This document shows, one piece after another, positions 1 to 46,338 of a stretch of 46,338 nucleotides of DNA; within the stretch, counting starts at the first letter, position 1, and every line of letters starts with the position of its first letter. Source of the stretch: Gammaproteobacteria bacterium (GTDB lineage Bacteria; Pseudomonadota; Gammaproteobacteria; UBA6429; Thiohalophilaceae); the NCBI GenBank assembly GCA_030148325.1, contig JASBTR010000162.1:1-46338 (forward strand), read 5' to 3'. The notes beneath the pieces were generated by a model. It was given only the letters and a program-made list of their open reading frames with translations. It was not told the DNA's origin and did no database searches. Position numbers and translations under genes: made by a program.

Positions 1-15
1 AGTCCTGACAAGGCA

Positions 16-53
16 TTTTTTACTTATCAATGCACTACATTGATAGTAAAAAA
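16..53. repeat. AT-rich inverted repeat downstream of rnhA
   Basis: A run of six T followed by ACTTATCAATG (16-32) is mirrored by CATTGATAGT plus six A (38-53), with a five-base loop and one bulged base. It lies in the gene-free 166 bases after rnhA. The stem is A+T-rich, so it is not a textbook terminator, but it could act in either direction as a weak transcript end or RNA-stabilising hairpin. The rest of positions 1-166 shows nothing recognisable. Confidence 0.5.
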
Positions 54-166
54 TAACGCAGGCAGGGCTAAAATTAGCCAAAATCAGACAATAGATGAAA
101 GATCAACAGACCCTAGTCTAAAGGGGGAAATTGACAAACAGATGACAGAACTGCGCCACATCTTTT

Positions 167-607
167 TTAATCAGCCATCTCATCGATACCCTGATTTGCC
201 AGCTCATCCGCAATTTCATTTTCATCATGGCCGCTGTGACCTCTTACCCACTGCCACTGCACCTGATGGCGCTGGGCGGCGGTATCCAGGCGTTGCCAGA
301 GGTCGACATTCTTGACCGGTTTTTTCGCTGCTGTTTTCCAGCCGCGCTTTTTCCAGTTGGGCATCCATTCGGTCAGGCCTTTCATGACATAGGTTGAATC
401 GGTAGTAAGCACTACCGTACATGGTCGTGTCAGGCTTTCCAGGGCCATAATCGCGGCCATCAGTTCCATCCGGTTGTTGGTGGTCTCCCGCTCCCCCCCG
501 CAGAGTCTTTTTTCCTGGCCATCGTAACGCAACAGTGCGCCCCAGCCGCCGGGACCGGGGTTGCCACGGCAGGCGCCGTCAGTCCAGGCTTCAACTATCT
601 TGCTCAT
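167..607 (-). CDS. rnhA: Ribonuclease HI
   Basis: This 146-residue cytoplasmic enzyme cleaves the RNA strand of RNA-DNA hybrids, such as R-loops and primers, using two metal ions. The length is the usual one for bacterial RNase HI. The catalytic set sits at the E. coli positions: D10 (in WTDGACRGN), E48 (in NNRMEL), D70 (TTDS), H124 (RGHSG) and D134 (EIADELA). The start is supported by AGGAAGA upstream of the ATG. The first 17 bases overlap the end of the upstream methyltransferase gene, so the two are probably co-transcribed. In Pseudomonas the same pair precedes dnaQ, which would lie off the left edge. Confidence 0.97.
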
Positions 608-1418
608 AATTCTTCCTGTGATGGGGTTTCATAGGTTCCACCAGTCCGGTGGTAACGAGGCGCTTGCGTGTGGCCCAGCGCGGACGAATCGGTGTCAGAG
701 TTACTACCCGCTTTTTAGCAACGATGGCATAACCACCGCCAAAAATCGGCCACAGGCGCTGCCCCAGTTTTTCCAGAAAACCGAGTTTTCGCAAAATACT
801 CCGATTCTGCAGCGGCGGACGAAAAAAATAGTAGCGCGTATCGACCACATCGAAGCCCAGCAGCGCCAGCCAGTCCCGCATCCTGTTGACGCTACGAAAA
901 GCGCCACACCACGGCGTCATGCCTCGCCAGCCCAGCGCCAGCCGCCAGAGCATCCAGAAACTCAGGGGGTTGAAACCCAGAATCACTACATGCCCTTCGG
1001 CAATCAGCACCCGCTCCGCTTCACGCAGTACCTCGTGGGGATGCTGGGAAAATTCAAGGATATGCGGCAATACCAGCACATCGACGCTGTCAGCCAGCAG
1101 GGGAAGACGATCGACTTCACCGTGGAAGCCGGATGGTTTCAGGGGTGGCAAATAATCCTGCGCACAGATATTCATCACCCTGCGCTGTGAAACACGACTG
1201 GCGGCAAACTTGTCGGCGTGCAATGGATGTGCCAGTGCAACCAGGTAATAACCAAATAAATCAGGCAGGATCGCATCCAGCACGGTCTTTTCCGTTTTTG
1301 CCAGCTGCACACCGACACAGGTATCAAACCAGTCGAATAATTCATGCCAGACCGTCGGCGCAGCATCACAGCGATTGGCCTGGCGCCCAGAAACTGGAAT
1401 TTTTTTACGAAATCGCAT
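591..1418 (-). CDS. Class I SAM-dependent methyltransferase (YafS-like)
   Basis: A 275-residue protein of the Methyltransf_11 type. The segment [18 protein letters not shown], at about residues 100-117, is the usual acidic/post-motif region of the Rossmann methyltransferase fold, followed by the [11 protein letters not shown] helix and [12 protein letters not shown]. The substrate is unknown. In Pseudomonas and E. coli a protein of this kind sits between gloB and rnhA. Here it is directly upstream of rnhA (17-base overlap) and divergent from mltD, and gloB is absent. The ATG has no clear ribosome binding site, so the true start may be slightly downstream. Confidence 0.85.
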
Positions 1419-1458
1419 GCAAATTTTATAGGCCGATTAAAGTTTCCGGTTTAATATC

Positions 1459-1488
1459 CCGACAATAAAGCTGTCCGTTTGATATACT
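1459..1488 (+). promoter_or_regulatory. Possible sigma70 promoter of mltD
   Basis: CCGACA (1459-1464) and TATACT (1483-1488) are separated by 18 bases, in the divergent intergenic region between the methyltransferase and mltD. Use of this promoter would give a 5' leader of about 100 bases. Matches of this quality occur by chance in A+T-rich DNA, so support is weak. Confidence 0.3.
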
Positions 1489-1598
1489 GTTTTGCATTCA
1501 GTATTCTGCCTTAACTACTGATTTAATTACATCTGTATCACAGTTTTTGCTCTGTGATTTTATTATATTCGCACATTGGGTAACCTGAAGTCAGATTA

Positions 1599-3290
1599 AT
1601 GCGAAATCCCTTATCACTTCCAATTCTATTTCTCACTCTTGCCACCGGACTGACTGGCGGCTGCAGCCTGATACCGCAAACATCGTCCACACAGACACTG
1701 GCAGAAACCGCTGTCACGCAGAAACAGCTGGAACCGGTGGTAGCAACCGGTATCCCGACACTGGCTAAAACCAGCGATTATCAGGTTAGCGGTGACGCCA
1801 GCTTCCCCGCCTACTGGTCTGGCTTTGAAGCCGGCAGCAATGTTTTTAGCACGGCGGGACCGGATGATCTCTGGCAGCGCATCCGTGATGGTTTTGCCCT
1901 TGAAGATATCAAACACCGACGTATCCAGCAGCAACTGGACTGGTATGTCCGCCATCCTGCCTATATGCAGCGGGTGGCCGAGCGCGCCCGTCCCTACCTG
2001 TACTACATTGTCGAAACACTGGAAAACAGCAACATGCCCAGTGAAATCGCCCTGCTGCCTATCGTCGAAAGCGCCTTTCAACCCTTCGCCTACTCGCATG
2101 GTCGCGCTTCCGGCATCTGGCAGTTCATTCCCTCAACCGGTCGGCGCTATGGCCTGAAACAGGACTGGTGGTATGACGGCCGGCGTGATGTTTACGCCGC
2201 AACGCAGTCAGCCGCCCGCTTGCTGAATAATCTGCAAAAACAGTTCAAGGGTGACTGGTTACTGGCGCTGGCCGCCTATAACTCTGGCGAGGGCACTGTC
2301 CATCGTGCTATCCGGAAAAACCGCCGCAAGGGCAAACCCACCGATTTCTGGTCACTGAAACTGCCACCCGAGACCCGCGCCTATGTACCCAAGCTGCTGG
2401 CGCTGAAAAAATACATCCAGAATCCGAGCGCCTATGATCTGGACATGCCCGTCATCGCCAACGTCCCTTACTTTGAGCGGATCAAAATCGACCGCCAGCT
2501 CGATCTGGCCAAAGCCGCCGAGCTGGCTGAAATCGAGCTGGACAAACTTTACCAGCTCAACCCCGCTTTCAACCGCTGGGCCACATCACCCAATGGCCCC
2601 AGCTATCTGCTGCTGCCACTGGACAAAGCCGAGACTTTCCGCCAGAAACTGGCAAAATTGCCTGATAATGCCCATATCAGCTGGGTGCGCCACAAAATAC
2701 GCCCGGGCGAGACCCTCAGCAGCATTTCACATAAATACCATACCAGCATTCAGACGATTAAACAGATGAACCATATTCGCGGCAGCCGCCTGCGCGCCGG
2801 CCGCAGCCTGACTATTCCTGTCGCCAGCAAACGTCCGCAAAGTTACCGCCTGAGCGCCAATCAGCGTAAAAGCACATTGCAGAACATCCCACGCAAAGGC
2901 ATCAAGCTAACCCATATTGTGCAACCCGGCGATACCTTCTGGGATCTGGCCAGCCGCCATAAGGTCAGCGTGCGCAAACTGGCGAGCTGGAACGGCATGG
3001 CGCCGCGCGATCCGCTGATGCCGGGACAAAAACTGGTGATCTGGTCGCGCACCGGTAAATCGGTATCAGGTAATGATGCGGGTAAATTTCTCACACCCCC
3101 GCCCTCACGCACAATTACCAAACGCATCGGTTACCGCGTCCGCCGGGGTGATTCACTGGCGCGCATCTCGCAGAAATTCCGCGTCAGTGTTGACCAACTG
3201 TGTCGCTGGAACCGCATCAGCAAACACAAATACCTGCAACCCGGCCAACGCCTGACACTCTATGTCGATGTGACACGCCAGTCTGGCTGA
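1599..3290 (+). CDS. mltD: Membrane-bound lytic murein transglycosylase D with three LysM domains
   Basis: This 563-residue envelope protein cleaves peptidoglycan glycan strands to 1,6-anhydro-muropeptides. The N-terminal hydrophobic segment ends at C22 (LTGGC), an imperfect lipobox that suggests a lipoprotein. The SLT domain covers about residues 115-290. It contains the family motif with catalytic glutamate E157 (LLPIVESAFQP), then SGIWQFIPSTG, and AAYNSGEG at about 225-232. Three LysM peptidoglycan-binding repeats follow at about 363-412, 437-482 and 511-556, recognisable by PGETL, PGDTF and RGDSL near their starts and PGQ/L near their ends. The gene is divergent from the methyltransferase-rnhA pair, as in Pseudomonas apart from the missing gloB. 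Confidence 0.95.
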   Translation: MRNPLSLPILFLTLATGLTGGCSLIPQTSSTQTLAETAVTQKQLEPVVATGIPTLAKTSDYQVSGDASFPAYWSGFEAGSNVFSTAGPDDLWQRIRDGFALEDIKHRRIQQQLDWYVRHPAYMQRVAERARPYLYYIVETLENSNMPSEIALLPIVESAFQPFAYSHGRASGIWQFIPSTGRRYGLKQDWWYDGRRDVYAATQSAARLLNNLQKQFKGDWLLALAAYNSGEGTVHRAIRKNRRKGKPTDFWSLKLPPETRAYVPKLLALKKYIQNPSAYDLDMPVIANVPYFERIKIDRQLDLAKAAELAEIELDKLYQLNPAFNRWATSPNGPSYLLLPLDKAETFRQKLAKLPDNAHISWVRHKIRPGETLSSISHKYHTSIQTIKQMNHIRGSRLRAGRSLTIPVASKRPQSYRLSANQRKSTLQNIPRKGIKLTHIVQPGDTFWDLASRHKVSVRKLASWNGMAPRDPLMPGQKLVIWSRTGKSVSGNDAGKFLTPPPSRTITKRIGYRVRRGDSLARISQKFRVSVDQLCRWNRISKHKYLQPGQRLTLYVDVTRQSG

Positions 3291-3432
3291 ACCTGCCCCA
3301 TCCGGGCAAAAGCCACCCAGCCCGGCAAAAATCTTTGCGCAATAGGAACTTACATCCTAAAATTAGTGCACTGATGTACATTTTTTCTAATTCTTCTGCC
3401 TGGAACCCCTATCAAGGCCCCGATAACAACAT

Positions 3433-5817
3433 GTGAACGGACAAGACGCCACTACAGATAACACCGCCTCCCTGATCAGGATTCCCGGCTACAGTATCAA
3501 AAGGCTGCTGGGCCGTGGCGGTATGGCGACCGTCTACCTGGCGATACAGGAAAGCCTCGGCCGCGAAGTGGCGCTGAAAGTTCTTGATCCGAATCAGGCG
3601 CAGGGCCAACAGTTTTCCGAGCGCTTTTTGCGCGAAGCCCGTATCGTCAGCCATCTCATGCATCCCAATATTGTCACCGTATTCGATGTCGGTGTGCATG
3701 AGGGCTATCACTATTTGTCGATGGAATACATTGCCGGCCGGGATCTCCGGGATGCCTGTGGCGATATCTCAAGAAAAGAGCTGATCCGAATCATCAAGGA
3801 CGTTGCCCGGGCACTGAATTTTGCGGCAAAAAAAGGTTATGTCCACCGTGATGTAAAACCGGAAAACATCATGCTGCATGAAGGTGATGGGCGTGTGGTA
3901 TTGATGGACTTTGGCATTGCCCGCAGTTATCAAACCAGCCACGGCCTGACCAGGGCCGGCAGCGCACTGGGCACCCCCTATTATATGAGTCCTGAACAGA
4001 ACAAGGGACTCAACGCCGATCACCGCTCCGATATCTACAGTCTGGGCGTGGTGTTTTTTCATATGCTCAGCGGCTACGTTCCCTATGATGCCGACTCCGC
4101 CGTTGCCATCGGCATCAAGCATATCACGGCGGCTATTCCCGTCCTCTCTGATGAACTGCAAATCTTCCAGCCCATTATCAATACCTGCCTGGCCAAGGAA
4201 CCTGAAGATCGTTACCAGACAGCAGCCGAACTGATCGAGGCGCTGGATCAGATCAGCGATGAAAATCTGGCGGCTATCGAAGAAAAATGTGCCGCTTTTC
4301 AGGAAGCCGGTAAAAACCATCATGCCGAAACCCTTATAAGTTCAGGAACAAATTCAGGCACAAGCTTCAGCGCCAGCAAAGATATTCACGCACCTGAACT
4401 CACACCGGCGCCGCATAATCGAACTTCTTTTTCTGTTTTTCTGCTGTTGCTGTTAGTGCTTATTGCAGGGGCTCTTGCTTACCAGCAACGACAGGAAATA
4501 CTTCGTTACGCAGAAACGCTGGACATACCCTGGTTGACCCAAACTATCGAAAGACTGCAGCTAACGCAGACGCCTGTTGCAGAGAATATTAGAGCCGCCG
4601 CGCAGCCAGATGCGATCCCGGATACAGTTCCAGATACAATCCAGGACGCAGCCCGGGAAAGCGTCAGTAACAGTGCGGCCGCAAAGGGAAAACAGAAACT
4701 GGAGTATATCGATAAAATCCAGGCCGCCATTGATTCCGGCAACCCCACACAGGCGCTTGGCCTGATGGCTGAAATGCAGGAACAGGATCCCCGGATTGCC
4801 AGTGATCAGAAGTTTATTCAGACCCGCGAACAACTACAGGCACAACTGCAACAGGCGCAGGCCCTGCCTGGACATCTTGCCAATGCCAGAAAATATTTCG
4901 AATCCGGCGCTATCATAACGGCCGAAAAAAACAATGCGCTGTCTGAACTTGAGGCGGCCCTGAAACTGGATCCAAACAATGCCGAAGCCTTAAAAATGTT
5001 ACAGGATATCAACCAGTCCTGGCTGAAGAAAACAAAGCAACAATCGTCCAGCTGGCGACTTCGTAAACAGCTGAAAAAACTCGATGGCATGATAACGCAG
5101 CTCAATATCCGTCACCCGGTTGTACTCGAACAGCAGAAAAAACTGCAACAGGCTATCCATCATATCGCACAGGTAAAGAAACTACTGCAACAGGCCGATG
5201 AGGCGTTTAACAAAAACCAGCTAATCAGCCCTGCAGATAACAGCGCCTATAGCCGTTATCAGAAGGTACTGGCCATTGAAACACATAATCGGCACGCGAA
5301 AGAGAAGCTGAAAGAAATCGAAGCCCGACTCACAGAGCAGATCACTCAGGCCATCGAACAGGGTCGTCTGACCCAGGCAAGCATCTTCCTCGAACAGGCG
5401 CAGTCGGTTTATGGCCACAGTAGCAGAATTGTAGAAATCGAAAGCATGCTCGAAAAAGCCACCGCAGCCACACAACCACAGGTCAGCCGGATTCTGTTCA
5501 GCGCCACGCCACTGCAGTCACTGGATCAGCCACAGGCTGACACACTGCAACTCGGGCGCACGCTCTACATCGGCTTTCACTTCAAAAACATGGAAAACAC
5601 AAGTACACTGTTACAGGCGGTGCTCCTTGATGGCGCTGGACGGATACAGATATCCCAGAAGCCTGTTATTGTTTCAGGCAGCGAGGGCGATCACTTTTTC
5701 CAGATTGAACAGCCGGTGGAAGGTTTCAGCGAGGGCAGCTATATTCTGGAATTGCGGCTGGATAATAAACGCCTGCTGAGTCAGCCGTTTCTGGTCAACA
5801 ACATTTATCAACCCTGA
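3433..5817 (+). CDS. Transmembrane serine/threonine protein kinase
   Basis: A 794-residue Hanks-type kinase starting with GTG. The kinase domain (about 18-275) has the glycine loop GRGGMATV (27-34), catalytic lysine K49 (VALKV), HRDVKPEN with D140, DFG at 159-161, the activation-segment motif SPEQ, and SDIYSLG. One membrane span lies at about 333-350, so the kinase is cytoplasmic. The rest is periplasmic: a helical, probably coiled-coil or TPR-like region (about 420-680) rich in Q, A and K, then a beta-rich terminal domain (about 684-794). No PASTA repeats are seen. The ligand and targets are unknown. The next gene starts 17 bases later and encodes a lipoprotein, so the two are probably one operon that links an envelope state to cytoplasmic phosphorylation (inference). 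Confidence 0.92.
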   Translation: MNGQDATTDNTASLIRIPGYSIKRLLGRGGMATVYLAIQESLGREVALKVLDPNQAQGQQFSERFLREARIVSHLMHPNIVTVFDVGVHEGYHYLSMEYIAGRDLRDACGDISRKELIRIIKDVARALNFAAKKGYVHRDVKPENIMLHEGDGRVVLMDFGIARSYQTSHGLTRAGSALGTPYYMSPEQNKGLNADHRSDIYSLGVVFFHMLSGYVPYDADSAVAIGIKHITAAIPVLSDELQIFQPIINTCLAKEPEDRYQTAAELIEALDQISDENLAAIEEKCAAFQEAGKNHHAETLISSGTNSGTSFSASKDIHAPELTPAPHNRTSFSVFLLLLLVLIAGALAYQQRQEILRYAETLDIPWLTQTIERLQLTQTPVAENIRAAAQPDAIPDTVPDTIQDAARESVSNSAAAKGKQKLEYIDKIQAAIDSGNPTQALGLMAEMQEQDPRIASDQKFIQTREQLQAQLQQAQALPGHLANARKYFESGAIITAEKNNALSELEAALKLDPNNAEALKMLQDINQSWLKKTKQQSSSWRLRKQLKKLDGMITQLNIRHPVVLEQQKKLQQAIHHIAQVKKLLQQADEAFNKNQLISPADNSAYSRYQKVLAIETHNRHAKEKLKEIEARLTEQITQAIEQGRLTQASIFLEQAQSVYGHSSRIVEIESMLEKATAATQPQVSRILFSATPLQSLDQPQADTLQLGRTLYIGFHFKNMENTSTLLQAVLLDGAGRIQISQKPVIVSGSEGDHFFQIEQPVEGFSEGSYILELRLDNKRLLSQPFLVNNIYQP

Positions 5818-5834
5818 TTCTTCGGAGTACCTAC

Positions 5835-6599
5835 GTGTTTCGAATTTTGTCTCTGTTAGCAATACCCTCCATGCTGATTCTGAGCGGCTGTCAAACACCG
5901 GTCAACATACAGGAACTTGAAAGCCGCAACCAGTCACTGCAACAGCAGCTGGACATGGCACAGAATGAAATCCAGTCACTGGAGTCTGAACGCTCCCAAC
6001 TACAGACTGCACTGGATGAATCCAACCGGGTACGGGAGATCATCGGCAAGGAAAAATCCTCCCGTTTTAACGAAGCCACCCTGCTACGCAGTCAGGTGCG
6101 CCGCTTCGTGCAGGATCAGATCGATGTTTATAAATCCTTCCTTGTCAATAACAACCTGCTCGACTATGTCGGTGGCGAACTGGTCAAACGTAAACAGTAT
6201 GACAACCGGCCCATCATGCTGGTGGATCTAAAAAATGAAATTCCCCGCACCGGTGTACTAACGGGCGTTGGCGCCTGGTTCATTAAACCCACCCGCATGA
6301 CCGTCAAAGTCCTGCGTAAAATAGATAACAAACTGGTCGTGGTATGGGAAAGCCGTAATCTGAACATCAGCAAAACCGGGCTGATCAAAACCCGCTTCCA
6401 CGTTACTGTCGGCGTCGAAAAAGGTGATGTGCTGGGTTATTACTTTCCGGAAGCCGCCACAGTCGCCTTCGACAAAGGCACCGGTGACACTCGTTACCTG
6501 AGCCGTGATCTACGCACCGGTTCCAGCATCAGCCCATCGTCTCTGGAAGGGGAACAGAAACGCGCTTATTCACTGGGCGTGTATGGGCTACTTCAATAA
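5835..6599 (+). CDS. Lipoprotein of unknown function, coupled to the Ser/Thr kinase
   Basis: A 254-residue protein starting with GTG, with CGGAG seven bases upstream. The signal peptide ends in a canonical lipobox, LSGC (C19). Residues 26-75 form a Q/E/L-rich coiled coil, and the rest looks beta-rich (GVLTGVGAWFIKP, MTVKVLRK, VVVWESR). I do not recognise the family. Position 20 is Q, not D, so the Lol avoidance signal is absent and outer-membrane sorting is expected. Its tight spacing behind the kinase suggests that it may contact the kinase's periplasmic domain. Confidence 0.8.
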   Translation: MFRILSLLAIPSMLILSGCQTPVNIQELESRNQSLQQQLDMAQNEIQSLESERSQLQTALDESNRVREIIGKEKSSRFNEATLLRSQVRRFVQDQIDVYKSFLVNNNLLDYVGGELVKRKQYDNRPIMLVDLKNEIPRTGVLTGVGAWFIKPTRMTVKVLRKIDNKLVVVWESRNLNISKTGLIKTRFHVTVGVEKGDVLGYYFPEAATVAFDKGTGDTRYLSRDLRTGSSISPSSLEGEQKRAYSLGVYGLLQ

Positions 6600-6637
6600 T
6601 ATTTGGGCTCAGTACAAAAACTATTCGGTAGCCTTGA

Positions 6638-6657
6638 ATATTGTTAATTAACAATAT
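6638..6657. repeat. Perfect 20-bp palindrome upstream of ppk2
   Basis: ATATTGTTAA is followed directly by its reverse complement TTAACAATAT. It lies in the 290-base gap between the lipoprotein gene and ppk2. It could be an operator for a dimeric regulator of ppk2, but it is about 230 bases upstream of that start and is A+T-rich. The remainder of 6600-6889 shows no gene; a small minus-strand frame there has no coding character. Confidence 0.5.
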
Positions 6658-6889
6658 CTTAACTGTATTTCCTGACTTCTAAGCACAGTTGCGCAAAAAA
6701 ATCTGTTTTATTCTTCCGTTTCCTAAAGTCACAGCAAAATACTGCCGTTACTAATAACGAATCCCTGTCGCATCCTGCTGAAATGGCCTGATATTTTTGA
6801 ATTATCTGACAGCGTCGATTCACCGCCATATCAGAAACATACTTTATTCCGGCTGCCAGTGCGTTACCTCTCAAGTATTTAATTTATGA

Positions 6890-7828
6890 GTGATTATGAC
6901 AATGCTTAAAAACATCTCAGACAATTCTTCCCCCTCAGCAGACAAAAATCATTCCCTGAGCTGTCATAAAGTAAAACGCAATCCAACTCGCAAGGATATA
7001 TTCAAACATAGCGCCTATCCTTATAAGAAACCCATTTCTGTAGCTGAATACGAAAAACGTAAGCAGGAATTGCAAATCGAACTCCTGAAGCTGCAAAACT
7101 GGGTAAAAGAAACGGAGCAGAAAATCATGATCCTGTTTGAAGGCAGGGATGCTGCCGGTAAAGGTGGCACCATCAAGCGTTTCATGGAACATCTGAATCC
7201 ACGCGGCGCTCGCGTTGTAGCGCTGGAAAAACCCAATGAGCAGGAAAAAGGGCAGTGGTATTACCAGCGCTACATACAAAACCTGCCGACTGCCGGTGAA
7301 ATCGTCATGTTTGACCGTTCATGGTACAACCGGGCCGGGGTCGAAAAAGTCATGAATTTCTGTACCCCCGCCGAATATCTGGAATTTATGCGCCAGACCC
7401 CGGAGCTGGAGCGCATGCTGACCAGAAGCGGTATCTATCTATTCAAAATGTGGTTCTCTGTCAGTCGCGAAGAACAGTTTCGCCGCTTCCAGAAGCGGCG
7501 CAAAGATCTTCTTAAACAATGGAAACTCAGCCCTATCGACATGGCATCGCTGGACAAGTGGAATCAGTATACCGAAGCAAAGGAATCCATGTTCTTCTAT
7601 ACAGATACCAAGGACGCCCCCTGGACTGTGATTAAATCCGATGACAAAAAACGCGCTCGCATCAATGCTATGCTGTATATCCTCAACAGTCTGCCCTATA
7701 ACAACAAGGATACAGGCATAGTAACCAAACCCGATCCACTGATCGTCGGCAATACTGCAAATATTTTCGAGGTCGATGAAAAACACATCAACAACACCCA
7801 TAACAGCGCGGGTAAAAATGCAGGCTAA
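6890..7828 (+). CDS. ppk2: Polyphosphate kinase 2 (PPK2 family)
   Basis: A protein of up to 312 residues that transfers phosphate between polyphosphate and nucleoside phosphates. The Walker A motif GRDAAGKGG (85-93) and Walker B region MFDRSWYNR (140-148) are intact. The basic lid contains FRRFQKRRKD (198-207). A single catalytic domain of this length fits class I or III PPK2; direction and nucleotide preference cannot be read safely. The first ~45 residues are poorly conserved. Starts at GTG 6890, ATG 6896 and ATG 6902 are all possible and none has a strong ribosome binding site. It stands alone, with no ppk1 or ppx beside it. Confidence 0.92.
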   Translation: MIMTMLKNISDNSSPSADKNHSLSCHKVKRNPTRKDIFKHSAYPYKKPISVAEYEKRKQELQIELLKLQNWVKETEQKIMILFEGRDAAGKGGTIKRFMEHLNPRGARVVALEKPNEQEKGQWYYQRYIQNLPTAGEIVMFDRSWYNRAGVEKVMNFCTPAEYLEFMRQTPELERMLTRSGIYLFKMWFSVSREEQFRRFQKRRKDLLKQWKLSPIDMASLDKWNQYTEAKESMFFYTDTKDAPWTVIKSDDKKRARINAMLYILNSLPYNNKDTGIVTKPDPLIVGNTANIFEVDEKHINNTHNSAGKNAG

Positions 7829-8039
7829 ATCCAATATTTAGCAATATTCAGAGTTAGTATAAAAATCTGACAGCTTTATAGACAATTTCACAATGCCTCA
7901 GAATTTCTACCCGGCATTATCACTGTCACAAAAAATTCATATTTAAATCACTATTTTCCGCTTAACTTATCACCGATCGCGACGATAACAATTCCTTAAT
8001 CACTGTTGCCACATCAATAGCTTTGAGGGGTGTTGTCGC

Positions 8040-10025
8040 ATGAAAGTAGCGTCTCTTCGTATTTCAAGTTTAACCACCATCGGCAGTACTTTGCTGGCCT
8101 TATTACTAATCGTACTGATCAGCACCACACTTTGGGCGATCCAGACCATGCAGGAATCGTATACCCAACTGTTAAATTACACGGCCATCGCCAGCAGTAT
8201 TGAAACCGGCGTGCGCAAACCACTTGACCAGTATCTTGGCAGCGGCGATGCAGTAAAACTCGCGGCGGTCGAAAACCAGCTTAAAACAAGTATAGAAACA
8301 GATCTGCTGGCATTACCTGCCGAAACCACGGCCACTACGTTAAAGGCTGCCAACGCGCTACTGAAATTCATACAGACTGACTTACGAGCAGCAGGAAAAC
8401 TCTCCGGTGACAAGCAGGGATTATTGCTTCAGGCAGAGCGAGAAATACGCGATGCACTCAGCTCGCTCAATGATTATGCCGGTGAAGGTGCAACTGACAA
8501 GCCGGCACTGGCGATTAAATACGCTCTGCTTAGCGCACGGTTGCTGGAGGAACTCGAGGGTATCAGCCACCTGCGAGAAAAATATTTCAAATACCAGGAC
8601 AGTAAATACCAGTCACAGATTCTTACCGCAGTAACCCGTGCTGTTACTCATGTGCAGAAAATGACAGCGCTACCACGACTGGGAATATACCCTGAGGCCG
8701 AGGAAGATGAGTTCAGCTCGATTCTGGGGCTGGATGCTGAGGAAAGCACAGAACAGGAAGACAAAGCCGAAGAACTGATTTCCACACTTAAATTTTTATT
8801 GAGCCGCTATATCTCTGAGCTCAAACGAACCGAGCAAAATATTAGCCGTGCAGCCGAGGTCGATAAACACTCACATGAAATGGTGGACAAGCTCGAGTAT
8901 TCACTCACAAACATAGTCGAAAAAATCAATCAGCAACACGAGATCATTGCTTCACGTGTGCATATCATCATGATTATTGTCGGTCTCGTATTTTTTATTA
9001 TGGTAGGCGGCATTAATCTTGTTCAGCAACGGCTGGTTATCGCAATCAAACGTTTTCTACCCTATCTATCGGATTATGCCAATGGTGACCTGCGCAGGAA
9101 CACCGAGCTTGGTGCGAGTTTTGTCGAAATCAAACAGCTTGAAGGATCATCCAATCAGCTACGTACACAACTCGGCGGCCTGGTGAGTAAAATCCGTAAC
9201 GATGCTGATGAAATAAACAACCTCAACCTGCGCATGGGGGAATCTATCGAGACGATTCTTAACTGCGCCCAGGAGCAGGAAAATCAGACCATGCAAAGCA
9301 CCACAGCAGTCAGTGAAATGAACGCGTCTTTCCGCGAAGTTGCCGATAATGCCATACGCGCCGCGGATGCCACTGCAGCGGTAGAAAAATCAGTACAGAA
9401 AGGGGATGCTGAATTTCGTGCCGCTGTTGATACCATCAGTGTGTTAGCAACCGATATCGAATCGACTGCCAACATGATAACCAACCTTGAAAATGAATCC
9501 GCAAAAATTGACAGTGTAAGAACGGTCATCGCAGGCATCGCTGAACAAACGAATTTGCTTGCCCTCAATGCCGCTATTGAAGCCGCCCGCGCGGGCGAAC
9601 AGGGCCGCGGCTTCGCTGTAGTCGCCGATGAAGTCCGTCAACTCGCCCAGCGCACCACCAACTCAACCCAGGAGATTAAAACCACCATTGCAAAACTTCA
9701 GGAAGCCGCACACAACATCGTTGAAACCATGAGCGGTTTTGTTACAACGGCGCAGGATACATCACAACAGGCACAATCTGCGGGTAAATCATTTGCTGAA
9801 ATCGTAATCTCAATTAAAACCGTACGCGATATGACATCCATGATTGCATCCGCCACCGAAGAACAGGCCAGTGTAGCGGAGGAAATCGATCAGAATATTA
9901 TCCGTATCAACGACATGGGCCGACAAACCCTGGTCGCCGTAGAACAAACGGTTAATGACAACCACCGCCTGGAACAAATGAGCGGCGAATTACAACAGTC
10001 AGTACATCGGTTTGTAACCGATTAA
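8040..10025 (+). CDS. Methyl-accepting chemotaxis protein
   Basis: A 661-residue chemoreceptor. The first membrane span is at about 13-35, followed by a long, mostly helical periplasmic region (36-305) that I cannot assign to a named sensor domain. The second span is at about 306-328, then a HAMP-like linker, then the cytoplasmic signalling coiled coil. The hairpin tip that contacts CheA and CheW is highly conserved at about 498-535 ([18 protein letters not shown] and [12 protein letters not shown]). No C-terminal CheR-binding pentapeptide is present; the protein ends HRFVTD. GAGGGG lies about ten bases before the ATG. No che genes are nearby, so it must feed a chemosensory array encoded elsewhere. 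Confidence 0.93.
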
Positions 10026-10059
10026 ACACTTACTCGCACCCTGCACCTGAAGAACAAAA

Positions 10060-10227
10060 ATAAACCACCCCGCAGAAAGCTACGGGGTATTAGTCGAAGG
10101 AACAACCTGAACCGCCAGGACGCAAAGGACGCCAGAAATTGTTTGGCTAAATCTTGGCGTCCTTTGTGTCCTGGCGGTTAATATTAATCACAGCAAGCTG
10201 TGGGGAATTAAACCCGTAGAGATTAAA
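10060..10227. repeat. Composite intergenic palindrome, copy A
   Basis: The outer left part is a small hairpin, ACCCCG/CGGGGT (10067-10088), ending in GGGGTATTA. The core is a long inverted repeat: 25-base arms at 10110-10134 and 10155-10179 starting AACCGCCAGGAC, with one mismatch. The right end is the hairpin CACAGC/GCTGTG, followed by GGGGAATT and AGAGATTAAA. Bases 10060-10145 match the reverse complement of 34306-34391 at 81 of 86 positions, and 10191-10227 matches 13872-13908 at 31 of 37. It sits between two convergent genes and could end both transcripts. Confidence 0.85.
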
Positions 10228-10259
10228 TTTGGCGAATTGTAAAAGCAGATGCTCTGTAT

Positions 10260-13200
10260 TTATTTACATGGCAAAAAGCGCACTGTGGTTTCTATTTCAG
10301 CCAGAACATTTTTTAATTCTTCTAACGTAATCTTAATATCTTTTTCCGTGATGTCCGTATCCAGTGAAAATCGAACAGCACAATGTGCATCTTCTTCCGT
10401 AGAACCCATTGCCATCAATACGTGGGTTGGTTTGGGGGAACCTGACTTGCACGCTGAGCCCGACGAAAAGGATATGCCACGCTGATCCAGTGCAACCACG
10501 AGTGATTCGCCACGTATACCCGGCAGACTCATATTAAGTGTATTGGGAAGACGCCGGGTTTGGTGCCCATTTAAGTGGGACATCGGTACGAGTTCCTCGA
10601 TTCCCTTTTGAAGCTGGTCGCGCAATCGCGCCATGGGGCTGTTTTCATGCAACGATTCCAGCGCCAGCTCAGCTGCTTTCCCCATGCCAACAATCGCCGG
10701 GACATTTTCGGTACCCGCACGCAGACCAAATTCCTGTTGCCCGCCATGAATTAGAGACTCCAGTTCAATACCTTTTCGCGCATAGAGCATCCCGACACCT
10801 TTGGGTCCGTGAAACTTATGCCCGGAAAGGCTCAGAAGATCGACATCCAGCTTTTCTATATCGATGGGTATTTTTCCTGCAGCCTGAACTGCATCAGTAT
10901 GGAACAGCACGCCATGAGCATGCGCGACCTGTGCCAGTTCCCTGATCGGCTGAATACTACCAACTTCATTGTTGGCCATCATGATCGAAACCAGGATAGT
11001 TTTATCGGTTAAGGCGTCGGCTAATTGTTGCGGGTGAATAAGTCCGTCTCTGTCTACATTGAGATAGGTAAGCCTGAATCCCTGACGCTCAAGGAAAGCG
11101 GCCGTTTGTAAAATGGCCGGGTGTTCGATTCGGCTGGTAATGATATGCCAGCCGCTGGATTTCCGGGCGAATGCGATCCCTTTTAATGCCAGATTATTGG
11201 CTTCACTACCGCCACCAGTAAACATAATTCGCCTGGGCCTGGCGTTAATCAGCCTGCCCATCTGGCGACGGGCTTTATCAATAGCTTCATGCGCATCCCG
11301 CCCCACGCTATGGATGCTGGAAGGGTTACCATAAAGAGATTCAAGATAAGGCAACATCGCCTGTTTCACGCCTTTTGCTATGGCCGTGGTGGCATTGTTG
11401 TCAAGATAAATACTATGCCTGCGCTCTTCCCGCCCCTTACCGTTCAATGCCGTTGTTACCCTGTCTATACTATCTGCTCGGCTCAGGCGCGATTTTGCTT
11501 TAGCGTCACCGGCTTCCAGCTTGACTACATCGCAGAGCAGCGCCTTATACACCGGGAATCCGGAAATCTCATCATAATTATACAAATCGGTCAATTCGTT
11601 AACATTCCATTCTTGCCAGGCTTTCGGCCCCACCGGCGTACCGCCCCCCATATTGACCTCGATGGCGCCCCAGACAATATCATTACTGATCCTGGCACGA
11701 AACGGCACCGCGCCTCGGGCTGTGCGCACCTCTACCAGATCACCCTGTTCAATACCTCTGATTCGAGCATCTTCGATATTAATTTCGACTGTTGGTTCAG
11801 GGTTATCTTTATTAAGACCTTTGATACCATGGTGTTGTGAGCGGAAATCGGTCTGAGGACGCGCACCGGAGTTAAAAACCAGAGGGAAACGCTTATTAAG
11901 TTTCGGTGCCGCCTGCGGGCCTTCAACCGGCTCGATATATTTCGGTAATGGCTCATAGCCATACTCCTCCAGTTTGCTGGACCAGATTTCAAACTTGCCA
12001 CTGGGCGTTTCGAAGCCGGGTTTCCCGTCTTCTCGCAATCCTCCTTTTTCATATTTTTTGTATTCCATCATCGGCGTGTGTAATTTAACCCCGCCACCGT
12101 TGTCCTGAATATCTTCCAGGCTATAACCAGATCCTTCTAATGCCGCTCGTATGACTTCATCTTCAGTTTGAGGATAAAGGTGACCGTACCCCAGTCGTTG
12201 AGCCAGTTCCGCCATAATTAGATAATCATTACGCGCTTCACCTATGGGTTCCATCAGTTTTTCACGCAACCGAAAGATAGGGCCATAGACCATGTACGAA
12301 TCGATCTCGAACATCGTAGTCGCCGGCAGCACGATGTCAGCATATGCGGAATCCGCAGTAAGTTGACGATCAATGCTGACGACAAAATCAAGTTTGGACA
12401 GTGTTTCACGCCAGATGGAGGTTTGTGGCCAGGAAGTCAGCAGGGAGGCGCCGTGGATAATCAGGCCACGAATAGAGTACGGCTCACCATGCAGCACCGC
12501 ATCGACCAGGCCGGAAGCATGCGACTCCCCACGATAGTCGCTGTAAAGTGGAAATTTATCCCGCGCTGCAGCTCGCTGTAAATCGGGATTTTCCTGATTA
12601 CAGGAACGATTAATGGGGAAGTGCTGACCACGCATAGCCAGCCCCATTCCGCCCGGCGTATCAAGATGACCACTGATCGCAAACAGGCTTAATACGGCGC
12701 GAACAGCCTGAATGCCACTATTGGAATACTCTAACCCCGTATACATAACCGGCGCAGCACCTGTAGCCCTGGCAATACGTCGGGCAAGATCTCGAATTTT
12801 ATCCGCAGGTACAGCGGTAATTTTTTCTACGACTTCCGGGCGAAAATGCTGCGTATAAGTTATCAACTCATCAAAACCCAGCGTCCACTGATCTACAAAC
12901 TTTTCATCATACAAATCTTCATCGATCAGCACACCAATCATAGACAATGCCAGAGCGCCGTCAGTACCAGGGCGGATGGCAATCCATTCAGCGTCCGTGC
13001 GTTTGGCCGTCTCGGTACAGCGCGGATCGATTACCACAATGTCACAGCCCCTTTTCGCGGCCGCCTCAAGACGAATCATATCTAACGGGGGCGAATCAGT
13101 CGCTGGATTGGCGCCCCATACCAGTAGTAGTTCCGCATTTTCCATGTCCGTGTACATATTGGTCAACATGGTTCCCAGGGTTACATCGGGAGCAATCATG

Positions 13201-13667
13201 GCAAAGGAGACGTAACACAGCGCGCCAACCCCCATGGTATTAGGTGAACCAAAGGGGAAAAGAATATTAGATGCGGAAGAGACCGCGACCCCTTTCGGTT
13301 GATACATGTCACAGAGTGAGAGTTCAAACGCACCTCGCCCCGTATAAATAGAAACAGCCTCTGGACCTGATTCTGCTTTGATAGCGTTAAGATTTTTGAC
13401 AATAATGTCATAAGCCTCGTCCCAACTAACGGGCTCAAACTCATAACTGCCTTTGGCTCCCACACGTTTCATGGGATGCTTCAGGCGATGTTCAGAATAA
13501 ATAATTTCCGGGGCATGCTGTCCGCGACGACAGATCATACCAAGTTGATGGGTTTTATCGGCGCGAACATCTACAATTTTGCCGTTTTTCATTCCGGCTT
13601 CAATCCAGCAACCTGCCGGGCAAATGCCGCAGATGCCTTTTTTCCATTCAACTTCCTGCATCGCCAT
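10260..13667 (-). CDS. Molybdopterin oxidoreductase fused to a cysteine desulfurase
   Basis: A 1135-residue two-enzyme fusion in one uninterrupted frame. Residues 1 to about 720 are a DMSO-reductase-superfamily subunit. It has a [4Fe-4S] motif C13-x2-C16-x3-C20-x25-C46, likely bis-MGD binding segments (VWGANPATDSPP, VIDPRCTETAKRTD) and the C-terminal molydopterin-binding domain (about 590-715). C151 in GALCYVSF is the best candidate Mo ligand. After a charged linker (about 720-750), residues 752-1125 are a NifS/IscS-type cysteine desulfurase: YLDNNATT, EHPAIL, NNEVGSIQP, HTDAVQA (923-929), PLP lysine K951 in SGHKFHGPKG, and active-site cysteine C1073 in SSGSACKSGS. No Tat signal is present, so it is cytoplasmic. 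AAGGAAG precedes the ATG. There are no adjacent ferredoxin or membrane subunits. The reaction of the Mo half is unknown; a role for the NifS half in sulfurating the cofactor, or in passing persulfide to the Mo site, is inference. Confidence 0.93.
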   Translation of the reverse strand: MAMQEVEWKKGICGICPAGCWIEAGMKNGKIVDVRADKTHQLGMICRRGQHAPEIIYSEHRLKHPMKRVGAKGSYEFEPVSWDEAYDIIVKNLNAIKAESGPEAVSIYTGRGAFELSLCDMYQPKGVAVSSASNILFPFGSPNTMGVGALCYVSFAMIAPDVTLGTMLTNMYTDMENAELLLVWGANPATDSPPLDMIRLEAAAKRGCDIVVIDPRCTETAKRTDAEWIAIRPGTDGALALSMIGVLIDEDLYDEKFVDQWTLGFDELITYTQHFRPEVVEKITAVPADKIRDLARRIARATGAAPVMYTGLEYSNSGIQAVRAVLSLFAISGHLDTPGGMGLAMRGQHFPINRSCNQENPDLQRAAARDKFPLYSDYRGESHASGLVDAVLHGEPYSIRGLIIHGASLLTSWPQTSIWRETLSKLDFVVSIDRQLTADSAYADIVLPATTMFEIDSYMVYGPIFRLREKLMEPIGEARNDYLIMAELAQRLGYGHLYPQTEDEVIRAALEGSGYSLEDIQDNGGGVKLHTPMMEYKKYEKGGLREDGKPGFETPSGKFEIWSSKLEEYGYEPLPKYIEPVEGPQAAPKLNKRFPLVFNSGARPQTDFRSQHHGIKGLNKDNPEPTVEINIEDARIRGIEQGDLVEVRTARGAVPFRARISNDIVWGAIEVNMGGGTPVGPKAWQEWNVNELTDLYNYDEISGFPVYKALLCDVVKLEAGDAKAKSRLSRADSIDRVTTALNGKGREERRHSIYLDNNATTAIAKGVKQAMLPYLESLYGNPSSIHSVGRDAHEAIDKARRQMGRLINARPRRIMFTGGGSEANNLALKGIAFARKSSGWHIITSRIEHPAILQTAAFLERQGFRLTYLNVDRDGLIHPQQLADALTDKTILVSIMMANNEVGSIQPIRELAQVAHAHGVLFHTDAVQAAGKIPIDIEKLDVDLLSLSGHKFHGPKGVGMLYARKGIELESLIHGGQQEFGLRAGTENVPAIVGMGKAAELALESLHENSPMARLRDQLQKGIEELVPMSHLNGHQTRRLPNTLNMSLPGIRGESLVVALDQRGISFSSGSACKSGSPKPTHVLMAMGSTEEDAHCAVRFSLDTDITEKDIKITLEELKNVLAEIETTVRFLPCK

Positions 13668-13731
13668 CCGGCTTCCTTATTTTATACAATTACTTATTTA
13701 TAAGAGCACATGGTTAAGTGCCCCATATGGA

Positions 13732-13908
13732 ATAAACTACCCCGCTGCAAGCGGGCGGGGTATTAGATCGCAGGAGCGAGCTTGCTCGCGAAAGCGGTTG
13801 CCTGAACCTCAAACTGTTCGCGGACGAGCCCGCTCCTACCGGTTTTCGCCACCTGCTCCTACCGATTTTCGCTGCAAGCAGCGGGGAATTTAACCCAAAG
13901 AGATTAAA
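13732..13908. repeat. Composite intergenic palindrome, copy C
   Basis: It has the same outer frame and orientation as the copy at 10060: a left hairpin of the CCCCGC...GGGGTATTA type (13738-13764) and a right end with CGCTGC-AA-GCAGCG, GGGGAATT and AGAGATTAAA. The core is different: a GGAGCGAGCTTGCTCGCGAA element (13773-13792) facing GTTCGCGGACGAGCCCGCTC, resembling Pseudomonas-type REP sequences. The right end runs into the stop codon of the DUF302 gene. Copies A and C bracket the Mo/NifS fusion gene as direct repeats. Confidence 0.8.
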
Positions 13909-14413
13909 AATCGCCACTTGCACCGGCCTGCATTATTCGCGCCAGTGTTTTATTGATACGCATTGCAATTGTTTTCAGTTTCGGTGGCAAATCTGTATTA
14001 TTAATTAACATATCCAGGTTAATCATCATTAACCATACTTTGCCATTTCCATCTTCAACCAGCGCTATTCGGCAAGGCATGTATGCGGCAAAAATCGGAT
14101 TAAATTTCACCATTTTGTGCGCATCTGCCGGGTTGCAAAACTGAAATATCTCAAGCCTTCCTGATTTAATGCCACGAGCCTTCAATTCTTTTGATAGCGG
14201 CTGGTGCGCAACAAATTTCATGTTCAGTTCAATTGCTTTCGATTTTAGCGCGATAATTGCATCATCCGCACTAACATCATCAGCAAGAGGCAATTTAGAC
14301 ACCGTTTGAGAAATATCAAACTGTATCACCGGGGGAACAGACTTTCCAGCATAAGCAGAATAATGAATACATAACAATGTGACTGATAAAAGAATCGCTT
14401 TTTTCAATTTCAT
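13904..14413 (-). CDS. Exported DUF302-family protein
   Basis: A 169-residue protein with a Sec signal peptide (KKAILLSVTLLCIHYSAYA, cleavage probably after AYA at about 22). The mature part has the DUF302 pattern: DDAIIALKSKAIELNMKFV, LEIFQFCNPADAHKM and YMPCRIALVEDGNGKVWL. The molecular function of DUF302 proteins is not settled. Two conserved-looking cysteines (in FQFCNP and MPCRIA) could form a disulfide or bind a ligand. It lies 29 bases after the DUF5996 gene and is probably co-transcribed with it. Confidence 0.85.
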   Translation of the reverse strand: MKLKKAILLSVTLLCIHYSAYAGKSVPPVIQFDISQTVSKLPLADDVSADDAIIALKSKAIELNMKFVAHQPLSKELKARGIKSGRLEIFQFCNPADAHKMVKFNPIFAAYMPCRIALVEDGNGKVWLMMINLDMLINNTDLPPKLKTIAMRINKTLARIMQAGASGDF

Positions 14414-14442
14414 TTTAATTTACCCGCTTTAATTAAAAATAA

Positions 14443-15351
14443 TTACAACTCAAAAGATTTAGAATCCCACTCGCTGCATTCACAACCCGCCTGATAAGCG
14501 CTTTGTAGAAAAAGCATGATATCCGCATCGGGATCCTGTGATTGCTGCACTGACTCGTAAGGCAAAAAGGCCATGGCATAGCCCGGATCAGTATTCCAGA
14601 CAGCCGCATCCGGCTGCAGACGTTGCTCTATCAGCGCCTCAGGCTCAGGATATACATAAGCATAAAAAGCAGCCTCTCTTACCACCTCATCTCCCGCCCA
14701 GAATCCAAAACTCATTACTTCATGGGAGTAGGCTTCTCGTTCAACATTGGTGGGCCATGTTCTTTCCGGCGCGCGGTTCCCTGAAAATCGGCTGACAACA
14801 AGATCAAGATGATGCCAGAACAGATGAACCGGAGTGCTTTTCCCTATGTACATTGACCTGTATTTCTCAAACACCGTACCGACGAGAACCAGTATTCGCC
14901 AAAATCTGTTTACGTACTCCTTGTCATATTGGGCGGCAACCTTATTGCTCTCAAAAGGCACCTTGCTGATATTGTCGTAGGGAACAGAATTAATCTCGAC
15001 ATTTACACCAAGTTCAGAAAGCATCCTGAGAATAGTGTTGTAGAATTGAGCAACAGATACCCCATTTATATTAACAAACTCCAGTTCTCCGTTACTGGTT
15101 CGGATAGAAACCACATGATGGATAAAATCAAATTCGATCTCGAACATCATTCCATTATAAGGAATGGGTCGTGTCGTAAGTCCGCGCGTGGAAATATATA
15201 ACGGAGCATGCCACCAGTGATTTGTTTTTGGAAAAAGCCCCAGCCTTATTTTCCCAACAATCTGGACATAAAGATGTAGTGTTTTTTTTGTTTCCTCCCA
15301 CTCAGCCAGTGGCAGCGGGGGATATGTGGGGTGTTGAATTTTATGTACCAT
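14443..15351 (-). CDS. DUF5996-family protein
   Basis: A 302-residue, probably cytoplasmic protein. The opening PPLPLAEWEETKKTLHLYVQ, then IVGKIRLGL, TNHWWHAPLYIS and RGLTT, are the hallmark of DUF5996; the biochemical role is unknown. Trp and His residues are frequent (NHWWH, LFWHHLDL), which may mark a metal or ligand pocket. The ATG has GGAG six bases upstream. It lies 80 bases downstream of the LtrA gene and 29 bases upstream of the DUF302 gene on the same strand. A small inverted repeat (ATCCTC/GAGGAT, 15372-15388) sits in the gap to LtrA. Confidence 0.85.
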   Translation of the reverse strand: MVHKIQHPTYPPLPLAEWEETKKTLHLYVQIVGKIRLGLFPKTNHWWHAPLYISTRGLTTRPIPYNGMMFEIEFDFIHHVVSIRTSNGELEFVNINGVSVAQFYNTILRMLSELGVNVEINSVPYDNISKVPFESNKVAAQYDKEYVNRFWRILVLVGTVFEKYRSMYIGKSTPVHLFWHHLDLVVSRFSGNRAPERTWPTNVEREAYSHEVMSFGFWAGDEVVREAAFYAYVYPEPEALIEQRLQPDAAVWNTDPGYAMAFLPYESVQQSQDPDADIMLFLQSAYQAGCECSEWDSKSFEL

Positions 15352-15431
15352 AACAGGCTCCGTGTTAAGACATCCTCATGGCGAGGATAGTCGCCATATT
15401 CACAAATAAGCATCGTTACCCGTTAAGATGT

Positions 15432-16592
15432 TTATTTAACTACTTTTATAACAAATGCGGATTCCAGCCAGATATATATGACCAGCATGGAAACTATCGC
15501 AAATGCAAGAAACTGATTGCTAATAAAGCTCGACAGACCAACGAAAATAAGGATTGATGTAAGTATCAACAGCCCCCGCGCAAAAAACAACCTGCCCGAT
15601 TTGTTATTTATATATTGATGATGAATAAATTGCAGCGGCACAAGTATCAATAACAGACTAAAAGAGAATATAAAACTTAAATCGTTTGTGGAATGGTTGG
15701 TGGAAACCAGTCTTTGCACCCCGGCAGCGAGCAGTCCTATCCCCATATATATTGGTAAATGCCCGTAAAGAAACAGGTGGGCGGCGCCCTGCAAATTTCC
15801 TGTGAGCGCTTTTTCCAGTGTTTCAAAATATAACCACCAAATTGCGCAAATTATAGAAAACCCAAAAACCAGATTCAGGACAAGCGTTTCAGAAAACTCA
15901 TAAGTATCCGCACCCGACACAAGACCAAGAAAAGATTCCCCCATCACCAACAAGGCAAAAAGTCCTGCCCTTTCCGGTAAATGTGTATTATGTACGGGAA
16001 CCAGGGCGAGTTGTTTTCGCAGTAAAAGAGGCGTTGCCAGTTCAATTACAAGCCCTGCAACCCATAATATATACATTGCCGGTGGCGGAAAAAATACAGA
16101 AACCACCCAGCAAGATGAACCCACAGCAAAACCAAAGGACAGGCCGCCCGCGATGGGTCGAACATCCGGGTTACCAAGATAGACCCGCATATACATAAGA
16201 ACTAAAATCCAGCGGGTGGCTGCGTAGGCTAAAGCGAATATTACGCCGGTTTTTCCAAATGCATTGCCAACCCCGAAGGCAAGCATAATAGCAAAAAACA
16301 TCTGTAATAACGTGAGCAGGCTATCTGTGATGTCATAGGTGCCAAACCTGTTTTGGTACATAGTATGGCCAACCCATGACCACCACACCGGGACAAAAAG
16401 TGTAAAGAATGCCAGGTAATCGCTGGTTTCTATATGCCCATTATGCCCCGCGACAACAATATGTGTTAACCGCGTCAGCGCCACAACATAAACAAGATCA
16501 AAGAACAGTTCTAGCCAGACGGCATGCCTTCCTTCCTCAGTATTAAGCCCTATACGTTTCACTGAATTACCTGCCGTCAATAACAATTGCAC
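15432..16592 (-). CDS. Low temperature requirement protein A (LtrA) family membrane protein
   Basis: A 386-residue polytopic protein with about ten predicted spans. The N-terminal signature HAVWLELFFDLVYVVALTRL is characteristic of the LtrA family, named for a Listeria locus needed for growth in the cold. The transported substrate, if any, is unknown. The longest frame begins with GTG at 16592 without a ribosome binding site. An in-frame GTG at 16562 has AGG seven bases upstream and leaves the conserved region intact, so it may be the real start. It heads a possible operon with the DUF5996 and DUF302 genes. Confidence 0.88.
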   Translation of the reverse strand: MQLLLTAGNSVKRIGLNTEEGRHAVWLELFFDLVYVVALTRLTHIVVAGHNGHIETSDYLAFFTLFVPVWWSWVGHTMYQNRFGTYDITDSLLTLLQMFFAIMLAFGVGNAFGKTGVIFALAYAATRWILVLMYMRVYLGNPDVRPIAGGLSFGFAVGSSCWVVSVFFPPPAMYILWVAGLVIELATPLLLRKQLALVPVHNTHLPERAGLFALLVMGESFLGLVSGADTYEFSETLVLNLVFGFSIICAIWWLYFETLEKALTGNLQGAAHLFLYGHLPIYMGIGLLAAGVQRLVSTNHSTNDLSFIFSFSLLLILVPLQFIHHQYINNKSGRLFFARGLLILTSILIFVGLSSFISNQFLAFAIVSMLVIYIWLESAFVIKVVK

Positions 16593-16771
16593 AAGTGAAA
16601 GCTTATAAAGTAAGCTTGAAATCCTGAAACTGTCCTTTCGTACAGGTTCCCCTGAATTTATTTTTCGAGATAATAAAAAAATGGCTGTTTTTATTGCTAA
16701 AATGTTGAAAACTCACCTTATTTCATATACTTAATCGGGAACGTTAATTATTTGCATGCACAGGCGATAGC

Positions 16772-17104
16772 ATGCTAATTAAGCTGGCTGGACGTTCATT
16801 ATGCATTCTTAATATGCAAATTATTATATCCCTGAACACATGGAATTCTCAGCGAATGCCCCTGTGGGTAGTGATAAAAGCGTTTTCTACAGATCCGACC
16901 TATTCCAGTAAAAAATCAGGGTTAACCCCATTTTGTCAGCAACCTGAATTGTGCCAAACCCGTGAGAAGGAATATGGAAGTTTTTCGGGAACAGGACGCA
17001 GAACCAGTCGCACTATGGAAGCTGCTTTGTGCCGTTGCAACGCATCAAAAGACAGGCCATACTGTAACGAATCACATATGGCGACTGGTTTTTGCACCAA
17101 ATAA
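16772..17104 (+). CDS. Small CDGSH-like iron-sulfur protein, possibly frameshifted
   Basis: The last 25 codons encode CRCNASKDRPYCNESHMA followed by TGF. This fits the CDGSH [2Fe-2S] signature C-x-C-x2-(S/T)-x3-P-x-C-x-x-(S/T)-H, with N-E replacing the usual D-G. The two first cysteines, the third cysteine and the histidine ligand are all present. The upstream part of the 110-residue frame resembles no known CDGSH protein. An overlapping frame begins MEVFREQDAEPVALWKL (from about 16974) and looks more protein-like, so a frameshift or a decayed gene is possible. The gene lies 58 bases before egtD on the same strand. The rest of the 16593-17162 gap shows nothing else. Confidence 0.5.
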   Translation: MLIKLAGRSLCILNMQIIISLNTWNSQRMPLWVVIKAFSTDPTYSSKKSGLTPFCQQPELCQTREKEYGSFSGTGRRTSRTMEAALCRCNASKDRPYCNESHMATGFCTK

Positions 17105-17162
17105 TTAATAAAGCAGGCACTCAATTTAAATTTCACCGATTTTTCCTTATGGAGAACAGGCA

Positions 17163-18131
17163 ATGACGCCCCCCCTTTCACAAAGATTACTGTTTCACGA
17201 TCTGGAGCCTGAGAACTCCAGTTTTCATGAAGATATCATAAGCGGATTAAGCAACAAACCGCGAAATATCCCGCCAAAGTATTTTTATGACGAACACGGT
17301 TCTCACCTGTTTGATGCGATATGTGAAACACCCGAGTACTATCCAACCCGGACAGAAACAGCCATCATAAAAGATAACCTGGAAGAAATTTGCACATATC
17401 TCGGAAAAGAGTGTGTATTAATCGAGCCGGGAAGTGGCGCCAGCAAAAAGGTACGTCTTCTATTAGATATGCTCGAACCTCACACCTATATCCCTCTGGA
17501 TATTTCAAGCGACTACCTTTATTCTGTTGCCAGGAATCTGGTGTCTGAATATCCGAAACTTCGAGTTATAGCTGCATGTGTCGATTTTACTACCCCCATA
17601 AATCTACCCGACTACCCGGTTAAAAAACGGCGAGTCGCTTTTTTCCCTGGCTCAAGCATTGGCAACTTTGAACCTGAAGAAGCTGTGACCTTTCTGAGAA
17701 ATCTGCATAGTTTAGTTGAACCTGGTGGCGGGTTGTTGATTGGCGTTGATTTGAAAAAAGATCCCGATATTCTTAATAATGCTTACAATGATAAACAGGG
17801 GATAACCGCACAGTTTAATCTAAACATTCTGACCCATATAAACCGCAAATTAAACACAAATTTTGACGTTGATTGTTTTGAGCACAAAGCTTTTTATAAT
17901 GAAGTTTCAGGAAGAGTTGAAATGCATCTACTGTGCAAAGACAGTCAATCCGTCACCATTGGTAACAACGTATTTAAACTTGAACAGGGAGAGTCTATAC
18001 ACACAGAAAATTCATATAAATATTCTATTTCTGAGTTTCACTCCCTGGCCATGCAAGCTGGATTCAATAGAGAAAAAACATGGACGGATGCAGATGGATT
18101 GTTCAGCATCCATTACCTTAGAGCCTCATAG
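17163..18131 (+). CDS. egtD: L-histidine N-alpha-methyltransferase (EgtD)
   Basis: A 322-residue enzyme of the usual length that trimethylates histidine to hercynine, the first step to ergothioneine. Family landmarks are PKYFYDEHGS (38-47), TPEYYPTRTE (56-65), the SAM-binding EPGSGASKK (88-96), FFPGSSIGNFEPEEA (160-174) and YNDKQGITAQFN (208-219). Residues matching the histidine pocket of the mycobacterial enzyme are present: N168, Y208, M254, E282 and S284. This supports true histidine specificity rather than a divergent paralogue. GGAGA lies upstream of the ATG. The usual partner EgtB is not in the window. The inverted repeat AGCCTCA/TGAGGCT (18122-18138) surrounds the stop codon. Confidence 0.93.
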   Translation: MTPPLSQRLLFHDLEPENSSFHEDIISGLSNKPRNIPPKYFYDEHGSHLFDAICETPEYYPTRTETAIIKDNLEEICTYLGKECVLIEPGSGASKKVRLLLDMLEPHTYIPLDISSDYLYSVARNLVSEYPKLRVIAACVDFTTPINLPDYPVKKRRVAFFPGSSIGNFEPEEAVTFLRNLHSLVEPGGGLLIGVDLKKDPDILNNAYNDKQGITAQFNLNILTHINRKLNTNFDVDCFEHKAFYNEVSGRVEMHLLCKDSQSVTIGNNVFKLEQGESIHTENSYKYSISEFHSLAMQAGFNREKTWTDADGLFSIHYLRAS

Positions 18132-18201
18132 TGAGGCTGTCTGCGTTGCCGGTCCGACAGTGATTTATCAGAATGTATTTTTTGAACAGTTGAAAAAGAA
18201 T

Positions 18202-18960
18202 CTACACGATTTTATAACGAATAGCTTTAGCCACCGCCTGTGAGCGGTTTGCCACATTGAGCTTTTGGTAAATATTATTCAGGTGAAATTTTACTGTTCG
18301 CTCAGATATTGAAAGAATGACACCAATTTCCCAGGCGGTCTTACCTTCATAGGACCACTTTAGCGTTTCCCTCTCTCTTAGCGTAAAATTTGGAAGATCT
18401 TTCGGTATCTGCTCGGTTTTACCTAGCCTGCCAATTGCCTCATGCAAGTGCGGCACTATATATGCAGCTATATCAAGATACTCTTTACCTGCTTTATAGC
18501 CGGCTGTTTCAAGCGACATGATGGTATCAACATTTTCTCCAATAGAGGCGTTACGTGAACAGGATATACCCGCTTTCATACCGTAATCTTCTGCTAATCC
18601 GATAAACTCCTTCATCTCACTGGTCAATTCGACATCATGGTACGCTGTCTCCCATTTAAACGGTTCCACTGTTTGGGTGCTCATCAGGGCAACAGGATCA
18701 ACCTGGCCAAAATTATTTTCACTATAGCTTTGCACCCATTTCAGTGGATAACTGTGATTGATACTTTCATCAATGTTTAGTACTACACTTTCTCTATCCT
18801 TCCGGCAAAGAATAGCGCTATTAAATGGAATTACCTCATTCAACGAATCAATAATTCTCAGAATATCCTCATGACTTCTGGCATACAAACAGTCATGCAT
18901 AATTCCCATGAGTTTTTTCAGATCATTATTCTCGAGGTTTAGTTCAAGCATCTTGGCCAC
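18202..18960 (-). CDS. LuxR-family quorum-sensing regulator without a LuxI
   Basis: A 252-residue regulator with an N-terminal autoinducer-binding domain (about 20-175) and a C-terminal LuxR helix-turn-helix (about 188-250; LRERETLKWSYEGKTAWEIG then ISERTVKFHLNNIYQKL). The six residues conserved in acyl-homoserine-lactone receptors are all present with TraR spacing: W75, Y79, D88, P89, W103 and G131. No luxI-type synthase gene is visible in the window, so it is a LuxR solo that may sense AHLs made elsewhere or by other species. The longest frame starts with GTG at 18960; ATG at 18951 is an equally good candidate. It is convergent with egtD. Confidence 0.92.
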   Translation of the reverse strand: MAKMLELNLENNDLKKLMGIMHDCLYARSHEDILRIIDSLNEVIPFNSAILCRKDRESVVLNIDESINHSYPLKWVQSYSENNFGQVDPVALMSTQTVEPFKWETAYHDVELTSEMKEFIGLAEDYGMKAGISCSRNASIGENVDTIMSLETAGYKAGKEYLDIAAYIVPHLHEAIGRLGKTEQIPKDLPNFTLRERETLKWSYEGKTAWEIGVILSISERTVKFHLNNIYQKLNVANRSQAVAKAIRYKIV

Positions 18961-19302
18961 AATTGAGTGTTAAATATCCATTTCTGTATTTTTCATTTTT
19001 TTCAGTATAGTCACTATTCAAGTTATGGCATAGGGAAAATAATAAATAACCGTCGCGCTATGGTTTTTTCCGGAAAGCTGATATCCATAGTTATCGGTGT
19101 ATGGCAAATTTCCACTCCGGGCCAGAGAAACTCTGATTAATTTCGCCGTTCACAGTAAATCCGTCAAATCATGAACTATAACCATTTAAAAATCATGGTG
19201 TTACCGGCGATTCATGTAAGCTTTGCAGAGTGAGTGACTGGTATTTCAATCATTGTTAACCTGTGTTTGGTTTTGCACCACTCAGAGCAGGCTGTGTTTA
19301 TC
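18961..19302. other. Intergenic region with a repeat remnant
   Basis: No gene is visible in these 342 bases. ACTCTGATTAATTTCGCCGT (19130-19149) resembles the inner arm of the nested palindrome at 29248-29267 and looks like a solitary remnant of that family. A short CTATGG/CCATAG inverted repeat lies at about 19059-19090. No convincing lux box was found upstream of the LuxR gene. Confidence 0.4.
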
Positions 19303-21348
19303 TTATTCTTTGTTGGCATTAATTAGATGACAACGTACCTCATATTCCTCATCTACAAGGGAAACAGGCGGGTAGGTTTTTCGACACATATCCATCACCT
19401 GTGGACAACGGGGATGAAAATGACAACCCTGTGGTGGGTAAATCGGTGATGGCAGTTCACCCTCAAGCCGGGTCACTTCGCGTTGCCGATCAGTGTCGTG
19501 ATCGATCACGGGCACGGCGGAGAGCAGGGCTTGTGTGTAGGGATGTTTTGCCGAGCTCAGCACTTTTTCGGCCGGGCCTTTTTCGACGATGCGACCGAGA
19601 TACATGACTGCGATCTCATGCGCGAGGTATTCGATCACGGAAATATTATGTGTGATAAACAGATAACTGATCCCCAGTTCTGCCTGTAATGTCTTTAACA
19701 GGTTCAGGGTCTGCGCCTGCACTGAAACATCCAGTGCGCTGGTGGGCTCATCACAAACGATCACGTCCGGCTTTACCGCCAGCGCGCGGGCGATGCTGAT
19801 GCGTTGACGTTGACCGCCGGAAAACTCATGTGGATAACGGTACTTTGCATCACGCGGCATGCCTACCTGTTGCAACAGTTTATCGATCATCGCCTCACGC
19901 TGTTGATAGCTGCTCACGATGTGCTGGGCGCGCATGCCTTCCTGTAAAATCTCCCCCACCATCATACGCGGGTTCAATGATGAGAACGGATCCTGAAAAA
20001 TGATCTGGAAGTGCGCCCGCAGGCGACGCAGGGACTTGCCCTTAAGCGTTGTCAGTTCCTGCTTCTGCAGTTGCACCGAGCCATGGCTAGGACGAATCAA
20101 TTGCAACAACGCCTTGCCGGCGGTGGTCTTACCGCAACCCGACTCACCGACCAGCGCCAGTGTCTGCCCCTGATGTAAATTCAGATCGATACCATCCACC
20201 GCATAGACATGGCCAACTATACGTTTGAACAGGCCCTTGCGAATGGGAAAATGCACCTTGAGATCACGGGCCTGCATGATGAGGGGCTGTGCCGCCCTGT
20301 TTTCGGTGATGATCGATTCGCGGCTGGAGGAAAATACACTTTCATCGACCGATGACCGGCGGGCATATAAATGACAACGCACTCGATGGCCGTCGGCCAG
20401 TGTGTGCCAATCCGGTATTTCATTCTCACAGGGCGCATGCGCCTGCTCACAACGTTCGACAAACCGGCAGGCTGTAAACACCGTATCCAGCAGTGGTACA
20501 TTGCCGCGAATAGTTTCAAGCTGAGTGTCACGCTTGTGCATGTTTGGCAGGGCAGCGAACAGTTTACGTGAATAAGGATGGGCTGAGGCTGAAAAAAACT
20601 GTTCCTGGGTCGCCTGTTCGATGATTTGCCCGGCATACATTACCGCCAGCCTGTCCACCCGATCCGCAACAATTCCCAGATCATGGGTGATCAGCAGGAT
20701 GGCCATACCGGTCTGTTGCTGGATATCCCTGAGTAGATCCAGCACCTGCGCCTGAATGGTCACATCCAGCGCCGTGGTTGGCTCATCCGCAATCAGTAGA
20801 TCAGGTTTGGCCGCAAGCGCGATGGCGATCATCACCCGCTGCTTCATGCCGCCGGACAACTGGTGCGGATAGTCATTCAGCCTGCGTCCCGGATCGGGAA
20901 TACCTACCGCCGCCAGGGTGCTTACCACCTCTGCGCGGATCTTTTTCTGGTTTCCATCCGCCTGCAGCTGCAGACGCAACACCTCAGCAATCTGTTCGCC
21001 GATAGTCAGCACCGGATTAAGTGAGGTCATGGGTTCCTGAAAAATCATCGCTATGCGCTGTCCGCGTATGCTGCGCATCTGCTGTTCTGAATAGTGCAAC
21101 AGATCTTGCCCCTGAAAGAGGACGCTACCGGAGACGATGCGTCCAGCCGGCGATGGCACCAGTTGCATCAGCGACAGGGCGGTCATGGACTTGCCACAAC
21201 CGGACTCGCCCAGCAGGGCAAAGGTCTCACCCTTGCGGATTTCGAAACTGATCTCATCGACCACACGGAAGGGCTGTTCGGGGCTGCCAAACCAGGTGCT
21301 CAGACCTTTTACTTCAAGCAGGCTATTCGCGTTTTTATCAGGCATCAT
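19303..21348 (-). CDS. Double ATPase of an oligopeptide ABC importer (YejF type)
   Basis: A 681-residue protein with two complete nucleotide-binding domains. The first has Walker [12 protein letters not shown], signature LSGGMKQR and Walker [13 protein letters not shown]. The second has [19 protein letters not shown] and [12 protein letters not shown]. Each is followed by the oligopeptide-ABC C-terminal extension, the last with the cysteine-rich [14 protein letters not shown]. It powers the two permeases encoded upstream. The open frame extends to 21462, but I place the start at the ATG at 21348: it overlaps the permease stop as ATGA and has AGGGGC in front. The extra 38 codons would lie inside the permease gene. 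Confidence 0.94.
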
Positions 21349-22856
21349 GCTTTGCCCCTCATGCTCAGACGCGGATCGAAGGCATCCCGCACCGCATCGG
21401 AAAACAGGTTGGCCGCCAGCACCAGAGTAAACATAAAGACAAAGGCAGCCACCAGCGACCACCAGACGATGGGCTCGCGCGCCAGCTCCAGCCGCGCGCC
21501 GTTGATCATGTTACCCCAGCTAATGGTGGAAGGATCCACCCCAACCCCGACATAGGACAGCACCGCCTCGGCCAGCACCAGTCCGCTGAAATCCAGCACC
21601 ACCATGATCAGGACAATGTGCAGCACATTGGGTAACAGATGACGTCCGATAATAGTAAAATGACCGACGCCAAAGGCGGTCGCCGCCTGAATATAATCCA
21701 TTTCCCGAAGCTTGAGGGTTTCCCCTCGCAGCAACCGACAGAGTCCGGTCCAGCTGGTAATACCCAGGACCACACACAACGCCAGCAGTTTCAAATCGGC
21801 CTGATCCCGCACCGATTCAAACAGCTCGGGATGATTGGCCATGTACACCTGTATCGATAGCACCGCCGCCGCAATCAGTAATATGCCCGGCACCGAACTA
21901 AGCGTGGTATAGATATACTGAATCAGATCATCCACCCAGCCCCGGAAGTAACCGGCCATGATGCCAAGCAAAATTGCAAAGGGCAGCATGATCATCGTAG
22001 TCAGGGTGCCGATCACCAGACCGGTGCGAATGCTTTTCAGAGCCAGATACAGTACGTCCTGACCAACCTTGTCGGTGCCAAATACGTGGTAGAAAAAACT
22101 CAGCTTCCAGATGACCGATGACAAAAGAATAAGCACCGCCAGGGTTAACAGGGCCACACGCAGGCCAGCCATCGACTCATTATGCTGGCAGTGACGCCAT
22201 GCATGTTTTAACGACGATAACCGACGTCGGGCCAGATAAGCCAGCGTCACTAACATAAACACAGAAAAAATGATCAGTCCCTGCCCTGCACCGAGCAGCG
22301 CTTTGAATAAAATATCCTGACCGCGCTGGTCCGCCGGATCCTGCAGATGCGCCGCACCATATTTTAGCCTGGGATAATCTCGATACTGGCTGCCATCACT
22401 GGCGCTCAGCGTTTCCCTGGCATAAAGCTGGTATGCAAACGGCGCTGAATAGGTTTTCTCCGTCCGCTCGCGTAAATGCGACAGCATCGCATCGAGGACG
22501 CTGAACACCTCAACCGAATACAGTTTCTCGCCATTGTGCGCGTTCTCCCCCTGCAGGGGCTGGCGATAGTGAATGGAATCCAGTAAACCGATGCACACAT
22601 AGGCGCAGAGAATGACAACCGCGACCAGCGCCCGGCGATTGTTCAGTACATGCCGCCAGGGCAGGCGCAGGTGCGGCTTATGGCGGATATAGGCCGTCAG
22701 AAAAATTACCGCCACGACCAGTAGATAAATAAAGCGATCGGTCCAGAGCACCACCGGTTTCACCCCCAGCAGGCCCGGCAGCAGTATAAGCAGCGCCGTC
22801 ATGCCGCTGACCAGAAGCAACGGAAGAAACCAGAACTTTTTCATTATCACCGGCAT
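21345..22856 (-). CDS. Oligopeptide ABC importer permease (YejE/DppC type), enlarged
   Basis: A 503-residue inner-membrane permease. The C-terminal half is a normal DppC/YejE domain: GTDKVGQDVLYLALKS (260-275), the ATP-binding-protein contact (EAA) loop QAATAFGVGHFTIIGRHLLP (about 387-406), and AEAVLSYVGVGV. E. coli YejE is about 340 residues, so this one has roughly 160 extra at the N-terminus: extra spans, a hydrophilic segment (about 93-175), and an upstream look-alike of the entry motif, DQRGQDILFKALLGAG (176-191). That may be an internal duplication. It begins two bases after the first permease and overlaps the ATPase gene by ATGA. Confidence 0.92.
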   Translation of the reverse strand: MPVIMKKFWFLPLLLVSGMTALLILLPGLLGVKPVVLWTDRFIYLLVVAVIFLTAYIRHKPHLRLPWRHVLNNRRALVAVVILCAYVCIGLLDSIHYRQPLQGENAHNGEKLYSVEVFSVLDAMLSHLRERTEKTYSAPFAYQLYARETLSASDGSQYRDYPRLKYGAAHLQDPADQRGQDILFKALLGAGQGLIIFSVFMLVTLAYLARRRLSSLKHAWRHCQHNESMAGLRVALLTLAVLILLSSVIWKLSFFYHVFGTDKVGQDVLYLALKSIRTGLVIGTLTTMIMLPFAILLGIMAGYFRGWVDDLIQYIYTTLSSVPGILLIAAAVLSIQVYMANHPELFESVRDQADLKLLALCVVLGITSWTGLCRLLRGETLKLREMDYIQAATAFGVGHFTIIGRHLLPNVLHIVLIMVVLDFSGLVLAEAVLSYVGVGVDPSTISWGNMINGARLELAREPIVWWSLVAAFVFMFTLVLAANLFSDAVRDAFDPRLSMRGKA

Positions 22857-22858
22857 CC

Positions 22859-23836
22859 TCAGTCCAGCCTGATCCGGGGATCGACCAGGGTGTAGGAAAT
22901 ATCCGTCAGGATCAGGCCGAAGATATACAACACGGAACCGAGGAATACCATCGCGCGAACAATCGCAAAATCCTGACTGCGGATGGCATCGATGGTGTAA
23001 CTACCCAGACCGGGAATGCCGAAGAAAGATTCGATCAGCAGGCTGCCCATGAACAGGGTGGGAATAACCACTACCGCACCGGTGAGGATCGGAATCATCG
23101 CGTTTTTCAATACATGTCGGAACAGGACAGCCAGTTCAGACAGTCCCTTGGCGCGTGCGGTGCGCACATAATCGCGGTTAATCTCTTCAAGAAAAATAGT
23201 CCGGTACCAGCGCGAGCCGGCCCCGACTCCGCCGAGGATGCCGATAATCACCGGCAGGATCAGAAATTTGATCGCGCTCAGGCCCGTGTCATAACCGGAA
23301 ATGGGTACCAGGTGCAGCAGCTTGCCGATCAGGAACTGGCCACCAATAATATAGAACAGGGCGGAAATAGACATCAGCACCACGCACAGCACTACACCCC
23401 AGATATCGATATAGGTGGCGCGGAAAAAAGCCAGCAGCATGGCAAAAGTAATGTTAACAAGAATACCTACAACAAAGATCGGCACGGCAATCGCAAGACT
23501 CGGCCACATGCGCTGACTGATGTCAAAGCCAATATCGCGACCGTCATCCGCGCTGCCAAACTCGAATGCAAACAGGCTCACAGACTTGTCGAAAAAAATA
23601 GTATCGGTAAGCGCGCTCAGTCCATCGGCACTGGCATTATAGAGCAGCGGCTTGTCATAACCGCGTTCCTGCTTCCACTTTTCAATGGCTTCTACGGTTA
23701 CCCGCTTCACCCCCAGATGCATGCGCGCCATGTCTTCAGGACTGTTGACCAGAAAGAACAGCGAGAAAGTCAGCAAATTCACGCCGATCAAAATCGGGAT
23801 AGCGTAGAGGATACGGCGAACAATGTAGGCAAACAT
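22859..23836 (-). CDS. Oligopeptide ABC importer permease (YejB/DppB type)
   Basis: A 325-residue inner-membrane protein. It has the DppB-family opening MFAYIVRRILYAIPILIGVN, a periplasmic stretch between the first two spans, and the EAA loop VRTARAKGLSELAVLFRHVL (about 224-243). It ends in SYTLVDPRIRL, typical of the family. Its start overlaps the stop of the binding-protein gene (TGATG) and the next permease follows after two bases, so the operon is translationally coupled. Confidence 0.93.
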   Translation of the reverse strand: MFAYIVRRILYAIPILIGVNLLTFSLFFLVNSPEDMARMHLGVKRVTVEAIEKWKQERGYDKPLLYNASADGLSALTDTIFFDKSVSLFAFEFGSADDGRDIGFDISQRMWPSLAIAVPIFVVGILVNITFAMLLAFFRATYIDIWGVVLCVVLMSISALFYIIGGQFLIGKLLHLVPISGYDTGLSAIKFLILPVIIGILGGVGAGSRWYRTIFLEEINRDYVRTARAKGLSELAVLFRHVLKNAMIPILTGAVVVIPTLFMGSLLIESFFGIPGLGSYTIDAIRSQDFAIVRAMVFLGSVLYIFGLILTDISYTLVDPRIRLD

Positions 23837-26142
23837 CAGCGCGCACTCCTTGAACGAACAAGCGCAGGCTGACGTTCCTTACGCCGATAAACCACGATAG
23901 CGGGGATCAGGCTGACCACCAGCACCAATAGCAACAGCGCAAGCGGCCAGACGATGGGCCGGTTCCACTCGGTTCTTTTCTGTTCGCGCATAAGCGGATC
24001 AATACGCCGATACATCATGGTATTGTGCGCCATCAGGTTGGGCTTGGCATTGTGATACCAGCTGTGATGCAGGACAAACTGTTTCGGATAAAAGCCCCAT
24101 ATCCACGGTCCGTCACGGCGCACGATCTCAACCATCCGTTTAATCAGTGCCAGGCGTTCAGGTGTGTTGTCCATGGTCTTCATTTTTTCAAACAGGCGAT
24201 CGAACTCCGCATTGGCGTAGTTCGCTGCATTCTCACCGTGATATTTCGCCTTGCCGTTGGGCCCGTATAGCAGAAACAGAAAATTTTCAGGATCAGGATA
24301 ATCCGCATTCCAGCCCCACATGAACAGTTGCGCATTGCCCTTGCGCATTTTTTCCTGGAAGCGGTTGTAATCGGTATTGCGCACCACCAGTTCCAGATCG
24401 ATCTTTTTCAGCTGCTTGCGCAGCCAGTCAAAATGCGCCTTGTCTTCCGGCCCGCCGCCGGTAATATCCAGATGAATCAGCAGGGGCTTGCCGCTACTCG
24501 CATCCCGCCCGCCCGGATAGCCGGCGCGCGCCAGCAAGGCCCGGGCCTCATCAATAGACTTACGCCGCGGGCGTCCGTTCACCCAGTCATAGACATAGGG
24601 ATCAATCCCCTCCTTGCCCTCGACATAACCAAAGATGCCCGGTGGAATAACACCCTGCGCCGGCATTCCCCGGCCATTGGCAAAAATGGAAATAAACTCT
24701 TCATAATCCACCGCAATGGCAATGGCCCGGCGCAACAGACGCGCACGTTCGGAATCCCCGCCGACGACCGGATCCAGCATATTAAATCCCATGTAGGAAA
24801 TTGAGGTCTGCACATTGGTCAGCAGTTTGATTCCCTTGGCCTGCATCAGTGGCGTCAGCTCGGCCTCGCCCTGATTGCTGAACTGGATAGCCTGATCAAA
24901 ACTGTCAGAGCTCACACCCGAGACATCATAATAGCCCTGCAGAAATTTGTTCCAGTAGGGAATGTTTTCCTTCTCCAGGTTGTAGACCACCCTGTCGATA
25001 AACGGCAGACGTTTACCGGCATCCACCAGCCAGCCTTTTTCCCTGTCCCCTGCCTCACCTTCAGAAGGGTAAAACTGTTTATGGAAGTTGGGATTGCGCT
25101 CCAGCACCATGCGCAGGTTGGGATCGTTGACTGTGAGCATATAGGCGCCGGTTCCCACCGGATACCAGTCGAGACTGATATTGCGTTCCTTCATGCCCGC
25201 CTGTGAATAAAACTGGTCGGCCTCCCAGGGCATGGGCGCAAAAAACGGCATCGCCAGCCAGTACAGCAACTGGGGGTAACGGCCCCTGACCTTGATACGG
25301 TAGGTGTAGCGATCCACAACCTCCGCGCCTGCCAACGGGTAATCACGCAAATCCAGAAATACCTCGGCATCGGATTCTGCGGCCTGTTGTTTCCATGCCT
25401 GCGCCAGCGTGGCAGCATAGTCCGTCAGGCCAACAATGTATTCATTCATCAGGCCCTGTATGGGAGAACTCAGACGCGGATGCGCCAGGCGCTTGATCTG
25501 GTAGACATAATCTTCAGCCACCAGTTCACGACTGCCCTGATAAGGAAAATCTGCCAGCCGGTGCACCTTTTCCAGATCCTTTTCCTGCAGCGACAGATAA
25601 CGCGGCCGTCCCTGCGCATCAAGGGCAAAAGCCGGGTGCGGCTGGTAACGAATGCCGGGACGAATGCGTATCTCATACACGCTCCAGGCGACCCTGGCAT
25701 CATCATCAGCGGCAATTTCCTCGCCTGCCGCATTATAGTAACGGGGATGGGGGATCTGCTCGGCGGTCAGGGGCGCCAGTTCATAAGGGCGTTTAAGATA
25801 ATGGTATTGCAGCGGTGGCTCATAAATCTGGCCGATGAAGGCATACTCGTTGGAACTGTAGGAACGGATGGGGTCGAGATGTTTCGGCCGTTCGGAAAAG
25901 GAGGAATAAAGAATATTCCTGCCACTGTCACTGCTGGGATAGGGATTGTTCCAGGCGGCCTGGCTTGCCTGTATTAGCAGAGCCGCCAGGAGAACGGATA
26001 AGAGCACTGGCAGCAGCGGACTACGATATAGCGAGGCAAACAGCGAAAAAACTGTCCTGCATCGATATGCAACCAACCCCGCACCTTTTAATGCCGACAA
26101 TATTGTTCTCTCTTCAGGTTCCAGCTGTAAACCAATTAGCAA
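23836..26142 (-). CDS. Oligopeptide-binding protein (SBP family 5) with a C-terminal membrane anchor
   Basis: A protein of up to 768 residues, much longer than E. coli YejA (about 600). An N-terminal hydrophobic segment (about 42-60) is followed by a family 5 solute-binding domain (GRNILYSSFSERPKHLDPIR, AIAIAVDYEEF, GWNADYPDPENFLFLLYG). Near the C-terminus a second hydrophobic span (about 730-752) precedes a basic tail. The binding domain would therefore be held to the inner membrane rather than free in the periplasm, which is unusual for a Gram-negative organism. No ATG start exists in frame; TTG codons at 26142, 26100 and 26076 are candidates, with GAAGAGAG before 26100. It is the first gene of the four-gene importer operon. 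Confidence 0.88.
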   Translation of the reverse strand: MLIGLQLEPEERTILSALKGAGLVAYRCRTVFSLFASLYRSPLLPVLLSVLLAALLIQASQAAWNNPYPSSDSGRNILYSSFSERPKHLDPIRSYSSNEYAFIGQIYEPPLQYHYLKRPYELAPLTAEQIPHPRYYNAAGEEIAADDDARVAWSVYEIRIRPGIRYQPHPAFALDAQGRPRYLSLQEKDLEKVHRLADFPYQGSRELVAEDYVYQIKRLAHPRLSSPIQGLMNEYIVGLTDYAATLAQAWKQQAAESDAEVFLDLRDYPLAGAEVVDRYTYRIKVRGRYPQLLYWLAMPFFAPMPWEADQFYSQAGMKERNISLDWYPVGTGAYMLTVNDPNLRMVLERNPNFHKQFYPSEGEAGDREKGWLVDAGKRLPFIDRVVYNLEKENIPYWNKFLQGYYDVSGVSSDSFDQAIQFSNQGEAELTPLMQAKGIKLLTNVQTSISYMGFNMLDPVVGGDSERARLLRRAIAIAVDYEEFISIFANGRGMPAQGVIPPGIFGYVEGKEGIDPYVYDWVNGRPRRKSIDEARALLARAGYPGGRDASSGKPLLIHLDITGGGPEDKAHFDWLRKQLKKIDLELVVRNTDYNRFQEKMRKGNAQLFMWGWNADYPDPENFLFLLYGPNGKAKYHGENAANYANAEFDRLFEKMKTMDNTPERLALIKRMVEIVRRDGPWIWGFYPKQFVLHHSWYHNAKPNLMAHNTMMYRRIDPLMREQKRTEWNRPIVWPLALLLLVLVVSLIPAIVVYRRKERQPALVRSRSAR

Positions 26143-26147
26143 GTGTT

Positions 26148-26300
26148 CATACGTAGGTACTTAAGCGTGTGAACAATTGTAGGTACGGCTTTAGCCGTAC
26201 AAAATACTCAATTATGCGCCACACTCTACGTTATTTAACCGCTGCTGTTCGCCTGAAGGCGAACCTACAGGTGAATAAATTCCTTAAGTACCTACGTATG
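26148..26300. repeat. BIME-like element: two inverted REP hairpins inside 18-bp arms
   Basis: The outer arms are perfect inverted repeats of 18 bases (26148-26165 and 26283-26300; CATACGTAGGTACTTAAG). Inside are two hairpins facing each other. One is GTACGGCT-TT-AGCCGTAC (26183-26200), preceded by TGTAG. The other is GTTCGCCT-GA-AGGCGAAC (26247-26264), followed by CTACA. They look like paired REP units. The element sits between the divergent importer operon and fabI, and its left arm touches the 5' end of the importer's first frame. No gene is seen in the rest of 26143-26525. Confidence 0.85.
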
Positions 26301-26443
26301 AGCAAGTGTTAATTATGGTCATAGTAGCTTCATTTATTTACTCAGTTTATTATAATCAGAAGCCGAAGGAAAAGCCCCTGACAGGTAGCCACTTAATAGC
26401 TTTTCGGCTCAGCTCTTTTCCCGGCAGCGGATTTCCGGTATGG

Positions 26444-26472
26444 TAGACAAATTACGCGGTGCTGTGTATGCA
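26444..26472 (+). promoter_or_regulatory. Possible fabI promoter
   Basis: TAGACA (26444-26449) and TATGCA (26467-26472) are 17 bases apart, with TGTG directly before the -10 hexamer. The fabI start lies about 53 bases further on. Both boxes are imperfect, so support is weak. Confidence 0.3.
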
Positions 26473-26525
26473 TAATTTCATCGGCACGCTATCAATATTA
26501 AAATCATAATTAAAGGGTAAACAAG

Positions 26526-27317
26526 ATGGGTTTTCTTCAAGGTAAACGTGCTCTGATCGTCGGACTGGCCAGCAACCGTTCTATCGCCTGGGGCATCGCT
26601 CAGGCCATGCACCGCGAAGGCGCTGAACTGGCCTTCACCTATCAGAACGATAAACTCGAAGGACGCGTGGCCAAAATGGCCGCCGAGCTGGACTCTGAAA
26701 TCATCGTACCCTGCGACGTCAGCAGTGATGAAGAAATCGACACCGTGTTCGATAAACTGGATAATTACTGGGACGGACTGGATATCATCATTCATTCTGT
26801 TGCCTTTGCCCCACGCGCCGAGCTTGAAGGCGATTATCTCGACAGCGTCACCCGTGAAGGCTTCCGCGCCGCACATGAGATCAGCTCCTACAGTTTTGCC
26901 GCCCTGGCCAAATCCGGCATCCGCATGATGGAAGGCCGTGATGGCTCGCTGCTGACCCTGAGTTACCTGGGCGCCCAGCGTGCCATGCCCAACTATAATG
27001 TCATGGGTCTGGCCAAGGCCAGCCTGGAGGCCAATGTGCGCTATATGTCGCAGAGTCTTGGCCCGGATGGTATCCGTGTCAACGCCATCTCCGCCGGTCC
27101 GATCAAAACCCTTGCCGCTGCCGGTATCAATAATTTCCGCAAGATGCTCAAGGAAGTGGAAAACACCGCCCCGCTGCGCCGCAATGTCACCATCGAAGAT
27201 GTCGGCAATGCCGCCGCCTTCCTCAGCTCCGACCTGGCTGGTGGGATTACCGGCGAGATCATGTATGTGGATTCCGGCTACAACACCATCGGCATGCGCC
27301 CGCTTGAATTTGAATAG
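26526..27317 (+). CDS. fabI: Enoyl-[acyl-carrier-protein] reductase (NADH)
   Basis: A 263-residue cytoplasmic enzyme that reduces enoyl-ACP in the last step of each fatty-acid elongation cycle. It has the atypical SDR opening [20 protein letters not shown], the catalytic set Y147, Y157 and K164 ([19 protein letters not shown]), and [13 protein letters not shown]. Position 93 is alanine (HSVAFAP) where E. coli has glycine. A-containing versions occur in other FabI proteins, so no triclosan resistance is inferred. AAGGG lies about nine bases upstream of the ATG. It is divergent from the importer operon and convergent with the GtrA gene, 21 bases away. Confidence 0.97.
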
Positions 27318-27338
27318 ACCCGACAGGTAGGGACTGAG

Positions 27339-27740
27339 TCAGGATTTTCTGGCAAACGTAAAATGCTTGTGCCCCAGATAACTGGTGATTACTGGCACTG
27401 ACAGGCCGATGAAATGGGCCACCTCCTCCGGGTGAAACTCAAAGGCCAGCCAGGGGAAAAGGTATTCTGCCAGACCGACACTGATCAGCCACACCTGGAT
27501 CACGGCGGCAAGGTTGATCAGGGTAAAATGAAAAAATTCCGCATGCGCCTGTTTGCCGCTGGGTTTAAACACCAGAAATTTCGACAGCAGGTAGGCAGTA
27601 ATCATCCCCACTCCGTAAGCCGCAACCACGGCTGTGCTAAACCCCACCCACTGACTGAAAGCAATCCGGCTGAAGAAATTCACGGCTGCCGCGAAACCAC
27701 CGACCAGCACAAACTGAGTAAATTCTTTTTTGTTTTTCAC
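27339..27740 (-). CDS. GtrA-like membrane protein
   Basis: A 133-residue protein with four predicted spans, starting with GTG. FVLVGGFAAAVNFFSRIAF, AYLLSKFLVF and GHKHFTFARKS match the GtrA family. These small proteins are associated with moving or binding polyprenyl-phosphate-linked sugars; mycobacterial Rv3789 belongs to it and acts with the arabinose-lipid pathway. It lies at the end of the cluster 27.3-34.0 kb, where the DprE1- and DprE2-like enzymes would make such a lipid. That context supports a role in handling the lipid-linked pentose (inference). Confidence 0.88.
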   Translation of the reverse strand: MKNKKEFTQFVLVGGFAAAVNFFSRIAFSQWVGFSTAVVAAYGVGMITAYLLSKFLVFKPSGKQAHAEFFHFTLINLAAVIQVWLISVGLAEYLFPWLAFEFHPEEVAHFIGLSVPVITSYLGHKHFTFARKS

Positions 27741-27790
27741 TGATTAAATCCAGTTCGCTGTGTCAATTTGTAATTTTAAATGCGTTATTG

Positions 27791-27870
27791 CCTGGGCTTT
27801 GTTTCACTCAGTCCAACCTGCAGATTCAATACCCTCGTCATCCCCGGGTTTCGCTTTGCTCTACCCAGGC
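27791..27870. repeat. Pair of REP-like units between the GtrA and FAD-protein genes
   Basis: CCTGGGCTTTGTTTCACTCA (27791-27810, continuing to 27817) and CCGGGTTTCGCTTTGCTCTA (27844-27863, continuing to 27869) are related units. Each is an imperfect palindrome of the form GGGTTTCG(C/T)TT...CCCA. They fill most of the 129-base gap between two co-directional genes and could trim or stabilise the transcript. The second unit reaches the stop codon of the FAD protein. Confidence 0.6.
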
Positions 27871-29156
27871 TACTCTGATTGATACATGGCTGCCATTTCC
27901 CGCCCCAGGCGCACACTCTCAGAGATAGAACGATCTTCGGGATAATAATAACTGGTATCGGCAATATACAGACCGTCAATATCAGTCTTAACCGGTGGCA
28001 GATTCTTTAAAAAACCGGGTGGACAAATCGGCTGGGCAAAACCATAACGTGACACATGCGCGTGGCTGAAATCATCATCGGACAAATCTGAATTCAGTTG
28101 TTTAATATAGGAACGCGCCTCGGCAATAAACTCATCATTGCTCATTGCATGTTTGACATGCGTCTGCGGCATATAATAAGGCACGTACACTACATGCGTT
28201 CCCAGTGGGCGTAGATTGGAGAATTCGATAATCCCGGGAATATCGATGGATTCGTCGCTGATGTTGAGCCAGAAATTGTTGCTCACTGGTTTTTTCATCT
28301 GGAAAATAACGCAAACCACGCCCATATTCTGAATCGAGCGATATTTCTGTTTGTTCTCTTCAGGCAGGGCGGGAATCATATCCGCCACAAAAGGCAGCGG
28401 GATGGTGCTGAATACTGCATCATAGCGCTGACTGTCCGTATCGGTTTGCAGCACATCAACCGCCTGGTTCTTTACGCTCACCTGTCTAACTGCCGTTTTC
28501 AAATTAAACTTTCCACCCTGTGCCGTGATCGCCTGTTCAAATTCATCCAGCAAGGTCTGTGAACCGCCTTGCAGATAGCCCATCTGTTCCTGCATCAGGC
28601 TCTTACGCGAAACACCCACGCGTTTAATCCGCGACCAGATCCAGGCAGCTGACAGATTATCCCTGTATTCAAAAAATTTGAGCGCAAACAGTCGTTGCCA
28701 GAGTACCTCATAGGCGCGTTGCCCAATCCAGCGACGAATCCATACCGAGGCTTCCTGATCATCCAGATGTTGCCAGTCTTTAATTTTTGTTGAAATAAAG
28801 GCATGCACGCCATAACGCAACTTTGAAATCAAATCGAGTTCGGGAAATTTCAGTAACGCAATCGGGTTGCCCCATTCATGCAGGCGGCCCTTAAAATAAT
28901 AACCCATGCGCGTATCCTTCCAGCACAGCCTGTCTTCGATACCCAGCTCTCCTAACAATTCAAAAAGGCTTTCATCTGGCTTACAGATAAAATGATAGTA
29001 ACGCTCGATATTCAGCCCGGCAAAATCAAAGTGCGCCGCCATGCCGCCAATCCGATCATCGGCTTCATAAATGTCCACCGCATGTCCCTGTTTGAGAAGA
29101 TCGTAGGCACAGGCCAGGCCCATTACACCGGCACCAATTACGGCAACTTTAGACAT
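27870..29156 (-). CDS. FAD-dependent oxidoreductase of a lipid-sugar/polysaccharide cluster
   Basis: A 428-residue flavoprotein. The N-terminal dinucleotide fold is clear (VAVIGAGVMGLACAYDLLKQ, acidic end in DIYEADDRIGGMAAHF). The C-terminal FAD contact is GLYIADTSYYYPEDRSISES. It resembles the amine-oxidase/protoporphyrinogen-oxidase/UDP-galactopyranose-mutase-like group often found in surface-polysaccharide loci. The substrate is unknown. It is on the same strand as the DprE1/DprE2-like genes but is separated from them by a 400-base nested repeat. A role in the same glycolipid pathway is inference. Confidence 0.85.
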   Translation of the reverse strand: MSKVAVIGAGVMGLACAYDLLKQGHAVDIYEADDRIGGMAAHFDFAGLNIERYYHFICKPDESLFELLGELGIEDRLCWKDTRMGYYFKGRLHEWGNPIALLKFPELDLISKLRYGVHAFISTKIKDWQHLDDQEASVWIRRWIGQRAYEVLWQRLFALKFFEYRDNLSAAWIWSRIKRVGVSRKSLMQEQMGYLQGGSQTLLDEFEQAITAQGGKFNLKTAVRQVSVKNQAVDVLQTDTDSQRYDAVFSTIPLPFVADMIPALPEENKQKYRSIQNMGVVCVIFQMKKPVSNNFWLNISDESIDIPGIIEFSNLRPLGTHVVYVPYYMPQTHVKHAMSNDEFIAEARSYIKQLNSDLSDDDFSHAHVSRYGFAQPICPPGFLKNLPPVKTDIDGLYIADTSYYYPEDRSISESVRLGREMAAMYQSE

Positions 29157-29200
29157 AGTCGTTCCTGATTAAAAGAGAATAAACCTGTTATTTTGTAAAT

Positions 29201-29484
29201 AACGCAGAGAACGCAGAGCCGCAGAGGCGCAAAGATTATTATTTTAGGGAAGCTCTGATTAATTCCGTTGGCCCTGAGCTTGTCGAAGGGCAGAATATAT
29301 AACATTATGATTTCACAATAGTTGCCGTTCATGGTTCGACAAGGCTCTCCTGATCGGAGCCGAGAGACTCACCACGAACGGCGGAATTAATAAGAGCTTC
29401 CTTAGAGTATAAATTCACAATTCCCGACATATTTAACTTTATAAAACTCTGCGCCTTTGCGCCTCCGCGTCCTCTGCGTTTATA
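29201..29484. repeat. Triple-nested palindromic element
   Basis: The outer shell is AACGCAGAGAACGCAGAG and GGCGCAAAG (29201-29234), mirrored by CTCTGCGCCTTTGCGCCTCC and CTCTGCGTTTAT (29447-29484). The middle shell is GGAAGCTCTGATTAATTCCG (29248-29267) against 29382-29401, with one mismatch in 20. The inner shell is CCGTTCATGGT (29325-29335) against ACCACGAACGG (29371-29381), plus GGCTC/GAGCC (29343-29361) and GCCCTGAGCTTGTCGAAGGG (29271-29290). It fills the 403-base gap (29157-29559), in which no gene is seen. Confidence 0.8.
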
Positions 29485-29559
29485 TTGCGGGCAATAATGA
29501 GGGGGTTGAATTCTAAACGCCACAATAAACCTCACATTGTTTATGAAAGGTTCCTTCAT

Positions 29560-30507
29560 TTAGAATTTCAATACGTAATGCGAATAAGTTTTATCGAGAA
29601 ATGTCTCCTCGATAGCCGCAGCAAACGCCGTGGACTCGATATTAAAAATCTCCCACCAGGGAATCAGATCGAATTCATCATGCGCAACCAGCGCCTTTAA
29701 CTGGGAGGTGGTAAAGGGTGGGTTGTTACTGAACAGGGCATAGACCTTGAGCAATATCCAGAACAGGGAATAGGGAATATTCACTATCCACGTCCTCGCC
29801 TTTACTGTATTTCGGATACAGCGGATCATATCAATATAATCAACTTTTTCCCGCCCGGTGATATTGTAGATTTCGTTCTCGGGCTGCATCTCCATGGCTG
29901 CAATAATGATATTGCAGAAGTCTTTGGCATACAGTGGCTGACGCATATAGCGACCATCACCGGGAATGGGGAATACCGGGATTCGTTGCATGAAACGTGA
30001 GAGCCAGCCCAGGTGTTTACGATCAAACCAGCCGAACATCAGAGTTGGACGCAAAATGCAGTACTTTAAGCCGCTTTCAATCACCAGCCGTTCCTGCTCT
30101 TTCTTGGTATTGGTATAATCATCATCGGCCACTGACTCCACTACCGAGGAACTGATGTGCACGACATAGGGAACCGAGTATTCTTTCATGGTCGCCAGCA
30201 CCTGTTCGGCCGATTCGACATTATTACGAATAAAGTCATCGGAGTACTTTGATCCAATTTGTGCCTGCAGCATCAACACCATTTCAGCATCTCTGAAATG
30301 CGCCTGCCAGTCACCGGGGCGGGACACATCCGCGTCAATGGCTATGACATCCGGATGAATTTCTCTTAAGATATTCAGGTTTTCTGTAAACTTGTCAATT
30401 GCAACCAGGTTGGTATAGCCCTGTTTTTTTAGCTGTACAATCAGGTTCTGTCCGACCAGTCCCGCCGCGCCCGGGATAATAATTTTGCTGTTTTTTTCTA
30501 ACTTCAT
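29560..30507 (-). CDS. NAD(P)-dependent epimerase/dehydratase-like protein
   Basis: A 315-residue extended-SDR protein. The glycine-rich motif IIIPGAAGLVGQNLI follows the start, SSSVVES and YTNTKKEQERLV supply the Ser/Tyr/Lys region (Y-x3-K), and LRPTLMFGWFDRKHLGW follows. A hydrophobic stretch (WIVNIPYSLFWILLKVYALF) occurs near residues 235-255, which is unusual for a soluble epimerase and suggests membrane association. The frame extends upstream to 30573, but the ATG at 30507 lies two bases after the DprE2-like stop and leaves the dinucleotide motif near the N-terminus, so it is preferred. The substrate is probably a sugar nucleotide or a lipid-linked sugar. Confidence 0.82.
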   Translation of the reverse strand: MKLEKNSKIIIPGAAGLVGQNLIVQLKKQGYTNLVAIDKFTENLNILREIHPDVIAIDADVSRPGDWQAHFRDAEMVLMLQAQIGSKYSDDFIRNNVESAEQVLATMKEYSVPYVVHISSSVVESVADDDYTNTKKEQERLVIESGLKYCILRPTLMFGWFDRKHLGWLSRFMQRIPVFPIPGDGRYMRQPLYAKDFCNIIIAAMEMQPENEIYNITGREKVDYIDMIRCIRNTVKARTWIVNIPYSLFWILLKVYALFSNNPPFTTSQLKALVAHDEFDLIPWWEIFNIESTAFAAAIEETFLDKTYSHYVLKF

Positions 30508-30509
30508 AT

Positions 30510-31247
30510 TTACAGTTTCATTTTTTTGAAAATACGCTCGGGAATAGATTTTATTACCAGCATGATGCCCCACCAGAACCAGGGCAGATAAACGATGTCC
30601 CGCTGTTTATCAATCGCCCTGACAATGCCCTGGGCCACCGTTTCTGCTGATACCCAGAGCAGGCCTTTTTTAAATTCCGTTGTCATCGGTGTATCAACAA
30701 AGCCAGGCTTGATGGTCAGAACCTGCACACCTTTCGGTGCCAGGCGGTTACGCAAGCCCTGTAAAAAGATGCTTAAGCCTCCCTTGGCGGCGCCATAAAT
30801 ATAGTTACTCTGCCGCCCCCGGTCGCCGGCCACCGAGGAAATAACCGCAAGCGTGCCGCTACCACGTTTTTCCATCTCATTCGCCAGTTGAGTCAATAAG
30901 ACAACCACGCTGACAAAATTGATATTCAACTCCCTCAGAGCCTGCTCGGGGTTTTCTTCACAGGCCGGCTGATCAGGCAGCGAGCCATAGGCCACGAGCA
31001 CAATATCAAGGCCCTGCAGGAAATGCTCCGCATGTTCAATCAGCTCCTGGTGGGTTGCCGAGTCAGTCAGCTCCAATGCCAGTACATCAACCGCTTCTGC
31101 CCCCCTGACCCTGAGATCATCCGCGACAATCTGCAGATTTTCTTCATTCCGCCCCACCAGGCAGAGGCGACATTCCTGTGCTGCATAAATTTTTGCCACT
31201 TCCCGGGCAATAGCCGACGTCGCACCAATGACTAGAATTTTTTTCAT
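30510..31247 (-). CDS. dprE2: DprE2-like short-chain dehydrogenase (keto-pentose lipid reductase)
   Basis: A 245-residue classical SDR. It has ILVIGATSAIAREVA at the NAD(P) site, an active-site triad S138/Y151/K155 (ISSVAGDRGRQSNYIYGAAK) and IKPGFVDTPMT. The C-terminus VIKSIPERIFKKMKL parallels mycobacterial DprE2 (RHIPRSIFRKLPI). DprE2 reduces decaprenylphosphoryl-2-keto-ribose to decaprenylphosphoryl-arabinose after DprE1 has oxidised the ribose form. The DprE1-like gene lies directly upstream (14-base gap), matching the two-step epimerisation. The substrate here is inferred from homology and context. Confidence 0.86.
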   Translation of the reverse strand: MKKILVIGATSAIAREVAKIYAAQECRLCLVGRNEENLQIVADDLRVRGAEAVDVLALELTDSATHQELIEHAEHFLQGLDIVLVAYGSLPDQPACEENPEQALRELNINFVSVVVLLTQLANEMEKRGSGTLAVISSVAGDRGRQSNYIYGAAKGGLSIFLQGLRNRLAPKGVQVLTIKPGFVDTPMTTEFKKGLLWVSAETVAQGIVRAIDKQRDIVYLPWFWWGIMLVIKSIPERIFKKMKL

Positions 31248-31261
31248 TATACCGTTTCCGT

Positions 31262-32563
31262 TTATTCACCCGTCACGCGGCGCCAGAAACTGGACGACAT
31301 GCCCGGATCCCGGTACTGACTGAAATCACGCCATTGTGGGAAATAACGCTGAAATGCCTCAGCCGACATCCTTGCATCCTTGGCCGGATAGACAGCACCG
31401 TTTGCCTCCATCACCACCTCATCCAGTTGCTCAAACAAGGCCAGCACCCTGTCTCCATAGTTGGGGAAATCCAGCGCCAGCGTAACCCCCTGACGCGGGA
31501 ACGACAACATGCCCGGTGATTCTATATCGCCAAATTTCTTAAGCACAGAGAGAAAAGATCCCATTCCTGAAACGGCAATCGTTTCCAGCAGCGCAGTTAT
31601 TATAGCCTGCCCGTCAGCGAGAGGAACCACACATTGGTACTGGTAAAAGCCACGCCGACCATACATCCGATTCCAGTTGCCTATGCTGTCCAGAGGATAA
31701 AAGAAGGGCTCGTAATGTCCGTGAGCACCAAGCCGGTTTTTCCGGTTCTTACGATAATAAAGTTCATTGAACAGGCGAATAGTGTATTGATTTAACAGGA
31801 ACCCAGGCGCATCCACAGGCATGGATAAGGTTTTTTTCCCTGTTTTTCCAGATGCAGATCGTTCGCTATGGCGCCCGCGCATAAACAGACCACGCCCCAG
31901 ATTCTTCCCTTGCGCCAGGCAATCGATCCAGGATACCGTGTACTCCCAGTCCCGATCAGACTCCTCTGACAGAGAAAAGAATTCTGCCAGATTTTTAAAC
32001 CGGATCGTTTCGCTATCTATAAACGGCGTTGCAATTTTTTTCAGGCGTATTTCAGCCCAGGTGATCAGGCCGGTCAAACCCAGGCCGCCAATCGTTGCCC
32101 TGAACAGGGACGCATTTTCATGCGCAGAGCACTGCAGGCGTTCGCCTGTGGTTCGCAACAGTTCGAAAGCCGTCACATGGCAACCAAAAGCACCGGCCAG
32201 ATGGTGGTTCTTGCCATGCACATCATTGGCAATAGCGCCGCCAACGGTGACATATTTTGTTCCCGGTGTAACCGCCAGGAACCAGCCATGCGGCACAACC
32301 AGTTGTAGAATTTCATCCAGGCCGACACCGGATTCACAGCGCAATATACCCTGCTCGCGATCAAACTGAATGAAATGATTCAGGCGCGAGGTCACACAGA
32401 TTGTTTGCTCATCATTTAGACAGCTATCACCATAGCTCCGTCCCCGGCCATAAGGAAGGAGCAGACTGTCGGTCTTATTCAGCGCAACTGAATTTCTCCA
32501 GTCAGGGAAAACGCTGTTTTGCTTTACAACAGGGATACGACCCCATGATTGAAATACGTTCAT
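31262..32563 (-). CDS. dprE1: DprE1-like FAD oxidoreductase (decaprenylphosphoryl-ribose oxidase type)
   Basis: A 433-residue flavoprotein close to mycobacterial DprE1. GRGRSYGDSCLN (40-51) and VTVGGAIANDVHGKNHH (105-121) form the FAD site, ATIGGLGLTG (156-165) follows, and the substrate domain has EWNRAYG-like NWNRMYG (296-302), FYQYQCVVP and YPAKDARMSAE with the catalytic-type lysine K395. The position equal to DprE1 Cys387, the covalent target of benzothiazinones, is A363 (VTLALDF). The predicted reaction is oxidation of the C2 hydroxyl of a polyprenylphosphoryl-ribose. It starts three bases after the HAD-UbiA gene and is followed by the DprE2-like gene. Confidence 0.9.
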   Translation of the reverse strand: MNVFQSWGRIPVVKQNSVFPDWRNSVALNKTDSLLLPYGRGRSYGDSCLNDEQTICVTSRLNHFIQFDREQGILRCESGVGLDEILQLVVPHGWFLAVTPGTKYVTVGGAIANDVHGKNHHLAGAFGCHVTAFELLRTTGERLQCSAHENASLFRATIGGLGLTGLITWAEIRLKKIATPFIDSETIRFKNLAEFFSLSEESDRDWEYTVSWIDCLAQGKNLGRGLFMRGRHSERSASGKTGKKTLSMPVDAPGFLLNQYTIRLFNELYYRKNRKNRLGAHGHYEPFFYPLDSIGNWNRMYGRRGFYQYQCVVPLADGQAIITALLETIAVSGMGSFLSVLKKFGDIESPGMLSFPRQGVTLALDFPNYGDRVLALFEQLDEVVMEANGAVYPAKDARMSAEAFQRYFPQWRDFSQYRDPGMSSSFWRRVTGE

Positions 32564-32566
32564 TTG

Positions 32567-33991
32567 CTAAATGGCCAGGACGACACCAGTTACCGCAATC
32601 AGGACAATAAAATAACTGGGAACATCCCTGAGCGAAAAAAGAACCGGATCTTCGTTCATCTGACCACGACAGGCTAGCAGCCAGACTCGGCTGATCCAGT
32701 ACAACAAAGCGGGAAAGACTATCCACAGAAATTCCGGATTACGATACTCCACCATATGTTCAGGCGTCGTGATATACAGGGCCAGCACCAGTACCGAGAT
32801 ATAGCCACTGGCGACGCCTAAAAGAGCGAGAATATCTTTATCATCCGTCGAATAGCCACGCACCACCATTTTCTTTTTTTCCCTTTGCTCAAGATTATAT
32901 AACTCGGAATAACGTTTGAGCATCGCCAGCGAGAAAAAGATAAACAATGAAAAGGCGAGCAGCCAGAAGGACAACTCCACATCTGCAGAAAAGGTCCCTG
33001 CCAGAACCCGCAGGGTGTAAAGCCCGGCGAGAATAAAAACATCCAGTAACGCCACGGATTTTAGCCCCAACGAATAGGCCGTAGTGGTAAGAAAATAAAT
33101 GGCAAAAACAAGGGTGTAACCTGAAGATATATTAAATGCAAGAAAAGCAGACAACAGTAATAACAGCGCTGACAGGACAAGGCCTGAAAGAATAGACAGG
33201 TCGCCTGCGGCAAAGGGGCGATTCTTTTTCTCCGGGTGCCGACGATCGGCATCCAGATCCATCAAATCATTGAATATATACACCGCCGAGGCACAAAGGC
33301 AAAAAGAAACAAAAGCAAGCAGGGTCGACAAAACCCGGGACTGATCGAAATAGGAATGCGCCAGCAACAGGGGAACAAAGACAAGAATATTTTTCGCCCA
33401 TTGATGGGGACGCAATGCGCGTAGACTGCTTCTGAAAAATGATTTTTCCGTGTCAGTTTCCAGGTACTCTACTTTGTCACATTCTGACAATATTCGTCTC
33501 AGGCCCCTGCCGTGATTAACCGAGATGGCAGTAGCGGCATGCTTCCATATATGCATGTCAACCGCTTCATTGCCGATATAATCAAAACCTTTTTCTGCAT
33601 ATTTTTCCAGTAGAACGGCCGCCTTTTTCTTTCCTTTAAGATTAAGTCTTTCCGTGCTGGCCAGGACTTCATCAAACAGGTTCAGATGCGCGGCAATAGC
33701 TTCTGCAATTATTTTATCCGAGGCCGTGACAAGAACAATTGATCGACCCTTTTTTTTCTCTTTTTCAAGATAGGCAATAAGCTTTCTGTTATACGGCAGG
33801 CAACCATAATCAATGCTCATCTTTGCGGCGATTTCATGTTTCAGACAGGATTTACCCTTCAGCAACCAGATAGGAATAAAGAGGATATAAAGAAATTTCT
33901 GTCGCAGGAGCCGGATAAATGATTCCAGCAGCATGTCAGAGTGAACAAGCGTACCATCCAGGTCCACACAGAGGGGTAATTGCTCGGACAA
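32567..33991 (-). CDS. HAD phosphatase fused to UbiA-type (phospho)ribosyl-lipid synthase
   Basis: A 474-residue fusion. Residues 1 to about 185 are a HAD-type hydrolase: DLDGTL (10-15, nucleophile D10), VTAS (88-91), and YIGNEAVDM (138-146). Residues 190-474 are a polytopic UbiA domain with RPHQWAKN (194-201), the Mg-binding NDLMDLDAD (241-249) and RPFAAG (258-263). RPHQWxKN is typical of the Rv3806c group, which joins phosphoribose from PRPP to polyprenyl phosphate. The HAD half could remove the 5-phosphate from that product, a step the pathway needs (inference). It is the first gene of the cluster and is followed by the DprE1-like gene. Confidence 0.9.
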   Translation of the reverse strand: MSEQLPLCVDLDGTLVHSDMLLESFIRLLRQKFLYILFIPIWLLKGKSCLKHEIAAKMSIDYGCLPYNRKLIAYLEKEKKKGRSIVLVTASDKIIAEAIAAHLNLFDEVLASTERLNLKGKKKAAVLLEKYAEKGFDYIGNEAVDMHIWKHAATAISVNHGRGLRRILSECDKVEYLETDTEKSFFRSSLRALRPHQWAKNILVFVPLLLAHSYFDQSRVLSTLLAFVSFCLCASAVYIFNDLMDLDADRRHPEKKNRPFAAGDLSILSGLVLSALLLLLSAFLAFNISSGYTLVFAIYFLTTTAYSLGLKSVALLDVFILAGLYTLRVLAGTFSADVELSFWLLAFSLFIFFSLAMLKRYSELYNLEQREKKKMVVRGYSTDDKDILALLGVASGYISVLVLALYITTPEHMVEYRNPEFLWIVFPALLYWISRVWLLACRGQMNEDPVLFSLRDVPSYFIVLIAVTGVVLAI

Positions 33992-34110
33992 ATTTCTGAC
34001 CTTCTATAAAATCTATGGCTCTGCAGTAAAATTGCTGGGTTACTGTGAAGTACAAAACTAAATAAAAGTTCCTAATTCCTGTCCACTTTACAACACGGTT
34101 TTAGACTCTC

Positions 34111-34194
34111 GTAGGATGTGCTGAGTAAAACGAAGCGCATCGTTCGCGTGTCTAGCCTGAAATGATGCGCTTCGTTTTACTCAGCACATCATAC
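34111..34194. repeat. Long near-perfect inverted repeat (31-base arms)
   Basis: The arms are 34111-34141 (beginning GTAGGATGTGCTGAGTAAAA) and 34164-34194 (ending TTTTACTCAGCACATCATAC). They pair at 30 of 31 positions around a 22-base loop. The element lies in the gene-free stretch 33992-34518, upstream of the HAD-UbiA gene and downstream of the WbpM-like gene, so it may separate the two transcription units. Confidence 0.85.
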
Positions 34195-34235
34195 TTTATA
34201 ATATCTGGACACCCTTTTGGAACAGTTATTTAGAA

Positions 34236-34391
34236 AACTACCTCACCGCAAGCGGGCAGGGTATTAATATGAACCGCCAGGACGCAAAGGAAGCCAGGTT
34301 TTAATCAAACAATTCCTGGCGTCCCTGGCGTCCTGGCGGTTCAGATTGTTCCTTCGACTAATACCCCGTAGCTTGCTGCGGGGTGGTTTAT
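34236..34391. repeat. Composite intergenic palindrome, copy B
   Basis: It is related to the copy at 10060. The right half (34306-34391), read on the minus strand, matches 10060-10145 at 81 of 86 positions, including the CCCCGC...GGGGTATTA hairpin, the segment TTAGTCGAAGGAACAA and the CGCCAGGACG core. The left half has its own AACCGCCAGGACGCAAAGG arm (34272-34290), preceded by a degenerate outer hairpin (34239-34264). Copy B therefore has two left-type ends facing outwards. A TTTGCGTCTTTGCGTT fragment of another family lies at 34454-34469. Confidence 0.85.
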
Positions 34392-34518
34392 TCGGCACAG
34401 GAATTTTATCTCCTATTCGACAATTAATCCTGTTGCTGTTGCCTTATTGAAATTCTTTGCGTCTTTGCGTTGAATATAAAACGGCTTCGTACCCACGATC
34501 TCTGCAGGGGAACCAACC

Positions 34519-36387
34519 CTATTTACCGGAATTGGAAACAAGACGCTCCTCTTTCACCGAAGCTGACTTCATTTCTGGCACAAATGTTTTTACCAGTTCA
34601 TACAGGCCTTCTTCATCGTGGATTGCGCATTTACTTGCAACTTCATCCAGATTCTTGCTCAGGAACTTCCAGTCAACTTCCCGATAATTGGCAAGTAAAA
34701 CCTTTTCATGCCGGGTCGCTGACAAATTCTCGGACTCATGGAAAAGTTCTTCGAACAATTTTTCACCCGGGCGCAGGCCAGTATATATGATCTCCACATC
34801 CTTGCCAGGCTCTTTTCCAGATAAACGAATCATTTGTTCCGCAAGATAAGTAATATTGACCGGCTCGCCCATATCCAGCACATAAATCTCGCCACCTTTG
34901 CCCATCGCAGCAGACTGCATGATTAACTGGCATGCCTCGGGAATCGTCATGAAGTAACGGATCATATCCGGATGGGTCACTGTGAGCGGCCCGCCTTTTT
35001 TCAGCTGCGCCTTGAACAGCGGTACAACGCTTCCTGCAGACCCGAGTACGTTGCCAAAGCGTACGGTAATAAAGGATGTTGATGCCCGTGAATTGAAATT
35101 CTGACAGAAAATTTCCGCCACCCGTTTTGATGCGCCCATGACATTGGTCGGATTGACTGCTTTATCCGTTGAAATCATGACGAAACAGTCTACACCGTGT
35201 TGATTGGATGATTCGGCCAGCACCTTGGTGCCCAGCACGTTATTCTTAACCGCCTCCCTGACCTGATACTGAAGCATGGGCACATGCTTATACGCCGCCG
35301 CATGGAAAACTACGCTGGGGCGGAACTTTGACATGACATTATCAACCGACATCTTGTCTGTCACATCGCCCAGGCAGGCGTACAATAACATCTCAGGAAA
35401 TTGCCGTGACAACTCCTGTTCAATTTTGTACAGGTTATATTCGCTGCGCTCGAAAACAATCAATGCCGCCGGCTTCATTCTGGCAATCTGCCGGCATAGT
35501 TCGGAACCAATCGAACCACCGCCACCACTAACCAGTATAATTTTGTCCTTGATACCGGTTTTAATGCTGTCCCAGTCCAGCCTGATCTGATCCCGACCCA
35601 GCAGGTCATCAATCGAGACTTCGCGCAAAGTATTGACGGTCACCTTGCCCAGCGCCATATCACTGACGCGTGGCAGGGTTCGAAATTCAATATCCAGTTT
35701 TTCACAGATAGCAACAATTTCCCGCATCTTGACTGAAGACACGGAAGGCATGGCAATAATGACCAGTTTTATCTCGTGCCTGGCGACGACCTCCGGGATA
35801 TCACTGATCGTGCCCAGCACCTGCAGTCCCTGTACTTCCCGTCCCTGTTTTCCCTGATCATCATCAACAAAGCCAACCGGCATATAGGCGCTGTTATCAT
35901 TCTGTGGCTGATTCAATTCCCGCGCCACGATTTCACCTCCGCGACCGGCGCCAACAATTAATACCGGCAGGGCATCCTTGTCCAGAATGCGCCTGTCCTT
36001 GAATATACGGTAGGAGATACGCGTCCCGCCCAGCAGAAAAAACAGCAATATGCCATATAACGGGAAAATTGAGCGAGGCATGCCTTCCATCCGGGTTATG
36101 ACAAAAACCAGCGCCACAGAAATTGAGACGCCAATAATGACGGCCTTCACAATCCGGACAAAATCCGGTATTGATGCAAACCGCCATACTCCGAGGTACA
36201 GGCCCTGCCAGCGATAGACCAGCCCCTGAACCACGAGCAACAGAGGCAGAATATAGAGTGCCTGCTCCAGAACAGGCGCGGGCAGCGGCTCGAGATTAAA
36301 ACGCAGAAAATATGCGCCAAACCAGGCAAGGGGAATCGTCAATAAATCGTACAGTGAGACCAGTAACCGTCTATTTGAATTTAGCAT
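34519..36387 (-). CDS. WbpM/FlaA1/CapD-like nucleotide-sugar 4,6-dehydratase
   Basis: A 622-residue membrane enzyme. Four predicted N-terminal spans (about 8-115) are followed by a first Rossmann-like domain (VLIVGAGRGGEIVARELN) and the catalytic SDR domain from about 280, with LVSGGGGSIGSELCRQI, FHAAAYKHVPML and STDKAVNPTNVMGASKR. Family members convert UDP-GlcNAc to a 4-keto-6-deoxy sugar used for O-antigen or glycan assembly. Overlap by 17 bases with the upstream glycosyltransferase gene, and the order WbpV-, WbpL- and WbpM-like, copy the 3' end of Pseudomonas O-antigen loci. Confidence 0.93.
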   Translation of the reverse strand: MLNSNRRLLVSLYDLLTIPLAWFGAYFLRFNLEPLPAPVLEQALYILPLLLVVQGLVYRWQGLYLGVWRFASIPDFVRIVKAVIIGVSISVALVFVITRMEGMPRSIFPLYGILLFFLLGGTRISYRIFKDRRILDKDALPVLIVGAGRGGEIVARELNQPQNDNSAYMPVGFVDDDQGKQGREVQGLQVLGTISDIPEVVARHEIKLVIIAMPSVSSVKMREIVAICEKLDIEFRTLPRVSDMALGKVTVNTLREVSIDDLLGRDQIRLDWDSIKTGIKDKIILVSGGGGSIGSELCRQIARMKPAALIVFERSEYNLYKIEQELSRQFPEMLLYACLGDVTDKMSVDNVMSKFRPSVVFHAAAYKHVPMLQYQVREAVKNNVLGTKVLAESSNQHGVDCFVMISTDKAVNPTNVMGASKRVAEIFCQNFNSRASTSFITVRFGNVLGSAGSVVPLFKAQLKKGGPLTVTHPDMIRYFMTIPEACQLIMQSAAMGKGGEIYVLDMGEPVNITYLAEQMIRLSGKEPGKDVEIIYTGLRPGEKLFEELFHESENLSATRHEKVLLANYREVDWKFLSKNLDEVASKCAIHDEEGLYELVKTFVPEMKSASVKEERLVSNSGK

Positions 36388-37399
36388 CGCTTTCCTGCCG
36401 CCTTAGATAATGAAATAGAGAGTAGTACGTTAGCAAATAGAACAAAAATGATGCAATAAACACGCCTGATTGAACATGTTCACCAATAAAATAACCTGAA
36501 GCCAGCGCCAGAGCCGCGGATACCAGCATAATGCCATATTCCATAGTAACGGTACGCCGATGACTCCAGCCGCTCAGCACCAGGCGCTGATACAGATGAG
36601 AACGATGCGCCAGCCAGATCTTCTCGCCATTGAAGGCGCGACGCAACAAGGTTATAGAAGCATCCAGAATAAAGGGGGAAAATACCAGGATTCCGATCCA
36701 TAGAGGAAAAATTCCCTTGCTGTCAGCCCAGATCATCATCGCAGCCATGAGAAAACCCAGTACAGAAGAACCCGTATCACCCATGAATATCCTGGCAGGC
36801 GGAAAGTTAAACAGTAAAAAGGCTCCATTTGCACAGGCAATAATCGCAGCAAACACGGCATAAACGCTGGCGCCTTTTAGCAATCCCAGTACAGCGAACA
36901 CAGAAAACCCGATAAAGGCCATGCCGCCCGCAAATCCATCCATACCATCCATGAAATTAAACAGGTTAATACTCCATAAAATCAGCACAAAAGTGAAAAC
37001 ATAAGCCAGCCACGGATGCAGTTCGAGTAAAAAAAACGGCGTTTCCAGATTTAAAATATAGAAGCCGTTGCTCATTAATACAACTGCCGCCAGCATATGT
37101 GCAAACAGTCGATATCTGACACTCACACCCCGTTTATCATCAACCAGTGATACAACAGCAATCAGCATCACTCCCGCAAATATCGATACAAGGTATTCAG
37201 GATAACCCTGGCGAGAAATCAATAATAGCCCGGAGACAACAATCCCCGCGAGAATACCCAGCCCCCCTGTACGGCTGATTGGCTTACTATGCAGGGAACG
37301 CTCATTCGGCTGATCAAGAATCACCAGAGGACTGGACTCCCGACTTAGCAGGTAAACCAGGACAAGGCTCACAATGCCGGACAAAATCACCAAGGTCAT
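36371..37399 (-). CDS. Polyprenyl-phosphate sugar-1-phosphate transferase (WbpL/WecA/MraY family)
   Basis: A 342-residue polytopic glycosyltransferase of the MraY-like superfamily (about ten spans). DQPNERSLHSKPISRTGGLG near the start, VSLVDDKRGVSVRYR, NLFNFMDGMDGFAGG (the Mg-binding aspartate region), GDTGSSVLGFL, and LAHRSHLYQRLV are family motifs. It transfers an N-acetylhexosamine-1-phosphate to undecaprenyl phosphate, which begins O-antigen assembly. The sugar could be the product of the neighbouring WbpV-like enzyme. The downstream WbpM-like gene overlaps its end by 17 bases. Confidence 0.93.
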   Translation of the reverse strand: MTLVILSGIVSLVLVYLLSRESSPLVILDQPNERSLHSKPISRTGGLGILAGIVVSGLLLISRQGYPEYLVSIFAGVMLIAVVSLVDDKRGVSVRYRLFAHMLAAVVLMSNGFYILNLETPFFLLELHPWLAYVFTFVLILWSINLFNFMDGMDGFAGGMAFIGFSVFAVLGLLKGASVYAVFAAIIACANGAFLLFNFPPARIFMGDTGSSVLGFLMAAMMIWADSKGIFPLWIGILVFSPFILDASITLLRRAFNGEKIWLAHRSHLYQRLVLSGWSHRRTVTMEYGIMLVSAALALASGYFIGEHVQSGVFIASFLFYLLTYYSLFHYLRRQESDAKFK

Positions 37400-37434
37400 C
37401 AGTACTCACACCGACTTAAGAAAATAGCCATAAC

Positions 37435-38418
37435 TCAGCGTCTACCCAGATACCAGCCAACGGTTTCCGTAAGACCCTGCTCTACTGCCCTGGGTGGCTG
37501 CCAGCCCAGTAATGTTCGCGCCTTGCTGCTATCAGCCTGCAGTGACCCATACAAACGACGCTCCAGCTTTTTCACCCGCGGTGACAAATAAGCCAACGTA
37601 CTCAGAAGCGGCCCCGGCAATGCGAATAACCGTGGGCGCCGATGCATGGTTTTCGCACACAATTCCACCAGTTTTTCAGTCGAGACATCGTTTCCATCTG
37701 CAGCCAGAAATATCTGATTTGCAGCAGCAGGATGGCGGATACACTGGATAATCAGATCCGTCAGATTATCCAGCGCCAGCAGACTGCGCTGATTATTAAC
37801 ACCTTTGAATGGTAAGGGTATGCCTTTTTCTATTAACTGTAATAACCTGAGAATATTGCCCTTTACCCCCGGACCATAGACAAGCACTGGCCGGATAATA
37901 ACAACGTCCATCTCCGATTCTCTGGCAATACGCATTAATCCCTGCTCCGCTTCAAATTTTGAACGTGCATAAGGGTCAAGGGGGTCTACTGTATCTTCTT
38001 CTGTAAAAGCAACCCCATCTGTCTGCTCACCATTTACCTTTATACTACTGATATAGACAAACCGCCTTAGCCTGGTTTTAACTGCGGCTCTGGCCAGTTC
38101 CAGGGTTGCATCAACATTGGCTTTTCGAAATACTGCCAGCGGATCATTTACTGTCTCCCGCATGACATGTACACGCGCCGCCAGATGAACAACCGTATCA
38201 ACTTCATTCAGCGCCTTATCCCAGGCAGGCTTTTCGCTAAAATCACCAATAGTATAATATTCACAACCCGGCCGTTTTTCTTTCTCCTGCGGACTGTTTC
38301 GTTGCCCACAGCTAACATCATAACCCTGCTGCAATAAAGCCGAAACCAGCGCCTGTCCGACAAAACCACTCGCCCCGGTAACCAGAACCCTGCTGTTGTT
38401 ATTGTTCGCTGGCATCAT
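37435..38418 (-). CDS. WbpV-like NAD-dependent sugar-nucleotide epimerase/reductase
   Basis: A 327-residue extended SDR. RVLVTGASGFVGQALVSALL binds NAD(P), the region SSIKVNGEQT and DPYARSKFEAEQ gives the Ser and Tyr-x3-Lys catalytic set, and IIRPVLVYGPGVKGN follows. Proteins of this kind reduce or epimerise the 4-keto intermediate to give the sugar carried by the WbpL-like transferase. The frame extends to 38475, but that would overlap the symporter gene. The paired ATGs at 38418 and 38415 fit better and leave a 13-base gap. Confidence 0.9.
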   Translation of the reverse strand: MMPANNNNSRVLVTGASGFVGQALVSALLQQGYDVSCGQRNSPQEKEKRPGCEYYTIGDFSEKPAWDKALNEVDTVVHLAARVHVMRETVNDPLAVFRKANVDATLELARAAVKTRLRRFVYISSIKVNGEQTDGVAFTEEDTVDPLDPYARSKFEAEQGLMRIARESEMDVVIIRPVLVYGPGVKGNILRLLQLIEKGIPLPFKGVNNQRSLLALDNLTDLIIQCIRHPAAANQIFLAADGNDVSTEKLVELCAKTMHRRPRLFALPGPLLSTLAYLSPRVKKLERRLYGSLQADSSKARTLLGWQPPRAVEQGLTETVGWYLGRR

Positions 38419-38431
38419 AAAGCAACCTGTA

Positions 38432-39715
38432 TCAGGCGCGAAGTATCTCTGTTTCACCTTCAAGCCGGGCAACAATCACCGCACCGACCGAGTCACTAAA
38501 TACATTCACCGCAGTGCGAAACATATCCAGTATTCTGTCTACCGCAAGAATCAGTCCCAGCGCTTCAAGCGGTAAACCAATTGTGCTCAATATAATGGTA
38601 ATAGCAACCAGACTGGCCGCAGGAATTCCCGCCACCCCGATAGAGGTCAGCAAAGCAACCAGGACAATAATAAACTGGGTAGTAAACGTCAGCTCCAGTC
38701 CATAGGCCTGAGCAATGAACATAGCGGCAACACATTCATACAGGGCGGTGCCATCCATGTTGACCGTTGCCCCCAGTGGCAGGACAAAACTGCTGGTGCG
38801 ATTGGAGACACCTGCATTTTTTTCCACACACTCCATGGTCAAAGGCAGGGTTGCCGAGGAGGAAGCGGTTGAAAATGCCGTCAACAATGCCGGCGCCATG
38901 GCCTGGTAGTGGCGGACTGGATTCACACGAGCAACAAATTTCAGCAAAATGGGCAAAACAACCAGGATATGAAACAACAGTGCCAGCACGACCGTAACAA
39001 AAAACAGGCCCAGCGCCTGCGCCAGTTCAGCGACACCCTGGCCATCCAGACCGGCAATGACTTTTGCCACCAGTGCAAACACACCCAGTGGCGCGAATTT
39101 CATCACCCACTCGGTTATTTTCATCATGATGTCAGCCACTCCCTGCCAGAATTGCTGCTGGGTTTCCGCCTGCTGCGCAGGAATTTTGGTTATAAAATAA
39201 CCGAAAAGAAGGCTGAAAAAAATCAGCCCCAGCATCTGTCCTTCAGCGGCGGCAGAAACGATATTGGCCGGCACGAGGCGCAAAAAAACCTCGGCAATAC
39301 TACTGGCATCATGGCCCGCTACTTTTTCAGTTGCGCTTGCCACATCAATCTGGTTTAGACCAAACGCTTCCCGGCCTGGCTCGCCATCAACCAGCCCCGG
39401 CGTCAAAACATTGACCATAATCAGGCCGATCAGGATGGCAAAGAAGGTGGTTGTGAAATAAAAGGCCAGGGTTTTGCCGCCCAGACGAGCCAGCCCCTGC
39501 GTTCCCCCAATGCTGGAGATACCCACGATAATCGACGACATAATCAGGGGCACAATGATCATCTTCAGCGCATTCATGAATAATGTGCCAAAAAAGTTGA
39601 AAACTGCGTAGAAGGTGATGCCGAAAAAGCCAGACTCTGTACCGGCCAGCGAGCCGGCAATAACAGCCAGAAAAAGCGCGATTAGAATTTGCCAGTGAAG
39701 TTTAAGCCTGAACAC
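38432..39715 (-). CDS. Dicarboxylate/amino acid:cation symporter (DAACS family)
   Basis: A 427-residue inner-membrane transporter starting with GTG. The family hallmarks are AFSTASSSATLPLTMECVE (re-entrant loop 1 with the serine-rich motif), LPLGATVNMDGTALY (the NMDGT cation-site motif), GIPAASLVAITIIL (re-entrant loop 2) and DRILDMFRTAVNVFSDS (substrate-binding helix). Like GltP and DctA, it takes up glutamate, aspartate or C4-dicarboxylates with Na+ or H+; the exact substrate cannot be read. It lies upstream of the O-antigen-type genes on the same strand but has no clear functional tie. Nothing is seen in the 137 bases before it. Confidence 0.94.
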   Translation of the reverse strand: MFRLKLHWQILIALFLAVIAGSLAGTESGFFGITFYAVFNFFGTLFMNALKMIIVPLIMSSIIVGISSIGGTQGLARLGGKTLAFYFTTTFFAILIGLIMVNVLTPGLVDGEPGREAFGLNQIDVASATEKVAGHDASSIAEVFLRLVPANIVSAAAEGQMLGLIFFSLLFGYFITKIPAQQAETQQQFWQGVADIMMKITEWVMKFAPLGVFALVAKVIAGLDGQGVAELAQALGLFFVTVVLALLFHILVVLPILLKFVARVNPVRHYQAMAPALLTAFSTASSSATLPLTMECVEKNAGVSNRTSSFVLPLGATVNMDGTALYECVAAMFIAQAYGLELTFTTQFIIVLVALLTSIGVAGIPAASLVAITIILSTIGLPLEALGLILAVDRILDMFRTAVNVFSDSVGAVIVARLEGETEILRA

Positions 39716-39852
39716 GGATTTACCCGGTCAACCTGAATTCAAACATATCGTTAACTAAGCTCAATGACCTGTTCCCTGTAACCGGACATACTAAGGTACT
39801 CGAAAAAGAAACCCTGTTCCAGTAGCCTGCACTGGTAATTTACTTTGGCAAT

Positions 39853-41706
39853 TTATTCGAGCGAATCCAGATTGGTTTCAATATCTGCATTATTGCGCAA
39901 TTCCGCTATCCAGGCAGATTGCATGGCCTTACCATAAATGCCGATCAGCTTACGTTTTTCCGTCAGGCGGGTTTCATCTGTATAATTTTTTCCATCGATA
40001 ACAGCCGACAGAATCAATACCGCCGCATCACCATTGGCAAGCCGGGTATCTTTATATACTTTCCTGTCTTCCGCAGGCCTCGGCATCTGGAACAGTTCAT
40101 GACGAATCTGTGGATCCAGCGCCGAACTGGTCTCGTCAGCCACTCGCGACACTGGGCCCACGAATTTCCATTCTGCTTTCAGTGAACGCGCAAGCTTTTC
40201 AGGATCTACACCCGCACGCAGTTGTTCGAGAACAGCGACACTGTCTGCCTTGATCTTTTCCGTCACCTTTTCGTCCTGGAGCCGGGTTTTAACCAACCCG
40301 ATAACGTCTTTCAGCGGCTGCTGCTTCACCGGAACATGTTCCGCCAGACGCAACACCAGTACATGGGTGTCGGATAATTCAATTAGCTGGCTGTTACGCC
40401 CTTCAGCCAGTACTTCATCTGAAAAGGCAATAGAAACCACTTTGGGACTTGCAAACAGCCCACTACCGCCCTCACGGGTGAATAGCGGACTTTTCTTAAG
40501 CTCCAGGCCCAGTGACTCTGCTGTCGGCGCCAGTGAATCCGGGATTTCGTAACTCAGGTTATTTAGCTTATCGACACTTTCATAGAACGCCTGTTCAGCC
40601 TGCTGGATCTGCAGGTCGTGACGGATTTTTTCTTTCACATCATCCAGTTTCGCCAGCTGTGCTTCACGAATGTCATCCAGCCTGATTAAATGATAGCCAA
40701 AACGGGAACGAACCGGCTCACTGATCTCACCTTTCTTCAACTTGAATGCGACATCCTCGAAAGCCTTGTCCATCACACCACGACCAAAGTAACCCAGATC
40801 TCCGCCCTGACGCGCTGAACCAATGTCATCTGAAAACTCCAGCGCCAGTTTGGAAAAATCTTCCCCTGCGGCAAGTTTTTCCTGAATTTTCTTAAGCTTG
40901 TCCATGGCAGCCGATTCCTCATCAGCGTTTTCAACCTTAATCAGGATATGGCTCGCCTTGCGCTGTTCAGGCTGACGAGTAAACGACTGACGCTGCTGTT
41001 GGAAATACTCGGCAATGGCTTCATCACTTATTTCAATCTCACGGGACATTTCATCAAGATTCAGCTCCACGTATTCCACGCTGATTTTCTCCGGCGTGGT
41101 GAACTCATTTTTATGTTCTTCGTAGTAACGTGCAATTTCTTCTTCCGTCAACACAATGCTCTTGAGGTAGTGAGATTTTGGCAGCAGGATATAGCTTAGT
41201 TCCCGTTTCTGATTCTGCAAGCGGGCAAAACGATTCAGCTCGTCATCGGTGACAAAACCGGAAAGCAGCATACCGGCGTTAAATTGCTGCTCAGCCAGAT
41301 CCAGCCCAATCTGCTGTTCAAAAGCAAAGTTATTGATACGCTGGCTGTTAAGAATCTGTTTATAGCGTTCAGGGGAAAACTTCCCCTCCTCCTGAAAAAC
41401 TTCCATACTCGCAATTTGCTTGACGATTTGTTCTGGCGCTGCACGATAACCAGCACGATCCAGTTCCTGATTCAACAGTTCCTGCTGGATAAGCAGGTCC
41501 AGCACTTCTTTTCTGATTTTGTTTTCCTGAAATAATTCAGGACGATACTTATCACCCAGCATCTGTTGCAGACGCTGCTGATAATTCTGGTAGGCACGCT
41601 GGAAATCATTCGGCGTCACTTCGGCGCCATTCACCGTTGCAACATTAACGACGGTAGAATCAGAAAGATAACTACTCAGACCAAACAGGGCAAAAGTAAT
41701 AATAAC
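39853..41706 (-). CDS. ppiD: Peptidyl-prolyl isomerase PpiD, N-terminus missing
   Basis: About 617 residues of a periplasmic, inner-membrane-anchored folding factor. The retained part begins in the membrane anchor ([16 protein letters not shown]), followed by the SurA-like N domain ([20 protein letters not shown]), then a parvulin domain ([12 protein letters not shown] to [12 protein letters not shown], with [20 protein letters not shown]), and a C-terminal chaperone region. PpiD proteins normally begin with roughly 20 further residues ahead of the anchor. Here that part is replaced, in frame, by NadC sequence from another organism. The gene is truncated by the junction rather than naturally fused. 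Confidence 0.9.
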
Positions 41707-41712
41707 CGGAGT
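41701..41712. other. Chimeric junction between a gammaproteobacterial and an actinobacterial sequence
   Basis: Left of this point the DNA is moderate in G+C and gammaproteobacterial. Right of it the DNA is strongly G+C-rich and actinobacterial, and this is abrupt. The open frame spanning it reads TRKTTP (NadC motif) then VIITFAL (PpiD anchor). NadC normally continues TRKTTPG, so a few shared bases around ACCGG may have driven the join. No transposase, integrase, tRNA or terminal repeat marks the site. Confidence 0.88.
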
Positions 41713-42123
41713 GGTCTTACGGGTGCACGTCACCCGGGCCCTCGTGTGGGCGATCACGTCAGCGATCTGCGCCGTTGCCGTCGCGACACCGGACAGATGG
41801 CCGAGGAAGTTGAGTGCGACCCGCTCCGCGGTGAGGATGGGGCGGGCGGGCCCGGACACGGTGGCGATGACGTCGCCGGGAACCACCCGGGTCCCGTCCT
41901 CCAGAGCGATGTGGACGCCGAGCGCCGGGTCGACGAGTCGGAAGGCCGTGGCCGCCAGGTCGGCTCCCGCAACCACGCCGGAGTCCCGTGCGACGAGCTG
42001 GACGCAGGCGCGCTGCTCGGCGCCGACCACGATGTCCGTGGTCAGATCCCCGGCACGGCCGAGGTCCTCCAGGAGCGCGGCACGGACCACTGGCTCGACG
42101 ATCAGTGGGGACAGCGGTCTCAT
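41707..42123 (-). CDS. nadC: Nicotinate-nucleotide pyrophosphorylase, N-terminal half only
   Basis: About 139 residues of the ~290 expected. NadC joins quinolinate and PRPP to make nicotinate mononucleotide, the third step of de novo NAD synthesis. The N-terminal domain is recognisable ([45 protein letters not shown]). The sequence stops at [14 protein letters not shown], which begins the conserved catalytic barrel motif, and the catalytic remainder is lost at the junction. The start overlaps the nadB stop as ATGA. Confidence 0.9.
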
Positions 42124-43697
42124 GAGGCGCTCCGGCGTGGTTCGGTGGCGACGAGGTCGCCCAGGACGTCCTGCAGGGTCAGCGTGACGTGCCGAGGCTC
42201 GGCAGCCTCGGGAAAGTCGGCGCGGGTGTGTGCGCCTCTGCTCTCCTCGCGGCGCAGCGCAGAGGTGGCGATCAGGAGCGCGGCCAGCGTGGCGTCGTCC
42301 GTGGCCTCGAGACCGGTCCGCTCCACGGTGGCGGTGAGCCGGTCCACGGCGTGCGTGAGGGTTGGTCCGTCTCTCACCACGCCGACGTTCGCCGACATCA
42401 AGGACCGAAGGTCCTTTAGGCCCTGGTCGGACAGGGTCCCCGGCGGCGGCAGGTCCGGAGCGCGGCCGGAACCGGTGTGGCGGCGTCCGTCGTGGTCGGC
42501 GAGGTCTTCCGCGACCCAGCGGGAGCAGACGGCAGCCTCCAGCAGGGAGTTGGAGGCGAGGCGGTTCGCCCCGTGCAGGCCCGTACTGGCCACCTCACCC
42601 ACGGCCCACAGGCCGGGGACGGTGCTGCGGCCCTGCCCGTCGACGGTCACTCCGCCCATCAGGTAGTGCGCGGCCGGTTGGATCGGGATGGGGTGGTGGA
42701 CGGGGTCGATCCCCGCGGCCGCGCACGCGGCGACGACCGTGGGAAAGTGACCGGCGCGCAGTGCCTGCCGAGCGTCGAGGAAGACGCGACCGCCGCGCAG
42801 GATCTCCGCGAACACCGCTCGCGAGACGACGTCCCGAGGCGACAGGTCGTCGTCCAGCAGTCGCTGCCCGGCGGCGTCCACAAGGTGGGCTCCCGCCCCG
42901 CGGACCGCCTCGCTGACCAGCGGCATGGGGTCCAGGCCGACATGGAGGGCGGTGGGGTGGAACTGCACCATCTCCAGGTCCCGCAGCTGGCCGCCCGCGC
43001 GGGCCGCCAGGGCGACTCCCTGCCCCCGAGAGCCCGTGGGGTTGGTCGTGTGACGGAACAGGCTGCCGACGCCCCCGGTCGCCAGGACGACTGCCTCGGT
43101 GCGGATCGTGTGGGTCGCTTGCGGGGAGTGGCCACGACCGGTGGTTGCGACCACGACGCCGGCGACCCGGCCGTCCTCGACCACCAACCGCACGGCGCGG
43201 GTGCGCTCCAGGACGGTGATGGACGGTGTGGCGCGGACCGCTGCGATCACTGCCCTGAGAATCTCGTGCCCGGTGGCGTCACCCCCGGCGTGGACGATGC
43301 GGTGGCGGCTGTGCGCGCCCTCCAGACCCAGCGCGAGGGCGCCGTCCGGTGTGCGGTCGAACCGGGCCCCCAGAGAGACGAGGTGCTCGATCGCGTCGGG
43401 TGCGGCGGCGGTGATCCGCTCGACGATGCCCGGTTCGCAGAGGCCGGCTCCCGCCTCGAGGGTGTCGAGCGCGTGCAACAGCGGTGAGTCGCCGGCGCGG
43501 ACTGCGGCGGCGATCCCGCCCTGCGCGAGATCCGACGAGGTGTCCTCGGCCAGCCGTCCGGTGGTCAGGACGACACACCGAAGGGGCGCGAGGTGGAGCG
43601 CGGTCAGGAGGCCGGCCAGGCCGCCACCGATGATGACCGGTCGACCGTCGGGTCGCGATGCCGAACCGCGTCGGCCCACCACGCCCGCCAGGTCCAT
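42120..43697 (-). CDS. nadB: L-aspartate oxidase
   Basis: A 525-residue flavoprotein that oxidises L-aspartate to iminoaspartate, the first step of de novo NAD synthesis. It has the FAD fold [57 protein letters not shown] and [12 protein letters not shown]. The C-terminal helical domain ends near the stop. The frame continues to 44342, but that part is antisense shadow of nadA. The ATG at 43697 overlaps the nadA stop (TGATG) and puts the FAD motif at the usual distance. It is coupled to nadA and to nadC. Confidence 0.95.
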
Positions 43698-44671
43698 CAG
43701 ACGGCCAGCATTCGCTCGACGGCGGCCCGGGCGCGGTCCGCGACCTCGGGGTCGATCGTCACCTCGTGCTGGCCCAGCTCCAGTGCCGCGCGGATGGTGC
43801 CGAGGGTGTTCCGCTTCATGTGCGGGCAGAGGTTGCACGGCCGGACGAACTCGACACCCGGGTTGGCGACCGAGACGTTGTCGCTCATCGAGCACTCCGT
43901 GACGAGCGCGACCCGGGTGGGCTGCTGGACGTTGACGAAGGTCTGCATCTGTGCGGTGGAGCCGGCCATGTCCGCGGCGCTGATCACCTCCGGTGGGCAC
44001 TCGGGGTGGGCGAGCACCACCACGCCCGGATGGTCCTGACGGATCTGGGCGATGTCCCGCGCGGTGAACCGCTCGTGGACCTCGCAGTGACCGGCCCAGG
44101 TGATCACCTCCACGCCGGTCTGCGCTGCGATGTTCTGGGCGAGGTACTCGTCGGGGATCATGATGACGCGGTCGACGCCGAGGGACTCGATGACCTTCAC
44201 GGCGTTGCCCGAGGTGCAGCAGACGTCGGACTCGGCCTTCACGTCCGCTGAGGTGTTGACGTACGTCACCACCGGGACGCCGGGGTGCGCGCGCCTCAGC
44301 GCTCGCACGTCCGCGGCCGTGATCGACTCGGCCAGCGAGCAACCGGAGCGAAGGTCCGGGATCAGGACCGTCTTGCCGGGGTTGAGCAGCTTCGCGGTCT
44401 CGGCCATGAAGTGAACACCCGCCAGGACGATGACGTCCGCCTCGACGTCCTGCGCCTCGCGCGCCAGCGCGAGCGAGTCTCCGACGATGTCCGCGACCCC
44501 GTGGAAGATCTCGGGTGTCTGGTAGTTGTGCGCCAGGATCACCGCGTTGCGCTCATGCTTGAGTCGCCAGATCGCGGCGACGTCGTCCTCCATGGTCGCC
44601 CACTCCACACGGGGCACGACCGTGCGGACTCGTTCGTAGAGGGCGTCGGTGCTGATCGTCGGTGCGGTCAT
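43697..44671 (-). CDS. nadA: Quinolinate synthase A
   Basis: A 324-residue iron-sulfur enzyme that condenses iminoaspartate with dihydroxyacetone phosphate to quinolinate. The three [4Fe-4S] ligands fit C111 (RSGCSLAES), C196 (GHCEVHE) and C282 (CNLCPHMKR). [11 protein letters not shown] and [20 protein letters not shown] are further family motifs. The frame extends to 44752, but the ATG at 44671 has GGGAGG (44678-44683) six bases upstream, and the longer version would run through the operator boxes. It is the first gene of nadA-nadB-nadC. Confidence 0.95.
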
Positions 44672-44713
44672 GGTAGGCCTCCCAGGCGGCGCCAGTGCCA
44701 GCCTGACGCGCTT

Positions 44714-44752
44714 ATGCTTACGTTGAGCATTTCTAATGCTCGCGGCGAGCAT
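44714..44752. promoter_or_regulatory. Two tandem palindromes, probable NrtR operators of nadABC
   Basis: Box 2 is ATGCTCGCGGCGAGCAT (44736-44752), a perfect palindrome with 8-base arms around a central G. Box 1, ATGCTTACGTTGAGCAT (44714-44730), matches the same pattern at six of eight arm positions. Their centres are 22 bases apart, about two helical turns, so two dimers would bind the same face. They lie 43-81 bases before the nadA start. The next gene upstream encodes NrtR, the NAD-pathway repressor. Confidence 0.75.
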
Positions 44753-44847
44753 AACCGATCGGCGGATGGGGGATGAGCGCGGCCCGGCCTAGCTGGGGTG
44801 CCTGGCGAGCCTGGCTGGGGACTGGTTGCTGACTAGTGCTAGTTGGC

Positions 44848-45744
44848 CTAGTTCGCGCGGGGGACGGGCAGCTTGGTGCCCGCCACGCTGCGCTCGTCGG
44901 TCACCCCGCGCCGGAAGCGAAAGAGCCTGGCGGGCCGGCCCCCGGTGGAGTGGCTGACCTCGCCGGTCTCCTCGACGAGCTCCTGCTGCTCGACCAGGCG
45001 GCGGAAGTTCTGGGTATGCACGTACTGGCCGGCGATCGCCTCGACCGTCTCCTGCAGCTGGGTGAGGGTGAACGTGGGCGGAAGGAGCTCGAAGACCACG
45101 GGGCGGTACTGGATCTTGGAGCGCAGTCGTCCCATTGCGGTGGCCAGGATGCGCCGGTGGTGCCGCTGCATCGGCCGTCCGGCGGCGTCCGCTGCTCCCC
45201 CGGGGGCTTCGGGGACGAGGCCGGCCTCGTAGAGCAGCTCGTAGCGCTGAAGCGCCATGTCGGGCTGCCATGTGTGCCCGTCCAGACCAAAGGCGACGGC
45301 GCACCGGAGGCGACGGCGTTCGCTCGCGGCAGGTCCGTCAGCGGTGGTCCATTGCTCGAGGGCGGGGGCGAGGTGCTCCGCGACGAGGTCCTCGCCGTCG
45401 CGGCGGTCCTCCCAGGGGAAGTACTCGAACCACTTGTGCCACCCGTCGGTCACCTCGGGAAGGGTCGTCAGGCCCAGGTAGGAGACCTCGAGCACGGGGC
45501 TCGTGGCCCGGTCCCGATCCGCGAACGTGTAGAGCTGCTCGACGTAGCCCAGCTCGTACCCCGTCTGGCGCGCCACCCAGGAGCGCAGTCCGGCCTGCAT
45601 GGACCGGTGCTCCGACTGCAAAGGGCCCGACGGCAGGAGTTGCCCGTCCCCGGTCGTCAGGACCAGGGGGACGCCGTCGTGCACGGCGGTGATGACCGCG
45701 ACGAGCTCGGCCGAGACCCGGTCGTCCTGCCCGCGCCCGCCCAC
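44848..45744 (-). CDS. nrtR: NrtR, Nudix-related transcriptional regulator of NAD synthesis
   Basis: A 298-residue regulator. The N-terminal part (about 8-165; VSAELVAVITAVHDG, SMQAGLRSWVARQTGYELGY, VEQLYTFADRDR) is a Nudix-like domain whose catalytic box lacks the REx2EE glutamates. It therefore probably senses ADP-ribose or a related NAD-pathway metabolite without hydrolysing it. The C-terminal winged helix (about 224-278; FTLTQLQETVEAIAGQYV, NFRRLVEQQ, GGRPARLFRF) is typical of NrtR. The open frame reaches 45972, but GTG 45744 has a strong AGGAGG five bases upstream. It is directly upstream of nadABC and its operators. Confidence 0.9.
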   Translation of the reverse strand: MGGRGQDDRVSAELVAVITAVHDGVPLVLTTGDGQLLPSGPLQSEHRSMQAGLRSWVARQTGYELGYVEQLYTFADRDRATSPVLEVSYLGLTTLPEVTDGWHKWFEYFPWEDRRDGEDLVAEHLAPALEQWTTADGPAASERRRLRCAVAFGLDGHTWQPDMALQRYELLYEAGLVPEAPGGAADAAGRPMQRHHRRILATAMGRLRSKIQYRPVVFELLPPTFTLTQLQETVEAIAGQYVHTQNFRRLVEQQELVEETGEVSHSTGGRPARLFRFRRGVTDERSVAGTKLPVPRAN

Positions 45745-45747
45745 GCA

Positions 45748-45755
45748 CCCCTCCT
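45748..45755 (-). promoter_or_regulatory. Shine-Dalgarno that fixes the nrtR start
   Basis: AGGAGGGG on the minus strand, with AGGAGG ending five bases before GTG 45744. The longer frame's upstream codons lack such a site and include sequence shared with a tandem repeat. Confidence 0.8.
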
Positions 45756-45810
45756 GTTCATCGCTCCCGAGCCCATCATGCCCCGTGGGGAGTGACTGAC
45801 CGGTGGCTCG

Positions 45811-45850
45811 CCCGCACCTCACGCAAGATGCCCGCACCTCACGCAAGATG
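45811..45850. repeat. Tandem duplication of a 20-base unit
   Basis: CCCGCACCTCACGCAAGATG occurs twice in direct succession (45811-45830 and 45831-45850). The second unit contains the stop codon of the short-chain dehydrogenase gene, so the duplication may have altered or extended its last codons. Confidence 0.9.
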
Positions 45851-46338
45851 TGGGGAGGAGCGCCGGAGCCGCGGACGAAGAGCGACGGCGCCGACGCCGG
45901 CGAGCGATCCGAGCGTGAGGAGCGACCTCGCCCGCGGATGCGTCTGCAACCAGGTGTAGCCGCTCCACCCACGGGCCCAGGAGCCGAAGTCGCCTTCCGT
46001 GCGGCGCTCCTCCCGCCGGGGGGCGAACAACGTTCCCTGGGAGCCGCCGGGCGCGGGGACGGAGGACCGCTCCAGCGGCGTCAACCGAGCGAGCAAGGCG
46101 TCCATCAACCCGGGGAGGAGCGCCTGGCCGAAGGCGATCGTCCGGCCGGCGCCGCCTGCCCACAGGTCCCGAACCGGGTGCTCCGCCGCGTAGAGCACAC
46201 AGTCGGCCACGACGGAGGGCCGGTAGATCGGGGGTGGCCCCTTGGGCTCGACGTCCAGGTTGTGCGGCAAACGGCGCTCCGAGCTGCCCGTCCGCACCGG
46301 GAACAATCCGCGGCACTCCATAGTTGAGTGATGCAGAC
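45839..46338 (-). CDS. C-terminal part of a short-chain dehydrogenase, cut by the window edge
   Basis: About 166 residues are visible. PPPIYRPSVVADCVLYAAEHPVR then DLWAGGAGRTIAFGQALLP are typical of the C-terminal half of a large actinobacterial SDR group in which PPVYDP-like and AAEHP-like motifs recur. The Rossmann core and catalytic residues would lie beyond 46338. An ATG at 46321 exists but leaves no catalytic domain, so the gene is treated as partial. The tail is basic (ALRPRLRRSSPH). The substrate is unknown. Confidence 0.75.
   Translation of the reverse strand, partial: LHHSTMECRGLFPVRTGSSERRLPHNLDVEPKGPPPIYRPSVVADCVLYAAEHPVRDLWAGGAGRTIAFGQALLPGLMDALLARLTPLERSSVPAPGGSQGTLFAPRREERRTEGDFGSWARGWSGYTWLQTHPRARSLLTLGSLAGVGAVALRPRLRRSSPHLA

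Follow-up and report, generated by a model that had tools for sequence, protein, structure and literature searches.

The window, a 46,338-nucleotide stretch of a gammaproteobacterial contig, contains a gene that very probably encodes a metallopterin-dependent synthase (MES) of the antioxidant ergothioneine. Its architecture, a molybdopterin enzyme fused to a cysteine desulfurase, is that of an enzyme class already published in 2022 and is not new to science. That discovery explains the fusion, and the value of the present case lies in its genomic context. New here is genomic evidence for the exchange of EgtB and MES and for the presence of MES in oxygen-respiring hosts. On balance, we favor a scenario in which MES is no relic confined to strict anaerobes. 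Oxygen-respiring bacteria with high-affinity oxidases would have gained it at least twice within a single order of Gammaproteobacteria. They would have kept the egtD they already had, while the O2-independent MES took over from the O2-dependent EgtB, in one case at the egtB locus itself. If this is true, ergothioneine synthesis is a modular pathway in which the oxygen supply determines which enzyme carries out the sulfur step.

The gene is an uninterrupted frame of 1135 codons with an ATG start (10260..13667, minus strand); the plus strand of the same interval has many stops. The encoded protein of 1135 aa joins a bis-MGD module of the DMSO-reductase family to a cysteine desulfurase, and all four Pfam domains score above their gathering cut-offs, in line with the single-frame fusion described in an earlier note on this DNA. 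In order, these are a [4Fe-4S] domain (Molybdop_Fe4S4, PF04879; residues 7-58, 13494..13649), a molybdopterin oxidoreductase domain (PF00384; residues 61-490, 12198..13487), a molybdopterin dinucleotide binding domain (Molydop_binding, PF01568; residues 603-709, 11541..11861) and a NifS/IscS-type cysteine desulfurase domain (Aminotran_5, PF00266; residues 753-1112, 10332..11411), all on the minus strand. A variable linker (residues ~716-752, 11412..11522, minus strand) of low conservation within an otherwise gap-poor alignment separates the two halves. The leading NCBIfam matches of the protein fall below equivalog cut-offs. For the NifS equivalog (FeS_nifS, TIGR03402) the score is 500.8 bits against a cut-off of 530.75. 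No curated family spans both halves, and each of the NCBIfam matches listed covers one half only. The N-terminus (MAMQEVEWKKGICG...) carries no Tat or Sec signal, which agrees with the earlier view of a self-contained cytoplasmic protein, a picture consistent with MES.

The positions singled out earlier as functional are strongly conserved. C13, C16, C20 and C46 of the [4Fe-4S] domain, C151 (13215..13217), K951 (10815..10817) and C1073 (10449..10451) are each identical in 31 out of 31 homologues. C1134 (10266..10268), the penultimate residue within the C-terminal RFLPCK, is likewise invariant across the 31; these codons too are on the minus strand. The proposal of C151 as candidate molybdenum ligand gains from alignment to solved structures: in acetylene hydratase (2e7z), its counterpart is the cysteine that follows the SPN motif, where the metal ligand is expected. 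The PDB chains nearest to the Mo half are this hydratase and polysulfide/thiosulfate reductase (2vpw); both differ from MES in having no desulfurase domain and in catalyzing other reactions. No solved MES structure was found, and among the PDB matches listed no chain aligns to both halves. An AlphaFold2 model of the full protein based on the 31-sequence alignment reached a pTM of 0.47, and its pLDDT fell under 50 for residues 123-160, 1072-1077 and 1128-1135. Because confidence is low at exactly these sites, distances between C151, C1073 and C1134 are unreadable.

A single scan of genome contigs recovered 44 related loci (L009-L052; 57-93% identity) from independent assemblies. The earlier note had asked for proteins that align over both halves and the linker; all 44 do, with the Mo–NifS junction within one open frame in each. 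The linker is therefore no product of misassembly, and the fusion is both genuine and ancient. The hosts include Gammaproteobacteria, Chloroflexota, Gemmatimonadota, KSB1, Aminicenantes, Latescibacterota, Bdellovibrionota, Acidobacteria and Myxococcota, among others. Two of the copies (L045:7974-11356 and L031:7956-11408) have an apparent frameshift, located in the Mo half and not at the linker (near residues 505-519 and 81-83, respectively), due to either sequencing error or decay. In another locus (L046; G038, CP070707.1) the MES frame is longer, at 1297 aa with an extra upstream part, and this chromosome-level assembly encodes MES, EgtD and EgtB together.

The assignment to MES is based on comparison with CaMES of Caldithrix abyssi (Beliaeva & Seebeck 2022, PMC9516567). 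CaMES has an N-terminal bis-MGD module and a C-terminal cysteine desulfurase in 1136 aa, and makes ergothioneine without oxygen by passing cysteine sulfur via the Mo (or W) site to trimethylhistidine (PMC9516567). The reaction was demonstrated with enzyme expressed in E. coli, and C153, K952, C1074 and C1135 were needed for it; sulfur transfer was intramolecular and obligatory (PMC9516567). We judged likeness by architecture, length and residue numbering, with a 75%-identical Calditrichaeota copy (L032) as proxy. The two proteins share domain order and length, and every CaMES residue with an assigned role has a counterpart in the window protein: the [4Fe-4S] cysteines C14, C17, C21 and C48 correspond to C13, C16, C20 and C46, the Mo/W ligand C153 to C151, the PLP lysine K952 to K951, the persulfide cysteine C1074 to C1073 and the second relay cysteine C1135 to C1134. 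C1096, the counterpart of CaMES C1097, is not invariant among the 31 aligned relatives, being serine in L021. This agrees with C1097 being dispensable in CaMES, in which C1135 is essential (PMC9516567). Both genomes also encode egtD. The window differs in that egtD is divergent and 3.5 kb off, and in that its host, a gammaproteobacterium, encodes a cbb3 cytochrome oxidase. From homology and genomic context, the window copy is expected to be active and to make ergothioneine in its host.

In the mechanism that we propose, drawn from the published CaMES mutants and isotope exchange (PMC9516567), EgtD would trimethylate histidine to trimethylhistidine, and the C-terminal PLP desulfurase (K951) would take sulfur from L-cysteine to form a persulfide on C1073. 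The sulfur would then move, probably via C1134, to the bis-MGD metal, of which C151 would be the ligand. There, attack by the imidazole of trimethylhistidine would place the sulfur on C2, giving ergothioneine in an O2-free reaction. The earlier suggestion that the NifS domain supplies the metal site with sulfur in cis was right in outline, as shown for the Caldithrix homologue, and its alternative version, with persulfide as a substrate at the Mo site, is what has been demonstrated for that enzyme (PMC9516567). The part that fails to fit is the likeness to cofactor maturation. Moco sulfurases (ABA3/HMCS, NifS-like plus MOSC) and the IscS–FdhD system also bring a cysteine-derived persulfide to the Mo cofactor. 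However, they sulfurate the cofactor once, at maturation, whereas MES uses up sulfur at every turnover. A Pfam scan of the window protein gave no match to a MOSC domain, the FdhA and PhsA models score far below their cut-offs, and the recurrent neighbor is EgtD. FdhD (PF02634) had no match in the window genome, which is 99.5% complete, although the same search was positive in 8 out of 14 control genomes.

These observations bear on two other readings of the Mo module. It could be a formate dehydrogenase- or oxidoreductase-like enzyme in which the NifS domain replaces FdhD and sulfurates the cofactor of the same chain in cis, a single time. The sulfuration of formate dehydrogenases by IscS and FdhD is established, the genome has no detectable FdhD, and FdhA (TIGR01591) is the best full-length model for the module. 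Yet this model reaches 309 bits against a cut-off of 666, no electron-transfer partners lie nearby, the genetic linkage is to EgtD and not to redox subunits, and the CaMES desulfurase is required for turnover, not activation (PMC9516567). We consider this reading very unlikely. Even less probable, in our view, is a cytoplasmic enzyme resembling thiosulfate or polysulfide reductase, with the NifS persulfide as electron acceptor or as a substrate in sulfur trafficking. The structural proximity to 2vpw and a PhsA (NF012032) score of 272 bits speak for it, but the cut-off for PhsA is 694, B and C subunits and a Tat signal are lacking, and both the linkage to EgtD and the replacement of EgtB would be left unexplained. 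Based on cut-offs, gene context and the absence of FdhD, we rejected both FdhD-type maturation and a polysulfide reductase.

A third reading accepts an MES-like enzyme but assigns it another heterocycle, or selenoneine made with selenium from selenocysteine, besides or instead of ergothioneine. NifS-type desulfurases can also use selenocysteine, and the specificity of the window clade for its substrate is putative. Both the occurrence of the enzyme together with EgtD and its taking the place of EgtB indicate trimethylhistidine and sulfur, and there is little chance that this reading holds.

The connection to EgtD, unmentioned in the earlier note, is apparent in the window itself. The gene for L-histidine N-alpha-trimethyltransferase (egtD, 17163..18131, plus strand; TIGR03438, 408 bits against a cut-off of 290.9; PF10017) is present in single copy in the genome; it lies 3.5 kb from the MES gene in divergent orientation, and the two do not form one operon. 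Across the 44 related loci EgtD is the only recurrent neighbor of the fusion (17-19 loci; the next cluster occurs in 5). It was found over the cut-off in 37 of the 45 MES genomes. The remaining eight are mostly incomplete bins, and two of them have fragments. The window genome also encodes MobA for bis-MGD supply (TIGR02665, 225 bits, over the cut-off), and has no match to EgtB. EgtB is the sulfoxide synthase of the aerobic ergothioneine pathway, which needs O2 and uses non-haem iron. It takes the same pathway step as MES, the addition of sulfur to trimethylhistidine, although the two proteins are unrelated.

We surveyed 40 genomes of the order to which the window belongs, all from one family. 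MES occurs in five of these (G000, the window genome, and G046, G047, G048 and G066), EgtB over the cut-off in 24 and EgtD in 27, and no genome has MES and EgtB together. The 27 genomes with EgtD divide into 23 that have EgtB and not MES and 4 that have MES and not EgtB. Conversely, EgtD is present in 23 out of 24 EgtB genomes and in four out of five MES genomes, the exception being G047 (66% complete), and in none of the 11 genomes that have neither MES nor EgtB (Fisher test, P = 3.4e-8 for 40 genomes; given that the genomes are related, the P value is only a guide). Within the order, this distribution of EgtD, EgtB and MES fits only a role as MES. Strict exclusivity does not extend across phyla, as EgtB over the cut-off accompanies MES in 6 of the 44 other MES genomes.

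The exchange can be seen in two genomes of the same genus. In G065, a Sel1-repeat gene, a MoxR gene, a VWA gene and two more genes are followed by egtB-egtD. In G066, the same five genes (82, 87, 72, 64 and 53% identity) are followed by MES-egtD, with EgtD at 67% identity. MES in G066 therefore occupies the syntenic slot of egtB in G065, and inside one genus the aerobic and anaerobic ergothioneine enzymes stand in for each other beside egtD. This supports the function of MES independently of the original heterologous assay and bears on the part that ergothioneine plays in low-oxygen life. In the EgtD tree, a supported group (98/98) unites the EgtDs from the MES genomes of the order with EgtDs that accompany EgtB in this order, the former nested within the latter, and the neighbor of the window EgtD comes from an EgtB genome (99/98). 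The MES tree gives the genus of the window a clade of its own (100/100), with G066 apart from it (96/93). The simplest reading is that MES arrived at least twice in egtD-bearing bacteria of the order and that egtB was lost. The direction would thus be from EgtB to MES, with the caveat that L109 is a long branch of uncertain placement.

MES homologues were said to be encoded exclusively in anaerobes (PMC9516567). With CcoN (680 bits, over the cut-off) and CcoO, the window genome has the genes of a cbb3 oxidase, so MES is not confined to anaerobes. Haem-copper oxidases over the Pfam cut-off were found in 28 of the 45 MES genomes, a family that also includes NO reductases. A binning error is not the cause in Candidatus Thiosymbion (L042/G034), where contig C1 carries both egtD/MES and the oxidase (492 bits). 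Oxygen-respiring hosts such as these call the anaerobes-only statement into question. Within the order, the MES genomes checked have cbb3-type CcoN only, and the EgtB genomes G065 and G060 have aa3-type CtaD. The link between MES and low-oxygen life is suggestive only, because four of the five MES genomes belong to one genus. Elsewhere in the window genome (L097, G000:C107, 3909-11144, minus strand), a cytochrome b/HdrA-like ferredoxin fusion protein lies between two divergent homologues of haem-copper oxidases. By NCBIfam cut-offs these homologues are neither cbb3 nor aa3, and are possibly NO-reductase-like.

Several other genes in the window deserve mention. A protein of 794 aa with a Ser/Thr protein kinase domain (3433-5817, plus strand) is followed by a lipoprotein-like ORF with no Pfam match (5835-6599, plus strand). 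Adjoining egtD is a LuxR-type regulator with autoinducer-binding and GerE domains (18202-18960, minus strand). A regulator of this type is also beside egtD in G048 (L099:14489-15202) and upstream of MES in L010 (L010:298-996), and it possibly regulates ergothioneine synthesis in the genus of the window. A search for LuxI gave no match in the window genome or in any control genome. Between MES and egtD are DUF302, DUF5996 and LtrA genes (13904-16592, minus strand), an order that is kept in G048 (68-75% identity) and partly in G047. DUF5996 is also found near egtD in G046 (L102) and adjoining MES in L020.
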